A stretch of DNA of 64,000 nt, taken from NCBI RefSeq assembly GCF_004801305.1, contig NZ_SSOD01000016.1, positions 1 through 64,000 on the forward strand, in the 5' to 3' direction. Positions 1 to 64,000 of the stretch are shown here, piece by piece (position 1 is the stretch's first letter; each line of letters opens with the position of its first letter). A program made the position numbers and the translations under genes. The notes under the pieces were generated by a model that was given only the letters and a program-made list of their open reading frames with translations, was not told the origin of the DNA and made no database searches. The stretch is from Pseudothauera rhizosphaerae. Lineage in GTDB: Bacteria; Pseudomonadota; Gammaproteobacteria; Burkholderiales; Rhodocyclaceae.

Positions 1-35
1 TGACCCATTCGACCCTTTCAACCAAGGAGCACACC

Positions 36-461
36 ATGAGCGAAACCACCACCAGCACCACCCCGCCTGTCATCGGCCAGCCGTGGCCCGAACAGGGTGG
101 GATTTTCATCGGCAGCCGCCTGATCGACGGCGATATTCACCACCGGATCATCCCGGGCGGCCCGGAATTCGACATCCCGGCGAGCCACAACAATGCGGCC
201 GAGCGCATCGCCGCGAAGGGCGCGATCAACGGCCACAACGACTGGTTCCACGGTGATCCGAAGGACGTGATGCTGGCCTACATCAACGTGCCGCACCTGT
301 TCCCGAGCAAGGGCATCGAGAGCGTGCAGATCACGTCGAAACCCTACGGGGAATACTACGCGTGGGCTGTGGTTTTCGAGCACGGCGACGTGGACTGCCA
401 CTACCGGCTCAACGAGTTCCGCGTCCGCCCCTTCCGCAGCATCATCGCTTCATCCATTTAA
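36..461 (+). CDS. DGR variable target protein (C-type-lectin/DUF1566-like)
   Basis: Protein diversified by the adjacent retroelement; 141 residues, complete. The start ATG has AAGGAG at 24-29, six bases upstream. The N-terminal half contains GQPWPEQGGIFIGS, an opening I recognise from phage DUF1566-type proteins. The segment from AWAV to VRPFR is written by the variable repeat and has the aromatic/Arg ending typical of DGR lectin folds. Seven residues (ending IASSI) follow the repeat, so the gene does not stop exactly at it. At 141 residues it is short for a DGR target and has no visible signal peptide or membrane segment. It probably presents a variable ligand-binding face, perhaps on a virion, but the tail genes that would prove this lie outside the window. 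Confidence 0.85.
   Translation: MSETTTSTTPPVIGQPWPEQGGIFIGSRLIDGDIHHRIIPGGPEFDIPASHNNAAERIAAKGAINGHNDWFHGDPKDVMLAYINVPHLFPSKGIESVQITSKPYGEYYAWAVVFEHGDVDCHYRLNEFRVRPFRSIIASSI
361..438 (+). repeat. DGR variable repeat (VR)
   Basis: These 78 bases align without gaps to the template repeat at 1021-1098. Ten positions differ (373, 381, 387, 393, 396, 397, 399, 402, 408, 409), and every one is an adenine in the template copy; all 58 non-A positions are identical. The last 27 bases, GC-rich and unchanged, are the likely initiation-of-mutagenic-homing region. Homology starts abruptly at 361. Read in the target frame, template Asn codons have become His, Asp, Asp, Cys, His, Tyr and Leu, one Asn is unchanged, and one Asp became Val. 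Confidence 0.95.
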
Positions 462-467
462 CCCTTC

Positions 468-482
468 GCGGGCGTAGCCCGC
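468..482. repeat. Small hairpin downstream of the VR
   Basis: GCGGGC (468-473), loop GTA, GCCCGC (477-482): a perfect 6-bp stem with a 3-base loop, about 30 bp past the end of the VR and just before avd. Hairpin/cruciform elements at this distance from the VR are known to promote retrohoming in some DGRs. Its role here is inferred from position. It could also affect avd translation, since no Shine-Dalgarno is visible before the avd ATG at 490. Confidence 0.5.
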
Positions 483-489
483 TATCGCC

Positions 490-885
490 ATGGCTTTGCA
501 CACCGACACCGAGATTTACCGCGCCACGTACTCGCTGTGCCAACTCGTGACGCAACTCGTCGCGAACATGCCGAGGAACTACAAGGCCGACTTCGGTGCG
601 GAGTTGCGGCGCCGCTGCATGGGGCTGGTGATGCGCACCTACGAGGCCAACACCGCAGAAGCCGACGAGCGGCCCGCTGTGCTGCGCCGCATGCGTCACG
701 AGGTCGAGGCGGTGAATCTCTCACTGCGACTTGCGAAGGATCTGCGCCTCATCTCCGCCGGCCAGTACGCAAGAGCCATCGCCATCACGGAGAGCATCGC
801 CAAGCAGGCGACCGGATGGCAGAAACACACCGAATCGCGCTTGTCGCCCGCTCGTCAAGGCGGACGGGCCAATGCGCATAGATGA
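490..885 (+). CDS. avd: DGR accessory protein Avd
   Basis: 131-residue basic helical protein of the Avd / 23S rRNA intervening-sequence four-helix-bundle family. The MPRNYKADFGAELRRR segment (about residues 27-42) and the long amphipathic helices around residues 60-105 match the family pattern. Avd forms a pentamer that binds the reverse transcriptase and template RNA and is needed for mutagenic homing. The gene lies between the target gene and the template repeat, the usual order. The basic C-terminal tail (from about residue 115) is probably disordered. No strong ribosome binding site is visible, so translation may depend on coupling or on the upstream hairpin. Confidence 0.85.
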   Translation: MALHTDTEIYRATYSLCQLVTQLVANMPRNYKADFGAELRRRCMGLVMRTYEANTAEADERPAVLRRMRHEVEAVNLSLRLAKDLRLISAGQYARAIAITESIAKQATGWQKHTESRLSPARQGGRANAHR

Positions 886-1006
886 TCTGGTCGAGCCGCT
901 GGGCCACGAGCCCACCGCCAAGCGCATCAGGGATATCGACGGCACCGCCGCAGCGATCCCGCGCAGTTTGCCCGCTGAAGCCGCGCGCCTCGGCGAGCTG
1001 ACGTGA
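872..1006 (+). CDS. Possible small ORF between avd and the template repeat
   Basis: A 44-codon frame starting MRIDDLVEPLGHEP overlaps the 3' end of avd by 14 bases and stops 15 bases before the template repeat. The Shine-Dalgarno is weak. The protein is charged and has no family I recognise. This interval is expected to be transcribed as the leader of the template RNA, so the frame may be incidental. Confidence 0.25.
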   Translation: MRIDDLVEPLGHEPTAKRIRDIDGTAAAIPRSLPAEAARLGELT

Positions 1007-1020
1007 ATAGCTCGAATCTC

Positions 1021-1098
1021 CGTGGGCTGTGGATTTCGAGAACGGCAACGTGAACAACAACAACCGGAACAACGAGTTCCGCGTCCGCCCCTTCCGCA
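1021..1098 (+). repeat. DGR template repeat (TR)
   Basis: Non-coding master copy for the VR. It holds 20 adenines and a run of AAC codons, the known DGR signature: the first two bases of AAC are the mutable A positions, which spread Asn codons over many residues but cannot create a stop. It ends with the same 27-base GC-rich block as the VR and diverges right after, at 1099. It lies 136 bases after avd and 19 bases before the reverse transcriptase ATG, so the template RNA probably spans roughly 890-1120. Confidence 0.95.
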
Positions 1099-1117
1099 AA
1101 TCTCACCGGGTGTTTCT

Positions 1118-2224
1118 ATGGATGCTGGCTATTCGCTCGAATTGCTGGCGCAGGCGTATTTCGACTGCCGCCGGCACAAACGCAACACCGCCAGCGCGCT
1201 CCGGTTCGAGCAGAACCTGGAGCACAACTTGATGGCGCTGCACGAGGAGTTGATGGACGGGTCGTACCGGCCCGGAAAGTCCATCTGCTTCGCGATCAGC
1301 AGGCCGAAACCGCGCGAGGTGTGGGCCGCGATGTTCAGGGACAGGATCGTGCATCACTTGCTCTACAACCACATCGCCCCGCGCTTCATCGCCAGGTTCG
1401 TGGCCGACTCGTGCGCGTGCATCCCAGGCCGCGGCACGCTATACGCCGCGCAGCGCCTGGAGGCGAAGATTCGCAGCCAGACGCAGAACTGGTCACGGCA
1501 GGCCTTCTACCTGAAAGCCGACCTCGCCAACTTCTTCGTGAGCATCGACAAGCGGGTGTTGTGGCCGATGCTGGCGCGGCGAATACCGGAACCGTGGTGG
1601 CGCGGCTTGGCGAAGCTGATCCTGTTCCACGACCCGCGCGAGAACTATGAGGTCCGCGGCGAGCCACGGGCACTGGCAGCCGTGCCGGCGCACAAGCGCC
1701 TCACCAACGCAGGCCCATACTGCGGGCTGCCCATCGGCAATCTGAGCAGCCAGTTCTTCGCCAACGTGCTGCTGGACGCCATGGACCAGCACGTGAAGCA
1801 CGTCATCCGCGCCAAACACTACGTGCGGTACGTCGACGACATGGTGCTGCTGCACGAATCCGCGCAGTGGCTCAACGAGGCGCTGGCCGGCATCAACGCC
1901 TTCCTGCCGGGCCTGCGCCTGACCCTCAATCCGCACAAGACCGTCATCCAGCCCGTTGCACGCGGGGTGGATTTCGCGGGGCACGTCATCAAGCCGTGGC
2001 GGCGCCAAGCCAGGCGCCGGACGGTTCGCACCGCTCTGTCGCGGATCGAGCATCAGCCGGCAGCCCAGACCCTGGAAACCATCAACAGCTACCTGGGCCT
2101 GCTGCGCCACACCGACGGCCACCACGACCGGGCGCGCATCGCGCACGCCGCCCGCAAGCGCGGGCATTGCGTGGATTGGGACGCGACAAGGGCTTTCCGA
2201 CGCTCGGCCGCAGCCGAGACATGA
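1118..2224 (+). CDS. DGR reverse transcriptase
   Basis: 368-residue reverse transcriptase, without fused domains, that copies the template RNA with adenine-specific errors. Visible motifs: KADLANFF with the first catalytic Asp (about residues 133-140), LPIGNLSSQF (about 204-213; the IGxxxSQ box that separates DGR enzymes from most group II intron and viral RTs) and YVDD (about 238-241). I chose ATG 1118 because the frame upstream of it runs through the template repeat. The length is normal for the family. The stop overlaps a possible ATG at 2221 of the next gene, suggesting one transcript with the phage genes that follow. Confidence 0.93.
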   Translation: MDAGYSLELLAQAYFDCRRHKRNTASALRFEQNLEHNLMALHEELMDGSYRPGKSICFAISRPKPREVWAAMFRDRIVHHLLYNHIAPRFIARFVADSCACIPGRGTLYAAQRLEAKIRSQTQNWSRQAFYLKADLANFFVSIDKRVLWPMLARRIPEPWWRGLAKLILFHDPRENYEVRGEPRALAAVPAHKRLTNAGPYCGLPIGNLSSQFFANVLLDAMDQHVKHVIRAKHYVRYVDDMVLLHESAQWLNEALAGINAFLPGLRLTLNPHKTVIQPVARGVDFAGHVIKPWRRQARRRTVRTALSRIEHQPAAQTLETINSYLGLLRHTDGHHDRARIAHAARKRGHCVDWDATRAFRRSAAAET

Positions 2225-2253
2225 CCGCCAACCACTACTTCAGGAATTTGACC

Positions 2254-2694
2254 ATGAACGCACCCAAGGACTTTCGCGCCATGACGGCGCAATCCATCGG
2301 CAAGGATCTGCTCTCGGCGCTTGTCACCGAGATCAAGCTGCTGCCCGAACCCTGGCAGAAGCTGTCCGAGGCCAAGCAGAACGACATCATCGACCGCCTG
2401 CGAGCCCGCGTGGAACACAACGTGGGCATGGCGGTGCACGTGCTCGCCGCCCAGGGTCGTGCAACCGTCGTCGGCGACCTGGAGCAGATCGTCATCAAGG
2501 ACGGCGTAAAAGCGACGCTGAAGTTCAGCCCGGCCGCGCCTAGCCTGCACGAACTGTACGAGGCTCAGGGCAAGGCCGTACTGGTCATCGTGGCCGCCGC
2601 AGCGGATCACACCGCAGGCATGGACGGGGTGAAGGGCTGGAAGGCGTGGCACGAGCAGCAGGAGGCCGAAGGCGCCGAGGAAGGTGCGGAATGA
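2254..2694 (+). CDS. Phage-type protein of unknown function
   Basis: 146-residue soluble protein. ATG 2254 has AGGAA 7-11 bases upstream; an alternative in-frame ATG at 2221 overlaps the RT stop. Residues 15-110 are mixed charged and hydrophobic; the end is strongly acidic (EQQEAEGAEEGAE). The stop overlaps the ATG of the ATPase gene by four bases, so the two are translationally coupled and probably work together. I do not recognise a named domain. By position it belongs to the phage recombination/replication module. Confidence 0.7.
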   Translation: MNAPKDFRAMTAQSIGKDLLSALVTEIKLLPEPWQKLSEAKQNDIIDRLRARVEHNVGMAVHVLAAQGRATVVGDLEQIVIKDGVKATLKFSPAAPSLHELYEAQGKAVLVIVAAAADHTAGMDGVKGWKAWHEQQEAEGAEEGAE

Positions 2695-4499
2695 AACTCC
2701 ACCACATCGCAATCCATAACTTCCTCGGCGCGCGTACCGTCGACCTGCCGCTCGCGCAACCCGTGACCTTGCTGGCGGGGGCCAACGGCGCGGGCAAGAG
2801 CAGCCTGCGGGACGCCATCAGCCTGGCCCTGACCGCCGACCTGTGCCGCGTGAGCAAGAGGGGCGAAGCCGCTGCGCTCATCAGCGAAGGTGCGGCAGCT
2901 GCCCGGGTGTTCATCCAGACCGACGAGCGCGACTACGAGGTCGCCATCTCGAAGGCCGGCAAGATCACCGACAGCGCCGCCGGCAACGAGCCGCACGCGG
3001 CCCTGCCCTTCGTGCTCGATCCGGCCCGCTTCGCCCGCCTGACCGACACCGAGCGCCGCGCGATGCTGTTCGGCCTGCTGGGCATCGAGACCAGCCACAA
3101 GGCCATCGGCGAGCGCATGACGCGCCGAGGCCTCGCCGAGCAGAAGATCGCTGCTGTGCTGCCGATCCTGCGCGCCGGCTTCGGCGCTGGCGAGAAGCAC
3201 GCGAAGGAAATGGCGAGCCAGGCGCGCGGCTCCTGGAAGGCCATCACCGGCGAAGCCTACGGCGACAAAAAGGCCGACGGCTGGGCACTGCCAGCCATCG
3301 ACGCGCCGGCCGGCGCAGACAAGAAGGCCGAGAACGCCGAGCTGCAGGCCAAAGCCGTCGAAGCCGAACTTGCCCAGGCACAGCAGGAACTCGGCGCTGC
3401 CCGGCAGGATGCGGCAACCCGGCGAGAGGCCGCTACCCGCATCGAACGCCTGCGTGAGCAGGCCAGCATGGTCGAGCGCATCAAGGGCCGGCTGAAAACG
3501 GCGGAGGAGAACGACGAGAATTGCCGCGCGCGGCTTGCAGAGTCCGACGGCAAGAGCGGGCTCATCCATGAGCTTGCCTACGCGCTCGACCGCTCCCTGT
3601 CGCTGACCATCCCATTCGGCGAGATGGACGCCGACCAGCGCGCAGTGCTCAAGACGGCAGGCTCCACGCTGGACGCCTACACCGCCCAGCACGGCAAGCC
3701 GGCTGCGCCGGCGCCGGCCGACCCCGCCCGCGCCGATGAAATCCGCCGCGGCCTGCAAACCGCCAAATCCGGCGCCGCGAACGCCCGCCGCGACCTGGCC
3801 ACGGCCGAGGCGGCAGCCATCGAACTGGCCGAACTGGAAAAGGCCCAGCAGGACAACGCGGCCACCGCACCGGTGCTCGATGCCATCGAGGCCCGCATCG
3901 CCGAACTGACCGAGCGCCGCAACAACTGGCAAGCCGACGCCCGCCGCTACCGCGAGGCAGCCGGCGCCGCAGCACGCCGCGCACAGCAGATCGAGCAGGC
4001 CACCCGCCACCATGTCGACGTGCAGCAGTGGTCAGCCATCGCCGACGCCCTGTCGCCCGACGGCATCCAGGCCGAGATGATCGCCGAGGCGCTGGCCCCG
4101 CTGAACAAGCTGCTGGCCGAGCACGCCGCGCTGGCGCAGTGGGCGCCGGTGCTGATCGGCGCCGACATGTCAATCACCGCCGCCGGCCGCGCCTACGGTC
4201 TGCTGTCCGAGTCCGAGCGCTGGCGCGCCGACGCCCTGCTCGCCGTCGCCATCGCCGCGCTGTCCGGCCTGCGCTTCGTGGTGCTGGATCGGCTCGACGT
4301 GCTCGACGCCACCGGCCGCGAGGACGCGCTGTACTGGCTCTCCGACGTGGCCGAGGCCGGCCAGATCGACACGGCGCTGGTGCTGGCGACGCTCAAGAGC
4401 GCCCCGCCGGCCGGTGCTCTGCCGGCGCACATCGCCAGCCGCTGGATAGAGCGCGGCAACCTCATCGCTACCAACGAGAAAGCCCGGGAGGCGGCATGA
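2691..4499 (+). CDS. SbcC/RecF-like AAA ATPase (phage)
   Basis: 602-residue SMC-type ATPase with a split nucleotide-binding domain. The N-terminus MKLHHIAIHNFLGARTVDL is the usual SbcC/RecF opening and is followed by a Walker A, GANGAGKSS (about 30-38). A long Ala/Glu/Arg-rich region (about 210-430) looks like a coiled coil. A signature-like LSESERWRA (about 504-512) and a Walker-B-like VVLDRLD (about 529-535) close the domain; the usual Asp-Glu pair after the hydrophobic strand is not obvious. Such proteins act in DNA end processing and recombination. Four-base overlaps with both neighbours place it inside an operon. No separate SbcD nuclease is visible, but a DnaQ-like exonuclease lies two genes downstream. 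Confidence 0.85.
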   Translation: MKLHHIAIHNFLGARTVDLPLAQPVTLLAGANGAGKSSLRDAISLALTADLCRVSKRGEAAALISEGAAAARVFIQTDERDYEVAISKAGKITDSAAGNEPHAALPFVLDPARFARLTDTERRAMLFGLLGIETSHKAIGERMTRRGLAEQKIAAVLPILRAGFGAGEKHAKEMASQARGSWKAITGEAYGDKKADGWALPAIDAPAGADKKAENAELQAKAVEAELAQAQQELGAARQDAATRREAATRIERLREQASMVERIKGRLKTAEENDENCRARLAESDGKSGLIHELAYALDRSLSLTIPFGEMDADQRAVLKTAGSTLDAYTAQHGKPAAPAPADPARADEIRRGLQTAKSGAANARRDLATAEAAAIELAELEKAQQDNAATAPVLDAIEARIAELTERRNNWQADARRYREAAGAAARRAQQIEQATRHHVDVQQWSAIADALSPDGIQAEMIAEALAPLNKLLAEHAALAQWAPVLIGADMSITAAGRAYGLLSESERWRADALLAVAIAALSGLRFVVLDRLDVLDATGREDALYWLSDVAEAGQIDTALVLATLKSAPPAGALPAHIASRWIERGNLIATNEKAREAA

Positions 4500-4762
4500 G
4501 CGACGACCTCAAGCCGTGCCCGTTCTGTGGCGGAGCGCCAGAACTCGACACGATGCGTGGATTCATCAACAAGCGCGCATTGAACAAGCGCAACGCGCCG
4601 GCCGATCCGAGGCTGGACGACTTGGCGACGCTCGTTCGCCGACTCGCCCACTCGCTCAACAAACCCAGTGGCGACACGATTCTTGCGCAGAAGGCACTGG
4701 ACTACTTGCGCCGGAACGGACTGCAAAACAGTCCGCTCCGCGATACCGACACGAAGGAATGA
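4496..4762 (+). CDS. Lar-like zinc-motif protein
   Basis: 88 residues. The start [12 protein letters not shown] is the hallmark of the Lar (restriction alleviation) family of small phage/prophage proteins. Lar proteins normally carry a second CxxC; here the rest of the chain (a basic helix rich in Leu, Arg and Asn) contains none, so only one half of the zinc site is present. It may be a degenerate or fused derivative, and a real anti-restriction role is uncertain. It overlaps the ATPase stop by four bases and is followed by the exonuclease gene. Confidence 0.6.
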
Positions 4763-4764
4763 CC

Positions 4765-5370
4765 ATGAACCACATCCTCTTCTACGACAGCGAGACATCC
4801 GGCCTCCCGCTTTTCAGCGAACCGTCCGAGCACCCCGACCAGCCGCACATCGTGCAACTCGCCGCCCTGCTGGTCGATCCAGAGTCGCGCGAGACCATCG
4901 CCAGCATGGACGTGATCGTGCGTCCCGCCGGCTGGACGATCCCCGACGAGGTTGCCGCGGTGCACGGCATCACGACCGAGCGCGCAACCGCCGTCGGCGT
5001 GTCCGAGAGCATCGCGCTCGGGCTCTTCCTGGACCTGTGGGGATGCGCCGGCCTGCGCATCGGGCACAACGAGAGCTTCGACGCCAGGATCATCCGCATC
5101 GCCCAGCACCGCTTCGACTGCGGCGAACTCGATGCATGGAAGGAAGGCGCAGCCGAATGCACCGCCCGCCTGGCGACGCCGATCTGCGCCCTGCCGCCGA
5201 CCGAGAAGATGAAGGCGGCCAAGCGCTTCCACTACAAGACCCCGAACCTGGGCGAAGCCTACCGGCACTTCACCGGCCGCGAGCTGGAGAACGCGCACAG
5301 CGCGATGGCCGACGTGCAGGCCTGCCGGGATGTGTATTTCGCGATCAAGGACGGGAGGGAAGCAGCATGA
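4765..5370 (+). CDS. DnaQ-like 3'-5' exonuclease (DEDDh)
   Basis: 201 residues. ExoI motif FYDSETSG near residues 6-13 (Asp and Glu metal ligands), ExoII in [11 protein letters not shown] (about 109-119), ExoIII in [15 protein letters not shown] near residue 180 with the His and Asp of the DEDDh class. Likely degrades single-stranded DNA ends, probably with the SbcC-like ATPase. ATG 4765 has AAGGA seven bases upstream; an in-frame ATG at 4759 overlaps the previous stop and is a second candidate. The next gene's ATG overlaps this stop. Confidence 0.85.
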
Positions 5371-5912
5371 GACACAGTATCCGCCCCGACATCCTCACGG
5401 TCTCGGGCAACTACTTCGACTTCATTCAGCCCCAGAACAGCACCTTCGGCATCCAGGATGTGGCACACGCGCTTTCGCACGTCTGCCGATTCGCCGGCCA
5501 TACCCGGTTCTTCTACTCGGTCGCTCAACACAGCGTGATGGTGTCGCGCATTGTGCCGCTGTCCGATGCCATGGCCGGTCTTCTGCACGACGCGGCAGAG
5601 GCATTCATCGGCGACGTAACGAGACCGCTCAAGCAACTTCTCCCGGACTTCAAGGAGATCGAGCGGCGAGTGGAAAAAGCAGTTCTGGTGCGCTTCGGTA
5701 TCGAGGCCATTCCTCTGTCTGTCAAAGAGGCCGACATCATCATGCTTGCGACTGAGCAACGCGACCTGATGGCGCCTCACGATGACGAATGGGCGCTGAT
5801 CCAAGAAGTGCGTCCACTGCCTGAAACCATCGTTCCGTGGAGTCCAGACGAAGCAAGGAAGCGGTTCCTCGACCGCTTCTTCGAACTGGCGCCCGCAGGC
5901 TGCGCAGCATGA
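5367..5912 (+). CDS. HD-domain hydrolase (YfbR-like)
   Basis: 181 residues. Contains AQHSVMV followed by [12 protein letters not shown] (about 73-84), the His and His-Asp metal ligands of the HD superfamily, and a further conserved Asp in [16 protein letters not shown]. Phage and bacterial relatives are 5'-nucleotidases or dNTP hydrolases. A role in adjusting nucleotide pools during phage replication is inferred. Four-base overlaps on both sides keep it in the same operon. Confidence 0.8.
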
Positions 5913-6367
5913 CCGAGCCTCTTGCCGACCGCATCGCCCGCGAATCAGCCCGCGGCCGCATGCCCGCCACCCACTCCCTGATCCTGCGAGAGATGGCCGA
6001 ACGCCTCGAAGAGGCCGAACGCAAGATCGCCGCCCTTCAACAGCCCTGCCCCGAATGCGCCCGCCGCGCCGAGTGGGCGAACGGGGCCGAGTTCAGAGGA
6101 ACGACCATGACCACCAGCGCCAAGGAATTCCGCCAGTACGCCATCGTGGAGTTGTTCGGCCACGCTTCGCATCGCCGGCCTCATCACCGAGCAGACCATC
6201 GGCGGATGCTCGTTCGTGTCGATGTGCCCGAGATCGTCACCAAGCCGGAGACCGCCGTCAAGCGTGCGAAGTCCGCCGCGCGCGGGGCCGGCCGCAGCGA
6301 CGTGTATGCGCTCGTCCATGTCGGAACGGCCCGTCGGGACGCGGTGTATCGTGAGAAGCAAGCATGA
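5909..6367 (+). CDS. Phage protein, middle probably frameshifted
   Basis: 152-codon open frame starting [17 protein letters not shown]. From an internal ATG at 6107 (preceded by AGAGGA) it reads [19 protein letters not shown], which I recognise as the start of a common phage protein. After that the conserved continuation [17 protein letters not shown] is found only in the +1 frame (about 6165-6220); the original frame resumes with VRVDVPEIV. So a one-base shift near 6163 and a compensating one near 6220 have garbled about 18 residues. The first 66 residues may originally have been a separate gene. Function unknown. Confidence 0.55.
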
Positions 6368-8289
6368 ACCGGAATTCCTTCACCACCGCCCCGTCCGACG
6401 TGCGTGAAATCCGCCACTTCCACCTGTTCTGCGGACTCGGCGGCGGCGCCAAGGGCTTCAACAAGGCTTCGCCCCGGGTGGGCAACATGGTAGGCAAGTT
6501 CCGCTGCATCGGCGGCATCGACGTCGACGCGCCGGCAATCCGCGACTTCGAGCGCCTCACCGGCGCCCGGGGCACCGTGCTGGATCTGTTCGACCGCAGC
6601 CAGTTCATGGACTTCCACGGCGTGGAGCCGCCCGCCGGCTGGCGCGAGGCCGGACCGGCGGACATCCGCGCTGCAGCCGGCGGCGAATATCCGCACATCG
6701 TCTTCCTGAGCGCACCGTGCAAAGGGTTTTCCGGCCTCTTGTCCGAGGGCAAGAGCAAGACGGCCAAATACGTGGCGCTCAATCGGCTTACCGAGCGTGG
6801 CGTATGGATGATGCTTGAGGCATTCTCCGACAACCCGCCGGAACTGGTGATCTTCGAAAACGTGCCGCGGATCATGACCAGGGGTCGTCACCTGCTTGAC
6901 CGGATCGCCGACCTGTTCCGCGCCTACGGCTATGCATGGGCCGAAACGACGCACGATTGCGGCGAGATCGGCGCCTTGGCCCAGAGCCGTAGGCGCTTCT
7001 TTGGCGTCGCCAGGCATCTCGAAAAGGTGCCACCGTTCCTCTACGAACCGCCGCAGAAGCGCCTGCAGGCTGTCGGCACCGTGCTGGGCCGCCTGCCACT
7101 GCCTGGCGACCCAGCCGGCGGTCCCATGCACCGCGTACCTCGCCTGCAGTGGAAGACGTGGGTGCGGCTCGCGTTCGTGGAAGCCGGCAGGGACTGGCGT
7201 TCGCTGAACCGGCTGGCGGTGGAGAATGGCCACCTGAAGGACTATCTGATCGTCCCCGGGTACCACGCTGGCTATCTGGGCGTGGGAAGGTGGAGCGACC
7301 ACAGCGGTACGGTTCAGGGCCACAGCGGACCGACGAACGGTGCATTCTCAGTCGCCGACCCGCGTTTCGACCAGTCAGCCAGGTGGAACGACGGACAGGC
7401 CCTGGGTGTGCGCGACTGGAACGAACCAACCGGCACCGTGGCTGGACAGCAGGGGCCGCTGCAGGGTGCCTACAGCGTGGCGGACCCGCGCCACACCGGT
7501 CCGTCCAAGCACAACAACGAGTTCCGCATCGTGCCGTGGGAACGTGAGGCCGGCGCGGTGACCGGCGCGCACGGCACCGGCCAGTGCGTGGCCGATCCGC
7601 GGAACCATCGAGAGGGCTTTGGCAAATACGCTGTCACGGATTGGAGTGACGCCGCTGGCACCGTGATTTCCGGCAGCACCACCGGACAAGGAGCCTACGC
7701 CGTCGCAGATCCACGCCCGAACGGCATCCCGCAATCCGGCGACCACTACCTGACGGGTGGACACTACGGCGTCGTCGGCTGGGGCGATACCTCTGGCGCA
7801 GTCTCTGCCGCAGCGTGCCACGACAACGGCCGGTGGTCGGTGGCCGACCCGCGAGTTTGCGATTCGGTGCAAGTTGGCAAGTTCTGCATGCCAGCGCCGG
7901 CCGACAAGCTGGTAGCGGTGATCCGTGCCATCGATGGGACGTGGCACCGACCATTCACCACGCTGGACCTCGCCGCGCTGCAGTCGCTGATCGACCCAGA
8001 TGAAATCTGGTCGTCCGACCCGATCACGCAGCGCGCGATCGAGGCGCGCGATTCCGCCTTGATCGCCGAAGCCGTCGGCATCCTCCGCCTGGACGGCGAG
8101 AGCGATAGCGCGTGGCGTGAGCGCATCGGCAACGCAGTACCGCCTGACGCCGCCGAGGCCATCGGCAACGTCATGGGCACCACGCTGCTTCTCGCCTGGA
8201 GCGGGGAGACCTTCGTTCTGTCCAGTGCACCAATCTGGGTGCGGCCGGTGGCGGTTGCGCTCAGCGTCGCGCAAGGAGAATCGATATGA
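6364..8289 (+). CDS. Phage DNA (cytosine-5) methyltransferase with repeat-rich middle
   Basis: 641 residues. Motif I HLFCGLGGGAKGF (about 20-32), motif IV SAPCKGFSG with the catalytic Cys near 119, motif VI FENVPR with the ENV triad at 165-167, motif VIII QSRRRFFGVA (about 208-217) and motif X RIGNAVPPDAAEAIGN (about 590-605) are all present, so it should be active. Instead of a compact target-recognition domain, residues about 300-500 hold five diverged repeats, each ending VADPR and carrying a GTVxG-like core, spaced 110-140 bases apart. Probably protects phage DNA from restriction. No cognate nuclease is nearby. Confidence 0.87.
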   Translation: MNRNSFTTAPSDVREIRHFHLFCGLGGGAKGFNKASPRVGNMVGKFRCIGGIDVDAPAIRDFERLTGARGTVLDLFDRSQFMDFHGVEPPAGWREAGPADIRAAAGGEYPHIVFLSAPCKGFSGLLSEGKSKTAKYVALNRLTERGVWMMLEAFSDNPPELVIFENVPRIMTRGRHLLDRIADLFRAYGYAWAETTHDCGEIGALAQSRRRFFGVARHLEKVPPFLYEPPQKRLQAVGTVLGRLPLPGDPAGGPMHRVPRLQWKTWVRLAFVEAGRDWRSLNRLAVENGHLKDYLIVPGYHAGYLGVGRWSDHSGTVQGHSGPTNGAFSVADPRFDQSARWNDGQALGVRDWNEPTGTVAGQQGPLQGAYSVADPRHTGPSKHNNEFRIVPWEREAGAVTGAHGTGQCVADPRNHREGFGKYAVTDWSDAAGTVISGSTTGQGAYAVADPRPNGIPQSGDHYLTGGHYGVVGWGDTSGAVSAAACHDNGRWSVADPRVCDSVQVGKFCMPAPADKLVAVIRAIDGTWHRPFTTLDLAALQSLIDPDEIWSSDPITQRAIEARDSALIAEAVGILRLDGESDSAWRERIGNAVPPDAAEAIGNVMGTTLLLAWSGETFVLSSAPIWVRPVAVALSVAQGESI

Positions 8290-8459
8290 CCCGCACCGAA
8301 CTGATGCGCGCCATCAACGACCTGATGACCGCCGCCGGATGCAGCCTCACCGAAGACCAGGATGCCGTGCTCGCCGCGGCACTGGCGGTGTTGCTGCCGC
8401 AATACGTCAACGCGGCGCAGATGCCGGAAAAGAAAAATCAACAGGAGGCCGCACGATGA
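8286..8459 (+). CDS. Small phage protein of unknown function
   Basis: 57-residue protein beginning MTRTELMRAINDLMTAAG. Its ATG overlaps the methyltransferase stop and its own stop overlaps the next ATG, so it is embedded in a coupled operon, which is the main support for it being real. The sequence suggests two short helices and a charged tail. No family is recognised. Confidence 0.6.
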   Translation: MTRTELMRAINDLMTAAGCSLTEDQDAVLAAALAVLLPQYVNAAQMPEKKNQQEAAR

Positions 8460-8851
8460 GCATCCTCACTCAACTGCAGGCGGCGAACTCGGCGCCTGCC
8501 GATCCGGCTGCCGTGCCGCATGACTTCGCGCTGCTCTTCGGGCTGGTGCCGCCACTTGCACGGCCGAAGCGCGCAAAGGTGCGCGCGCATCTGCTCGACG
8601 TGCCGGACGATGCTGTAGCGGCCCAGGCGATCAAAACGCCGAAGGCCCGCCCCACGGTGGCGGCGCAGAAGGACTCCATCATGACTGCCCTGGACGCTGC
8701 GGAATACCCGCTGCGCCGCTGCGAGGTATCGGAGCGCACCGGCATTCCGCCCGAGCGCGTCGGCGACTTGCTGCAACTGCTGCGCATCGCCGGCCGCGCG
8801 AAGTCGACCGGGCGCGGCGAAGGCTGCCTCTGGTCGCCCATCAAGACATAG
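8456..8851 (+). CDS. Putative winged-helix phage protein
   Basis: 131 residues. Residues about 70-131 (DSIMTALDAAEYPLRRCEVS, ERTGIPPERVGDLLQLLRIAG, then a basic turn and CLWSP) have the spacing of a helix-turn-helix followed by a wing, as in small phage DNA-binding regulators. The N-terminal 65 residues are Ala/Pro-rich and probably flexible. Assignment is by pattern only. It ends a run of four-base overlaps; a 200-base gap with strong secondary structure follows. Confidence 0.5.
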   Translation: MSILTQLQAANSAPADPAAVPHDFALLFGLVPPLARPKRAKVRAHLLDVPDDAVAAQAIKTPKARPTVAAQKDSIMTALDAAEYPLRRCEVSERTGIPPERVGDLLQLLRIAGRAKSTGRGEGCLWSPIKT

Positions 8852-8856
8852 CCCGC

Positions 8857-8914
8857 GGCATAACTTCCGGTTGCTCGCCCCGCAGGCCATCGGCCTGCAG
8901 TCTGGCACATGCCG
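8857..8914 (+). repeat. Possible decayed attC-like palindrome
   Basis: GGCATAAC at 8857-8864 equals the left box of the well-formed site at 9935-10002. It lies six bases after the preceding stop codon and is followed by a hairpin GCAGGCC-ATC-GGCCTGC and then ATGCC. The right-hand GTT box and the inner GTAAC/GTTGAC arms are missing. The rest of 8865-9058 shows no gene I can support. Confidence 0.25.
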
Positions 8915-9058
8915 GGGCTCGCCGGTCGGCGCGGGCGCGGGTTGGAGCTGAAACCCCGCGCCGACTCCACCTGTACGCGCACAGCCGGCCATGCCCAGTT
9001 CATCGGGCTGCGCGTTCAATGTGCCGAAGGCCGGCACAACCCCAACACCAGGAACATC

Positions 9059-9118
9059 ATGACCACCATCACGCCCATCGCCGCGGCGCAAATCGCACTG
9101 CAGGAGCGCCAAGAATGA
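9059..9118 (+). CDS. Possible 19-residue leader peptide
   Basis: ATG 9059 has AGGAA seven bases upstream and opens a 19-codon frame (MTTITPIAAAQIALQERQE) whose stop overlaps the ATG of the next gene by four bases. The ribosome binding site and the coupling overlap are the only evidence. It could simply bring ribosomes to the 62-residue gene. Confidence 0.3.
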   Translation: MTTITPIAAAQIALQERQE

Positions 9119-9303
9119 CCGCCGCCACCCATACCCTTTCGCGCGAATTCGACAACGGTCGCATTGTTACCGTGACGGTCTCGGGCCAGGCCGACATCGA
9201 CGACATCGTCGACGTCATGCGCGGGTTTCTGGTCCAGCTTGGCTATCACCCCGATGTCGCCAAACGCCTGCATCTGGCTGATGAAGAGGACGATTCGCGA
9301 TGA
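9115..9303 (+). CDS. Small phage protein of unknown function
   Basis: 62 residues: an N-terminal part of alternating hydrophobic and charged residues (SREFDNGRIVTVTVSG, likely two beta strands) followed by a helix and an acidic end. Start and stop both overlap neighbouring frames by four bases, indicating translational coupling with the downstream Ead/Ea22-like gene. I recognise no named family. Confidence 0.55.
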   Translation: MTAATHTLSREFDNGRIVTVTVSGQADIDDIVDVMRGFLVQLGYHPDVAKRLHLADEEDDSR

Positions 9304-9941
9304 CCGACGACGAAATCCAGGCCGTCGAGTTCGCCCCTACGCTTCAGTCAGGCAACTACGTCCCCATGTTCTGGGTGCGCCTGTGCAGCGACGGCGGCTA
9401 CGAAGGCCCGATCCACAATGACCGCATCGAGGATGTCCGCAAGCACTCTGGCGCATGGACGCCGCTGTACCTGGGTGCCGCGACGCCCGTGCCGGCTGTG
9501 GCGCCACATCTCGGTGGGCCAATGATCGACCGTGAATTGCTGGACCTGGAGCGGCTGGCACTGGATGCGACTCCCGGCCCATGGATTGCGTGCGGGCCGC
9601 ACTACGGAGCCCCACATCCTCAATACTTCGATGCGGTCGTGCTTGATGAGGCCAAGGACGGCGGACAGGGAATCGCCCTCGCGCCTGACGGCATGGGCGA
9701 ATCTGGATCGCCCGACATGGCATTCATCGCCGCCGCCAACCCCGTCGTCGTGCTCGATCTGATCAGACGGCTTCGCGCTGCGGAAGCGGCTGCAGGCCGC
9801 GCGAAGAAATTTGCCGACGAACGAGACAAGGCGAGGCTGGAGAACACGAAGCTGAAAGCCGCGCTGGAAGAAATCCGGCACAGCACATACCTACGGCACG
9901 CGACTGCCGTGGCTGCGATAGCGCTGGGCCATGAGGCATAA
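9300..9941 (+). CDS. Ead/Ea22-like phage protein
   Basis: 213 residues. Middle features ALDATPGPW (about 89-97) and DMAFIAAANPVVVLDLIRRL (about 139-158) are the typical signature of Ead/Ea22-like lambdoid early-region proteins, whose biochemical role is unknown. Residues about 160-190 (AAEAAAGRAKKFADERDKAR onward) form a predicted coiled coil. The N-terminal 75 residues resemble no family I can name. Its TAA stop (9939-9941) lies inside the left box of the attC-like site, as in integron cassettes. Confidence 0.65.
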   Translation: MTDDEIQAVEFAPTLQSGNYVPMFWVRLCSDGGYEGPIHNDRIEDVRKHSGAWTPLYLGAATPVPAVAPHLGGPMIDRELLDLERLALDATPGPWIACGPHYGAPHPQYFDAVVLDEAKDGGQGIALAPDGMGESGSPDMAFIAAANPVVVLDLIRRLRAAEAAAGRAKKFADERDKARLENTKLKAALEEIRHSTYLRHATAVAAIALGHEA

Positions 9942-10002
9942 CGTTGGAAGTAACCGGAAGCCCGCCGCAGGCGGGCTGTCCGGTTGACTGAAATGTTATG
10001 CC
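9935..10002 (+). repeat. attC-like recombination site 1
   Basis: 68-bp imperfect palindrome with nested arms in integron attC order: outer GGCATAAC (9935-9942) pairs with GTTATGCC (9995-10002); 9-base unpaired spacers; inner AACCGGA (9952-9958) pairs with TCCGGTT (9979-9985); AGCCCGCC (9959-9966) pairs with GGCGGGCT (9970-9977); loop GCA. G9978 is an extrahelical base on the right arm, and GTAAC versus GTTGAC gives another. The predicted crossover is between G9995 and T9996. It contains the stop codon of the preceding gene. Confidence 0.7.
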
Positions 10003-10024
10003 AGAGACAACTACGGAGAAAAAG

Positions 10025-10276
10025 ATGGAAAACGACACTCGCTACCCCTACACCTACGCTGCCGATTTCTTGCGCGGGTTGGCCGGATATGGGGAAGGTG
10101 GAACGAAACTCTCTCGGTCGGGCGCGAGCCAGGTGCTGCAGGGGATCGCCGCCGCACTCGGCATGGATGACGCGGAGTTGGCTCGGAAGCTTGCCGACCA
10201 CTACAAGGCCAACGAAGACGCGATCACCGAGAAGTCCGCCAAGGCGTTCATGGTGGCGCAAGGCTATGCGGGCTAA
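10025..10276 (+). CDS. Cassette-borne small protein of unknown function
   Basis: 83-residue soluble protein (MENDTRYPYTYAADFLRGLA onward) with a predicted helical C-terminal half ending KAFMVAQGYAG. ATG 10025 is preceded by GGAG at good spacing. The gene fills the interval between two attC-like sites and its TAA stop lies inside the left box of the second one, the classic layout of a single-gene integron cassette of 366 bp (9996-10361). I recognise no family. Confidence 0.65.
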   Translation: MENDTRYPYTYAADFLRGLAGYGEGGTKLSRSGASQVLQGIAAALGMDDAELARKLADHYKANEDAITEKSAKAFMVAQGYAG

Positions 10277-10367
10277 CGCCAGCGTAACCGGCCTTGCGCC
10301 GGGAAAGGACTGAAAATGAGCAACGAACCGCCGCCGGCGCAAGGTCCGGTTGACGTAACTGTTGGGC
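10271..10367 (+). repeat. attC-like recombination site 2
   Basis: 97-bp site. Outer boxes GGCTAAC (10271-10277) and GTTGGGC (10361-10367; a perfect match to the attC core GTTRRRY). Inner arms AACCGG plus CCTTGCGCC (10286-10300) pair with GGCGCAAGG (10336-10344) and CCGGTT (10346-10351), leaving T10345 extrahelical. As in site 1 the right arm reads GGTTGAC then an 8-9 base spacer. A 35-base terminal loop contains the start codon of the next gene (10316). Confidence 0.7.
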
Positions 10368-10552
10368 GGCAATATCGGCTGCTGACACGCGCCGACAGAA
10401 TTGATCACGACGACGAGTTCCTGCAGGAAGATTGCGAGACTTGGCAGATTGACCCGTTGCATATTTTCGCCGGTATGGAGTATTGCCCAGGCGTTCTTCG
10501 TCCAGCACGTCGAAAACTGCCGCCCAACGCCGGAGGTAACGCGCGTGAGTGA
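10316..10552 (+). CDS. Phage-type protein with FAGMxYxPG motif, starts inside attC-like site
   Basis: 78 residues. The segment DEFLQEDCETW followed by FAGMEYCPGVLRPARRK resembles a family of small phage hypotheticals. ATG 10316 has AAAGGA seven bases upstream and lies in the terminal loop of site 2, so the first 15 residues are encoded by the recombination site. The stop (10550-10552) lies in the loop of site 3. The core of the protein is cassette-borne (10362-10578); recombination would swap its N-terminus. Function unknown. Confidence 0.55.
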   Translation: MSNEPPPAQGPVDVTVGRQYRLLTRADRIDHDDEFLQEDCETWQIDPLHIFAGMEYCPGVLRPARRKLPPNAGGNARE

Positions 10553-10584
10553 AACGAACGTCGCCGTTGACCGGCGTGTTGTGC
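10522..10584 (+). repeat. attC-like recombination site 3
   Basis: 63-bp site with outer boxes GCCCAAC (10522-10528; a perfect RYYYAAC) and GTTGTGC (10578-10584), 8-9 base spacers, and inner GTAACG (10536-10541) facing CGTTGAC (10565-10571) with short CG steps toward the loop and extrahelical bases. Its left box, extended to 10519-10528, is the exact reverse complement of 10361-10370, the first bases of the same cassette. This is expected when a cassette circle is inserted at G/TT. Confidence 0.65.
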
Positions 10585-10838
10585 GTGCGCTGATGCTGGA
10601 CGACCTGATAACCGCTGCTGTGCAACTTGCCGGCGAGGATGCCGTGAGCTGTGGCGCGAGACTGTGGCAAAGCGAGGGAGGCCGAGCCTGCCCGCTGGGC
10701 TGGGGCGGCTGCAGCCAACCGGTGTACGTGGACCTGAAAACAGGTGAGTACGACTACGGCGCCACTGGCGGACCGGGACATGCTGACTGCACAAGGAACT
10801 GCCGGCATGGGATGCAGCGGTGCACGGATGATGACTGA
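10545..10838 (+). CDS. Phage-type Cys-rich small protein
   Basis: 97 residues from GTG 10545, with GGAGG about nine bases upstream; the start lies in the loop of attC-like site 3. The core ARLWQSEGGRACPLGWGGCS then VYVDLKTGEYDYG and GGPGHADC is a pattern I associate with small phage proteins; four or five Cys and a His could bind a metal. The stop lies four bases before another left box (10842). Function unknown. Confidence 0.6.
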   Translation: MSETNVAVDRRVVRALMLDDLITAAVQLAGEDAVSCGARLWQSEGGRACPLGWGGCSQPVYVDLKTGEYDYGATGGPGHADCTRNCRHGMQRCTDDD

Positions 10839-10841
10839 GCC

Positions 10842-10883
10842 GCACAACACCTGATATCCGTCACCTGCCGCCTATCAAGGCAG
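10842..10883 (+). repeat. Left half of an attC-like site (truncated)
   Basis: GCACAAC (10842-10848) is the exact reverse complement of GTTGTGC at 10578-10584, the start of the same cassette; the match extends to 8 bases. After 11 bases come GTCACC and a CTGCC/GGCAG stem (10865-10883), then the right arm and GTT box are missing. This looks like the end of the array, cut by other phage sequence. Confidence 0.45.
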
Positions 10884-10895
10884 CACCCCACCAGA

Positions 10896-10925
10896 CCGCA
10901 GCCACGAGCTGCGGTTTTTCGTTTT
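10896..10925 (+). terminator. Rho-independent terminator
   Basis: CCGCAGC (10896-10902), loop CACGA, GCTGCGG (10908-10914), then TTTTTCGTTTT. A strong stem with U-tract that ends the early-gene transcript just before the integrase genes. Confidence 0.85.
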
Positions 10926-10938
10926 CATGAGGGCGCCC

Positions 10939-11130
10939 ATGCACATCCTGTCCGACGACCAGATCATCGAGATCACGCGGCGCGTGCGGCCAAGCGCACA
11001 GCGGCGTATGCTCGACTTCCTCAAAATCCCCTACCGCCAACGCCCGGACGGCACTCCGGTTGTCTTTGAGGCCGACATCCATGCGCCCCCGAAAGAAAGA
11101 TCGTCAGCTCCCCGCCTGCGTCTACCTTAA
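10939..11130 (+). CDS. DUF4224 protein (integrase-associated)
   Basis: 63 residues: MHILSDDQIIEITRRVRPSA, then a FLKIPYRQRPDGTPVVFEA segment typical of DUF4224, a small domain found directly upstream of, and overlapping, phage tyrosine integrases. It is probably a small DNA-binding helper, analogous in size to excisionases, but that is not shown. ATG 10939 has GAGGG five bases upstream; an in-frame ATG at 10927 is possible. It overlaps the integrase gene by 50 bases. Confidence 0.75.
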   Translation: MHILSDDQIIEITRRVRPSAQRRMLDFLKIPYRQRPDGTPVVFEADIHAPPKERSSAPRLRLP

Positions 11131-12061
11131 GCACGGCGCCTACTACTACGTCAAACACGGGAAATGGACGCGGATCGGCACTGGCCTGGAAGCCGCGCTG
11201 CGCGAATACGCCCGCCTGCAGTGCCAGCGGTCAGGCGGCATGGTGGCCCTGATCGAGCGCATGTTGCCGGCCATCCTGGCGGGCCGCGCGCCGGCAACCG
11301 TCCGCAAGTACCGGACCTATGCGCGATACCTGCAGTCCGCGTTTGAAGAGTTCTCCCCGCAGCAGATCACGCAGGCCGACGTGGTGCAACTGCGCCGGCA
11401 CTTGGCCTGCAGCCCGTCGAAGTGCAACGGCGTAATCTCCGTGCTACGGATGGTCTTCGACATGGCGCTGGAAGAGCGCATCGTCGAGTTCAACCCATGC
11501 AGCGGCATCAAGACGGTCCGCCCCGGAAAGCGCACCCGGCGCGTTGAAATGCACGAACTGGAAGCCATCAAGGCCCGCGCCCCGGCACGCCTCGCGGTCA
11601 TCCTTGACCTGTGCTATCTCACCGGGCAGCGCATCGGCGACGTGCTCAAGATCGCCCGCGCCGACCTGCGCGAAGAAGGCATCTACGTCGAGCAGCAAAA
11701 AACCGGAGCCCGCGTGCTGGTGCGCTGGAATGCAGACCTTCGTGCCGCAGTGGATCGCGCGAAGGCGCTGCATGGTGCCGTGGCAGGAATGTATCTACTC
11801 AAGGGCAGTAAGGGCCGGCCGCCGTCCTACAACGGCGTGTGGAAGGCGTACAACATCGCCAGGAAACAAGCCGGCGTGCACGATGTCGTCATCCACGATC
11901 TGCGAGCCATGTCCGGCACCGAAGCCGACAACCAAGGCGCAGACCCGCAGAAGCTACTCGGACACACAGACCGCAGGATGACCGAGCGCTACCTGCGGGA
12001 CAGGAAGGTTGCGCAGGCGGATGGGCCGAGTTTTAGACGTGTCCAAAATAATGAGCGCTGA
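11081..12061 (+). CDS. Phage tyrosine integrase
   Basis: 326 residues. The N-terminal MRPRKKDRQLPACVYLKHG segment through about residue 50 is the short arm-type-binding part; a core-binding domain follows (about 70-150). Catalytic residues are visible: Arg in TGQRIGDVL, Lys in QQKTGARV, His and Arg in HDLRAMSG, His in LGHTDRRM and the nucleophile Tyr in TERYLR. It lacks the extra segment of integron IntI enzymes, so it is a phage integrase that moves the whole prophage. It is the last prophage gene, 26 bp before gloB. Confidence 0.9.
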   Translation: MRPRKKDRQLPACVYLKHGAYYYVKHGKWTRIGTGLEAALREYARLQCQRSGGMVALIERMLPAILAGRAPATVRKYRTYARYLQSAFEEFSPQQITQADVVQLRRHLACSPSKCNGVISVLRMVFDMALEERIVEFNPCSGIKTVRPGKRTRRVEMHELEAIKARAPARLAVILDLCYLTGQRIGDVLKIARADLREEGIYVEQQKTGARVLVRWNADLRAAVDRAKALHGAVAGMYLLKGSKGRPPSYNGVWKAYNIARKQAGVHDVVIHDLRAMSGTEADNQGADPQKLLGHTDRRMTERYLRDRKVAQADGPSFRRVQNNER

Positions 12062-12087
12062 AGCCGCACCATTACTGAGGAAAAGAG

Positions 12088-12849
12088 ATGGACATTATCC
12101 CCCTTCCCGCCTTTCGCGATAACTACATCTGGTTGTTGCGCACCGGGCACGACGCCGCGGTGGTCGATCCGGGCGACGCCGAGGTGGTGGAAAACCACCT
12201 TGCGGAACAGGGGCTTGCGCTGCGGGCCGTGCTGCTGACCCACCATCACGCCGACCACGTGGGCGGCGTCGGCGAACTGCTGGGGCGCCACCGCGTACCG
12301 GTGTTCGGGCCCGCCGGCGAGTCCATCGCCGGGGTCGACCACCCGGTGAAGGAAGGCGACGAGGTGGCGCTGCCCGGGTTCCCGCTGCGCTTCACGGTGC
12401 TCGACGTGCCGGGGCATACCGCCGGCCACGTCGCTTACCGCGCGCCGGGCCTGATCTTTCCGGGCGACACACTGTTCTCCGCCGGCTGCGGTCGGTTGCT
12501 GGGCGGCACGGCAGCGCAGTTGTTCGCCTCCCTCGAACGCCTGGCGGCGCTGCCGGAGGATACCGCGCTGTATTGCGCGCACGAATACACGCTGGCCAAC
12601 CTCGCCTTCGCACACGCGGCCGAACCGCACAATCCGGCGCGGGACGAGTACGCGGCCGCGTGCGCGGCACGGCGCGCCCATGGCCTGCCCACGTTGCCTT
12701 CCACGATCGGCCTGGAACGGCGCGTCAATCCTTTCCTGCGGGTTCGCGAACCCGGCGTGATCGACGCCGTGGCCCGCCATTCGGGGCAGACACCCGCGGG
12801 GCCGGAAGCGTGCTTCGCCGCCCTGCGGCGGTGGAAGGACACGTTCTGA
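12088..12849 (+). CDS. gloB: Hydroxyacylglutathione hydrolase (glyoxalase II)
   Basis: 253 residues, normal length. Metallo-beta-lactamase motif THHHADHVGG (about 51-60), later PGHTAGHVAY (about 109-118), FPGDTLFSAGCGR and CAHEYTLANLAFA are diagnostic of glyoxalase II. It hydrolyses S-D-lactoylglutathione to D-lactate and glutathione in methylglyoxal detoxification. It has its own AGGAAAAG ribosome binding site at 12078-12085. The prophage ends only 26 bases upstream, so the native promoter has been displaced or gloB depends on a phage-borne one. Confidence 0.95.
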   Translation: MDIIPLPAFRDNYIWLLRTGHDAAVVDPGDAEVVENHLAEQGLALRAVLLTHHHADHVGGVGELLGRHRVPVFGPAGESIAGVDHPVKEGDEVALPGFPLRFTVLDVPGHTAGHVAYRAPGLIFPGDTLFSAGCGRLLGGTAAQLFASLERLAALPEDTALYCAHEYTLANLAFAHAAEPHNPARDEYAAACAARRAHGLPTLPSTIGLERRVNPFLRVREPGVIDAVARHSGQTPAGPEACFAALRRWKDTF

Positions 12850-12876
12850 ACGCTGCCCGCCGGACGGGCGGCGGCC

Positions 12877-13848
12877 TCAGCAGACGTTTTCGGCTTCGCC
12901 CTGGGGCGGCGCGATGGCGACGCGGTTGCGCCCGGTGCTCTTGGCCCGGTAGAGCGCCTCGTCGGCCTGCTTGAGCAGGCGGGCGTGTCCGTCTTCGTCG
13001 CCGGCTTGCGGCACGGTGCAGGCCAGGCCGATGCTGATGGTCACCACCGGCGCCGCCGCCGAGAAGCGGTGGGTGATCCCCAGCTCCTGCACCGCCTGGC
13101 GCATGGCTTCGGCCACGATCCCCGCGCCCGTTTCATGGGTGCCCGGCAGGATCACCACGAATTCCTCGCCACCGTAGCGTGCGGCCAGGTCCGAGGAGCG
13201 GTGCACCGAGTCCGCCAGCGTGCGCGCCACCGCCTTCAGGCATTCGTCGCCGACCTGGTGGCCGTAGTTGTCGTTGAAGGGCTTGAAGAAATCCACGTCG
13301 ATCAGCAGCAGCGCGAGGGGCTGGCGCTCGCGCGCGCAGCGCCGCCACTCCTTGAGCAGGGTCTCGTCGAAGCGCCGGCGGTTGGCGATGCCGGTCAATC
13401 CGTCTGCGGAGGACAAACGGGTCAGCTCCCGGTTGGCTTCGTCGAGCTTGCGCGTGAGCACCAGCAGCGAATAGCGCATCTGCGCGATGCGCTGCATCGC
13501 CCGCACCTTGGCCTTGAGCACGATTTCGGAAACGGGCTTGATCAGGTAATCGTCGCCGCCGACCTCGATGCCGCGCTCCAGGTCCTCGTCGCCGGTGCGG
13601 GCGGTAAGGAAGATGATGGGCGTCCACATGCCGTCCTTCTCCAGTTGGCGGATGCGGCGCGCCACCTCGAAGCCGTCCATGCCCGGCATGATGACGTCGA
13701 GCAGGACCAGGTCGGGGCGCTCGCTCTTGAACGCCTCGATGCCCGCTTCGCCATTGCGTGCGTGCACGGCCTCGAGCCCCATCTTGCGAAGCTGGTGGCA
13801 GACCAGTGTCGCGCTGGTAAGCGTGTCCTCGATGACCAGGGCTTTCAT
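12877..13848 (-). CDS. Response regulator diguanylate cyclase (REC-GGDEF)
   Basis: 323 residues. An N-terminal receiver (MKALVIEDTLTSATLV; phosphoacceptor Asp in LVLLDVIMPGMDG, about residue 53; Lys in YLIKPVSE) joins a GGDEF domain through a helix. The active-site loop is GGEEF (in AARYGGEEFVVILP, about 236-249), a functional variant. It makes c-di-GMP on phosphorylation; the PleD/WspR-type layout is clear, the partner kinase is not in the window. ATG 13848 is chosen because residues encoded upstream do not fit the receiver fold. It separates gloB from mltD and reads against both. Confidence 0.92.
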   Translation of the reverse strand: MKALVIEDTLTSATLVCHQLRKMGLEAVHARNGEAGIEAFKSERPDLVLLDVIMPGMDGFEVARRIRQLEKDGMWTPIIFLTARTGDEDLERGIEVGGDDYLIKPVSEIVLKAKVRAMQRIAQMRYSLLVLTRKLDEANRELTRLSSADGLTGIANRRRFDETLLKEWRRCARERQPLALLLIDVDFFKPFNDNYGHQVGDECLKAVARTLADSVHRSSDLAARYGGEEFVVILPGTHETGAGIVAEAMRQAVQELGITHRFSAAAPVVTISIGLACTVPQAGDEDGHARLLKQADEALYRAKSTGRNRVAIAPPQGEAENVC

Positions 13849-14006
13849 GAAAACGGCAAACGTGGCGCCATCTGACGAATGGCGTAATCGTAGCAGGAGC
13901 AACCCATGCAGGCATGGGGATCGGAAGGAATCTCGCCCTCAAGTTTGACGTATCGCCATCCCGGTCGATAGACTTGTGAAGTTTTTCACACTTTGCATCG
14001 GCACCC

Positions 14007-15245
14007 ATGGCGACACGCACCGCCCTGACCTGCTGCCTGGCGCTGTGTCTGTGCCGTTCGGCATTCGCGCAGCCCGTCGAGGCTGAGCCGCCGCGGGTGG
14101 ACGCGCCGATCGCACTGCTGTCGCCGGCGCCGGCCGCATCCTTCGCCGATCACGCCGACATCCTGCCCGCCGTCCTCGGGCCGCAACTGCGGGTCATCAC
14201 GCTGGATCTGACCCGCCCCGCCAACGACGTGTGGGACCGCATCCGGCGCGGCTTCGCGATGCCCGACCTGGATGGCGGGCTGGTGGAGAAATACCAGCGC
14301 CACTACCTCGAACGCCCGGGTTTCCTGCAGCAGGTCTTCGCGCGCGGCGGGCGCTACCTGTACCACATCGTCAACGAGCTCGAAGCCCGCGGCCTGCCCA
14401 CCGAACTGGCGCTGCTGCCCATGGTGGAGAGCAACTACAACCCGCTCGCCTATTCCCGCGCCAAGGCCTCGGGCCTGTGGCAGTTCATCCCCTCCACCGG
14501 CCGCCACTACAAGCTCACCCAGGACAAGTGGATCGACGAGCGGCGCGACGTGATCGCCTCCACCGAAGCAGCGCTCGAATACCTGCAGTACATCTACGAA
14601 CTGCACGGCGACTGGCATCTGGCGCTCGCCGCCTACAACTGGGGCGAAGGCGCCGTGAGCCGGGCGCTGCAGCGCAACGAGGACGCCGGCCTGCCCACCG
14701 AGTACGTCCACTTGCGCATGCCGAGCGAAACGCGCAACTACGTACCCAAGCTGCAGGCGCTGAAGAACATCGTGATGAACCCGGAGCAGTTCGGCTTCGA
14801 ACTGCCCTACGTGGCCAACCGGCCCCATTTCGTCACCGTGGAGTCGCCGGTGGGCGTGGACCTGGCCACGGCCGCGCGGCTGGCCGAGATGCCGATCGGC
14901 GAATTCCTGGCCCTCAATCCCGCTTTCAACCGCCCGGCCATCACCCGCAGCGGACACAGCCTGGTGGTGCCGGCCGAGCGCGCCGACGAGTTCGAAGAGC
15001 GCCTGCGCACGCTGGCCGATGCCGGCCCCCTGTGGGGCACCTACCGCCTCAAGCGGGGCGAGACCCTGGCCACGGTCGCCAAGCGCCATCGCCTGACGCT
15101 GGCCCAGTTGCGCCAGCTCAACGGCCTCACCGCCCGCAGCCGGACCGCGACCGGCTACGCGTTGCTGGTGCCCAAGGGCGGCGATCCGCGCGGCGCGCTG
15201 GCGGTGAGCGGCATGATTCCGCTCAAGGTGCGCGCCGTGAAGTAA
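14007..15245 (+). CDS. mltD: Membrane-bound lytic murein transglycosylase D
   Basis: 412 residues. Signal peptide ending near AFAQ (about residue 22). The SLT domain (about 115-230) contains MVESNYNPLAYSRAKASGLW with the catalytic Glu and then FIPSTGRHY. The C-terminus carries a recognisable LysM at about 345-390 (GTYRLKRGETLATVAKRH). Cleaves glycan strands with 1,6-anhydro product formation. No lipobox Cys is placed right after the signal peptide, so it may be soluble in the periplasm rather than a lipoprotein. Confidence 0.92.
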   Translation: MATRTALTCCLALCLCRSAFAQPVEAEPPRVDAPIALLSPAPAASFADHADILPAVLGPQLRVITLDLTRPANDVWDRIRRGFAMPDLDGGLVEKYQRHYLERPGFLQQVFARGGRYLYHIVNELEARGLPTELALLPMVESNYNPLAYSRAKASGLWQFIPSTGRHYKLTQDKWIDERRDVIASTEAALEYLQYIYELHGDWHLALAAYNWGEGAVSRALQRNEDAGLPTEYVHLRMPSETRNYVPKLQALKNIVMNPEQFGFELPYVANRPHFVTVESPVGVDLATAARLAEMPIGEFLALNPAFNRPAITRSGHSLVVPAERADEFEERLRTLADAGPLWGTYRLKRGETLATVAKRHRLTLAQLRQLNGLTARSRTATGYALLVPKGGDPRGALAVSGMIPLKVRAVK

Positions 15246-15306
15246 GCGGCGCAGCCGCCGCCTGGAATGTCCCGCGCCTTCCCTGAACGCACCGGCCGTT
15301 TCCGGC

Positions 15307-17349
<2,043 letters not shown>

Positions 17350-17403
17350 CGGCGGATGGAACTGCGGATGTGAAAAGGGCCGCTTGCGCGGCCCCGGTGA
17401 AGC

Positions 17404-17889
17404 TCAGTGATGGTGGCCGCCCGCGCCATGCACGTGGCCGTGGGTGATCTCCTCGGCGCTGGCCGCGCGCACCTCGGCCACGGTCACGTCGAAGACCAGC
17501 GCGGTGCCGGCCAGGGGATGGTTACCATCCACTACCACCTTGCCGTCGGCGATGTCGGTGATGCGGTAGATGATCTCTTCATCGCCGTCGTCGGTGACGC
17601 GTTCGAAGGACATGCCCACCTCGATATTCTCGGGAAAGAGCTTGGCGTCCTCGATCAGCACCAGTTCCTCGTCGTAGTCGCCGAAGGCGTCTTCGGGCTG
17701 CAGCTTCACTTCGAAGCGCTCGCCCACCTGCTTGCCTTGCAGCAGTTCTTCCAGCACCGGGAAGATGCCGTCGTAGCCGCCGTGCAGATACACCAGCGGA
17801 TGAGCGCCGTCGTCGATCAGGTTGCCGTCCGGGTCGCGCACGGTGTAATTGAGGGTGACTACGCTGTTCTTGACGATTTCGGTTTGCAT
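17404..17889 (-). CDS. slyD: FKBP-type peptidyl-prolyl isomerase SlyD
   Basis: 161 residues. The FKBP fold (VVTLNYTVRDPDGNLIDDG, then PLVYLHG) is interrupted by the IF chaperone insert (about 70-125), and the tail THGHVHGAGGHHH is the His-rich metal-binding end of SlyD. It acts in folding and in nickel delivery to hydrogenases. ATG 17889 lies inside the end of the peroxiredoxin gene (31-base overlap), so the two are coupled. Confidence 0.93.
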   Translation of the reverse strand: MQTEIVKNSVVTLNYTVRDPDGNLIDDGAHPLVYLHGGYDGIFPVLEELLQGKQVGERFEVKLQPEDAFGDYDEELVLIEDAKLFPENIEVGMSFERVTDDGDEEIIYRITDIADGKVVVDGNHPLAGTALVFDVTVAEVRAASAEEITHGHVHGAGGHHH

Positions 17890-18362
17890 TTGTCTGCTTC
17901 CAGTTCCTTGACCAATTCGTAAACCGCGGCAGCATGGCCGCGGGGCGTGACGTCGTGGAGGGCGTGGCGGACGATGCCCTGCTTGTCGATGATGAAGGTC
18001 GACCGCAGCACGCCCATCTTCTTCACACCGTCGACTTCCTTTGGCTGCCACACACGGTACAGCCTGCAGACCTCCGTATCGGGGTCGGAGAGCAGGCGCA
18101 CCGACAGACCGTGCTGATCCCGGAACTCGGCGTGGGTGAGGCAATCGTCGGGACTGACGCCGACCACGATGCAGTCGTGGCTGGCGAACTCCGCTTCATG
18201 GTCGCTGAAGTCGGCGGCCTGCAGCGTGCAGCCCGGCGTGTTGTCGCGGGGGTAAAAATAGAGCACCACATGATGCCTGCCGCGCTCGGCGGCAAGGTCG
18301 AAAGTCTCCATATCCGCATCCGGCAGCGCAAACACCGGTGCCAAGTCTCCGCATTGCAGCAT
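17859..18362 (-). CDS. bcp: Thiol peroxidase, Bcp/PrxQ family
   Basis: 167 residues. Contains LYFYPRDNTPGCTLQAADFS with the peroxidatic Cys in the PGCT motif; the resolving Cys usual five residues later in many PrxQ proteins is absent (Ala-Asp there), so it probably uses another Cys (SHDCIVV or EVCRLYR) or acts as a 1-Cys enzyme. Reduces hydroperoxides with thioredoxin. The start at ATG 18362 (MLQCGDLAPVFALPD) fits the family; upstream in-frame codons do not. Confidence 0.88.
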   Translation of the reverse strand: MLQCGDLAPVFALPDADMETFDLAAERGRHHVVLYFYPRDNTPGCTLQAADFSDHEAEFASHDCIVVGVSPDDCLTHAEFRDQHGLSVRLLSDPDTEVCRLYRVWQPKEVDGVKKMGVLRSTFIIDKQGIVRHALHDVTPRGHAAAVYELVKELEADKCKPKSSRTA

Positions 18363-18594
18363 GGGGCCTCCCTGACGTGCGGCGGATTTTATCCGAGAGC
18401 CGGTGCGAACTCTACCGGAAACGAACGACGACGGACGATCTTCCCGCAACAGCATGGCAGTTCTCCCCTTTCCCGTGAATCGGCACCCGTGGCGCGCGGG
18501 CCACGCTGGCGTCTGCCTGAAGCAATAGCCCAGATCGCCGGCTGGCTCAAGACGCGGTGCATCATCGGTGCAGCTCTCGACGCCTGTCGAGAGA

Positions 18595-18610
18595 CTGTTT
18601 AAACTTACAG
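18595..18610 (+). promoter_or_regulatory. LexA (SOS) box of lexA
   Basis: CTGTTTAAACTTACAG is a perfect CTGT-N8-ACAG operator, 28 bases before the lexA ATG. It points to autoregulation of lexA and SOS control of the downstream imuA-imuB genes, which have no box of their own. Confidence 0.88.
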
Positions 18611-18637
18611 CACAACAATCCCCGCACCGGACCCGCC

Positions 18638-19249
18638 ATGCCTCCCCGCAGCGAATCCCTGACCGCCCGCCAGGCCGAGATCCTCGATTTCATCCGCCAG
18701 ACAGTGGAAGCCGAAGGCCGCCCGCCCACCCGGCTGGAACTGTGCGCCGCCTTCGGCTTCCGCTCGCCCAACGCGGCCGAAAGCCACCTGCGCGCGCTGG
18801 CCGCCAAGGGCGCGATCCTGCTGGAGGAAGGCCGTGCGCGCGGCATCCGCCTGGCCGAAGGGCCGGGCCTGCCCCTGGTCGGGCGCGTGGCCGCGGGCAG
18901 CCCCATCCTCGCCAGCGAACACGTGGAAAGCCGCCTGCAGCTCGACCCCACGCTGTTCTCGCCGCGCGCCGACTACCTGCTGCGCGTGCGCGGCATGAGC
19001 ATGCGCGATGCCGGCATCCTGGACGGCGACCTGATCGCCGTGCATCGCCAGAGCGAGGTGCGCAACGGCCAGATCGTGGTCGCCCGCGTGCACGACGACG
19101 TCACGGTGAAGACCTTCCGCCGCAGCGGCCCGGTGGTGGAACTGCTGCCGGCCAACCCGGACTTCGAGCCCATCGTCGTGGACACCCGTGCCGAGCCGCT
19201 GGACATCGAAGGCATCATGGTCGGCCTGATCCGCCAGGACGGCCACTGA
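18638..19249 (+). CDS. lexA: LexA repressor
   Basis: 203 residues. N-terminal winged helix ([20 protein letters not shown] onward, recognition helix around [13 protein letters not shown]), cleavage site VAAGSP (Ala-Gly at about 87-88), catalytic Ser in GMSMRDAG and Lys in DDVTVKTF. Represses SOS genes and self-cleaves when RecA is activated. It heads an operon with imuA and imuB (34-base gap to imuA), the layout of lexA-imuA-imuB mutagenesis cassettes. A perfect LexA box precedes it. Confidence 0.95.
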
Positions 19250-19283
19250 ACGGCAGCACGCCGATGCCGGCCCCGACATCATC

Positions 19284-20003
19284 ATGGGAAGCCCCCTCGC
19301 CCTTGCCGCCCTGCCGCCCTGCCTGGTGTGGCAGGCCGACCGCCTGGCCGGCAGCGCCGCGGCCGGGCTGCCCACCGGCTTCGCCGAACTGGATGCGCAA
19401 CTGCCCGGCGGCGGCTGGCCCCGCGGCGCGCTGATCGAACTCTTCGCCGATCGTCCAGGCGTGGGCGAACTCGCCCTGCTGCTGCCCCTGCTGCGCCGCA
19501 CCCCGGCCGACCACTGGCTGGCCTGGATCGCCCCGCCCTTCCTGCCCTACGCACCCGCGCTCACCAGCGCCGGACTGCCCCTGGAGCGCCTGCTGCTGGT
19601 ACGCACCACGAACGCCGCCGAAACCCTGTGGGCCACACGCCAGGCCGCCGCCTCGGGCGCCTGCAGCGCCGTGCTGGCCTGGCCCGCCCGCATCGACGGC
19701 GCCGGCCTGCGCCGCCTGCAACTGGCCGCGGAAGATTCCGCCACCCCTCTCTTCCTGTTCCGCCCGCCGGAAGCAGCCCGCCAGCCCTCGGCCGCGGCGC
19801 TGCGCCTGCTGCTGAGTGGCCGGCCGGGCGGGCTCACAGTCCATATCCTCAAGCGCCGCGGCCCGGCCGCCGCAGCCCCGGTGGAACTGGCTCTGCCGCA
19901 GCGCCCCGGCGCCGCGGCCCCTTCACGACTCGACGATCATGCTCTGGCTCGCCCTGCTCCTGCCCGACTTGCCCTTGCAGGTCTTCACCCGCGGCGCACC
20001 TGA
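19284..20003 (+). CDS. imuA: ImuA, RecA-like mutasome protein
   Basis: 239 residues. RecA/SulA-superfamily protein: LPTGFAELDAQLPGGGWPRG (about 30-49) is the typical ImuA start. The nucleotide-binding loop has decayed, with no GKT present. It links the mutasome to RecA in ImuB/DnaE2 translesion synthesis. ATG 19284 is in the lexA-imuA-imuB operon. Its C-terminus overlaps the start of imuB by 65 bases. Confidence 0.87.
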   Translation: MGSPLALAALPPCLVWQADRLAGSAAAGLPTGFAELDAQLPGGGWPRGALIELFADRPGVGELALLLPLLRRTPADHWLAWIAPPFLPYAPALTSAGLPLERLLLVRTTNAAETLWATRQAAASGACSAVLAWPARIDGAGLRRLQLAAEDSATPLFLFRPPEAARQPSAAALRLLLSGRPGGLTVHILKRRGPAAAAPVELALPQRPGAAAPSRLDDHALARPAPARLALAGLHPRRT

Positions 20004-21375
20004 AGCCGGTCTGCTGGCGGTGGTGGAATCCCACCCCCGCCAGCGCATCGTGGCGGCCAGCCCGGCCGCCCGTGCGCTGGGGGTGAACGCGGGCGACAGC
20101 GTGGCCGCGGCGCTGGCCGTCGCCCCCGACCTGTTGCTGCGCCCGCGCGTCCCGGCGCTGGAGGCCGCCACGCTGGAAGAGCTGGCCGCCTGGGCCGGAC
20201 ACTTCACCCCCCATGTCAGCCTCGATCCGCCGGGTGGGCTAGTGCTGGAAATCTCCGCCAGCCTGCGCCTGTTCGGCGGCCTGCCCGCCCTGGCCCGGAT
20301 GCTGGTGGACGGGCTGGCTGCCCTCGGCCTGCACGCCGCCCTCGCCGCCGCGCCCACGCCACTGGCCGCGCGCTGGCTGGCCGCCTGCCGGCCAGGGGAA
20401 CTGCTGCGCCCCCGCACCGGCTGGCAGGACCGCCTGGCCGGGCTGCCCCTCGGCGTGCTGGTGGACGCCGGGGTGGGCCTGGACAGCCTCGATCTGCTGC
20501 TCGGCATCGGCGTCCGTTCGCTGGGGGACGTGCAGCGCCTCCCGCGCGCGGGGCTCGCCCGCCGCCAGGCCGGCGCGGTCAGCGCCGTGCTGGCCCGCGC
20601 CCGTGGCGAGGCGCCCGACCTGCGCAACTGGTTCGTGCCGCCCGCGCGCTATACCGCCCGCGTCGCCATGGCCGTGCCCACCGACAACGTGGAACCGCTG
20701 CTCTTCGCCGCACGCCGGCTGTTCGCCGGCCTGGCCGCCTGGCTGGTCGCCCGCCAGGCGGCGGTGGACCATTGCCACCTGCACCTGGAACATGAATCCG
20801 GCCCCGCCACCGTGCTGGAACTGGTCACCGGCGCCCCGTCGCGGGACGAGGCGCGTCTGGGCCTGCTGGCCCGGGAACGGCTCGCCGCCCTGCCCCTGCC
20901 GGCCCCGGTCGAGGCCCTGCACCTGGAAAGCGGTTTGCCGGTGGCCCTGGCACCGAGATCGGACGACCTCTTCGGCGACCCGGACAGCGCGCGCGAAAAC
21001 GCCGGCCTGCTGCTCGACCGCCTGCGCGCCCGGCTCGGCGCGGACGCGGTCACCGGCCTGCGCCCCTACCCCGACCATCGCCCGGAACGGGCCTGGCGCC
21101 CGCTTCCTCCCGGCGCCCGTCAGCCCGTCGCCACCACCACCGCGGGGCCGCGCCCGCTGTGGCTGTTGCCCGAGCCGAAAGCCCTGGGCGGCCGTGCCCA
21201 GCTGACCCTGCTGGCCGGACCGGAACGCATCGAATCCGGCTGGTGGGACGAGATAAACGGGGGGGACGTGCGGCGCGACTACTACGTGGCCGCGGACGAG
21301 GCCGCTGCCCTGTGCTGGGTGTTCCACCCCCTCGATGCGCCCGGCGAATGGTACGTGCACGGCTACTTCGGCTGA
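19939..21375 (+). CDS. imuB: ImuB, Y-family-like mutasome protein
   Basis: 478 residues. N-terminus MLWLALLLPDLPLQVFTRG replaces the catalytic Asp region of true Y-family polymerases, as in all ImuB proteins, so it is not expected to polymerise. A little-finger-like region is seen around NVEPLLFAARRLFAGLA (about 250-270); the Trp-rich C-terminus (SGWWDEINGGDVRRDYYVA, YVHGYFG) is family typical. It connects DnaE2 to the beta clamp. ATG 19939 overlaps imuA. The usual third gene, dnaE2, does not follow: it lies at 32.2 kb. Confidence 0.9.
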   Translation: MLWLALLLPDLPLQVFTRGAPEAGLLAVVESHPRQRIVAASPAARALGVNAGDSVAAALAVAPDLLLRPRVPALEAATLEELAAWAGHFTPHVSLDPPGGLVLEISASLRLFGGLPALARMLVDGLAALGLHAALAAAPTPLAARWLAACRPGELLRPRTGWQDRLAGLPLGVLVDAGVGLDSLDLLLGIGVRSLGDVQRLPRAGLARRQAGAVSAVLARARGEAPDLRNWFVPPARYTARVAMAVPTDNVEPLLFAARRLFAGLAAWLVARQAAVDHCHLHLEHESGPATVLELVTGAPSRDEARLGLLARERLAALPLPAPVEALHLESGLPVALAPRSDDLFGDPDSARENAGLLLDRLRARLGADAVTGLRPYPDHRPERAWRPLPPGARQPVATTTAGPRPLWLLPEPKALGGRAQLTLLAGPERIESGWWDEINGGDVRRDYYVAADEAAALCWVFHPLDAPGEWYVHGYFG

Positions 21376-21416
21376 GAACCGGTAAACTGGGCGCTTTCCG
21401 ACGCCCCCGACGAGCC

Positions 21417-21983
21417 ATGCCACTATTTCCGCACCCCCGCGCCTCCGAACTGCCCGGCGACTTCGCCCGCCGCGTGGCGGCCTACGCCCTGGTCGCCTTC
21501 CTGCTCGGCACGGCCGGCTCCGCTTGGCTCTTCATCCGCCTGCCCGAAATCTGGGCGCGGGTGATGCCGCTGGAAGGCGCCAGCTTCATGTTCGCCGCCA
21601 CTGCGCTCGGTGGGGTCATGGCGGTGCTGCCGGTGATCGCGGCGGTCGGCTTCGTGCTCGCCCTGTGGTGCGGGGTGGAAAGCGTGTATCGCCCGCGGCG
21701 GCAGGCTTCGCCCTTCGCCGACCGGGCCATCGTCTCCCTGGGCCTGCTGGTCTGGTTCGCACCGGCCGCAGCCGCCATCGCTTCGGCGATCCGCGCCCTG
21801 GCGAGCGGACGCGTGCATTTCGTGCGCCCGCCGCGGGACTACTTCCTCGCCACCGACCCGGTGGCCTTCTGGGAGGGCGTGGGATTCTGGCTGATCATGG
21901 CCGGTCTGTTCGCCTTCCTCGCCTGGCGCTACTGGCGCGGCAAGCTGCTGCCCAAGGCCGACGAAGGGTCTTCAGCCGCCTAG
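21417..21983 (+). CDS. Membrane protein of unknown function
   Basis: 188 residues with four hydrophobic segments (about 23-46, 57-82, 98-122, 146-165), so an integral inner membrane protein. No signal motif or recognised domain. It starts 41 bases after imuB on the same strand and its 3' end overlaps the convergent M61 peptidase gene by 12 bases. It may be read from the SOS operon, but a link to mutagenesis is not shown. Confidence 0.65.
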   Translation: MPLFPHPRASELPGDFARRVAAYALVAFLLGTAGSAWLFIRLPEIWARVMPLEGASFMFAATALGGVMAVLPVIAAVGFVLALWCGVESVYRPRRQASPFADRAIVSLGLLVWFAPAAAAIASAIRALASGRVHFVRPPRDYFLATDPVAFWEGVGFWLIMAGLFAFLAWRYWRGKLLPKADEGSSAA

Positions 21984-23762
21984 CCAGCCGCGGCGCAGCC
22001 GCAGCGCGGCGGTCGACGGTCTGGCGGCCGTTTTCAGGCTCACCTTGTCGGCGGGGGCATCCGCCAGTTCCACTTCGAAGCGCATCAGTTCGTCGCGCCG
22101 GAAGGCGTGGATGTCCACGTGCTCGCCGCCTCGCCGGCGCGCCAGCATCGCGTCCAGCCCGGACGCACTCACCTTCAGCCCGTCCAGCGCCACCAGCACG
22201 TCGCCGGCCGACAGGCCCGCACGCTGGGCCGGGCCGCCATCGAAGACGCTGGCGAGCTTCGCCTCGCCGTTGCCGCCGGCGAGCTTCGCTCCCAGCCAGG
22301 GCGCAGCGACCGCCGCCTCGGCTTTCCAGACGATGCCGAAGGGCTTGAGCAGACGAGCCAGCAGCAGGTCGTCGGTGCCGTTCACCGCCCGGTGCAGCCA
22401 GCGCGCCAGCGCCTTGCCACCGACCTCCTCCACCGCGGCCTCGATGCCGTCCTCCGGCACGCCCAGGCCGGTCTGGCCGAAGCGCTGCCACAGCAGGCGC
22501 ATCACGTCGTCCAGGCTCTTCCCGCCGCCGCTCGCCGCGCGCAACTGCAGGTCCACGGCGAGGGCGATCAGGGCGCCCTTGGCGTAGTAGCTGACGATGG
22601 CGTTGGGGGCGTTCTCGTCCTGGCGGTAATACTTGGTCCACGCGTCGAAGCTGGATTCGGCCACGCTCTGGCGCAGCCGGCCGGGCGTGCGCAGCACGTT
22701 GGAGGCGGTCTTGCCGAGCAGCGCGAGGTAGTCGTCCGTACCAATGACGCCGCTGCGCACCAGGGCCAGGTCGTCGTAGTAGGAGGTGAAGCCCTCGAAG
22801 GCCCACAGCAGGCGGGTGTGGTTCTCCACCGCCAGGTCGTAGGGCACGAAGGCCGCCGGCTTGATGCGCTTGACGTTCCAGGTGTGGAAATACTCGTGGC
22901 TGCACAGGCCGAGGAACTGGCGGTAGCCCTCGCTCGTGCCCTGCATGCCGGGGTATGGCAGGTCCGCCCGGCTGGCGAGCAGCGCGGTGGAAGCGCGATG
23001 CTCCAGACCGCCGTAGCCGTCGCCCACCACGGTGGCGAGGAAGGCGTAGTAGTCCATGGGCGCCGGGGCGCCGAAGAGTTTGACCTGCCACGCGCAGATG
23101 CGCGCCAGGTCCGCGGTGAGACGGGCGGTGTCGCAGTCGTGGCGGCCGGTGATGGCAAAGTCGTGGGGCACGCCGCCGGCTTCGAAGCTCGCCAGCGTGA
23201 AGCGGCCCATTTCCACGGGATGGTCGATCAGTTCGTCGTAGTCCGCCGCGTGATACAGCCCGAAGCCGTGGGCTTTGGCCGCCCCCTTGCCGCGGGCGCG
23301 GGGCAACGCGGTGATCACCCGCCAGTCGGCGAGTGCCGGTTCGGCCGGCGGCTGGATGTCCACCGTGCAGGGGGCGTTGTCCCGGCCGTGCACACGCAGG
23401 AACACGCTGGTGCCGTTGAAGAAGCCGTGGGTCCGGTCCAGATGGGCGCCGCGCACCGACAGGTCCCAGGCATAGACTTCGTAGTGCAGCGTAAGGGCCG
23501 CCCCCGCGGGCACCCGCGCGGCGCGCCAGGTGTGCTTGTCGAGCTTTTCCAGCGCCACCGCGCGGCCCGCGGTCTCGGCCCGGATGGCGACGATGTTGCG
23601 CGCGAACTCGCGGATCATGTAGCTGCCCGGAATCCAGGCTGGCAGGCTGAAACGCTGGCCGGCGGGGTCCGGCTCGGCCACGGTCAGGCTGAGCTCGAAC
23701 AGGTGGGCAGCGGGCCGGGCGGGACGGATGGCGTAGTGGACGGCGGAAATCGAAGTGCTCAT
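21972..23762 (-). CDS. M61-family metallopeptidase with PDZ domain
   Basis: 596 residues. The zinc site HEYFHTWNVKR (HExxH, about 275-285) and the third-ligand region LLWAFEGFTSYYDD (about 302-315) identify a glycyl-aminopeptidase-type M61 peptidase; a PDZ domain (GGPAQRAGLSAGDVLVALDG, about 510-530) follows. N-terminal beta-rich domain with PAWIPGSYMIREFARN. No signal peptide, so apparently cytoplasmic. Substrate unknown. It stands alone, convergent with the preceding gene. Confidence 0.9.
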   Translation of the reverse strand: MSTSISAVHYAIRPARPAAHLFELSLTVAEPDPAGQRFSLPAWIPGSYMIREFARNIVAIRAETAGRAVALEKLDKHTWRAARVPAGAALTLHYEVYAWDLSVRGAHLDRTHGFFNGTSVFLRVHGRDNAPCTVDIQPPAEPALADWRVITALPRARGKGAAKAHGFGLYHAADYDELIDHPVEMGRFTLASFEAGGVPHDFAITGRHDCDTARLTADLARICAWQVKLFGAPAPMDYYAFLATVVGDGYGGLEHRASTALLASRADLPYPGMQGTSEGYRQFLGLCSHEYFHTWNVKRIKPAAFVPYDLAVENHTRLLWAFEGFTSYYDDLALVRSGVIGTDDYLALLGKTASNVLRTPGRLRQSVAESSFDAWTKYYRQDENAPNAIVSYYAKGALIALAVDLQLRAASGGGKSLDDVMRLLWQRFGQTGLGVPEDGIEAAVEEVGGKALARWLHRAVNGTDDLLLARLLKPFGIVWKAEAAVAAPWLGAKLAGGNGEAKLASVFDGGPAQRAGLSAGDVLVALDGLKVSASGLDAMLARRRGGEHVDIHAFRRDELMRFEVELADAPADKVSLKTAARPSTAALRLRRGWLGG

Positions 23763-23930
23763 GGCAAAGAGGCGGGGCGAAAACGCCCGATTCTACGCGC
23801 TATCCACTGCGGCTCGCGGCCTGCCCGATTCTTGGGCAGCAGGAAAAAGCCCTGCTGCCTCAAGCTTCTGCAGCGCCGGCCCACAGCTTGTCCACAGGAC
23901 TGCCCACGGGCGCTGGGGATAATCGTGGGC

Positions 23931-26366
23931 TCAATGCTCCTGCCGCCGCACGCGCCTGCGCGGCCGTTCGTGGCCCTCGCTCCAGGCGTGGCGGGCCGCG
24001 GTCATGTCGGCCAGGGCGCCGGCCACGCGGTGGTTGAGGGTGTCGCGCGGCATGATGCCCTTGGCGTCGGCCACGCCCGCCGGCATGCCGGTAAGCACTT
24101 CCATGGCCTCGTCCACGGTGGCGACGGCATGCACGGCGAAGCGCCCGGCGGCGACGGCCTCCACCACGTCGTCGCGCAGCATCAGGTGGCGGATGCAGGC
24201 GGTGGGGATGACCACGCCCTGCTCGCCGGTGAGGCCGCGCGCGGCGCACAGGTCGAAGAAGCCCTCTATCTTCTCGTTGACGCCGCCGATGGCCTGCACG
24301 CCGCCGAACTGGTTGATGGAGCCGGTGATCGCCAGGGACTGGCGGATGGGCACGTCGGCGAGCGCCGACAGCAGCGCGCACAGTTCGGCCAGCGATGCGG
24401 AATCGCCCTCCACTGGCGTGTAGGACTGCTCGAACACCAGGCTGGCCGAAAGCGACAGGGGCTGGTGGCGGGCGTAGCGGCTGGCGAGGAAGGCGGACAG
24501 GATGAGCACGCCCTTGGAGTGGATGGCCCCGCCCAGTTCGGTTTCGCGTTCGATGTCCACCACGTCGCCCTCGCCCAGGCGCACGGTGGCGGTGATGCGC
24601 ATGGGGTGGCCGAAGCGCTCGCCGCCCAGCTCCACGACCACGAGGCCGTTGATCTGCCCGGCCTGCTCGCCGGCGGTGGCGATCAGCGTGGTGCCGTCCA
24701 GCATGGATTCTCGCACCTGCTCCGCGTAGCGCCCGAAGCGCCGGGCGCGCGCGGCCACCGCCCGGTCGATGTGGGTGCGGCCCACGACGGGCTGGCCGGC
24801 GTTTCGGGCAAGGAGATCGGCTTCGCGCATCACGTCGGCCAGTTGGCGGGTGTGCAGTGACAGGCGGCCGCCGTCTTCCGCCAGACGCGAACCGTGTTCG
24901 ATGAGCCGCGCCACCGCAACCCGGTCGAAGGGTTGCAGCGCGGACTGGCGGGCGAGCTTGGCGAGCAGGCCGGCGAAATGCAGTTCGTTCTCGGCGGTGC
25001 GCGGCAGGTCGTCGTCGAAGTCGGCGGCGACCTTGAACAGTTCGGGGAAATCCGGATCGTGTTCGTTCAACAGGTAGAACATCTCCCGCTCGCCCACCAG
25101 CACCACCTTCACGTCGCAGGGCACCGGCGCCGGGTCGAGGGTCAGCGTGGCGCTCCAGCCCTGGGCCTCGGTGGGCGGTTCGATACGGATTTCGCCGCTG
25201 CGCAGCACGCGCTTGAGGCCTTCCCAGGCAAAGGGATGCACCAGCAGGCGCTCCACGTCCAGCACCAGGTAGCCGCCGCTGGCGCGGTGCAGTGCCCCGG
25301 CGCGGACCAGCGTGAAGTTGGTGACCGCCATGCCCATCTGCACCACGTGCTCGATGCGCCCGATGAGGTTACCGACGGCCGGATTGTCTTCCATGACCAC
25401 CGGCGCCCCTTCCGTGCCGGAGTGGTCCACCAGCAGGTTCACCTGGTAGCGCTGGAAACGGCTGCCGTCCTCCTCCTCTTCCTCGCCCTCCTCCCCGGCG
25501 CCGCGCCACACGGTGCCGCTGTCGAGCAGGTCGGCGCAGATCGCGTCGAGGAATTCCCCGACTGCGGGCAGGTCGGCGAAATGCTCGCGCAGGCCGCGCA
25601 TCAGATGGGTGACGGTGGGTGCCAGCGCGTCGCGCTCGGCCTGGGCGATGGCCTCGTGCAGAGTCTTGCGCCAGTCCGGGAGCTGCATCAGCAGGTCGCC
25701 CAGACGGTCGCTCCAGGTATCCACCAGCGCCTCGCAGGCCTTGCGGTCGTCCTCCGGCAGAGCGTCGAACTCCTCCGGCGACAGGGTCTGGCCGTTGCGG
25801 CTGGGGGCGAACACGAAGCCCTGCGGCGTGCGCAGCAGCACCAGCCCGTCGGCGGCGCAGGCCTGGCCCAGTTCGCGCAGCGCGGATTCCTCGCGGTTTT
25901 CGTGGGCCTCCTGCAGCGCTTCCACCCGCTTCGAGTGGGTCTCGCTGTCCAGCGCCGCCTCGATGGCCGGGCGCAACTCGCGGATGAAGGTCTGCACCTC
26001 GGCGCGCAGGGCGCCGCCCCGCCCGGCCGGCAACGCGAGCAGGCGCGGACACTGGGGTTTGTCGAAGTCGTGCAGGTAGCACAGGTCGGGCGGGGTGTCG
26101 CGCGCCGCGGCCACTTCCCGCAGCAGGCGCAGCGTGGTGGCATGGCGTCCAGTGCCGGGGCCGCCGAGCACGAACACGTGGTAGCCGGGATGCTTCATCG
26201 CCAGGCCGAAGCGCAGCGCCTCTTCGGCACGCTCCTGGCCCAGCCCCCCAGGCACGTCGGCCAGTTCGGCGGTGGTGGCGAAAGGCAGCTTCTCCGGCGC
26301 GCAGCACGCACGCAGGCGGGCCGGATCGAGGCTGCGGTCGGCGGCGCGGGCTGGGCCATCGGCCAT
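23931..26366 (-). CDS. Lon-related ATP-dependent protease (LonB/YcbZ-like)
   Basis: 811 residues. N-terminal ATPase loop LGGPGTGRHATT (about 61-72; Arg replaces the usual Lys, as common in this family). The C-terminal Lon protease domain has the Ser in GDSASLAELCALLSAL and the Lys in GGVNEKIEGFF (dyad). A long helical insertion lies between them. Degrades or unfolds proteins in the cytoplasm. ATG 26366 is preceded by AGGAGA seven bases upstream on the minus strand, better than the more distal ATG at 26405. Confidence 0.9.
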   Translation of the reverse strand: MADGPARAADRSLDPARLRACCAPEKLPFATTAELADVPGGLGQERAEEALRFGLAMKHPGYHVFVLGGPGTGRHATTLRLLREVAAARDTPPDLCYLHDFDKPQCPRLLALPAGRGGALRAEVQTFIRELRPAIEAALDSETHSKRVEALQEAHENREESALRELGQACAADGLVLLRTPQGFVFAPSRNGQTLSPEEFDALPEDDRKACEALVDTWSDRLGDLLMQLPDWRKTLHEAIAQAERDALAPTVTHLMRGLREHFADLPAVGEFLDAICADLLDSGTVWRGAGEEGEEEEEDGSRFQRYQVNLLVDHSGTEGAPVVMEDNPAVGNLIGRIEHVVQMGMAVTNFTLVRAGALHRASGGYLVLDVERLLVHPFAWEGLKRVLRSGEIRIEPPTEAQGWSATLTLDPAPVPCDVKVVLVGEREMFYLLNEHDPDFPELFKVAADFDDDLPRTAENELHFAGLLAKLARQSALQPFDRVAVARLIEHGSRLAEDGGRLSLHTRQLADVMREADLLARNAGQPVVGRTHIDRAVAARARRFGRYAEQVRESMLDGTTLIATAGEQAGQINGLVVVELGGERFGHPMRITATVRLGEGDVVDIERETELGGAIHSKGVLILSAFLASRYARHQPLSLSASLVFEQSYTPVEGDSASLAELCALLSALADVPIRQSLAITGSINQFGGVQAIGGVNEKIEGFFDLCAARGLTGEQGVVIPTACIRHLMLRDDVVEAVAAGRFAVHAVATVDEAMEVLTGMPAGVADAKGIMPRDTLNHRVAGALADMTAARHAWSEGHERPRRRVRRQEH

Positions 26367-26525
26367 GTTGTTGTTCTCCTGGGCGCTGAAGATTAAATCG
26401 TCCACGGCCCCTGACGCGGGCGTGCGGCGCAGCGAAGTCTACACGGTGCCGCAGGCCGCATCCCAAAAACAAACGCGCAGCCCGCAGGCTGCGCGTCGTT
26501 GGCGAACGGTTCGTTCAGTGTTGCA

Positions 26526-28856
<2,331 letters not shown>

Positions 28857-28971
28857 TCAGCATGAAGTAAACCAATGGTTCGGATAGCCTCAGCCTCTTC
28901 GATGCGGGACCAATGATCAGGCAAGGCAATGGCACGGCAGGCGCCAGCTTCCGGGCCGGCGGCCGGGCGGA

Positions 28972-31848
28972 TCACGCAGACGGCGATGCGCCGCCGTAGC
29001 GTGCGAGGATGTCGTCCGCCGGCATCGGCGCGGCGAAGTGGTAGCCCTGCCCCACGTCGCAGCCGAGCCGGAGCAGGTAGTCGGCCTGGGCGGCCTCCTC
29101 GATGCCTTCGGCGACGACCGTCATGCCCAGCGTCTTGGCGAGCGACACGGTGGCATGGACGATGGCCGCGTCGTTGGGGTCGGACATCATGTCCTTGACG
29201 AACTCGCGGTCGATCTTGAGCTTGTGGGCGCGCAACTGGCGCAGCATGATCAGCGACGAGTAGCCGGTGCCGAAGTCGTCGATGGCGAAATGCACGCCGC
29301 GCTCGCTGAGGCTGCGGATCCACGCCAGCGTGTCGTTGCCCACGTCCACGAAGGCGGATTCGGTGAATTCGATCTCCAGCACGGAGGGCGGCACGCCGCT
29401 GCCTTCTATCGTCTCGAGCATGGATTCCATGCCGCGGCCGCCCTTGAACTGCACGGCCGAGACGTTGATCGCGACCCGACCCACGTCCAGCCCCTGCGCC
29501 TGCCAGCGCTGCCACTGGCGGCAGGATTCGGCCATCACCCACAGGCCGATTTCGGGCATCAGGCCGCGGCTCTCGGCCAGCGGGATGAAGCGGTTCGGCG
29601 CAATGCCGCCCAACTGCGGGTGCTGCCAGCGCAGCAGCGATTCGACGCCCACCAGCCGGCCGGTCGTCAGCTCGATCTGCGGCTGGTAGGCGAGCGTGAG
29701 CTGGCCGAGTTCGAGCGCGCGGGCCAGGTCGTGCACCAGTTCGGCGTCGTTCTGCACCTGGGCGGTCATGGCGTCGTCGAAATACACGTAGGCCGCGCGC
29801 CCCGCGGCCTTGGCCTTGTAGAGCGCGATGTCGGCGCGGCTGATGAGGTCGTCCACGTCCAGCACGTCACCGGTGGGCACCACGATGCCGATGCTGGTGT
29901 TGCTGTGCAGGCGCATCAGCCCGAGCTCGAAGGACTCGCGGAAGGATTCGATGATCTTGCCGGCCAGCACCGCCGCATCCGAGGGCTGGCGGATGTCCGT
30001 CTGCAGGATGGCGAATTCGTCGCCGCCCAGGCGCGAGAGCGTGTCCGTGTCGCGCAGCAGGCCGAGCAGCCGTCCGGCCACCAGGCGCAGCAGTTCGTCG
30101 CCCACGGTGTGGCCGAGGCTGTCGTTGATGTCCTTGAAGTGGTCCAGGTCCAGGATCAGCAGGGCGAAGCCCGTCCCGTTGCGCTGATGCAGGCGCAGTG
30201 CCTGGTTGAGGCGGTCGCGGAACAGGCGCCGGTTGGGCAGGTCGGTGAGCGCGTCGTGGTAGGCCAGGTGATTGACGTGGGCCTCGGCCTCCTTGCGCCG
30301 CGTGATGTCCTCCTTGACCGCGACGAAGTGCGTGACGGCGCCGGACTCGTCGAGGATCGGCGAGATGGAGGTCTGCTCGTGGATGATGCGTCCGTCCTTG
30401 GTGCGGTTGGTCAGTTCCCCGCGCCACACCCGGCCGACGAGGATGGTGTCCCACAGTTCCCGATAGACCGCCTCCGGCATGTGGCCGCTTTTCACGAAAC
30501 CGGGGTTCTGGCCCACCGCCTCGTCCGCCGTATAGCCGGTGATCTCGCAGAAGCGCGGGTTGACGTATTCGATCCGTCCGCTCGTCGAGGTGATGATGAC
30601 CGAGGCCGGGCTCTGCTCGACGGCCTGCGAGAGCCGCCGCAACTGGTACTCGCGGTCGCGGATCTTCTCGGTCATGGCGTTGAAGGTATCCACCAGGTCG
30701 CCGATCTCGTCGCCGGAGCGCACGCCCGCGACCTTCTCGTAGCGCCCCGCGCGCGCGCTGGCCACCGCCGCCGCCAGGCGTTCGAGGGGCGAGGTGACGT
30801 TGCGGCGCAGGTACAGCACGCCGACCACGAACACCACCGCGGCCGCCAGCGCCATGCCTGCCAGGCCCGCGGTGAACAGGGCGTCGCGCTGCTCCGAGAG
30901 CTGCTGGCGGCTCAGCACGAACATGGCCGTGCTGAGGCTGCCGTCGCCCAGCAGCCAGTCGCCGGCGCCGAGCACATGGGCCTCGTCGCTGTGCCAGCGG
31001 ATGCCGGCCAGGCTCAGGCGGCCGCGGTCGGCAGCGGCCGGCAGCGGATCGGCGACGGCCGGGGGAATGATGTCGGGCATCGCTTCGCTCAGCAGCTTGC
31101 GCTCGCCGACGATGCCGAAGGCCGCGCCGGCCTGGGCGGCCACCTTGTCCACGAAGGATTCGTCCAGGCAGGCGCCCAGGATCACGCGGCCGACCTCGCG
31201 CGTTCCGTCGGCCGTATCGATCTCCACCGGACGCTGCACCGCCAGCGCCGGCCCGCCGGCGGTCGCGCAGGCGGTCAGCACCGGGCTGCCGTTCCGGGTC
31301 GCCTCCAGGCCGGCGGTCACGCGCTGGATGAAGGGCTGGGGCTGGCTCGCGGCGCGAAACGGCGCGCCCGGAGCGGCGCTCACATAGATTTCGACGCCCT
31401 GCGGGCGCAGCGAGAAGTACGCATGGTGGTCCGCCTCCCCATGCCGCCAGTACGCGCCGACCGGGCCGCGCGGGCCGATGATGGCCGCCCAGCTCGCATC
31501 GGCAGCCTGGGCCATCTGGCCCAGTTCCATGGACAGCTCGCGGGCCGCGGCATCGAAGATGGCCGCATTGTCCGCCTGCGGGTCGAAGTGGTCGGCATAG
31601 AGGCCGATGGTGGCCACCATGCCGGGGCGGGAGGCCAGCGCACCGGCCGAATGTCCGAGCAGGGCCGCACGCTGGTCCAGGTGGTTCTGCAGGGTGCCGA
31701 ACGCGGCTTCGATGCGTGCGCGGCGTTCGGCCTCGACCTCGTGCCCCTCGAACAGCAGGAAGGCGGCACCGGAAACCGTCAGCACGGCGGCGACGGAGGC
31801 GAACCAGAGCAGCAGCAGGCGATGGGTGAGGCGGAACAGGCGCGGCAT
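28972..31848 (-). CDS. Membrane PAS-GGDEF-EAL c-di-GMP protein
   Basis: 958 residues. TM1 (about 8-31), a large periplasmic sensor (about 35-315), TM2 (about 320-345), HAMP, PAS with PAC (about 405-530), GGDEF domain with intact RLGGDEFAIL and an EAL domain with VESLLRW, NVSAVQF, EFTES and DDFGTGYSS, so both enzymatic sites look competent. Makes and/or degrades c-di-GMP in response to a periplasmic cue. On the minus strand a short coding-like tail ends just upstream (31855-31956), suggesting that it once followed another gene. Confidence 0.92.
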   Translation of the reverse strand: MPRLFRLTHRLLLLWFASVAAVLTVSGAAFLLFEGHEVEAERRARIEAAFGTLQNHLDQRAALLGHSAGALASRPGMVATIGLYADHFDPQADNAAIFDAAARELSMELGQMAQAADASWAAIIGPRGPVGAYWRHGEADHHAYFSLRPQGVEIYVSAAPGAPFRAASQPQPFIQRVTAGLEATRNGSPVLTACATAGGPALAVQRPVEIDTADGTREVGRVILGACLDESFVDKVAAQAGAAFGIVGERKLLSEAMPDIIPPAVADPLPAAADRGRLSLAGIRWHSDEAHVLGAGDWLLGDGSLSTAMFVLSRQQLSEQRDALFTAGLAGMALAAAVVFVVGVLYLRRNVTSPLERLAAAVASARAGRYEKVAGVRSGDEIGDLVDTFNAMTEKIRDREYQLRRLSQAVEQSPASVIITSTSGRIEYVNPRFCEITGYTADEAVGQNPGFVKSGHMPEAVYRELWDTILVGRVWRGELTNRTKDGRIIHEQTSISPILDESGAVTHFVAVKEDITRRKEAEAHVNHLAYHDALTDLPNRRLFRDRLNQALRLHQRNGTGFALLILDLDHFKDINDSLGHTVGDELLRLVAGRLLGLLRDTDTLSRLGGDEFAILQTDIRQPSDAAVLAGKIIESFRESFELGLMRLHSNTSIGIVVPTGDVLDVDDLISRADIALYKAKAAGRAAYVYFDDAMTAQVQNDAELVHDLARALELGQLTLAYQPQIELTTGRLVGVESLLRWQHPQLGGIAPNRFIPLAESRGLMPEIGLWVMAESCRQWQRWQAQGLDVGRVAINVSAVQFKGGRGMESMLETIEGSGVPPSVLEIEFTESAFVDVGNDTLAWIRSLSERGVHFAIDDFGTGYSSLIMLRQLRAHKLKIDREFVKDMMSDPNDAAIVHATVSLAKTLGMTVVAEGIEEAAQADYLLRLGCDVGQGYHFAAPMPADDILARYGGASPSA

Positions 31849-32216
31849 GTCAGAAGATCTCGACGTCCGCGCGGACGACCTTCTTCGACTTCACCATGAT
31901 CTCCTGCAACACCTGCCAACCGTGCCGGACATCCGGCGCGGGACCCGTCATCTGCCCCCGCACGGCGGCCGCACTTGGCCTCGCGAGCCGTGCAAACGGC
32001 CTCCTCCTCCGCATTCCAATCCCCTATTGGCGATGTGTGTTTATTTGTTACAGCCTAATACCGCAGCGCACAAGACGATGTCAAGCCGGCCGCGATGTCA
32101 CGTGAGCAGGATCATGCCATATCGCACGAATTCATGCGTCCGGCCGACAGATCACGCCCGCGGCAGAGGTCCTGTCCCGGTTCCATACAGCGAAATCGAC
32201 TGTATATACTTACACC
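31849..32216. other. Divergent intergenic region
   Basis: 368 bases between the GGDEF-EAL gene (minus) and dnaE2 (plus). The left 110 bases read on the minus strand as an open tail (ending VVRADVEIF, stop at 31855-31857) that may be a gene remnant; the rest has no support for a gene. The right end holds the dnaE2 promoter and LexA-like box. It also contains an AT-richer stretch around 32035-32060, lower in GC than its surroundings. Confidence 0.6.
32200..32215 (+). promoter_or_regulatory. LexA-like box and -10 of dnaE2
   Basis: CTGTATATACTTACAC differs from CTGT-N8-ACAG by one base and resembles the lexA box in its centre (ACTTACA). It contains TATACT (32205-32210), a good -10, only six bases before the dnaE2 ATG. 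Transcription would therefore begin at or next to the start codon. Confidence 0.65.
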
Positions 32217-35200
32217 ATGACTGCCCCCGCCTATGCCGAACTGCACTGCCTGTCCTGCTTCAGCTTCCTGCACGGCGCCTCCCACCCCGAGGAACTCGTG
32301 CAGCAGGCGGCCGCCTTCGGCTATCGGGCATTGGCGATCACCGACGAAGGCTCGCTCGCCGGCGTGGTGCGCGCCCATCGCGAAATCCGCCGCCAGCGGC
32401 TGCCGCTCAAGCTCATCGTCGGCAGCCGCGTCCGCCTGGCGGACGGCCCCGCCCTGGTGCTGCTGGCGGCCACGCGGGAAGGCTATGCCGGCCTGTGCCG
32501 CCTGCTCACGCGCGGCCGGCGCGCCGCGCCCAAGGGACAGTACCGCCTCGCCCGCGCCGATCTGGCCGACGGCCTGCCCGGCTGCCTCGCGCTGCTGTTG
32601 CCGCCGGACGACACGGCCACGCTCGCCGCGGACCTGCCGCAGCAGGCCGCCTGGCTCACGCAAGCCTTTCCCGGCCGCGCCTGGATCGCCGCCGACTGCC
32701 CCTGCGGCGCGGACGACCGCGCCCGGCTGCAGAGCCTGCAGCGCATCGCCCGCGAGACCGGCCTGCCGCTGGTGGCCGCCACCGGTGCACTGATGCACGA
32801 CGCCGGCCGGCGCGAACTGGCCGACGTGCTCACCGCCATCCGCCTGCGCACCCCGCTCGCCGAAGCCGGCCTGGCGCTGGCCGCCAATGCCGAACGCCGC
32901 CTGCACGACCCGCGGGAACTGGCCCGACGCCTGCCCGCTGCCCTGCTCGCAGAAAGCGTGGCGGTGGCCGAACGCTGCGCCTTTTCCCTGGCCGAACTGC
33001 GCTATGAATACCCCGCCGAGTTGGTCCCGCCCGGCGAATCAGCCGCCTCCTGGCTGCGCCGCCTGGTGGAAGGCGGACTCGCCTGGCGCTACGCCCCGCC
33101 CCTGGGGCGCGCGGCAGTCGCCGAGGCGGGCACGGCCCGGCCGCCGGAGGCTGCCGCCGATCCCGCACCGCCCAAAGTGCGCGCCCTGGTCGAATACGAA
33201 CTGGCGCTGATCGCCGACCTGGGCTATGAACCCTATTTCCTCACCGTGCACGACATCGTGCGCCATGCCCGCCAGGCCGGCATCCTGTGCCAGGGGCGCG
33301 GCTCGGCCGCCAACTCGGTGGTGTGCTGGGCGCTGGGCATCACCGAGGTGCATCCCGAGCAGGGCGTCATGCTGATCGAGCGTTTCATCTCCCGCGAGCG
33401 GGACGAGCCGCCGGACATCGACGTGGACTTCGAGCACGACCGGCGCGAGGAAGTCATCCAGTACCTGTACCGCAAGTACGGCCGCGAGCGCGCCGCGCTG
33501 GCCGCCACGGTGATCAGCTACCGTTCCAGGAGCGCGCTGCGCGACGTGGGGCGGGCGCTCGGCCTGGACGAAGCGCGCATCGAACGCCTGACCCGGGGCC
33601 AGCAATGGTTCGACGGCCGGCAGATCCGCCCCGAGCGCCTGCGCGAGGCCGGCCTGGACCCGGCCAGCCCCGTCGCGCGCCGCCTCACCGGGCTGGTGCA
33701 CACCTTGCTCGGCTTTCCCCGCCACCTGTCCCAGCACGTGGGCGGCTTCGTCATCGCCCGCGGCCGGGTGGACGAACTGGTGCCGGTGGAAAACGCCGCC
33801 ATGGACGGGCGCACCGTCATCCAGTGGGACAAGGACGACCTGGACGAGATGGGCCTGCTCAAGGTGGACGTGCTCGCCCTGGGCATGCTCTCCGCCCTGC
33901 GCCGCAGCCTGGAACTGCTGTCCGCCTGGGAAGGGCGCAGCCTCACCCTGGCCGACATCCCGCGCGAGGACCCGGCGGTATACGACATGCTGGGCGAAGC
34001 CGACGCCATCGGCGTGTTCCAGGTGGAATCCCGCGCCCAGCTCTCCATGCTGCCGCGCCTGAAGCCGAGCGATTTCTACGATCTGGTGGTGGAAGTGGCC
34101 ATCGTGCGGCCCGGCCCCATCCAGGGCGGCATGGTGCATCCCTACCTGGGCGCGCGCGAACGCAAGGCGCGCGGCGAAGATCCGCTGGCGGGCCTGCGCG
34201 AGGAAATCCGCCCGGTGCTGGAACGCACGCTGGGCGTGCCCATCTTCCAGGAACAGGTCATGCAGCTCGCGGTCGCCGCCGCCGGCTTCACGCCCGGCGA
34301 GTCCGACCAGTTGCGCCGCGCCATGGGCACCTGGCGCGGCAAGGGCGAACTGGACCGCTATCGCGAGAAGCTGATGGCCGGCATGGCCGCCAACGACTAT
34401 TCCGACGACTTCGCCGAACGCCTGTGCCGCCAGATCGAAGGCTTCGGCAGCTACGGCTTCCCCGAATCCCACGCGGCCAGCTTCGCGCTGCTGGTGTATT
34501 GCTCGGCCTGGATCAAGCGCTTCCACCCCGCCGCCTTCCTGTGCGGCCTGCTCAACAGCCAGCCGATGGGCTTCTACTCGCCCTCGCAGCTCATCCAGGA
34601 CGCCCGCCGCCACGGCGTGGAAGTGCTCGCCCCGGACGTCTGCCACAGCCAGTGGCACAGCGTGCTGGCACCGTCATCATCCACCGCCCCTGCCGTGCGC
34701 CTGGGCCTGGAGCGGGTCAAGGGCTTCAACGCCGCCACGGCCGAACGCATCGTGGCCGAACGCGCGTGCCGCCCCTTCGCCGACGTGGCCGATCTCGCCG
34801 ACCGTGCCGCGCTTTCCGCCGCCGAACTGCGCGTGCTGGCCGCCGGCGGCGCGCTCGCCTCGCTCGCCGGCCACCGCCGCCAGGCCCTGTGGCAGGCCGC
34901 GGGCGACGTCGCCCTGCCCGGCGTACTGCACGGCGCCCCGCGCAACGAGGCGCGCCTCGCCCTGCCGCCGGCCACGGAAGCCCAGGACATCGTCGCCGAT
35001 TACGCCCGCCTCGGCTTCACGCTGGGCCGCCATCCGCTGGCCCTGCTGCGGGAGCGCCTGGCCGCGCTGCGCTTCCTGAGCGCCCGCCAGATCGCCGACT
35101 GCCAGGACCGCCAGCTCGCCCGCGCGGCCGGAGTGGTCACCTGCCGCCAGCGCCCCGGCACCGCCAAGGGCACGCTCTTCGTCACGCTGGAGGACGAAAC

Positions 35201-35393
35201 CGGGCTGGTCAACATCATCGTCCGCCCCGAACTGCTGGAAGCCCAGCGCCGCGAACTCCTCGGCGCCCGCCTGCTGGGCGTGTACGGCCAGATCAGCCGC
35301 CAGGGCCGGGTCGTGCACCTGGTGGCCGGCCGGGTGGTGGACCACTCCGTCCTGCTCGGCAGCCTGGAGGCGCGCAGCCGGGATTTCCATTGA
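32217..35393 (+). CDS. dnaE2: Error-prone DNA polymerase DnaE2
   Basis: 1058 residues, typical for DnaE2 and shorter than DnaE1. N-terminal PHP domain begins AELHCLSCFSFLHGASHP. The palm carries GRGSAANSVVCWALGITEVH and PPDIDVDFEHDRREEV with the catalytic Asp pair; a C-terminal OB fold (about 960-1020) reads GVVTCRQRPGTAKG onward. It is the polymerase of the ImuA-ImuB-DnaE2 mutasome and here is unlinked from imuAB by 10.8 kb. No Shine-Dalgarno precedes the ATG; a -10-like hexamer sits just upstream, so the mRNA may be leaderless. Confidence 0.95.
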   Translation: MTAPAYAELHCLSCFSFLHGASHPEELVQQAAAFGYRALAITDEGSLAGVVRAHREIRRQRLPLKLIVGSRVRLADGPALVLLAATREGYAGLCRLLTRGRRAAPKGQYRLARADLADGLPGCLALLLPPDDTATLAADLPQQAAWLTQAFPGRAWIAADCPCGADDRARLQSLQRIARETGLPLVAATGALMHDAGRRELADVLTAIRLRTPLAEAGLALAANAERRLHDPRELARRLPAALLAESVAVAERCAFSLAELRYEYPAELVPPGESAASWLRRLVEGGLAWRYAPPLGRAAVAEAGTARPPEAAADPAPPKVRALVEYELALIADLGYEPYFLTVHDIVRHARQAGILCQGRGSAANSVVCWALGITEVHPEQGVMLIERFISRERDEPPDIDVDFEHDRREEVIQYLYRKYGRERAALAATVISYRSRSALRDVGRALGLDEARIERLTRGQQWFDGRQIRPERLREAGLDPASPVARRLTGLVHTLLGFPRHLSQHVGGFVIARGRVDELVPVENAAMDGRTVIQWDKDDLDEMGLLKVDVLALGMLSALRRSLELLSAWEGRSLTLADIPREDPAVYDMLGEADAIGVFQVESRAQLSMLPRLKPSDFYDLVVEVAIVRPGPIQGGMVHPYLGARERKARGEDPLAGLREEIRPVLERTLGVPIFQEQVMQLAVAAAGFTPGESDQLRRAMGTWRGKGELDRYREKLMAGMAANDYSDDFAERLCRQIEGFGSYGFPESHAASFALLVYCSAWIKRFHPAAFLCGLLNSQPMGFYSPSQLIQDARRHGVEVLAPDVCHSQWHSVLAPSSSTAPAVRLGLERVKGFNAATAERIVAERACRPFADVADLADRAALSAAELRVLAAGGALASLAGHRRQALWQAAGDVALPGVLHGAPRNEARLALPPATEAQDIVADYARLGFTLGRHPLALLRERLAALRFLSARQIADCQDRQLARAAGVVTCRQRPGTAKGTLFVTLEDETGLVNIIVRPELLEAQRRELLGARLLGVYGQISRQGRVVHLVAGRVVDHSVLLGSLEARSRDFH

Positions 35394-35453
35394 GGGCTGC
35401 GGGGCGGGCGCTTTGGGCTACCATCGCCCCTCTTCCCGCTTCACCGCCGCGCC

Positions 35454-37241
35454 ATGCTCCCCGCCCCGCCTTTCGCCTTGTTCGACGACAACCAGGACGC
35501 CGCCGGCGACCTGCTGCTCTCCGGGCTGCGGCAGACCCTGGCGTGCGAGTGCGCCGCGGATATCGACGCCACCTTCGCCGCCATCGAAACCGCCCGGGCC
35601 GCCGGGCACTGGGTGGCGCTGGCGGCGAGCTACGAACTGGGCTACCTGCTGGAGCCGCGGCTCGCCCCGCTGCTGCCGGAGGAACGTGACTGGCCGCTGC
35701 TGACCGCCTGGGTGTTCGCCCGCGGCGAACGGCGCAGCGCGCTACAGACGGCCGCCGATCTCGACGAGGCACTCGCCGCGCTGGACGAACACGAGCGCCT
35801 GGCCGGCCTCGCCGATCTCGCCCCCACGCTGGACGAAACACGCTACTGCCTTGCCGTGGACCGCATCCGCGCCCTCATCCATGCCGGCGACTGCTATCAG
35901 GCCAACTTCACCTTCGCCCTCACCGGCCGCACCTGGGGCGCTCCGCTCGCCCTCTACGAACGCCTCCGCCGCGCCCAGCCGGTGCGCTACGGCGCCTTCA
36001 TCGCCGACGGCGAGCGCCACCTGCTGTCCCGTTCCCCCGAACTCTTCGTCGAGCGCCGCGGCACGCGGCTCACCTGCCGACCGATGAAAGGCACCGCACC
36101 GCGGGAGACCGACCCGCAGGCGCTCGCGGCCTCCGCCAAGAACCGCGCCGAGAACGTCATGATCGTGGATCTCATCCGCAACGACCTCGGCCGCCTCGCC
36201 CCGCCCGGCGGCGTGCGCGTGGAGGCCCTGTGCGAGGTGGAGGCCTATCCCAGCGTGTGGCAGATGACTTCCACGGTCATCGCCGGACCGGTCACGGCCG
36301 GCCTCCTCGACATCTTCCGCGCGCTCTTCCCCTGCGGTTCGGTGACCGGCGCCCCGCGTATCCGCGCCATGGAGATCATCCACGAACTGGAAGCCGAGCC
36401 CCGCGGCCCCTACTGCGGCGCCATCGGCTGGCTCGCGCCGGACGGCGACTTCCGCCTCAACGTGCCCATCCGCACCCTCGCCATCGACGCACATGGTGCC
36501 GCCCGGCTCGGCATCGGCAGCGGCATCGTGGCGGATTCCGACCCACAGGACGAGTGGCGCGAGAGCCTCCTCAAGGGCGCCTTCGTGCGGCGCGAGCCGC
36601 CCGGCTTCGCGCTCGTCGAAACCCTGCGCTGCGAGCCGGCCGCGTCCGAGCCCTACCCGCTGCTCCGGCTTCACCTGGAACGGCTCGCCCGCTCTGCGCA
36701 AAGCCTGGGTTTCGAATGCGATCCGCAGTCCGTGGGCGACGCCCTGCTCGCCCGCGCCCACGGGCTCGCCGGCCCGCAGCGCGTACGCCTGCAACTGGAA
36801 GCCGACGGCCGTTTCGCGATCACGACGGCGGCACTGGACGAACCGCCGCTGGCGCCGACCGTGACTGTCTCGGCCACCCCGCTGCGCGCCGGCGATCTGC
36901 TGCTGCGCCACAAGACCACCGCCCGCGCGCTGTACGACCGGGAACTGGCGCAAGCCGTCGCGGGCGGCCACTTCGACCTGCTCTACTTCAACGAACGCGA
37001 CGAACTGTGCGAAGGCGCGCGCAGCAGCGCCTTCGTGGAACTCGACGGCGCGCTGTGGACGCCGCCGCTCGCCTGCGGCCTGCTCGACGGCGTGTGGCGC
37101 CGCCACATGCTGGAAAGCAGCCGCGCCCGCGAACGCGTGCTGACGCGCGCCGACCTGCGCGCGGCCGGCGCGCTGTATCTGGGCAACGCCTTGCGCGGGT
37201 TGCTGCAGGTCAGCCTGGCGTACAGCCCCACGGCAGAATGA
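35454..37241 (+). CDS. pabB: Aminodeoxychorismate synthase I fused to 4-amino-4-deoxychorismate lyase
   Basis: 595 residues. Residues 1 to about 385 form PabB (CRPMKGTAPRE, AENVMIVDLIRNDLGR, FPCGSVTGAPRIRAME, GSGIVADSDPQDEW). Residues about 390-595 form a PabC-like PLP lyase with Lys in LLRHKTTARALYD, then YFNERDELCEGARSS. Together they convert chorismate to p-aminobenzoate for folate synthesis. The glutamine amidotransferase PabA is not adjacent. The fusion is common in proteobacteria. An inverted REP pair follows immediately. Confidence 0.93.
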   Translation: MLPAPPFALFDDNQDAAGDLLLSGLRQTLACECAADIDATFAAIETARAAGHWVALAASYELGYLLEPRLAPLLPEERDWPLLTAWVFARGERRSALQTAADLDEALAALDEHERLAGLADLAPTLDETRYCLAVDRIRALIHAGDCYQANFTFALTGRTWGAPLALYERLRRAQPVRYGAFIADGERHLLSRSPELFVERRGTRLTCRPMKGTAPRETDPQALAASAKNRAENVMIVDLIRNDLGRLAPPGGVRVEALCEVEAYPSVWQMTSTVIAGPVTAGLLDIFRALFPCGSVTGAPRIRAMEIIHELEAEPRGPYCGAIGWLAPDGDFRLNVPIRTLAIDAHGAARLGIGSGIVADSDPQDEWRESLLKGAFVRREPPGFALVETLRCEPAASEPYPLLRLHLERLARSAQSLGFECDPQSVGDALLARAHGLAGPQRVRLQLEADGRFAITTAALDEPPLAPTVTVSATPLRAGDLLLRHKTTARALYDRELAQAVAGGHFDLLYFNERDELCEGARSSAFVELDGALWTPPLACGLLDGVWRRHMLESSRARERVLTRADLRAAGALYLGNALRGLLQVSLAYSPTAE

Positions 37242-37281
37242 CGCGCCTCGCCGACGGCTTCGCCGCATTCTGCCCGATGCC

Positions 37282-37354
37282 GTAGGAGCGGCCTTGGCCG
37301 CGATGGCGGCCTATGGACAAACGAAGGCCGCATCGCGGGCGAGCCCGCTCCTAC
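37282..37354. repeat. Inverted pair of REP-type repeats
   Basis: Two copies of a GTAGGAGCGG-starting unit in opposite orientation (37282-37311 and 37326-37354, reading GCCCGCTCCTAC at the end), separated by 14 bases. This matches the GTAGGAGCGG(C/G)CTTG-type REP elements common in gamma- and betaproteobacteria. It lies between convergent genes and likely acts as a bidirectional transcription block. It slightly overlaps the end of the next gene. Confidence 0.8.
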
Positions 37355-38025
37355 TTCTTGCTCTTGCCCTTGGGCACCGCCGCCAGTTCGTCCACCAGCT
37401 TGACGATCTCCGCCGCCGAACGGCCGGCCAGCAGTTGCAGGCCGGCACGCAGCAGTTCCGACTTGGTGCTGATCCGCCCGACCTTGGCGAGCGCGGTGCG
37501 CAGCGTCTTCAACTGCGCGTGCTCGCTCTTCGGAATGGAGAAGGAGTCGCGCACGACCTTCTCACGCTTGTCCTTGCGCGCGGTCTCCACCGGGGCGGCG
37601 GCCGGCTTCGCCGCGGCGCTCTTCACCGCAGCCGCAGGCGCGGCCTTGGCCGGCTTGTCGGTCTTGCCAGCGGTCTTGGCCACCTTGGCCGGTTTTGCGG
37701 CCGCCTTGGCTGCCGCGGGCTTGGTGGCGGCCGGCTTTGCCGCGGCGGCCTTGGCGACGGTTCTTGCAGCGGGTTTCGCCGCCGCCGGCTTGGCCGCGGC
37801 AGGCTTCCCCGCAGCCTTGGTCTTGGTGACGGCCGCCGGTGCCGCCACGACCGGTGCCGCCGGCGGTGCGCTTTGCGCAGCAGCCGGGGCGGATACAGCT
37901 TTCTTCGCAGCCGGCCTGGCGGTCTTCCCGGCCGCCGGTGCAGCCGGCAGGCGCTCGGCCAGTGCGGCATCTTCCTGCTTCAGCGCGGCGCGCAATGCGC
38001 TCTGGGTCTTGCGAGGGGTGCTCAT
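37351..38025 (-). CDS. Ala/Lys/Pro-rich protein with RHH-like C-terminus, ParA partner
   Basis: 224 residues. Residues about 25-150 are low complexity, with repeated AAKPAA and KPAAAK units like histone-H1-type tails and therefore probably DNA-binding and unstructured. The C-terminal 70 residues (DSFSIPKSEHAQLKTLRTAL, then ISTKSELLRAGLQLL) look like a ribbon-helix-helix or small helical domain. ATG 38025 overlaps the ParA stop by four bases. It probably anchors or activates the ParA as a ParB-like partner; the cargo is unknown. Confidence 0.7.
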   Translation of the reverse strand: MSTPRKTQSALRAALKQEDAALAERLPAAPAAGKTARPAAKKAVSAPAAAQSAPPAAPVVAAPAAVTKTKAAGKPAAAKPAAAKPAARTVAKAAAAKPAATKPAAAKAAAKPAKVAKTAGKTDKPAKAAPAAAVKSAAAKPAAAPVETARKDKREKVVRDSFSIPKSEHAQLKTLRTALAKVGRISTKSELLRAGLQLLAGRSAAEIVKLVDELAAVPKGKSKK

Positions 38026-38690
38026 TCTTTCTTCGCTCCTGTGAGTTTGAGTACCGCGGCGGCGAGCCGCGTCATTTCGTCGCGCGCCGCCTGCGCGGCG
38101 CGCCCGAGGTGGAACACCGACCCGCCTTGCACCGCGCTCTGCGCGTAGGCGTTGCGCTGCGCGAGCGCCACCGGCATCACCGGCAGCGTGAACTCGCGCA
38201 TCACTTCCAGCACGTCGCCCGCCAGCGTGGTGTGCTGCACCCGGTTGGGCAGCAGCGCCGCGCGCAACACCGGGCGGCGCTGCTGTACGAGCAGGATCAG
38301 GCGCTCGACCGCACGCGTGGACCACAGGTCGGTCGGCCCCGGCACGATGGGCACGATCGCCAGTTCGACGCGTTCGAGCGCACCGAGCGTATGCGGATGT
38401 TCGATCGAGGGCGGGCAGTCGAGCAGCACCAGGTCGCAGCCTGCCGCACCCCGGTCCACCGCGGACGCGATTTCGCCGGCAGCGCCCGCCACCGCGAACA
38501 CCCGCTCCGCGCGCGGCGGCCCGCCGCTGGCGGCTTCGGCCCAGCGCAGCGCGCTCTCCTGCGGATCGAGATCGGCGACTGCGACGCGCCGTCCCGCAGC
38601 ACTCAGCGCCGCGGCCAGTTGCATGGCGATGGTGGTCTTGCCCGCCCCGCCCTTCTGCGAGAGCAGTGCGATCGCGACGGGTATTTTCAT
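38022..38690 (-). CDS. ParA/MinD-family ATPase
   Basis: 222 residues. Deviant Walker A KGGAGKTT (about 13-20) with the signature Lys, ADLDPQESALRWAE, and DLVLLDCPPSIEHPHT define an orphan ParA/McdA type (no N-terminal DNA-binding domain). Such ATPases position plasmids, chemoreceptors or protein bodies on the nucleoid. It is coupled to the basic partner gene, and no parB or parS is seen, which favours a cargo-positioning role. Confidence 0.87.
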   Translation of the reverse strand: MKIPVAIALLSQKGGAGKTTIAMQLAAALSAAGRRVAVADLDPQESALRWAEAASGGPPRAERVFAVAGAAGEIASAVDRGAAGCDLVLLDCPPSIEHPHTLGALERVELAIVPIVPGPTDLWSTRAVERLILLVQQRRPVLRAALLPNRVQHTTLAGDVLEVMREFTLPVMPVALAQRNAYAQSAVQGGSVFHLGRAAQAARDEMTRLAAAVLKLTGAKKE

Positions 38691-38881
38691 GGATGCCCCG
38701 AATTCGGTATTACTTTATTATCCAATTCGACGACGTGCGATGCAAGCATCGCTATTCGGGCGACGGACGGCGCAGTGTTGCAGGCGTCACGTCCTACCCC
38801 AAAAGTCGTGCTTCGCTTCGTGGCGGGAAAACCCCGCTGATGGTATGTTTTCGCCCATTTTGGGCAACGGCTCCGTCTCGT

Positions 38882-41449
38882 ATGAAACTTCGCAGCTTCA
38901 TCCTCGCCACCTCGGCTGCCGTCGGCATCGTCTTCCTGGGTGGTAGCTGGTGGGCCATCAGCAAGGGGTTCGACCGGGCTTTCAGCGAGCATGCGCGCCA
39001 GCAGGCCGACGACGTGGCCGCGCTGACCTTCTCCGCCATGTACGAGATCATGAGCCGCGGCTGGACGCGGGAGGAAGCCGAGCGCTTTCTGGCCGGTATA
39101 CACGGCAGCCAGCCCGATGCCAACGACAACCGGCTGCAGGTGGTGATCTACCGGGGCCCCACGGTGATCGAGCGCTACGGGGAGATCGACCAGCCCGACC
39201 CGGGCAGGCTCGCCCGCGAGACGCTCGCCACCGGCCAGGGGGCGGATTCGGCCGAGTTCGGCGTGTTCCGGCGCACCTTTCCGCTCAAGGCGGAGGAGCG
39301 CTGCCTGGCCTGTCACGACAACGCCGCGGTGGGCGAGGTGCTGGGTGCGATCGAGGTACGCCAGCCCTATGAGGCCGTGCTGTGGAACGTGCGCACCGGC
39401 TTCTATCTGAGCGCCCTGCCCAGCCTGCTGCTGGGCATGATCGTCGCGGTCGGTGCGGTATGGTGGGTGAGCCGCCGCATCGGGCGCAGCGTGGACGAGG
39501 TGGAGCGCAGCCTGGAATCGATCAACAGCTTCGACGACCTGCGCCATCTCGCGGTGGACGAGGACCGCCACACCTTCGACGAATTCCACCAGGTGCATGG
39601 CTCCATCATGTCGCTGGCCACCAAGCTGCGCGCCGTGGCCGTGGACAAGGACATCCTGCTGTTCGAGATCGGCCTGCTGGAGAAATTCGTCATCACCTCC
39701 GAGGTGATCCGCGACTGGCGCGTCTACGTGGGCCGCCTGCTGGAGGACATCAACGCCGTCATCGAGGCCCACGTGCTGTTCTCGGTGTTCCAGATCGACG
39801 ACGAGCTGTTCGACATCGAGATCTTCTGGTACCTCGTCCCCGACGACACGGCGCGCAAGCAGATCGAGCAGTCGATCCGCGAAACGCTGCACGCCGACAC
39901 CCGCTTCGGCGCGCCGGCCACCCTCAACATCCATCACCATGCACCGGAGAGCAAGCGTTCGCTGGGCCGCGACGAACAGGACGCGATGGTGCTGCGCATC
40001 AAGTCCTTCTTCGTGGACCGCCCGCGCATCGGCAGCATCGTCGGCATCGGCGTGCAGTCCGACGCGCTCACCGACCATACCCACAGCCTGGTGCTGGACA
40101 GCATCCTGTCCACGCTGCTCAACGTGGTCGGATCCATCAAGGCCATCCACAAGTACACACGCGACCTGGAGTACTACGCCACCCGCGATCCGCTCACCGA
40201 CCTCTACAACCAGCGCGTGTTCTGGGAACTGCTGGGCTACGAGATCGGCCGCAGCAAGCGCCACGACGCCAAGTGCACGCTGCTGCTGATCGACCTGGAC
40301 AACTTCAAGCTCATCAACGACCACTACGGCCATGCCACCGGCGACCGCTTCCTGCAGAGCTTCGCCGAGGCGGTGGACGCCTCCCTGCGCGGCGGCGACA
40401 TCCTGGCGCGCTACGGCGGCGACGAATTCGTCGTGGTGCTGCCCGAAGCCGGCGTGGAACAGGGTTACGCCATCGCCCAGCGCGTGCTGGCGGCGGCCAA
40501 GTCGGTGTCGGTGGAAGCCACGCCGGGCGGCGAACACATCCACGGTTCGGTGTCCATCGGCCTGGCGGTGTATCCGGATCACGCGGCCGAACCCAAGGAT
40601 CTCTTCCTGTTCGCCGACAACATGATGTACCGCGCCAAAGCCGAGGGTAAGGAGCGCATCGCGCTGCCCTCCACCGAGGACGTCATGGCGGTCTTCCGCG
40701 ACGTCTCGGAGATGGGCGTGGCCGTACTGGCCGCGGTGAACGAACGCCGGGTGATCCCCTTCTTCCAGCCCATCATGGGTCTGGACGGCAACCGCCTGGC
40801 GGCGGTCGAGGTGCTCTCCCGCCTGGAGGTGAACGGCGAGCTGATGCGCGCGGACCAGTTCATCGAGATCGCGGAGAAGATCGGCGTCATCCACCGCCTG
40901 GACGCCATCGTCATCGAGGCCGCGCTGGCCCAGATCCGCGACAGCGACTACGACGGCTACATCTTCTTCAACCTGTCGCCGCGCGCGCTGGTGCTGTCGG
41001 AATTCGCCCGCACGCTGCGCACCGTGGTGCGGGATTCGGGCATCCCGCCGCAGCGCATCGTGTTCGAGATCACCGAGCGCGACACGGTGAAGAACCTGTC
41101 GCTGCTCGAACGCTTCATCACCGATCTCAAGTCCGAGGGTTTCGGCCTGGCCATCGACGACTTCGGCTCCGGCTTCTCGTCCTTCCACTACCTGCGCCGC
41201 TTCCCCTTCGACTTCCTCAAGATCGAAGGGGATTTCATCGCCAACATGCTCCACAGCGAACGCGACCGCGTGTTCGTGCAGAGCATCACCGCGCTGGCCA
41301 AGGCGCTCGACATCAAGGTGGTGGCCGAGTTCGTGGAATCCGAGGAGGTGCTGGACATGCTGCGCGAACTCGACATCGATTTCGCCCAGGGCTACTACAT
41401 CGGCCGGCCGGACCGCACGGTGGCGATGTCGGAAGCGGTGCGTACATGA
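38882..41449 (+). CDS. GGDEF-EAL protein with periplasmic c-type heme motif
   Basis: 855 residues. TM1 at about 7-25, a periplasmic part with one CxxCH motif in EERCLACHDNAA (about 139-150) and TM2 at about 178-200. Then a cytoplasmic linker domain, GGDEF with ARYGGDEFVVVLP, and EAL with VEVLSRL, FNLSPRALV, FEITERD, DDFGSGFSS and KIEGDF. The CxxCH would attach a covalent heme in the periplasm, so it may sense redox state or a gas ligand and set c-di-GMP level. It stands alone, 191 bases after the divergent parA. Confidence 0.9.
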   Translation: MKLRSFILATSAAVGIVFLGGSWWAISKGFDRAFSEHARQQADDVAALTFSAMYEIMSRGWTREEAERFLAGIHGSQPDANDNRLQVVIYRGPTVIERYGEIDQPDPGRLARETLATGQGADSAEFGVFRRTFPLKAEERCLACHDNAAVGEVLGAIEVRQPYEAVLWNVRTGFYLSALPSLLLGMIVAVGAVWWVSRRIGRSVDEVERSLESINSFDDLRHLAVDEDRHTFDEFHQVHGSIMSLATKLRAVAVDKDILLFEIGLLEKFVITSEVIRDWRVYVGRLLEDINAVIEAHVLFSVFQIDDELFDIEIFWYLVPDDTARKQIEQSIRETLHADTRFGAPATLNIHHHAPESKRSLGRDEQDAMVLRIKSFFVDRPRIGSIVGIGVQSDALTDHTHSLVLDSILSTLLNVVGSIKAIHKYTRDLEYYATRDPLTDLYNQRVFWELLGYEIGRSKRHDAKCTLLLIDLDNFKLINDHYGHATGDRFLQSFAEAVDASLRGGDILARYGGDEFVVVLPEAGVEQGYAIAQRVLAAAKSVSVEATPGGEHIHGSVSIGLAVYPDHAAEPKDLFLFADNMMYRAKAEGKERIALPSTEDVMAVFRDVSEMGVAVLAAVNERRVIPFFQPIMGLDGNRLAAVEVLSRLEVNGELMRADQFIEIAEKIGVIHRLDAIVIEAALAQIRDSDYDGYIFFNLSPRALVLSEFARTLRTVVRDSGIPPQRIVFEITERDTVKNLSLLERFITDLKSEGFGLAIDDFGSGFSSFHYLRRFPFDFLKIEGDFIANMLHSERDRVFVQSITALAKALDIKVVAEFVESEEVLDMLRELDIDFAQGYYIGRPDRTVAMSEAVRT

Positions 41450-41502
41450 CCACACCCGGCACGGCCTGACGGACGCTCCGGGCATGGCGTGCCGACGCCG
41501 TT

Positions 41503-41865
41503 TCAGGAATTGAGCTGCTGGAAGCTGCAGCCGGCCGGGCACGAACTCAGATGGTTGTCACGCCCGATACAAAGGCAGAAACGCTGACCGCTGCACTCGG
41601 CGATGCCGGCATCCTCGCCCGGCTCGAAATCCTCGATCCGCACCAGCTTCAGAAAGTGCAGTGCTGCATCCAGGCCCTTGAACACGGTCAACTGGGCATC
41701 CCCCGTGCATAGCCAGCGCCCGTCCATGGACAGCGCATAGCAGCCGCTGTCCTTTTCGCCCAGCGCGTGCACCCTGACCTTGCAACTGCGCCGCCGCCAC
41801 TCCGGCGCGACGGCCAGTTCCAGCCAGGTCGCGATCCGGACTCCCTCCTGCTGTGTAACCCCCAT
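41503..41865 (-). CDS. Unknown Cys-containing small protein
   Basis: 120 residues from ATG 41865, chosen because AGGAGG lies seven bases upstream on the minus strand. Soluble, mixed alpha/beta pattern. Six of its seven Cys fall in the second two thirds, including RFCLCIG and SSCPAGCSF near the end, which could bind a metal or form disulphides. No family recognised. It faces metY divergently; the 257-base gap between them has two TATACT hexamers (42033, 42085) on the plus strand without clear -35 boxes. Confidence 0.6.
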   Translation of the reverse strand: MGVTQQEGVRIATWLELAVAPEWRRRSCKVRVHALGEKDSGCYALSMDGRWLCTGDAQLTVFKGLDAALHFLKLVRIEDFEPGEDAGIAECSGQRFCLCIGRDNHLSSCPAGCSFQQLNS

Positions 41866-42122
41866 TTCCGCACCTCCTGTCGTCATCTCGCCCATGGTCT
41901 CGTCTTGTATTGGTGGCGATGCCGTCTGCTCTGCAGCAACTTTGATTATGGGAACCCATGCCGCGATCGCAAGGAGAAATAACCAATGCTCACAAACCGG
42001 CCCGGCCTATCCGTTTCGGGTAATTACAGAGGAATATACTCGCAGCCAGCGGTGCCGTCATGAATAATTTGCCCGGCCGCGGACTATACTGCCGCCCCAC
42101 CATGACAAGAGGAGGAATCCCG

Positions 42123-43394
42123 ATGAAGCTCGAAACCCTGGCCGTGCACGGCGGCTACCAGCCCGACCCCACCACCAAGGCGGTGGCGGTGCCGATCTAC
42201 CAGACCACGTCGTATGCCTTCGACGACACCCAGCACGGCGCGGATCTCTTCGACCTGAAGGTGCAGGGCAACATCTACACCCGCATCATGAACCCCACCA
42301 CCGCGGTGCTGGAGCAGCGCGTGGCGCAGATGGAAGGCGGCGTGGGCGCGCTGGCGGTGGCATCCGGCATGGCGGCGATCACCTATGCCATCCAGACCAT
42401 TGCCGAGGCGGGCGACAACATCGTCTCGGCTGCCACTCTGTACGGCGGCACCTACAATCTGTTCGCCCACACCTTCCCGCAACTGGGCATCGAGGTGCGC
42501 TTCGCCGACTACCGCGACCCGGACGCCTTCGCCCGCCTCATCGACGCGCGCACCAAGGCCATCTACTGCGAATCGGTGGGCAACCCGCTGGGCAACGTGA
42601 CCGATTTCGAGCGCCTGGCCGAGATCGCCCACAGGGCCGGCGTGCCGCTGATCGTGGACAACACCGTGCCCACACCCTACCTGTGCCGCCCCTTCGAGCA
42701 CGGCGCGGACATCGTGGTGCATTCCCTGACCAAGTATCTGGGCGGCCACGGCAATTCCATCGGCGGCGTCATCGTGGATTCCGGCAAATTCCCGTGGGCC
42801 GAACACAAGGCGCGCTTCCGCCGCCTCAACGAACCGGACGTGTCCTACCACGGCGTGGTGTATACCGAAGCGCTCGGCGCCGCGGCCTACATCGCCCGCG
42901 CCCGCGTGGTGCCGCTGCGCAACACCGGCGCCGCGCTCAGCCCCTTCAACGCCTTCCTGATCCTGCAGGGCATCGAGACCGTGGCCCTGCGCATGGACCG
43001 CATCTGCGAGAACACCCTGAAGGTGGCCGAATACCTGAAGAAGCAGCCCAAGGTGGAATGGGTGAACTACGCCGGCCTGCCGGACCACGCCGACCACGGG
43101 CTGGTGCGGAAGTACATGGGCGGACGCGCCTCGGGCATCCTGTCCTTCGGCGTCAAGGGCGGACTGGAGGCCGGCGCCCGCTTCCAGGACGCGCTCAAGC
43201 TGGTCACCCGCCTGGTGAACATCGGCGACGCCAAGTCCCTGGCCTGCCACCCGGCCAGTACCACCCACCGCCAGCTCGCGCCGGAAGAACTCGCCAAGGC
43301 CGGCGTGTCGCCCGACATGGTACGGCTGTCCATCGGCATCGAGCACATCGACGACATCGTCGCCGACCTGGAACAGGCGCTCGCCGCGGTCTGA
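42123..43394 (+). CDS. metY: O-acetylhomoserine sulfhydrylase
   Basis: 423 residues, normal for MetY. PLP enzyme of the Cys/Met metabolism family: [19 protein letters not shown], Arg/Tyr in [13 protein letters not shown], catalytic Lys in [18 protein letters not shown] (about residue 210) and [10 protein letters not shown] near the end. Makes homocysteine from O-acetylhomoserine and sulfide. A GGAGG ribosome binding site lies at 42111-42115. I see no SAM-riboswitch fold in the leader. A strong terminator follows. Confidence 0.93.
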
Positions 43395-43411
43395 TCCGCC
43401 ACGTAGACGGC

Positions 43412-43456
43412 AGAAGGCCGGCCCACCCCGCGGGGGGCGGCCGGCCTTCTTTTTTT
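43412..43456 (+). terminator. Rho-independent terminator after metY
   Basis: A perfect 12-bp stem: AGAAGGCCGGCC (43412-43423) and GGCCGGCCTTCT (43439-43450), followed by a run of Ts to 43456. It sits between the convergent metY and DUF748 genes. Confidence 0.92.
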
Positions 43457-43464
43457 GCCCGCCC

Positions 43465-46400
43465 TTACTTCAGCGAGAACCGCACGCAGGCCCCGCAGGC
43501 GCCCTCGCCTTCCGGCGCGAGCTGCGGCGCGACCACGAACAGGCGTTCGGCGGGTATGCCGCCCTCCTCGGCCAGCCAGTCCCGCGCCGCCTGGGCGCGC
43601 TGCTGGGCAAGCGTGGCGAGTTCGTCCTCGCCGACCGCGGTGTTGGCCAGGATGACGGCCTCCATCTGCTCCACCGGCACCTCCTTGATCATGCCGATGA
43701 AATTGCGCTCCTTCTTGAAGTCGCCGTCGCGATAGACCGTGCGCAGCAGCGCCGGGTATTCCTCGTCGGAGACCTGGATGTCGTCCAGCGATGGCGCCTC
43801 GACGCCGCGCTTGATCATGTCCTTGAGCTTTTCCGCCTTCACCTGCTCGATCATCCGGGTCCGCTTCAGCCCTTCCGGGTCGGCCGCCGCATCGACGCTG
43901 CCGGCGATCTCCAGCTTGAGCGCCGGTCGGTCCAGCAAGGCTTCGGACAGGCGCCGCACCCGCTCCAGGGCGGTTTCGTTCAGCACTGGCGAGCCGGCGT
44001 CGAAGGCGAGCTGGGACATCTCCTCGCCGTTGCCGAACATGGAGCCGAGCAGCGCGAAGGGCGCGGTGATGGCCTTGCCGAGCAGGTTCATGATGGCGCG
44101 GAACACCAGCCCGCCGATGCTGAACTGGGGGTCGTCCAGCGTGCCGCTCACCGGCAGGTGGATGTCGATCTCGCCGCGGCGGTTCTGCAGCAGCGCGACG
44201 GCGAGCTGCACCGGCGCCTTGATCGCATCCGGGCTGTTGGTGGGCGGGCCGAAGGTGAGTTGGTCGAGGAAGACCCGGTTGGTGGCGCTGAGCCTGCGCT
44301 CCTCGATCCTGTAGTTCAGTTCCGCCGACAGCTTGCCCTTCTCGATGCCGTAGCCCACGTACTTGCCCGAATAGGTGGTCAGGCCGGTGAGTTCGAAGTC
44401 CTTCACCGCGGCGGCGATGTCCAGCCGCCTGTCCTCGCGGAAGGGGTTGAACTCGCCATTGACGGTCAGCGGCGCGGAGCGGTCCACCTTGCCGTTCAGT
44501 TCCAGCTTGGCCAGCGTGGCCGGGTCCGAGGACAGGCCGGTCAACTCGCCCGTGAGGCCGCTGATGTTGGCGTCGTAGTTGGGGCGGATGAAGCGGTCAC
44601 TGAAGGCCACGTTGCCCTGCCGCACGACGATGCGGCGGATGGCGATGGGCGGCGGCTCGGCCGGTGCCTGTTCCGCCCCTTCCTGCGGCGTCCCGGCCGA
44701 CGCCTCCTGCTGCCCTTCCTCCTGGCGAATCTCACGCAGGTTGAGGCGGCCCTGCTCGTCCAGGATCAGGCGGGTATGGAAATCGGTCAGCGCCACCTCG
44801 CGGATCGCCAGCGCGAACGGCGACAGGGCCAGATCGGCGCCGGTCACGCGCAGCGCACGCCAGCGCACGAAATCGTTGGCGTTGAGGCGGTCCACCGAAG
44901 CGAAATTGGCCACGCCGAGATCGCCGCGGAAGCGCCCCTTGATGCTGCCGTCGGCCGTCTGCTCCAGCGCCAGTTGCCCCTTCGTGGTCAGCGCACCGCG
45001 GGAAATGGCGATCTTGGTCTGCTCCAGCACGTAGGGCTGCAGCGGCAGCAGATCCACTTCGCGCAGATCGAGTTCCAGCGCGGTCTTCAGGGGTTCGAGC
45101 GCGACGCTGCCGGTGGCGGCGAGCTGGCCGCGCCGGTTGATGCGCGAACGCAAGTCCAGCGTGCCGCTGCTCCCCGGCGCATTGCCCAGTTTCTCCACCG
45201 TGAGCGCGATCTGGTCCGCCTCGGTCGACACCGGCTTGCCGGGCGTGCGGTCTTCCACGCGCACGCTGCCGTCTTCCGTGCCCAGGCGGGTGAGCATCCA
45301 GGTCCAGGGCTTGCCGGCCGGGCCGGCGTCGCGCGCCGGCGCAACGAAGTCGAGGGCGTCGAGCCGGCCCTCGCGGTCGCGCACCAGCGCCACGGCGAGG
45401 CCTTGCAGCGCCACCGCGCCCACTTCGACGCTGCGCCGGGCCGGGACGATCACGGCGCCCTCCACGCTCGCCTCGGGCAGGCGGAGCAGCGCTTCCTTCC
45501 GTCCCTTGAGCCCCAGCACCACGTCGTGCAGCGCCAGGCTCTCCACCGTGACCTCGACTTCCGGCACGCCCTCGTTCAGGCGCAGCTTGTGGGCCACCAC
45601 GCCGTCGACCCGGCCGTCGCGCACCTCGCCCTTGTCCAGCGCATCGGCGTAGTACGGTCTCAGGCGCACTGGCTGCAGGGCCTCGATGGTCACCGTGCCG
45701 TCCAGCTCGAACGGCGTCAGGCGCAGTTGTTCCTGCAGATCGAAGCTTTCGCCGGCATCGGTATGGAAGTCGGCGCGGATCACCGCGGGCATCTCGCCGT
45801 CGCTGGCGAGGTCGCGCAGGTCGATGTTGATCGCCTCCAGGCGGGTGCGGTACGGCGTGGCCGGCACGCGGTCCTCGAAACCGACCACGCCGTCGCGCAC
45901 GCGCGCGGTGGCAAGGAGGAAATCGAACGGCTCCGCAGCGGGCGCCGGTTTTGCCGCCGGCGCCGCCTTGCGTGCCGGAGCTGCGGGCAGCAGGCGGGCG
46001 AGGTTGAGGCGGCCGTCGCGCTCTCGCACCAGCTCGACCTGCGGGGCTTGCAGACGCAGGCGGGTGAAATGCCACTGCCCGGCCAGCGGCTGCAATTCGA
46101 CCAGCTCCACCGCAAACTCGTCGAAGCCCAGCACGCGGCGGCCGTCCGCATCGTCTACCTGTACAGCGCCGAGGCGCACCTCGCCGTTGAGGGCGATACG
46201 CGGCGTGCCGTCCGCGTGCTGCTCGAAGGCCACCCGCAGTTCGGTACTCAGGTGCCCGCTCACCAGCGCGAAGGCCGGCTCGAAGGGCAGATAGGCGAGA
46301 TAGGGCGCGACCTCCAGCTTGTCCAGCGTCAGTTCCAGCGCGGTCTCGCGCCCCTCGGTGAAGGGCTTGCTCTTGCCGGTGAGGTTCAGCGCGTGGCCGT

Positions 46401-47028
46401 TTACCGAGGCGCTCAGGGCCGGTTCGACGAACACGTCCACCTTCACCGGCAGGTTGGAAACGAAAGGCAGATTCAGCACCAGGTCGCCGATTTCGTGGCG
46501 CACGCCCGCCAACTGGTCGTCGAAGACGGCCGCCCCGCCTTCGAGCTGGATGTTGCCGACCGAGAAGCGCGCCGGTTCGGCCGCCTCCTCCGCAGCAGCC
46601 TCATCCCCGCCCGCGCCGAGGCGTTCGAACACGTCGCTCCAGTTGTAGCGGCCGTCGTCGTACCGCACCACCTTCAGGTTCGGCTGCCGGATGCGCAGTT
46701 CGTGCAGCACCGGTCCGCGCCGCAGCAGGGATTCGATCTCGAAATTGGCGTACAGGCTGCCCAGGGAAAAGGCCGTCAAGCCCCGGCCGGCCTCCGCCAC
46801 CCTCAGCCCTTCGACGGTCAGCGCGAGGGTGAATGGGTTGAAGCGGACCACGTCCATGCTCACCCGCCGCCCGGTGGCCTCGCTCAGCAGGCGTTCGCCG
46901 TGCCCGCGCACGAGTTGCGGCACCAGGAGAAAACCACACAACGCATAGGCCGCCACCAGCGCGGCGGACCAGTTCAGCAGCTTGCGCGAGGGCCGCAGGC
47001 GGTTGGCCAGGGCAGCAGGCGAGGGCAT
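43465..47028 (-). CDS. DUF748 (AsmA-like) envelope protein
   Basis: 1187 residues. One N-terminal membrane anchor (about 18-38), then VSMDVVRFNPFTLALTVEGL, a hallmark of DUF748 proteins, and repeated beta-strand-rich units over about 1000 residues. These are distant relatives of AsmA/TamB, long periplasmic beta-taco proteins linked to lipid transport between membranes. The C-terminal 190 residues (about LSEALLDRPALKLEIAGSVD onward) have an OmpA-like helix/strand pattern. Ends 9 bases from the metY terminator. Confidence 0.85.
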   Translation of the reverse strand: MPSPAALANRLRPSRKLLNWSAALVAAYALCGFLLVPQLVRGHGERLLSEATGRRVSMDVVRFNPFTLALTVEGLRVAEAGRGLTAFSLGSLYANFEIESLLRRGPVLHELRIRQPNLKVVRYDDGRYNWSDVFERLGAGGDEAAAEEAAEPARFSVGNIQLEGGAAVFDDQLAGVRHEIGDLVLNLPFVSNLPVKVDVFVEPALSASVNGHALNLTGKSKPFTEGRETALELTLDKLEVAPYLAYLPFEPAFALVSGHLSTELRVAFEQHADGTPRIALNGEVRLGAVQVDDADGRRVLGFDEFAVELVELQPLAGQWHFTRLRLQAPQVELVRERDGRLNLARLLPAAPARKAAPAAKPAPAAEPFDFLLATARVRDGVVGFEDRVPATPYRTRLEAINIDLRDLASDGEMPAVIRADFHTDAGESFDLQEQLRLTPFELDGTVTIEALQPVRLRPYYADALDKGEVRDGRVDGVVAHKLRLNEGVPEVEVTVESLALHDVVLGLKGRKEALLRLPEASVEGAVIVPARRSVEVGAVALQGLAVALVRDREGRLDALDFVAPARDAGPAGKPWTWMLTRLGTEDGSVRVEDRTPGKPVSTEADQIALTVEKLGNAPGSSGTLDLRSRINRRGQLAATGSVALEPLKTALELDLREVDLLPLQPYVLEQTKIAISRGALTTKGQLALEQTADGSIKGRFRGDLGVANFASVDRLNANDFVRWRALRVTGADLALSPFALAIREVALTDFHTRLILDEQGRLNLREIRQEEGQQEASAGTPQEGAEQAPAEPPPIAIRRIVVRQGNVAFSDRFIRPNYDANISGLTGELTGLSSDPATLAKLELNGKVDRSAPLTVNGEFNPFREDRRLDIAAAVKDFELTGLTTYSGKYVGYGIEKGKLSAELNYRIEERRLSATNRVFLDQLTFGPPTNSPDAIKAPVQLAVALLQNRRGEIDIHLPVSGTLDDPQFSIGGLVFRAIMNLLGKAITAPFALLGSMFGNGEEMSQLAFDAGSPVLNETALERVRRLSEALLDRPALKLEIAGSVDAAADPEGLKRTRMIEQVKAEKLKDMIKRGVEAPSLDDIQVSDEEYPALLRTVYRDGDFKKERNFIGMIKEVPVEQMEAVILANTAVGEDELATLAQQRAQAARDWLAEEGGIPAERLFVVAPQLAPEGEGACGACVRFSLK

Positions 47029-47231
47029 CGGCGACTCCGGGGTTGTACAGGCGGCGTGGGCGAAGAGCGGTTCGAACGGCAGGATGCTACGCCGGTCCGT
47101 CCACGCAAACCGCGAAATCTATCAGGGTCCGGGGCTCAAAAGCGGGCCGCCGAGGTGTAAATAAATGTTTGCGGGTGCGGATTCCTGCGCGTAAGCTCGC
47201 GCGCTTTCATTGCACTCGGACCATCACGACG

Positions 47232-48449
47232 ATGCGGCAGACCTACGACGTGATCGTCATCGGCGCGGGCGCGGCCGGCATGATGTGCGCCGGGCTCGCC
47301 GGCCGGCGCGGCCGCCGCGTGCTGCTGCTGGACCACGCCGAGCGCCTGGCCGAGAAGATCCGCATCTCCGGCGGCGGGCGGTGCAACTTCACCAACCTGC
47401 GGGTGGGCGCGGAGAACTACCTGTCGCGCAATCCGCACTTCGTGCGCTCGGCGCTGGCGCGCTACGGTTCGCGGGATTTCATCGACCTGGTGGAACGCCA
47501 CGGCATCGCCTGGCACGAGCGCGAACACGGCCAGCTTTTCTGCGACGACTCCGCGCAGCGGATCATCGACATGCTGCGCGCCGAATGCGAGGACGGCGGC
47601 GTGGCCTGGGCCATGCCGCTGGCGGTGCAGCGCATCGAGCGCATCGCCGGCCAGGAATCCGCGGACGCGGAACGCTACCTGGTGCATACCGCCCACGGCG
47701 CGCTGGCCTGCGCAAGCCTGGTGATCGCCACCGGCGGGCTGTCGATCCCGAAAATCGGCGCCACGCCCTTCGGCTACAAGGCGGCGGAGCAGTTCGGCCT
47801 GCCCGTGGTGCCGCCCCGCCCTGCCCTGGTGCCGCTCACGCTGCCGCCGGAGACGCTGGCCCGCCTGGCGCCGCTGTCCGGGGCTTCCTTCGAGGCGGAA
47901 GCGAGCTGCCACGGCGGCCGCTTCCGCGAGGCGGTGCTGATCACCCACCGCGGCCTGTCCGGCCCGGCCATCCTGCAGGTGTCCAGCTATTGGCAGGCGC
48001 AGGCCTACGAGGGTGGCGAGCGCGCGCCGGTCACGCTCGACCTGCTGCCCGGCACCGACGCCCGCGCCTGGCTCGCCGAGCATGCCCAGGCGCGCACACT
48101 GCTGCCCAACCTGCTCGCCGAACGCCTGCCGCGCCGTTTCGCCCACGCCTGGTGCGAACTGCACGGCTGGAACCGGCCCCTCCAGCAGTTCCGCAGCAGC
48201 GAACTCGCCGAGATCGCCGACACGCTCGTAGCCTGGCCGCTGGCGCCGTCCGGCACCCAGGGCTACGCCAAGGCCGAGGTCACCCTGGGCGGAGTGGATA
48301 CCCGCGCCCTGTCCTCGCGCACCATGGAGGCCGCCGCCTGTCCGGGGCTGTACTTCGTCGGCGAGGTGACGGACGTCACCGGCCACCTGGGCGGCTACAA
48401 CTTCCAGTGGGCGTGGTCGTCGGGACACGCGGCGGCGCAGGTCGTCTAG
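47232..48449 (+). CDS. HI0933/YhiN-family flavoprotein
   Basis: 405 residues. N-terminal FAD-binding VIVIGAGAAGMMCAGLAG and family signature KIRISGGGRCNFTN; C-terminal VGEVTDVTGHLGGYNFQWAWSSG. Predicted NAD(P)/FAD-dependent oxidoreductase of unknown substrate. The start at ATG 47232 places the dinucleotide fold at the usual position. It is divergent from the DUF748 gene (203-base gap) and convergent with the DsbA-like gene (four-base overlap). Confidence 0.9.
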   Translation: MRQTYDVIVIGAGAAGMMCAGLAGRRGRRVLLLDHAERLAEKIRISGGGRCNFTNLRVGAENYLSRNPHFVRSALARYGSRDFIDLVERHGIAWHEREHGQLFCDDSAQRIIDMLRAECEDGGVAWAMPLAVQRIERIAGQESADAERYLVHTAHGALACASLVIATGGLSIPKIGATPFGYKAAEQFGLPVVPPRPALVPLTLPPETLARLAPLSGASFEAEASCHGGRFREAVLITHRGLSGPAILQVSSYWQAQAYEGGERAPVTLDLLPGTDARAWLAEHAQARTLLPNLLAERLPRRFAHAWCELHGWNRPLQQFRSSELAEIADTLVAWPLAPSGTQGYAKAEVTLGGVDTRALSSRTMEAAACPGLYFVGEVTDVTGHLGGYNFQWAWSSGHAAAQVV

Positions 48450-49096
48450 GGCGCCAGGGCGTCCAGAATCTGCGCGTTCAGGCCCTCGGGGCTGAAATCC
48501 CGCAGCGGCTGACCGTTGACGAAGAAGGTGGGCGTCTGGCGCACCCGCAGCGCGGCGATGTCGGCAGCATCCTGGGCGAGCAGCGCGGCGATGCGCGGGT
48601 CTTCCATGTCGCGCCGTGCGCGCTCCAGGTCGATGCCCAGCCCGTCGAGGAATTTCCACACCAGTTGGGGCTGCGGCCGGCCGTGGTCGGCCCACACCGA
48701 TTGAGCGTCGAGGATCGCTTCGAGCGCCCGCCAGTACGGCTCGTCGCCCTGCATGCGCACCGCTTCCAGCACCTTCACCACGTAATCGGAACCGTTGTGG
48801 AAGGCGGCGTAGCGCAGCGTCAGGCGCACCTTGCCGGCATGGGCCTGGGTGATCTGTTTCACGTAAGGGTAGAAGGCCCGGCAAGCCTCGCAGGCGGGGT
48901 CGAAGAACTCGGTGACCTGGGCGCGCGCCATCAGCGGTCCCAGGGAGGGCGAACCGGGGCGGCTGAGGGCGCCCTGGTGCTGCCGGACGACCTCGGCGCG
49001 CTGCACGGTCTGTGCGTTCTTGTACCAGTAGGCGCCGGCGGCGAAGCCGGCGATCAGCACGGCGGCGGCAGCGATCACGATGAGAGTGCGATTCAT
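48446..49096 (-). CDS. DsbA-like periplasmic thiol-disulfide oxidoreductase
   Basis: 216 residues. N-terminal membrane anchor or signal (about 5-25) and a thioredoxin fold with FFDPACEACRAFYPYVK (active site CEAC, about 69-72) and cis-Pro in RQTPTFFVNG. It resembles the anchored BdbD/DsbA-type oxidases. Its ATG overlaps the stop of the DsbB-like gene by four bases, so they form a donor/oxidase pair. Confidence 0.88.
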   Translation of the reverse strand: MNRTLIVIAAAAVLIAGFAAGAYWYKNAQTVQRAEVVRQHQGALSRPGSPSLGPLMARAQVTEFFDPACEACRAFYPYVKQITQAHAGKVRLTLRYAAFHNGSDYVVKVLEAVRMQGDEPYWRALEAILDAQSVWADHGRPQPQLVWKFLDGLGIDLERARRDMEDPRIAALLAQDAADIAALRVRQTPTFFVNGQPLRDFSPEGLNAQILDALAP

Positions 49097-49527
49097 GTTT
49101 GAGTACCTTTGCGCGCGGCCAGGAGCAGCGCGGCGATGAGGGTGAAGGCGAACAGCGACAGCAGCGGAATGGTCACGAAGCCGGCCAGCTCGATCTGCAC
49201 GTCCGCGCAGGACACGCCCTGGGTGCAGGGCTGCAGGCCGGCGGGGATGAAGCCGAGGTAGAGCAGGCAGTGGTAGGCCGCGACCAGCCAGCCGGCCACC
49301 GCCAGCGGGAGGGCATAGCGCACCGCGCGCGGATCGAAGGGCAGCAGGCCCACGCCGAGCACCAGCGGCAGCGGGAACATGAAGATGCGCTGGTACCAGC
49401 ACAGCACGCAGGGTGGGCGCTCCATGACCATGCTGAAGAACAGGGCGCCCAGCGTGGACACGCTGGCCACCAGCCAGGCGGCGAAAAGCAGCAGCCAGGC
49501 GCGCGAGGAGGTCGTGGCGGCGCTCAT
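49093..49527 (-). CDS. DsbB-like quinone-linked disulfide oxidase
   Basis: 144 residues with four membrane segments. Two Cys pairs: PPCVLCWYQRIFMFP (first loop CxxC, the BdbC signature) and LQPCTQGVSC (second loop). It would reoxidise the partner DsbA-like protein and pass electrons to quinone. The short length and the CVLCW motif fit the BdbC rather than the classical DsbB branch. It precedes and is coupled to the DsbA-like gene. Confidence 0.87.
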   Translation of the reverse strand: MSAATTSSRAWLLLFAAWLVASVSTLGALFFSMVMERPPCVLCWYQRIFMFPLPLVLGVGLLPFDPRAVRYALPLAVAGWLVAAYHCLLYLGFIPAGLQPCTQGVSCADVQIELAGFVTIPLLSLFAFTLIAALLLAARKGTQT

Positions 49528-49703
49528 GCCGCACACGGCCGTGCCGGCACGGCGGAATGGGGGGGGACCGGGAAGTTCATGGCATCTCCGGGGGTGTTCG
49601 CTCGGGGGCCTCGCGGGACGGCCGCCCATGCCGAGCACGGTGGTTCGCGGCAGTACGGAAGGCCGGGGACGGCGTGCGCCGCGTCAGGCGGCGGGCCGGG
49701 GAC

Positions 49704-50042
49704 TCAGGCGGGGACGGCGGCGCCCCATTTGGGCCGCTCCGGCCTCGCCGGAGGGCGGAAGGCGGGTGCGCCGGCGGGGACGGAGGACAGGAGCTCCACC
49801 CGCGCGGGCAGCGGCATCGCCGGCAGGGCCGCGACGATGGCGGCGTGGCCGAGGTGGCAGGGATGGCAGTCCTGATGGGTGCGCGAGCCGGGGTCGCCCC
49901 CTGCCTCACCGCCGTGGCAGGCATCGACGCAGGCGGCGGCCGCGCGCCCTTCCGCGTCCAGCGCGCAGCAGGCGTCCAGTGCCGCCAGCGCGGACTGCAG
50001 GGGCATAAGCAGGACGAAGAGGATGGACACCAAGCGTCTCAT
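49704..50042 (-). CDS. Secreted Cys/His-rich small protein of the metal locus
   Basis: 112 residues. Signal peptide (MRRLVSILFVLLMPLQSALA) followed by DACCALDAEG, CVDACHGG and HQDCHPCHLGHAA: seven Cys and five His in about 50 residues, then a Pro-rich end. This resembles the small CzcI-type proteins next to metal efflux genes. It lies 46 bases after the MerR-type gene on the same strand and probably shares its transcript. A role in binding or sensing periplasmic metal is inferred. Confidence 0.65.
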   Translation of the reverse strand: MRRLVSILFVLLMPLQSALAALDACCALDAEGRAAAACVDACHGGEAGGDPGSRTHQDCHPCHLGHAAIVAALPAMPLPARVELLSSVPAGAPAFRPPARPERPKWGAAVPA

Positions 50043-50088
50043 GGGCGGTGCAGCCTAGCAGAGGGCGTTGGCGCGGGGCAAGCGCGCC

Positions 50089-50517
50089 TCAGCCCAGGTG
50101 GGTGTGGCGTCCTGGCGGCCCGCTTTCCATTTCGGCAAGGCCCTGCAGGATGCCGCAGTCCTCCACGGTCCGTTCGCGCCGGCAGCGTTCGCGCAGGGTG
50201 AGGAGCGAGCGGCGCAGGTGTTCCAGTTCGCGGATGCGCTCGGCCACGTGGGCGATGTGCTGGTCGAACACGTCGTTGACCGCGCCGCAGCAGGCCGAAG
50301 GCTGATCCGCCAGCGCGAGCACGCTGCGGATTTCCCCATGGCTCATGTCGAGGGCGCGGCAGTTGCGGATGAAGCGCAGGCGTTCCGCGTGTTCCTGGCC
50401 GTAGTCGCGGTAGTTGCCCGCGGTGCGCGCGGGAGGCGGCAGCAGGCCCTCGCGCTCGTAGTAGCGCACGGTCTCCACCGTGCATTGGGCGGCACGCGCC
50501 AGGTCGCCGATTTTCAT
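50089..50517 (-). CDS. cadR: MerR-family metal regulator (CadR/PbrR-like)
   Basis: 142 residues. N-terminal MKIGDLARAAQCTVETVRYY helix-turn-helix, long dimer helix (about 80-118) and metal-binding Cys in PSACCGAVN (76-77), RERCRRER (112) and EDCGILQ (121), plus His residues at the end (GRHTHLG). This fits Cd/Pb/Zn-responsive CadR/PbrR. The ATG at 50517 has GGAG at better spacing than the upstream in-frame ATG at 50523. It is divergent from the P-type ATPase gene and the MerR-type promoter lies between them. Confidence 0.88.
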   Translation of the reverse strand: MKIGDLARAAQCTVETVRYYEREGLLPPPARTAGNYRDYGQEHAERLRFIRNCRALDMSHGEIRSVLALADQPSACCGAVNDVFDQHIAHVAERIRELEHLRRSLLTLRERCRRERTVEDCGILQGLAEMESGPPGRHTHLG

Positions 50518-50540
50518 GAACATGCTCCGTCAGAAGAGGG

Positions 50541-50571
50541 TTGACCCTATAGTAGCTTCACGGTGTGCAAT
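50541..50571 (+). promoter_or_regulatory. MerR-type promoter/operator of the P-type ATPase gene
   Basis: TTGACC (-35, 50541-50546) and TGCAAT (-10, 50566-50571) are separated by 19 bases, the overlong spacer typical of MerR-controlled promoters. The spacer holds the imperfect palindrome CTATAGTAGCTTCACGG, resembling CadR/PbrR operators. The regulator would untwist it on metal binding. The ATPase ATG is 28 bases after the -10. Confidence 0.88.
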
Positions 50572-50599
50572 GGTTCCATCGATCCATCCGGAACACGCC

Positions 50600-52855
<2,256 letters not shown>

Positions 52856-52900
52856 GGTCTGTCATCGGCCTGTCACGCCGCCGCCATAGGCTAGGCGGCG

Positions 52901-53821
52901 ATGAAAAGCGCCGAACACCCCGAGCCCCTCAAGGTCCGCTCGATCTTCATGTCCGACATCCACCTGGGTACGCGGGGATGCCAGGCGGACCGTCTGCTCG
53001 ATTTCCTGCGCCACCACGAATCCGACAACCTCTTCCTGATCGGCGACATCGTGGACTTCTGGGCCATGAGCCGGGGCATCCACTGGACGCCGGCGCAGAA
53101 CACCGTGGTGCAGAAGATCCTGCGCGCCGCGCGCAAGGGCACCCAGGTGATCTTCGTGCCCGGCAACCACGACGAGGCCCTGCGGGAATACGTGGGCATC
53201 ACCTTCGGCGACATCCGCCTGGAACACGACTACATCCACCGCACCGCCGACGGGCGGCGCTACCTGCTGCTGCACGGGGACGAATACGACCAGGTCACCC
53301 GCTACCACCGCTGGGTCGCGGTGATCGGCGACGTGGCCTACAACGTGCTGGTGCGGATCAACGGCTGGCTGTCCCGGGCGCGCCGCCGGCTGGGCATCTC
53401 CGGCTACTGGTCGCTGGCCGGTTACGCCAAGCGCAAGGTCAAGACCGCCGTGAGCTTCATCTTCGACTTCGAGGACTCGGTGATCCACGGCGCCCGCGAG
53501 CGCGGCGTGGACGGTGTGATCTGCGGCCACATCCACTGGGCGTCGATGCGCGAGGTGGACGGCCTCACCTACGTCAATTGCGGCGACTGGGTGGATAGCT
53601 GCACGGCCATCGTCGAACACCTGGACGGCCGCCTGGAACTCATCGAATGGCGCGGGCACCGTTCGGACGCGCTGCGTGCCGGCAGGCCGGCCGCGCCGCC
53701 CACGGAAATCCCCGAACTCGCGGAAAACGCCCTCGCCGCTATCCCGGATTCACCCACCCTGTCCGCCGCCATTCCTCAGTTCCTGCTGCGCCGCCCGGAC
53801 GCGGGCAACAGCGGCAGATAG
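52901..53821 (+). CDS. LpxH-like calcineurin-type phosphoesterase
   Basis: 306 residues. Metal-ligand motifs in order: SDIHLGTRGCQ, IGDIVDFWAMS, VPGNHDEALR, LLHGDEYDQVT, and CGHIHWASMRE. The overall layout is that of UDP-2,3-diacylglucosamine hydrolase relatives, but it is about 60 residues longer than typical LpxH and the Pro-rich C-terminus is extra. Its exact substrate is uncertain. It begins 45 bases after cadA; its 3' end overlaps the convergent MFS gene by 46 bases. Confidence 0.85.
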   Translation: MKSAEHPEPLKVRSIFMSDIHLGTRGCQADRLLDFLRHHESDNLFLIGDIVDFWAMSRGIHWTPAQNTVVQKILRAARKGTQVIFVPGNHDEALREYVGITFGDIRLEHDYIHRTADGRRYLLLHGDEYDQVTRYHRWVAVIGDVAYNVLVRINGWLSRARRRLGISGYWSLAGYAKRKVKTAVSFIFDFEDSVIHGARERGVDGVICGHIHWASMREVDGLTYVNCGDWVDSCTAIVEHLDGRLELIEWRGHRSDALRAGRPAAPPTEIPELAENALAAIPDSPTLSAAIPQFLLRRPDAGNSGR

Positions 53822-54999
53822 CTCAGCGCCTGCAGCGCGATCAGCCCCACGAAGGCGATCGTCAGCGCGCCCGCGGTGCCGTGGCCGGCGGCCTGCAGGG
53901 CATCGAGCGCCAGCCCCAGCCCCCACTGCACGGCGAATGCACCCAGAAAGGCCATCAGGTTGACCGAGGTGCTGACGCGTGCGAACACCTCCCGCGGGAA
54001 ATAAGCCGAGGCGGCCAGATAAGTCTGCGAATTCACCGCAGACAGGGCGCCGAGCAGGAACCACAGCGGCGCATGCGGCCCCCAGTCCAGCAGGATCAGC
54101 ACCTGTACCGCAAGCATGCCGGCATAGCCGGCCTGCAGCAGGTTGACCGGACGCACCCCGGCGCGAGCCATGCGCACGCCGAACACACCGATGCCGAGTT
54201 GCCCGGCGAGCATGCCGGAATTGAGCGCCAGCAGCAGCGCGGCAGCCCGTTCCAGGGTCAGGCCGTTGACGTGCATCATCCACGGCACCGCCCACAGGCT
54301 CTGCAGCGCCATGAAGCCCCCGGTGAACAGGGCCGCCGAGCCGGCAAAGCGCAGGAAACCTCGGGACGTGTAGATGCCGGCCACGGAACGCAGCGCCTGG
54401 GCGAGGCCGTCTTTCGACCCATGGCTGGCCTCGTCCGGCAGCGACAGGAAGATCCACGCTGCAATGCCCGCCGCGATGGCGGCGACGATCCAGAACACCC
54501 CGCGCCAGCCCAGCACCGGCAGCACCGCCTCCACCGGCGCGCTGGCGGTCAGCGCGCCCAGTGCGCCCGCGGCCATGATGAAGCCGGTCATGGAACTCTG
54601 GCGCTCGGCCGGATACCACATGGCGAAGCCCTTCAGCGCCCCCATCAGGCAGGCCGACACCCCCAGGCCGATCAGCGCGCGCGCCGGCCCCAGCGTACCG
54701 AGGGAATCGCCCAGCGCAAAGGCAACCGCCCCGAGCGCGGTCAGCACCAGCAGCCCGCCCTCGACCCGGCGCGGCCCGTAGCGGTCCAGCGCGATGCCCA
54801 CCGGAATCTGCGCCAGCGCGAAGGACAGGAAATAGGTGCTGGTGAGCAGGCCCAGCTCGGCGGCGGACAGGCCGAGTTCGCCGGTCAGCGCCGGCGAGAT
54901 CACCGCATTGACCGTGCGCAGCAGGTAGGACAGGTAATACCCCAGTGCGAACGGCAGGAAGATCCTGCCCCAGCTTCCCGCTCCGCCGTCGTGCCGCAT
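53776..54999 (-). CDS. MFS transporter
   Basis: 407 residues with 12 predicted membrane segments. The loop between TM2 and TM3 carries the MFS motif in GIALDRYGPRRVEGG. Family pattern is that of GlpT/ExuT-like or nitrate/anion porters (MGALKGFAMWYPAERQSS), but substrate cannot be told. ATG 54999 (MRHDGGAGSWGRIF) is preferred over 55038 because of a purine-rich region upstream. It is divergent from the hemerythrin gene. Confidence 0.85.
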   Translation of the reverse strand: MRHDGGAGSWGRIFLPFALGYYLSYLLRTVNAVISPALTGELGLSAAELGLLTSTYFLSFALAQIPVGIALDRYGPRRVEGGLLVLTALGAVAFALGDSLGTLGPARALIGLGVSACLMGALKGFAMWYPAERQSSMTGFIMAAGALGALTASAPVEAVLPVLGWRGVFWIVAAIAAGIAAWIFLSLPDEASHGSKDGLAQALRSVAGIYTSRGFLRFAGSAALFTGGFMALQSLWAVPWMMHVNGLTLERAAALLLALNSGMLAGQLGIGVFGVRMARAGVRPVNLLQAGYAGMLAVQVLILLDWGPHAPLWFLLGALSAVNSQTYLAASAYFPREVFARVSTSVNLMAFLGAFAVQWGLGLALDALQAAGHGTAGALTIAFVGLIALQALSYLPLLPASGRRSRN

Positions 55000-55091
55000 T
55001 GGCCACCCCCGATGATCGAAGGGCGAATTCTGCACCACAACGGGGCACGGCCGAACTGCCGAAAACCCCAGTTGCAGATGGTCCCGGCGGT

Positions 55092-55105
55092 TTGACTCGA
55101 ATCAA
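55092..55105 (+). promoter_or_regulatory. FNR/Anr/Dnr-type operator
   Basis: TTGACTCGAATCAA matches TTGAT-N4-ATCAA with one mismatch. It lies 55 bases upstream of the hemerythrin ATG, a suitable distance for class II activation, so low oxygen or NO probably induces the three genes that follow. Confidence 0.75.
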
Positions 55106-55159
55106 GGCCGTCGCCCGACCGATTCGGAGAATTGGGCCACCCCACAGGAGATCACGCCC

Positions 55160-55627
55160 ATGAGCACCCTCACCGAATTGATGACCCACGACCACCGCCA
55201 ATGCGACGAGGCCTTTGCCAGCGCCGAGCGCCACGCGCGGCGCGGCGAGTGGGAGGTCGCGCACGCCGCGCTGGGCATGTTCGCGCGCGCGCTGAACACC
55301 CACTTCGGCGCCGAGGAAGCCATCCTCTTTCCCCGCTTCGAGCAGGCCACCGGCATGACCCACGGCCCCACCATGGTCATGCGCGAGGAGCACCGCGAAC
55401 TGCGCGCCGCGCTGGCCCGCCTGCAGCAGGCCATCGCCGAGCGCGACATGGACGAATATGCCGGCGAGGCCGAGACCCTGCTGATCATGCTGCAGCAGCA
55501 CAACATGAAGGAAGAGAACATCCTCTACCCCATGTGCGACCGCCACCTGCAGGCGCAGCGCGAGGACCTGGCACTGGCCATCGGCCATGAGCTCGCCGGC
55601 GCTGCCGGCGCGGAGCTGCCGCAATGA
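55160..55627 (+). CDS. Hemerythrin-domain protein
   Basis: 155 residues, one four-helix hemerythrin domain. Iron ligand His and Glu are visible in LMTHDHRQCDEAF, NTHFGAEEAILFP, REEHRELRAAL and QQHNMKEENILYPM. Such proteins bind O2 or NO or protect iron-sulfur repair; in denitrifiers they appear with DUF2249 genes. Its stop overlaps the next ATG by four bases. Upstream FNR-type box suggests induction in low oxygen. Confidence 0.9.
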   Translation: MSTLTELMTHDHRQCDEAFASAERHARRGEWEVAHAALGMFARALNTHFGAEEAILFPRFEQATGMTHGPTMVMREEHRELRAALARLQQAIAERDMDEYAGEAETLLIMLQQHNMKEENILYPMCDRHLQAQREDLALAIGHELAGAAGAELPQ

Positions 55628-55839
55628 GCGACCGCTTGGTGGATGCCCGCGGCCTGGAGCCGCCCGAACCCTTCGAACTGGCCATGGAAGCGCTGGCCGA
55701 CCTGCCCCGGGGGGCCGTGCTCACCCTGCTGCTGGATCGCACGCCGTGGCCGCTGCTGCGCATCCTGGACCGGGACGGCGTGCGCTACGAGTACGAGGTG
55801 CGCGACGATGCGGTCGAAGTGCGCATCGGTGGCCTATGA
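55624..55839 (+). CDS. DUF2249 protein (TusA-like fold)
   Basis: 71 residues beginning MSDRLVDARGLEPPEPFELA, which is the DUF2249 signature (small TusA/SirA-like fold in which the Cys is replaced). The family sits beside denitrification and NO-response genes; its biochemical role is not known. Coupled to the hemerythrin gene by a four-base overlap. Confidence 0.8.
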   Translation: MSDRLVDARGLEPPEPFELAMEALADLPRGAVLTLLLDRTPWPLLRILDRDGVRYEYEVRDDAVEVRIGGL

Positions 55840-55888
55840 ACCGCTGTACGACCGCCCCGGCAGGGGCCCGCTTCAGCGTGGCCGGACA

Positions 55889-57181
55889 ATGCGTGGCATG
55901 CAGGGTGCTGCCGTGAGCGCCGGCCAGCGTTCGCTCAGCTACGAGGCCACCCCGCCCTTCCACGTCCCGCTGTCCTTCTTTCTCGCCGCACCGCTGTTCG
56001 GCGTGGCCGCGGGGCTGTATCTGCTCGCCCAGCCGGAAGCCCTCGCCTCGCGGTGGACGCCCGGCGCCCTCGCGCTGACGCATCTCGTCACCGTGGGCTT
56101 CATGCTGCTGGTCATGTTCGGTGCGCTGATGCAGGTGCTGCCGGTGGTGGCCGGCGCCAGCGTTCCGGCGATCCGCCCCGTCGCGGCCGGCGTCCATGGG
56201 CTGGCGAGCAGCGGTGCGATCGCGCTGGCTTCCGGCCTGGCGGCGGGCCGGCCCGTCCTGCTGCAGGCCGGCGGCGGCCTGCTCGGCGCCGCCATCCTGC
56301 TCTTCCTCGGCGCCGCCGCCGTCGGCCTGCACCGCAGCGCGGCCAGCCGCGTCACCGGGCGCGATCTGCGCATCGCGCTGATCGGCCTCGCCGTCACCGG
56401 CGCGCTCGGCATCGTGCTGGTGCTGGCCTTGTCCCGCGGCCTGGCCGTGCCGCTGGTGGAACTCGCCAACCTGCACGCGGGCTGGGGCTGGCTGGGCTGG
56501 GGCGGCGTGCTGCTGGCGGCGACGAGCTGGGTGGTGGTGCCCATGTTCCAGATCACGCCCAGCTACCCGGCCTGGCTCACGCGCTTCTGGGCGCCGCTGG
56601 TGCTCGCGGTGCTGGCTCTGTGGAGTGCGCTCGGCCTGGGCGGCTCCGCGGCCGGAACGCGCATCGGCCCGTGGCTGCTGGCGCCCCTCGCGCTATGTTT
56701 CGCAGCAGCCACGCTGTGGCTGATGCGGCGCACCCGCCGCCCGCATCCGGACGCGGGTTTCCGCACGCTGCAACTGGCCATGCTCAGCATCGCGGCGGGT
56801 GCCCTCTGTGCCCTGGCCGCCACCTCGCTGGAACACGGTTTCTGGCCCGTCGCCGCGGGCGTCCTGGTGTTGCACGGCGGCTTCGTCGGCGCGATTTCCG
56901 CCATGCTCTACAAGATCGTGCCCTTCCTCGCCTGGCTGCACCTGACCCAGGCGCGCGTGAAGGCACCCAACATGAAGAAGCTACTGCCCGACGCCCCCAT
57001 GCGCCGCCAACTCCTGCTCCATGCGATCACCCTGCCCGCGCTGCTGGCCGCGGCCTCGGGCCACGCCTGGGCCGGTCGCATCGCCGGGCTGCTGGTGACG
57101 GCGGAATTCGGCTGGCTACTGGCGAATCTCGCCGGCACCGCCCTGCGCTGGCGGCGGGTCATGGGCGAAAGCGGGCGCTGA
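55889..57181 (+). CDS. Polytopic membrane protein, NnrS / oxidase subunit I-like
   Basis: About 430 residues with 11-12 membrane segments. LALTHLVTVGFMLLVMFGAL, with its intramembrane His, and other His near helix ends (VELANLHAGWGW, SLEHGFWP, AWLHLTQ) suggest heme or copper binding like NnrS and cbb3 subunit I. Together with hemerythrin and DUF2249 it forms a probable NO/low-oxygen response operon. The start is uncertain: ATG 55889, ATG 55898 or GTG 55913 all give the same membrane protein. Confidence 0.7.
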   Translation: MRGMQGAAVSAGQRSLSYEATPPFHVPLSFFLAAPLFGVAAGLYLLAQPEALASRWTPGALALTHLVTVGFMLLVMFGALMQVLPVVAGASVPAIRPVAAGVHGLASSGAIALASGLAAGRPVLLQAGGGLLGAAILLFLGAAAVGLHRSAASRVTGRDLRIALIGLAVTGALGIVLVLALSRGLAVPLVELANLHAGWGWLGWGGVLLAATSWVVVPMFQITPSYPAWLTRFWAPLVLAVLALWSALGLGGSAAGTRIGPWLLAPLALCFAAATLWLMRRTRRPHPDAGFRTLQLAMLSIAAGALCALAATSLEHGFWPVAAGVLVLHGGFVGAISAMLYKIVPFLAWLHLTQARVKAPNMKKLLPDAPMRRQLLLHAITLPALLAAASGHAWAGRIAGLLVTAEFGWLLANLAGTALRWRRVMGESGR

Positions 57182-57196
57182 CCGCAGCGGCCGCGA

Positions 57197-57745
57197 TCAG
57201 GCGCGCGGGCCGCCCTGTAAGGTTTCCGGTTCCACCTGCACCGTGCGCTGGCCATCGGTCACCCACATCTGGCCGTCCTGGATGGTGAACTGCAAGCGCA
57301 TGCTACGCTCGGTCAGTTCGGCCAGCGCCGGGGCCGTCTCGGGGGGCAGCTTGAGCACGGTGAGCTTGTCCTGGCGCGCGAGCTTGTCGCGCACGCCCTG
57401 CCACCAGATGTCCGCCGCGCGGCCATAGCTCAGGATCACGACGCCGTCGGCCCGGTTGCAGGCCTTGCGGATCCACTTCTCGTCCGGCTGGCCCACGTCG
57501 ATCCAGCGCCGGATGTGGCCGGTCAGGTCGCGCAGCCACAGATCGGGCTCGTCGTCCACGCACAGGCCCTTGCCCGAGGCCAGCCCCTCCTCGGCAAACA
57601 GCGCGAACGCCAGCAGGCGCACCATCATGCGCTCGTCGGTCTCGGACGGATGGCGGGCCAGGGTGAGGTTGTGGGTGGCGTAGTAGCCGCGATCCATGTC
57701 GGCGATCTGCAGCTCGGCCTTGTAGATGGTTGCCTTGAGGGCCAT
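57197..57745 (-). CDS. yaeQ: YaeQ family protein
   Basis: 182 residues. MALKATIYKAELQIADMDRG, then HPSETDERMMVRLLAFALFA and GQPDEKWIRKACNRADGVVI are diagnostic of YaeQ, a PD-(D/E)XK-fold protein once thought to suppress RfaH loss and whose biochemical role is unclear. Normal length. It stands alone, convergent with the membrane protein gene. Confidence 0.92.
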   Translation of the reverse strand: MALKATIYKAELQIADMDRGYYATHNLTLARHPSETDERMMVRLLAFALFAEEGLASGKGLCVDDEPDLWLRDLTGHIRRWIDVGQPDEKWIRKACNRADGVVILSYGRAADIWWQGVRDKLARQDKLTVLKLPPETAPALAELTERSMRLQFTIQDGQMWVTDGQRTVQVEPETLQGGPRA

Positions 57746-57974
57746 GGGGGGCGTTCCGGTACGGGGCGCCATTCTGGCAGTCCTGCCGCGGGCGGGCAAT
57801 CGGCACGAGCAATTCATCTGCTGCCGACAATCCGCGGGATGTCTTCGGCAATCAGGCGACTACGGTCCCGTGCAAAGGGTATATTCCATGCTGCTACGAC
57901 AGTGCGAAGATTTCAGCCTTGGCGCAGCCCTGCCTTCCTTCTTCTCGGAACCGTTCACCAACGGAGATTCCCCG

Positions 57975-59021
57975 ATGACCGATCCCATTCCCTCACCCAC
58001 GAATCCATCCGCCACCTTAGGCCGGCCCGGCATTGCGACCGGTATGCACGTGACGGCATCCATCGGGGTTGGCTACGAGAAACAGGTCGATATGGGGAAA
58101 CTGAGCAATCGCCACGCCCTACGCGTTTTCGACCCCGACCAGAGCAAGTGGCGGTTTCCGAAGGTAAAGCAGCGCATCGAACACGCTGGGCAGAAGCTGC
58201 TTGCAGTCATGTACAAGGAGGATTCACGTCTGGGAACCGAGAAGGAAAGGTTCTGGTCCTTGTTGGTGCTCAGCGAATGGCAAGAAGTCCAGGCAGCGGA
58301 CGAGCGTGGCGCTCCGGCGCGCTGGATTGCCGCCAGAGATCTGGAGCCGGGTCGGCATGTCTTGAAGCTGGCTATCAATGACGCCAAAGGCCCGTGGGCC
58401 GAGATCATGAAGATCGAGCCCCCGCCGCCCAAGTGGGAAAAATTCCAGAACGTCCCGGTGCAAGAGATTGTCCTGATCGACAGCGATTCGTATGTCGTCA
58501 ACAACGTGCTGTGCCGCGCGACCTCCGTACCCGCCCCGCCGCCGGTCAAGAAGCGCCTGGTTTATCCACTGAAGGATTTCCCCCTCCTCAACTTCGTACC
58601 CCAGCCCGAGACCCTGTCCCTGGCCCAGGCCGAAATCTGGTACCGCAAGAGTGCCGCCCTGCTGCCCCGTTGCGCGGGCGAATCGGCTGATCCCTTGGCC
58701 CGCGTGCGCGCAATGCTGGATCTGAAGCAACGCATGCGTGAGGTGGCCGCCAAGGCAGCCATCGAAACCAAGCTGTGCGGCGAATTCATCAAGAAGCACC
58801 CTTTGCCGGCGCTGGAAGAACTGGTGCCGGATGCGGTAGGGCTTGCCCCCGACGCCCTGCAACGGGCCGTCACCGCTGCGGTTGACGTGCTCGCCGCGCC
58901 GGGGGATCGGCGCTACTCGGAGTTCACCGGTGGCATGGAGGGCCATCGGGTGTGGAGCAGCGATGGGTATTGGGAGTTCGATGGCGATCGTTGGGTGCTG
59001 AGCGCAAAACCGAATCAATGA
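57975..59021 (+). CDS. Protein of unknown function
   Basis: 348 residues from ATG 57975 (MTDPIPSPTNPSAT), with GGAG nine bases upstream; an in-frame ATG at 57888 gives a longer form. Central part ERFWSLLVLSEWQEVQAADE and HVLKLAINDAKGPWAEIMKI suggests an alpha/beta fold; the end is Trp-rich (VWSSDGYWEFDGDRWVLS). No domain is recognised. Its base composition looks a little less GC-rich than its neighbours and it stands alone, so it may be a late arrival. Convergent with the kinase gene (5-base gap). Confidence 0.55.
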   Translation: MTDPIPSPTNPSATLGRPGIATGMHVTASIGVGYEKQVDMGKLSNRHALRVFDPDQSKWRFPKVKQRIEHAGQKLLAVMYKEDSRLGTEKERFWSLLVLSEWQEVQAADERGAPARWIAARDLEPGRHVLKLAINDAKGPWAEIMKIEPPPPKWEKFQNVPVQEIVLIDSDSYVVNNVLCRATSVPAPPPVKKRLVYPLKDFPLLNFVPQPETLSLAQAEIWYRKSAALLPRCAGESADPLARVRAMLDLKQRMREVAAKAAIETKLCGEFIKKHPLPALEELVPDAVGLAPDALQRAVTAAVDVLAAPGDRRYSEFTGGMEGHRVWSSDGYWEFDGDRWVLSAKPNQ

Positions 59022-59026
59022 CACTG

Positions 59027-60637
59027 TTACGCCAGCCGCAGCACCGCGCTGACGCACACCCCGTCGCCGCCGGGCAGGTTGGCCGCGTTCAGGCTGCCTC
59101 CGTGGAAGGCAGCGATCATGCGCGCCACGTAGAGGCCGAGGCCCAGGTGGGGTTCGGCGGAGGATTCGGTCTTGCGCGCCGACACCATGGCCTCGAACAG
59201 CCGCCCTTCCAGTTCGGCCGGCAGCAGCGGGCCGCGGTTGATGACCGACAGCGTGGCGCTGGTCAGTTCGAACTTGAGCACGACGCGGATGGCAGTGCCC
59301 GGGACGGCGAAATCGACCGCGTTATCCACCAGCTTGTCGAGCATCTGCGCGGCCAGATCCGGCGCGCCGCGCACCCACACCGGATAGGGCGGCAATTCGG
59401 CCTCGAAGCGATGGGCGGGATGCACGGCACGATAGCCTTCCACGCACTCGCCCACCAGCGCGCGCAGGTCGAAGCGCTCGCTTTCGGTCGTCGCCAGGGC
59501 CTGTTCCAGCCGCGTGGCCTCGCTCATGCGGGAAAGGATTTTCGACAGGCGCGCGATGCCCGTCTCCGCCCGCTCCATGTAGGGGCGTGCGGCCTCGGGC
59601 AGCGCTTCGGCGTGCAGGTTCTCCAGCGAGGAGCGCACCACGGCGACCGGGGTGCGCAGTTCGTGGGAGAGCCGGCTCGCCATGCTTTCCAGATAGGTGT
59701 GGTGGCGCGCCAGGCGTTCGAGCAGCGCGGAGAAGCTGCGGGAGAGATCGCCGATCTCGTCGCCGGCCTTGGAGGCGGCGAGCGGCGCGGCGATGCGGCC
59801 GTGGCCGTCGATGGCGCGCTCGGCCTCGTCCCGCAGGCGGCGGATGCGCCAAGAGAGGCGCGAGGCGAAACCCAGCACCAGCACCGCCAGCGCGCCGAAG
59901 CCGGCCAGGGTGAGCAGCAGCAGGCGTTCCAGGGCGTGCTGGCGCAAGGACAATACGGAGTCGGAGCGCTCCTCCACCACCACCGCGCCGAGCACGCGGC
60001 TGCCCTCCCAGATGGGATGCGCCGCGGAGACCACCAGCGCCCGGCCGTCCACCGTGGTGCGCACCTGGGCGCCGGGGATGCCCAGCAGCGCGTCGTGCAC
60101 CTCCCGCCCGCGGGTGGGTGTCCAGTCCGCATCCATGCGTCCGCCGGGCGGCGGCACGATGCGGGCCACGATGACACGCCAGAAGCGGCGCCACAGGGGC
60201 TCCGGGGGTGCGGCCTCGGCCTCCAGGTTGCCGGCCAGCGCCAGCACGCGCAGGTCGCGGCTCACCACACTGATGCGTGAGGTGCTGCGCTGCACGCCGC
60301 GCAGGATGGCCTGGACCTCTTCCACCGCGCGCCGCTCGGCGGCCCGGTCGGCCGACGGCTCGACGATCTCCTCGCCGGGCAGCAGGGATTCGTCGGCGGC
60401 CACCCGGGAACTGGGCGACCACTCCTTCATGCCCAGCAGTTGCGGGCGCTCGTGCAGCGCGGTGGCGACTGCCCGCGCCGTGCCGATGAGCGCCTGCTGC
60501 TGGCCTTCCAGCAGGAAGGCCTCCGTCTCGGTGAGATAACGGTAGCCCACCCACGGCAGGGCCAGCAGCGGCAGCGCCAGCAGCGCGAGCTTGGTGCGCA
60601 GGCTGATGCGCCAGCGCGGGGCGGCGGCGTCGGCCAT
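59027..60637 (-). CDS. Sortase-system sensor histidine kinase (PdsS-like)
   Basis: 536 residues. TM1 (about 13-32), a periplasmic domain of about 230 residues, TM2 (about 250-270), HAMP, HisKA with SRLSHELRTPVAVVRSSL (phospho-His) and HATPase with MLDKLVDNAVDFAVPG and GLGLYVARMIAAFHG. With the adjacent regulator, VIT-vWA protein and sortase it fits the proteobacterial dedicated sortase system. ATG 60637 overlaps the regulator stop by one base. Signal unknown. Confidence 0.88.
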   Translation of the reverse strand: MADAAAPRWRISLRTKLALLALPLLALPWVGYRYLTETEAFLLEGQQQALIGTARAVATALHERPQLLGMKEWSPSSRVAADESLLPGEEIVEPSADRAAERRAVEEVQAILRGVQRSTSRISVVSRDLRVLALAGNLEAEAAPPEPLWRRFWRVIVARIVPPPGGRMDADWTPTRGREVHDALLGIPGAQVRTTVDGRALVVSAAHPIWEGSRVLGAVVVEERSDSVLSLRQHALERLLLLTLAGFGALAVLVLGFASRLSWRIRRLRDEAERAIDGHGRIAAPLAASKAGDEIGDLSRSFSALLERLARHHTYLESMASRLSHELRTPVAVVRSSLENLHAEALPEAARPYMERAETGIARLSKILSRMSEATRLEQALATTESERFDLRALVGECVEGYRAVHPAHRFEAELPPYPVWVRGAPDLAAQMLDKLVDNAVDFAVPGTAIRVVLKFELTSATLSVINRGPLLPAELEGRLFEAMVSARKTESSAEPHLGLGLYVARMIAAFHGGSLNAANLPGGDGVCVSAVLRLA

Positions 60638-61326
60638 CACTGCGCCTTCCAGCGGTAGCCCATGCCGTACACGCTCTCGATGGCGTCGAAGCCCGCATCC
60701 ACGGCCGCGAACTTGCGCCGGATGCGCTTCACGTGGGAGGTGATGGTGCCGTCGTCCACCAGCCGCGCGTCGTGCATCAACTGGTCGCGGCTCTTCACGT
60801 GGCCGGGAGTCTTCGCCAGCGTGTGCACCATCCAGAACTCGGTCAGGGTCAGGTCCACCGGCTGCCCGCGCCATTGGGCGGCCAGGCGCATGGCGTCCAG
60901 GCGCAGGGGGCCGCGTTCGATGGCCTCCTCCTGCGCCTCCCCATCCGCCAGCGCGTCGATGCGGCGGAACAGCGCCGCGATGCGCGCCAGCAGGTGGGGC
61001 ATGGAGATGTCCTTGGTGAGGTAGTCGTCCGCCCCCAGGCGCAGGCCGGAGACCACGTCGAAATCGCTGTCCCGCGCGGTCAGGAAGATGATGGGCAGGC
61101 GCTTCGACAGGCCGCGCAGTTCGCTGCACAGGGTGAAGCCGCCCTCCGGCTCGTCCCCCAGGCCGATGTCGATCACCGCCAGGTCCGGCAGGCGCGCGCG
61201 GAAGGCGGCCAGGGCCTGCGGGCGGTCGGCGTAGGCGGCCACCTCGTAGCCTTGGCGCGCGAAGGCCGCGGCGTAGTTGTCGCGGATGGCGGCTTCGTCC
61301 TCGACGATGGCGATGCGGCGTCCCAT
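60637..61326 (-). CDS. Sortase-system response regulator (OmpR type, PdsR-like)
   Basis: 229 residues. Receiver with IAIVEDEAAIRDN, phosphoacceptor Asp in LAVIDIGLGDEP (about 54), Lys in DDYLTKDIS; winged-helix OmpR domain with LTLTEFWMVHTLAKTPGHV and IRRKFAAVDAGFDAIESVYG. The start is ATG 61326 or, two codons upstream, ATG 61332. Divergent from the sortase substrate gene with a 193-base gap that likely contains its operator; I see no clear direct repeat there. Confidence 0.88.
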   Translation of the reverse strand: MGRRIAIVEDEAAIRDNYAAAFARQGYEVAAYADRPQALAAFRARLPDLAVIDIGLGDEPEGGFTLCSELRGLSKRLPIIFLTARDSDFDVVSGLRLGADDYLTKDISMPHLLARIAALFRRIDALADGEAQEEAIERGPLRLDAMRLAAQWRGQPVDLTLTEFWMVHTLAKTPGHVKSRDQLMHDARLVDDGTITSHVKRIRRKFAAVDAGFDAIESVYGMGYRWKAQ

Positions 61327-61519
61327 GGGCATCTTCGCTGTTGATCCGGGGCGGACTATAGCACCGTGGCCGGGCGCTGCCGCCCGCCGCGCCAAGAGCC
61401 ATTTTTCCGCCACATTTCGCCCCCGCTTCTCCCCTTTTGCCCCCGAATGCCGGCCCTGTCCGGCGCTGAAATGCCAACACGGGCAAACGGCCCGGCCACC
61501 GCAAAAGGGAGAACAAGCA

Positions 61520-63685
61520 ATGAACACCACCACAGCGCGCGACGCCGCGCCGGCATCCGGCCGGCAGCACATCGCGGAGATTGCCGCCCTGGTCCTGCGC
61601 ATCCTCGCCGGCGGCCTGCTGGTCGCCCTGGTCCAGGTCGTCCTCGTGCTGCTGCTCACGTCCCGTGCCTACGCCGTGGAGATGCAGGCCACGCCCATGA
61701 AGGTGTCGGAAGCAGGCCAGGGCACGCTGCTGATGCGCGCCGACGACGGCAGCACCCACGCCCTGCCAACCCTTGCCACCGACGTGACGATACGGGTCAA
61801 CGGTCCGCTCGCCCGCGCCCGCGTGGTGCAGACCTTCCGCAACCCGGGCACCGACTGGCTGGAAGGCATCTACGTGTTCCCGCTGCCGGACAACGCCGCC
61901 GTGGACCGCCTGCGCATGCAGGTGGGCGAACGCGTCGTGGAAGGCGAAATCCACGAGAAGGAACAGGCCCGCGCCCAGTTCGAGCAAGCCCGCAAGGAAG
62001 GCAAGCGCGCCGCGCTGGTGGAGCAGGAACGGCCCAACATCTTCACCACCAGCGTCGCCAACATCGCACCGGGCGCGGAAATCCGCGTGGAAATCGAATA
62101 CCAGCAGACCCTGGACTATCAGATCGTGGATGACGCAGGCCGCTACAGCCTGCGCTTTCCCATGGTGGTGGGTCCGCGCTACATCCCCGGTGCGCCGGAC
62201 GGCGAGCGCAGCGCCGGCCACGGCACCGTGCCGCCGACGAACCAGGTGCCGGACGCCCACCGCATCACCCCGCCCGTGCTGCACCCGGACAAGGGCCTCA
62301 TCAACCCGGTGAGCCTGCGCGTGGAACTGGACGCGGGCGTGCCCCTGGCATCGGTGGACAGCCCCTACCACGCGGTGCGCATCGACACTCCCCATGCCCA
62401 CCGCCGCGTCGTCGAACTGGCCGCCGGTACCGCCCCCGCCAACCGGGATTTCGAACTGGTGTGGACGCTGGCCGCCGGCCAGGCGCCCCAGGTGGCCCTG
62501 TTCACCGAATCGGGCAGGAACGTGGATTACGCCCTGCTGATGATGGTGCCGCCGCGCCTGAAGGCCGACGAAAGCCCGCTGCCCCGGGAGGTGATCTTCA
62601 TCCTCGACACCTCCGGCTCCATGGACGGCACCTCCATCGTGCAGGCGCGGGAGGCGCTGGCCCTGGCCCTGCGCCGGCTGAACCCGGCCGACCACTTCAA
62701 CGTGATCGAATTCAACTCCCAGGCCAACGCCCTCTTCCCCGCCGCCCAGCCGGCCACCCGCAACCACGTGGAACTGGCCGCCCGCTGGGTGCGCAGCCTG
62801 CAGGCCCGCGGCGGCACGGAGATGCGCCAGGCGCTGGCGATGGCGCTGGACGGCGCGGAAGACCCGACGCGGGTGCGCCAGGTGATCTTCCTCACCGACG
62901 GCGCAGTGGGCAACGAGGAGGCCCTGTTCCGCCTCATCGAGCAGCGCCTGGGGGATTCCCGCCTCTTCACCGTCGGCATCGGCTCCGCCCCCAACAGCCA
63001 CTTCATGCGCAAGGCCGCCAGCGCCGGGCGCGGCACCTTCACCTACATCGGCAAGCTGGAAGAGGTGCAGGAACGCATGTCGGCCCTGTTCGCCAAGCTC
63101 GAATCCCCCGTGCTCAAGGGCATCGAGCTGGCGTGGCCGGACGGCAGCGCCGCCGAAGCCTGGCCGCGCCGGGTGCCGGACCTGTACGCCGGCGAACCGC
63201 TGGTCGTGGCCGCCGCGCTGAAGAAGACCGGCGGCACGCTGCGCGTCACCGGCTGGGGGCGCGACGTGCAATGGCAGGCGGACGTGCCGCTGGCCGAAGC
63301 CTCCCCCGCGGCCGGCATCGGCGTGCTGTGGGCACGTCAGAAGATCGACTCGCTGCTGGACGGCCTGCGCGGCGGCGCACAGGAAGCGGAAGTCCGCCCC
63401 GCCGTCGTGGAACTCGCGCTGCAGCACCACCTGGTGAGCCGCTACACCAGCCTGGTGGCGGTGGACAAGACACCCGTCCGTCCGGCCGCCGAAGCCCTCA
63501 AAGGCGGCGCCATGCCCACCAACCTGCCGGAAGGCTGGAAGTACGAATCCGTCTTCGGCCAGTTGCCCAAGGGTGCCACCGGCGCGCGCATGAACCTGCT
63601 CCTCGGCTGCCTCGCCCTCTTCGCCGGCGCCGCGCTGTGGCTGATCCAGCGCCGCAGCCGCGCCGCCTTCACCCTCCCCGCCTGA
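61520..63685 (+). CDS. VIT-vWA sortase substrate of the proteobacterial sortase system
   Basis: 721 residues. N-terminal signal/TM (about 20-50), VIT domain (about 60-185, with DWLEGIYVFPLPDNAAVDRL), von Willebrand A domain with MIDAS DTSGSMDGTS (about 369-378) and a C-terminal sorting signal: LPKGAT (about 682-687), a hydrophobic segment and a basic RRSR tail. This matches the 'marine proteobacterial sortase target' type. It would be cut and possibly anchored or released by the class GN sortase encoded next. Ribosome binding site AGGGAG at 61506-61511. Confidence 0.9.
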   Translation: MNTTTARDAAPASGRQHIAEIAALVLRILAGGLLVALVQVVLVLLLTSRAYAVEMQATPMKVSEAGQGTLLMRADDGSTHALPTLATDVTIRVNGPLARARVVQTFRNPGTDWLEGIYVFPLPDNAAVDRLRMQVGERVVEGEIHEKEQARAQFEQARKEGKRAALVEQERPNIFTTSVANIAPGAEIRVEIEYQQTLDYQIVDDAGRYSLRFPMVVGPRYIPGAPDGERSAGHGTVPPTNQVPDAHRITPPVLHPDKGLINPVSLRVELDAGVPLASVDSPYHAVRIDTPHAHRRVVELAAGTAPANRDFELVWTLAAGQAPQVALFTESGRNVDYALLMMVPPRLKADESPLPREVIFILDTSGSMDGTSIVQAREALALALRRLNPADHFNVIEFNSQANALFPAAQPATRNHVELAARWVRSLQARGGTEMRQALAMALDGAEDPTRVRQVIFLTDGAVGNEEALFRLIEQRLGDSRLFTVGIGSAPNSHFMRKAASAGRGTFTYIGKLEEVQERMSALFAKLESPVLKGIELAWPDGSAAEAWPRRVPDLYAGEPLVVAAALKKTGGTLRVTGWGRDVQWQADVPLAEASPAAGIGVLWARQKIDSLLDGLRGGAQEAEVRPAVVELALQHHLVSRYTSLVAVDKTPVRPAAEALKGGAMPTNLPEGWKYESVFGQLPKGATGARMNLLLGCLALFAGAALWLIQRRSRAAFTLPA

Positions 63686-63722
63686 TTCCGCCTTTACTCA
63701 CCCGACGATCCAGCGCACGACA

Positions 63723-63790
63723 CCGTTCGCCCTGAGCCTGTCGAAGGACTTTGGCACCAATCGGGCTTCGACAAGCTCAGCCCGAACGGT
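63723..63790. repeat. Inverted REP-like pair
   Basis: CCGTTCGCCCTGAGCCTGTC followed by GAAG at 63723-63746, and on the other arm CTTCGACAAGCTCAGCCCGA then ACGG at 63767-63790. Two inverted copies of a TTCG(G/C)(G/C)CTGAG(C/T) (C/T)TGTCGAAG-type element that is scattered through many proteobacterial genomes. It lies between the substrate gene and the sortase gene and may lower read-through. Confidence 0.75.
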
Positions 63791-63823
63791 ACTTGGTTGC
63801 CGGATTGACCCTAGGAGCCCGAC

Positions 63824-64000
63824 CATGAAATCCGCCCGTACCTGCCATCACTGCAACAGCAAGGACTTCCTCGGCGTGGAATGCGCCTGGCCGGCCCCGG
63901 CCTGCCTCGGCCTCTCCGACACCATCACCCCCCGCCAGCGCTGGCGTGCCCGCGTGCTGCGCACCGCCGCCGTGCTGGCGCTCGCCGCCGGTCTGTGGCA
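63824..64000 (+). CDS. Class GN sortase, N-terminal part (runs off the window)
   Basis: 59 codons to the window edge, no stop. Begins MKSARTCHHCNSKDFLGVEC, a Cys-rich stretch, then basic QRWRARVLRTAAVLALAAGL, which looks like the first membrane anchor of a class GN sortase. The position directly after the VIT-vWA substrate supports this; the catalytic TLxTC region is outside. The first 35 residues with five Cys are unusual for a sortase: either an N-terminal extension or a small separate domain, with the sortase starting further in. Confidence 0.55.

Follow-up and report, generated by a model that had tools for sequence, protein, structure and literature searches.

A diversity-generating retroelement (DGR) that sits among the recombination genes of a prophage raises the question of which proteins it rewrites and where those proteins work, since the main phage DGR targets are described as receptor-binding tail proteins (PMC10743442). 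Such an element occupies the beginning of the 64,000-nucleotide stretch of Pseudothauera rhizosphaerae DNA analysed here (the window), which begins at base 1 of contig C16. The first-pass annotation had placed a target gene, avd, a template repeat (TR) and a reverse transcriptase (RT) gene in that order on one strand, and the coordinates of all four bear this out: target T3 (141 aa) lies at 36..461, avd (131 aa) at 490..885, the TR at 1021..1098 and the RT gene at 1118..2224 (368 aa from the ATG at 1118), all on the + strand. We argue that the locus is quite probably a complete multi-target DGR in the repressor-to-integrase (early or lysogenic) arm of the prophage, with targets that would act inside the cell.

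The identity of the element as a DGR, proposed from the letters alone, is near certain given its adenine-limited repeats, the profile matches of Avd and RT, and the PIGNLSSQ and YVDD motifs of the RT. Avd matches Pfam bAvd (E 2.9e-10, 41 bits against a gathering threshold of 40) and PHROG phrog_3206, 'Avd protein of DGR' (E 4.9e-29); NCBIfam DivGenRetAVD stays under its cut-off (39/80 bits), and a single-sequence search against PDB gave no match. The RT matches RVT_1 (E 1.4e-15) and the reverse transcriptase family phrog_1423 (E 1.2e-115), and brt of Bordetella phage BPP-1 is among its relatives. Both motifs are present in an alignment of eight RTs, and we take SQ and YVDD to be the signature of DGR RTs. 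Group II intron, retron, DRT and Abi RTs were considered and rejected, all scoring under the NCBIfam cut-offs (TIGR04416 93.8/300, retron St85 52/235 and Drt4 36.7/450 bits).

Repeat finding with adenines ignored gives a 78-nt direct repeat, 87% identical, between the TR and the variable repeat of T3 (VR3, 361..438, + strand). A scripted recount agrees with the ten differences, all at template adenines, that had been reported: 10/78 positions differ, comprising 10/20 adenines and 0/58 other bases, and the chance of ten random differences all landing on A is p = 1.5e-7. The 20 adenines of the TR include those of eight AAC codons in the target frame. Only one target had been described; T3 is confirmed as such and is one of three, the others lying on contigs C22 (T1) and C32 (T2), which exact 127-nt overlaps, C32 to C16 among them, link to the window (the joins are based on these overlaps and synteny, without reads). 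The stop codon of T2, a 186-aa gene (L007:2742-3302 on C32), stands at 1..3 of the window on the + strand, within the 127-nt overlap. VR1 carries 12 changes and VR2 carries 10, at template A only, and therefore a single TR serves three targets. Pooled over VR1 to VR3, 32/32 TR–VR differences fall at A, and 16/20 template adenines are altered in at least one VR; because 0/174 non-A template positions differ across the three, no drift is seen at such positions. A GC-rich hairpin just 3' of the T3 stop codon (GCGGGC-GTA-GCCCGC, 468..482, + strand), a candidate target-site stem-loop, recurs in identical form 3' of T1, and none of this kind was found after the VR of T2. Taken together, this looks like a functional machine for the random rewriting of short stretches of three small prophage genes.

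Many of these features are shared with BPP-1 (mtd/avd/TR/brt): a TR, an RT (31.7% identical to the one here), an A-limited VR at the C-terminus of the target, a hairpin after the VR, and the order target-(avd)-TR-RT, the gene in the avd position being named bbp7 in the BPP-1 record. Three traits nevertheless appear to set the present element apart, namely short lectin targets in the early arm, paired target lineages, and a structured RNA, RT-15, 5' of the TR. BPP-1 has one tail-protein target, as opposed to the three early-arm targets here; 144 nt separate its TR from brt, compared with 19 nt from the TR end to the RT ATG here; and Rfam Phage_DGR (RF03022) lies 3' of its TR, where the control scan found it, whereas here RT-15 (RF03018) lies 5' of the TR.

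RT-15, a family that reportedly stems from Weinberg 2017, occupies 835..1022 on the + strand, overlapping the 3' end of avd and stopping at the TR start, with a covariance-model score of 150.1 bits against a gathering threshold of 82 (E 1.9e-36). At E up to 1 it was the only family found in positions 1-12500 of the window, where RF03022 was absent. It was found at 26 of 28 other clade loci scanned, 20 of them picked for short length (20/20 in one set and 6/8 in another, L041 and L070 being the two without it), and, at the 25 of these where a TR was located, its last base lies between 1 base ahead of the TR start and 5 bases past it. Across 36 sequences, 40 pairs are predicted in covarying helices, all 5' of the TR, and in 32 of them each of the two partners varies at least once; no pair was predicted within or 3' of the TR. 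The RT reading frame is open across the whole TR, the preceding in-frame stop being at 1004, and the same holds for 114/129 clade loci with a located VR. A 3' spacer RNA hidden in the RT coding sequence was also considered and rejected, as the RT 5' codons are without synonymous constraint: mean entropy at 4-fold sites in codons 1-25 is 1.42 and falls inside the 1.31-1.61 of other windows, so that no RNA constraint is seen there, with few such sites to judge from (5 in codons 1-25, 9 in codons 26-50). The template RNA thus appears to be built in reverse order relative to that of BPP-1. A literature search for DGRs with these traits found no paper, and the RT-15 link may already be in print.

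One hypothesis is that RT-15 is a separate regulator, acting for instance as a translational switch on the RT or halting reverse transcription, and that the 3' end of the TR itself recruits RT and Avd. It would fit with the position of RT-15 ahead of an RT frame that, at most loci, has no stop within the TR, and a motif at the end of avd in BPP-1 is described as stopping reverse transcription (PMC12875486). On the other hand, at the four loci where TR and RT are separated, by a methyltransferase-like gene in the case of L043, RT-15 stays with the TR rather than the RT, and covariance, entropy and Rfam scans detected no structured RNA 3' of the TR; we regard this hypothesis as rather doubtful. 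In the mechanism that we favour, the RT-15 leader would recruit RT and Avd, which would reverse-transcribe the TR RNA with errors at its adenines, and the resulting cDNA would replace the VR sequence beside its conserved 3' end, aided by the downstream hairpin.

As to where the targets belong, the proposed prophage location is supported by terminase, portal, major head protein, repressor, exonuclease and RecT genes on the joined contigs, together with a tyrosine integrase at the prophage right end (11060..12061, + strand; ORF list, Pfam and PHROG matches), adjoined by a gene that we take to be gloB-like. The target genes share their strand with repressor and integrase, and the structural genes lie on the opposite strand. 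The description of the target as short, beside recombination genes and without a tail module proved correct, and extends to relatives as far as these were tested. No VR was found in structural modules or annotated tail genes when the TR was scanned against six named phage genomes (50,000/50,033 bases for Haboob; not the whole of phPA-G) and against C22, C32 and the 64-kb window, with matches called at 75% of non-A positions.

Related elements occur widely in temperate phages of proteobacteria. At least two VR pieces occur in 122/138 clade loci, where a VR split by an indel scores as two pieces and L114 and L125 are repeats of L027 and L028, removed from later sets. Given as lower bounds from BLAST with 57 reference proteins, an integrase lies downstream on the same strand at 50/129 clade loci (elsewhere or on the other strand at 6), a repressor upstream on the same strand at 31/89 (BLAST detected none at most loci), and structural genes on the target strand at 0/129; this set of 129 omits the named phages and so differs from that used for the RT frame. 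Burkholderia phage Magia (MT701587), with an RT 61.8% identical to the one here, shares the order target, nuclease, RecT, D, P, avd, TR, RT, in which D is the distal target type (T2 here) and P the proximal (T3); its AAA ATPase gene lies between RecT and D, whereas that gene follows the RT here. Genes 47 and 57 are named as Magia targets in PMC7883833, and our TR scan adds a third VR in gene 46. Position is kept within the clade, 175/188 best matches outside a target's own locus falling at the same position, and as far as sequence can tell two target lineages are maintained next to each other in the layout D-P-avd-TR-RT.

The AlphaFold2 model of T3 (pLDDT 94) has an Lcl-type C-type lectin fold, and among the solved structures compared both T3 (Z 14.3, rmsd 3.7, 123 aligned) and T2 (Z 13.9) match best the C-terminal domain of Legionella Lcl (8q4e); the Pfam Lcl_C match of T3 is weak and below cut-off (E 0.0077). 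That domain is presumably part of a secreted adhesin. In both models the VR lies at the C-terminus of the lectin-fold protein. The paralogues T1 and T3 share 53% identity. None of the three targets has a strongly hydrophobic segment (best 19-aa means 0.57, 1.09 and 0.70), and the best 19-aa mean exceeds 1.6 in 21/276 clade targets. Two-target gut phage DGRs with tentaclins likewise have one TR and two lectin-fold targets of different topology, as PMC10743442 describes them; there one target, regarded as receptor-binding, carries its VR near the 5' end, whereas in D and P alike the VR is C-terminal and the gene belongs to the early arm.

A role of the targets as accessory virion or receptor-binding proteins encoded at an unusual locus, with the DGR switching host range as in BPP-1, is unlikely in our judgement. 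Host range is one possibility named by the Magia authors (PMC7883833), the Lcl-fold matches are adhesin domains, and the viral structures matched by T2 include tail-fibre, S74-domain and receptor-binding proteins, so that a lectin of such a fold can be a receptor binder. However, the targets lie opposite the structural strand, beside repressor, RecT and integrase, no annotated tail gene carries a VR, most clade targets are short (121-205 aa from the 10th to the 90th percentile, n=276), and no fibre domain is seen in the T3 and T2 models. From gene position and strand, and since T1, T2 and T3 all lack a strongly hydrophobic stretch, we infer an early, intracellular role. The products would be small lectin-fold proteins of the D and P kinds, without evident export signal, most likely working intracellularly during early infection or lysogeny, where, rather than serving as tail fibres, they would be variable binding partners for proteins of host defences or rival phages. 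More tentatively, it is possible that paired D and P proteins fed by one template form a two-chain hypervariable intracellular recognition system against host defences or rival phages, in which the RT-15 5' leader replaces the 3' spacer of BPP-1 and the TR lies inside the RT frame.

The comparison of isolates that the first-pass annotation had suggested was run on relatives and mostly gave A-limited variation, with some exceptions. Pseudomonas phages Haboob and phPA-G, whose RTs are 99% identical, differ at 25/66 VR adenines and 0/137 other VR bases, and in several close relatives almost all differences fall at VR adenines; in the same test the BPP-1 VR also shows four non-A differences. The clade-wide figure of 58/20,273 is a lower bound, since non-A differences lower the score of a match in the VR scan and VRs whose non-A changes exceed one quarter were left out of the count. 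A relic, diversified once in its VRs and fixed since, would be consistent with the failure to find a second isolate of this prophage, as five other genomes of the genus held no second copy, but these A-limited differences among relatives, the open reading frames of avd, RT and all targets, and the unchanged 174 non-A positions make it very improbable. In two of those five genomes short stretches (34-122 nt) matched part of the RT, those in genome G003 belonging to other RTs (32-40% identity); a 34-nt match within the own genome, on contig C12, was taken as chance, the ORFs there being not RT-like but of sigma-factor and FecR appearance. A plain history of duplication and gene conversion among the targets, suggested by the T1/T3 paralogy, is scarcely credible, as it would not restrict all 32 differences to the adenines of a separate template copy.

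If the 5' placement of RT-15 holds, an RNA family named in Rfam simply 'RT-15' would gain a function, and a different architecture would be expected for the priming of mutagenic reverse transcription. If the intracellular role of the targets is true, hypermutation in phages would extend to proteins that work inside the cell, given a widespread clade whose paired targets lie beside repressor, recombination and integrase genes.

On the plus strand of the window, a 78-nt direct repeat occurs at positions 361-438, as the variable repeat VR3 of target gene T3, and again at 1021-1098, as the template repeat (TR). The avd gene (490-885) and the reverse transcriptase gene (RT; 1118-2224), both on this strand, keep the identities given in the first-pass annotation, as confirmed by Pfam and PHROGs. 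The adenine-limited mismatches claimed there are likewise borne out by the repeat comparison: VR3 departs from TR at 10 of 78 nt, every time at a template adenine (10/20 A, 0/58 other bases), and the chance of all 10 mismatches falling on A is about 1.5e-7. A DNA-level search of the same genome turned up two further target genes, T1 on contig C22 and T2 on contig C32, whose repeats VR1 and VR2 carry 12 and 10 mismatches to TR, all at A. Pooled over the three VRs, 32/32 mismatches fall at template A, 16 of the 20 template adenines are altered in at least one VR, and the changes comprise 14 A>T, 9 A>C and 9 A>G. In every respect open to testing, the element is a real diversity-generating retroelement (DGR).

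The same 127 nt form the end of C22 and the start of C32, and another 127 nt are shared by the end of C32 and the start of C16, whose first 64 kb are the window. The joined order is T1 (C22), exonuclease, RecT, T2 (C32), T3, avd, TR and RT (C16), and the joins are supported because phage Magia has a matching order (target, nuclease, RecT, target, target, avd, RT). Each of the two contig breaks coincides exactly with a point of divergence between T1 and T3 (window 127/128; VR position 55/56). The assembly graph may have forked at these points, a hint of T1-T3 recombination or of a mixed VR1 in the sequenced culture. The prophage setting proposed earlier proved correct: the minus strand of C22 encodes terminase, portal, major head protein and a 2409-aa virion protein, the plus strand of C22/C32 a repressor-like gene, the exonuclease and RecT, and the plus strand of the window an integrase (11060-12061). 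The DGR and its targets are therefore co-directional with repressor and integrase, and opposed to the structural genes. Two tRNA genes (Pro, Ala) lie upstream of T1, and window positions 6364-8289 encode a 641-aa DNA methyltransferase-like phage protein (phrog_116, phrog_32684) with a repeated insert containing VADPR.

Among the 40 of 107 RT matches listed, the phages nearest to the window RT, with identities of 60.8-64.9%, are Shewanella phage QDWS, Pseudomonas phages LPPA56, Cruim01, SC_8, phPA-G and Haboob, Burkholderia phage Magia, and zrk29-1, whose record equals QDWS in length; the RT of BPP-1, a Bordetella phage DGR used for comparison, is 31.7% identical. A locus search with an eight-RT alignment took the best 80 of over 500 genome loci and the best 80 of over 500 viral loci. 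The clade was defined as 138 loci with RT identity of about 50% or above, seven named phages and two duplicates among them. Over these 138 loci, a TR-VR scan returned no VR piece in 5, one in 11, two in 88, three in 30, four in 1 and five in 3; at L043 and L058, two of the five without a piece, TR and VRs are present farther from RT. Altered template sites across the clade number 3580/8631 for A and 58/20,273 for other bases, both counts coming from a scan and filter biased towards A-only repeats. Five VR pieces served by a single TR occur at L164, where one target has 277 aa, L030 and L115. Another genome of the same genus carries different RTs (L186, L188), 32-40% identical to the window RT, with two matches near each other in L186. 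An early-arm stretch of phage vB_Pae_U9 (L025:8001-8450), also present in vB_Pae_U7, is 29% identical to T3 and lies beneath a gene annotated on the opposite strand; both phages are absent from the 40 of 107 RT matches listed.

The footprint of this diversification is also seen between related phages. Haboob (Denmark) and phPA-G (Portugal) have RT DNA 99% identical, and their two VRs differ at 13/32 and 12/34 adenines and at 0/68 and 0/69 other bases, with 150-nt upstream flanks 97% and 100% identical. For pairs of loci whose RT DNA agrees to 90% or more, 24 VR comparisons were made in all. No difference was seen in 10, nine being between identical copies or duplicate records and one belonging to L094/L095. 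The earlier expectation that relatives would vary only at adenines held in 9 of the 14 comparisons with adenine differences; it did not hold strictly in four with 1 or 2 non-A differences as well (L023/L046 twice, L106/L107, L130/L134), nor in L135/L136, where 19/70 non-A sites differ next to a divergent flank. In the clade VRs (L018-L185), the share of template adenines changed was 63% with A as the next base, 42% with C and 39% with T, and just 19/1471 (1.3%) with G. Either selection acting on the codons CAG, GAG and AAG or a context preference of the RT could account for this near-absence; the first-position A of AAG, whose next base is A, is also seldom changed (9%), which in part favours selection.

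Upstream of avd, targets form a distal (D) and a proximal (P) type. The non-VR parts were compared all against all in 94 elements with both types, the window element among them, excluding matches of at least 85% identity. P had its best match in P in 89 elements and in D in 5, and D in D in 86 and in P in 8; the non-VR parts thus keep positional identity while TR holds the VRs alike. By this comparison T3 is P, T2 is D and T1 is P-like. The AlphaFold2 models of T3 (pLDDT 94) and T2 (pLDDT 91) both have the Lcl C-terminal domain 8q4e as top structure match (T3: Z 14.3, rmsd 3.7, 123 aligned; T2: Z 13.9, rmsd 2.8, 120 aligned), T2 having an extra N-terminal hairpin and helix. Clade targets of at least 90 aa (n=276) have a median of 157 aa (10th-90th percentile 121-205).

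The structured RNA RT-15 (Rfam RF03018) matches window positions 835-1022 on the plus strand with 150 bits, extending from within the 3' end of avd into the start of TR. Scans detected it in 20/20 short loci and 6/8 others, L041 and L070 being the two without it, and it ends between 1 base before and 5 after the TR start in the 25 loci with a located TR. RNAalifold on 36 avd-TR-RT sequences predicted 40 pairs, all upstream of TR, 32 of which have both sides changed in at least one sequence. In BPP-1, taken as a control, Phage_DGR (RF03022) matches 2837-2969, 3' of TR (2699-2832), on the opposite side from RT-15. RT-15 remains at TR in all four loci where TR and RT are separated, by about 1.1 kb in L058, 0.5 kb in L154 and 0.3 kb in L175, and in L043 by a gene (L043:2915-3823) starting MKAIDLFAGAGGFS, presumably cytosine-methyltransferase-like from its motif. 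Most simply, RT-15 and TR would together form the functional template RNA, with its structured part 5'. TR may also be translated as part of RT, since the RT frame is open across TR in 114/129 loci and 82/129 lack any ATG, GTG or TTG between TR and codon 5 of the conserved RT core; no synonymous constraint was seen in the RT 5' codons, where sites are few. A hairpin 3' of VR with a stem of at least 7 occurs in 56/282 cases vs 5/282 in shuffled sequence. GCGGGC-GTA-GCCCGC is common to T1 and T3, 29 nt past VR, and no hairpin of this size was seen after the VR of T2; the same test gave BPP-1 an 8-bp stem 4 nt past VR, and a stem-loop 3' of its IMH has been described (PMC12875486).

When each TR was run along six named phage genomes, C22, C32 and the window, VRs lay exclusively outside annotated structural modules, a call that rests on strand and position in LPPA56, whose annotation is mostly hypothetical, and SC_8, with 8 features. 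A BLAST neighbour search with 57 reference proteins covered 129 clade loci, the named phages left out. It detected a co-directional integrase downstream in 50/129 (30/58 of those with at least 9 kb downstream) and one elsewhere in 6, a co-directional upstream repressor in 31/89 and co-directional recombination genes in 16/103; structural genes were detected co-directionally in none and on the opposite strand in 2. For clades 1, 4 and 6, sections 8 and 9 of a large DGR survey assign the viral targets mostly to tails, with no mention of early-arm targets (PMC8144416). DGRs with several targets are already known, two targets occurring in ~13% of cassettes (PMC10743442); in the portions of the DGR literature covered, we found no description of a stable D/P pairing or of the 5' RNA. 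DGR-based immunity has been proposed, with mention of cytosolic VR proteins and superinfection exclusion (PMC10053308). The element is a variant DGR in its RNA layout, the pairing of its targets and their place, and the likeliest reading, to which, considered by itself, we give somewhat better than an even chance, is that the targets act intracellularly.
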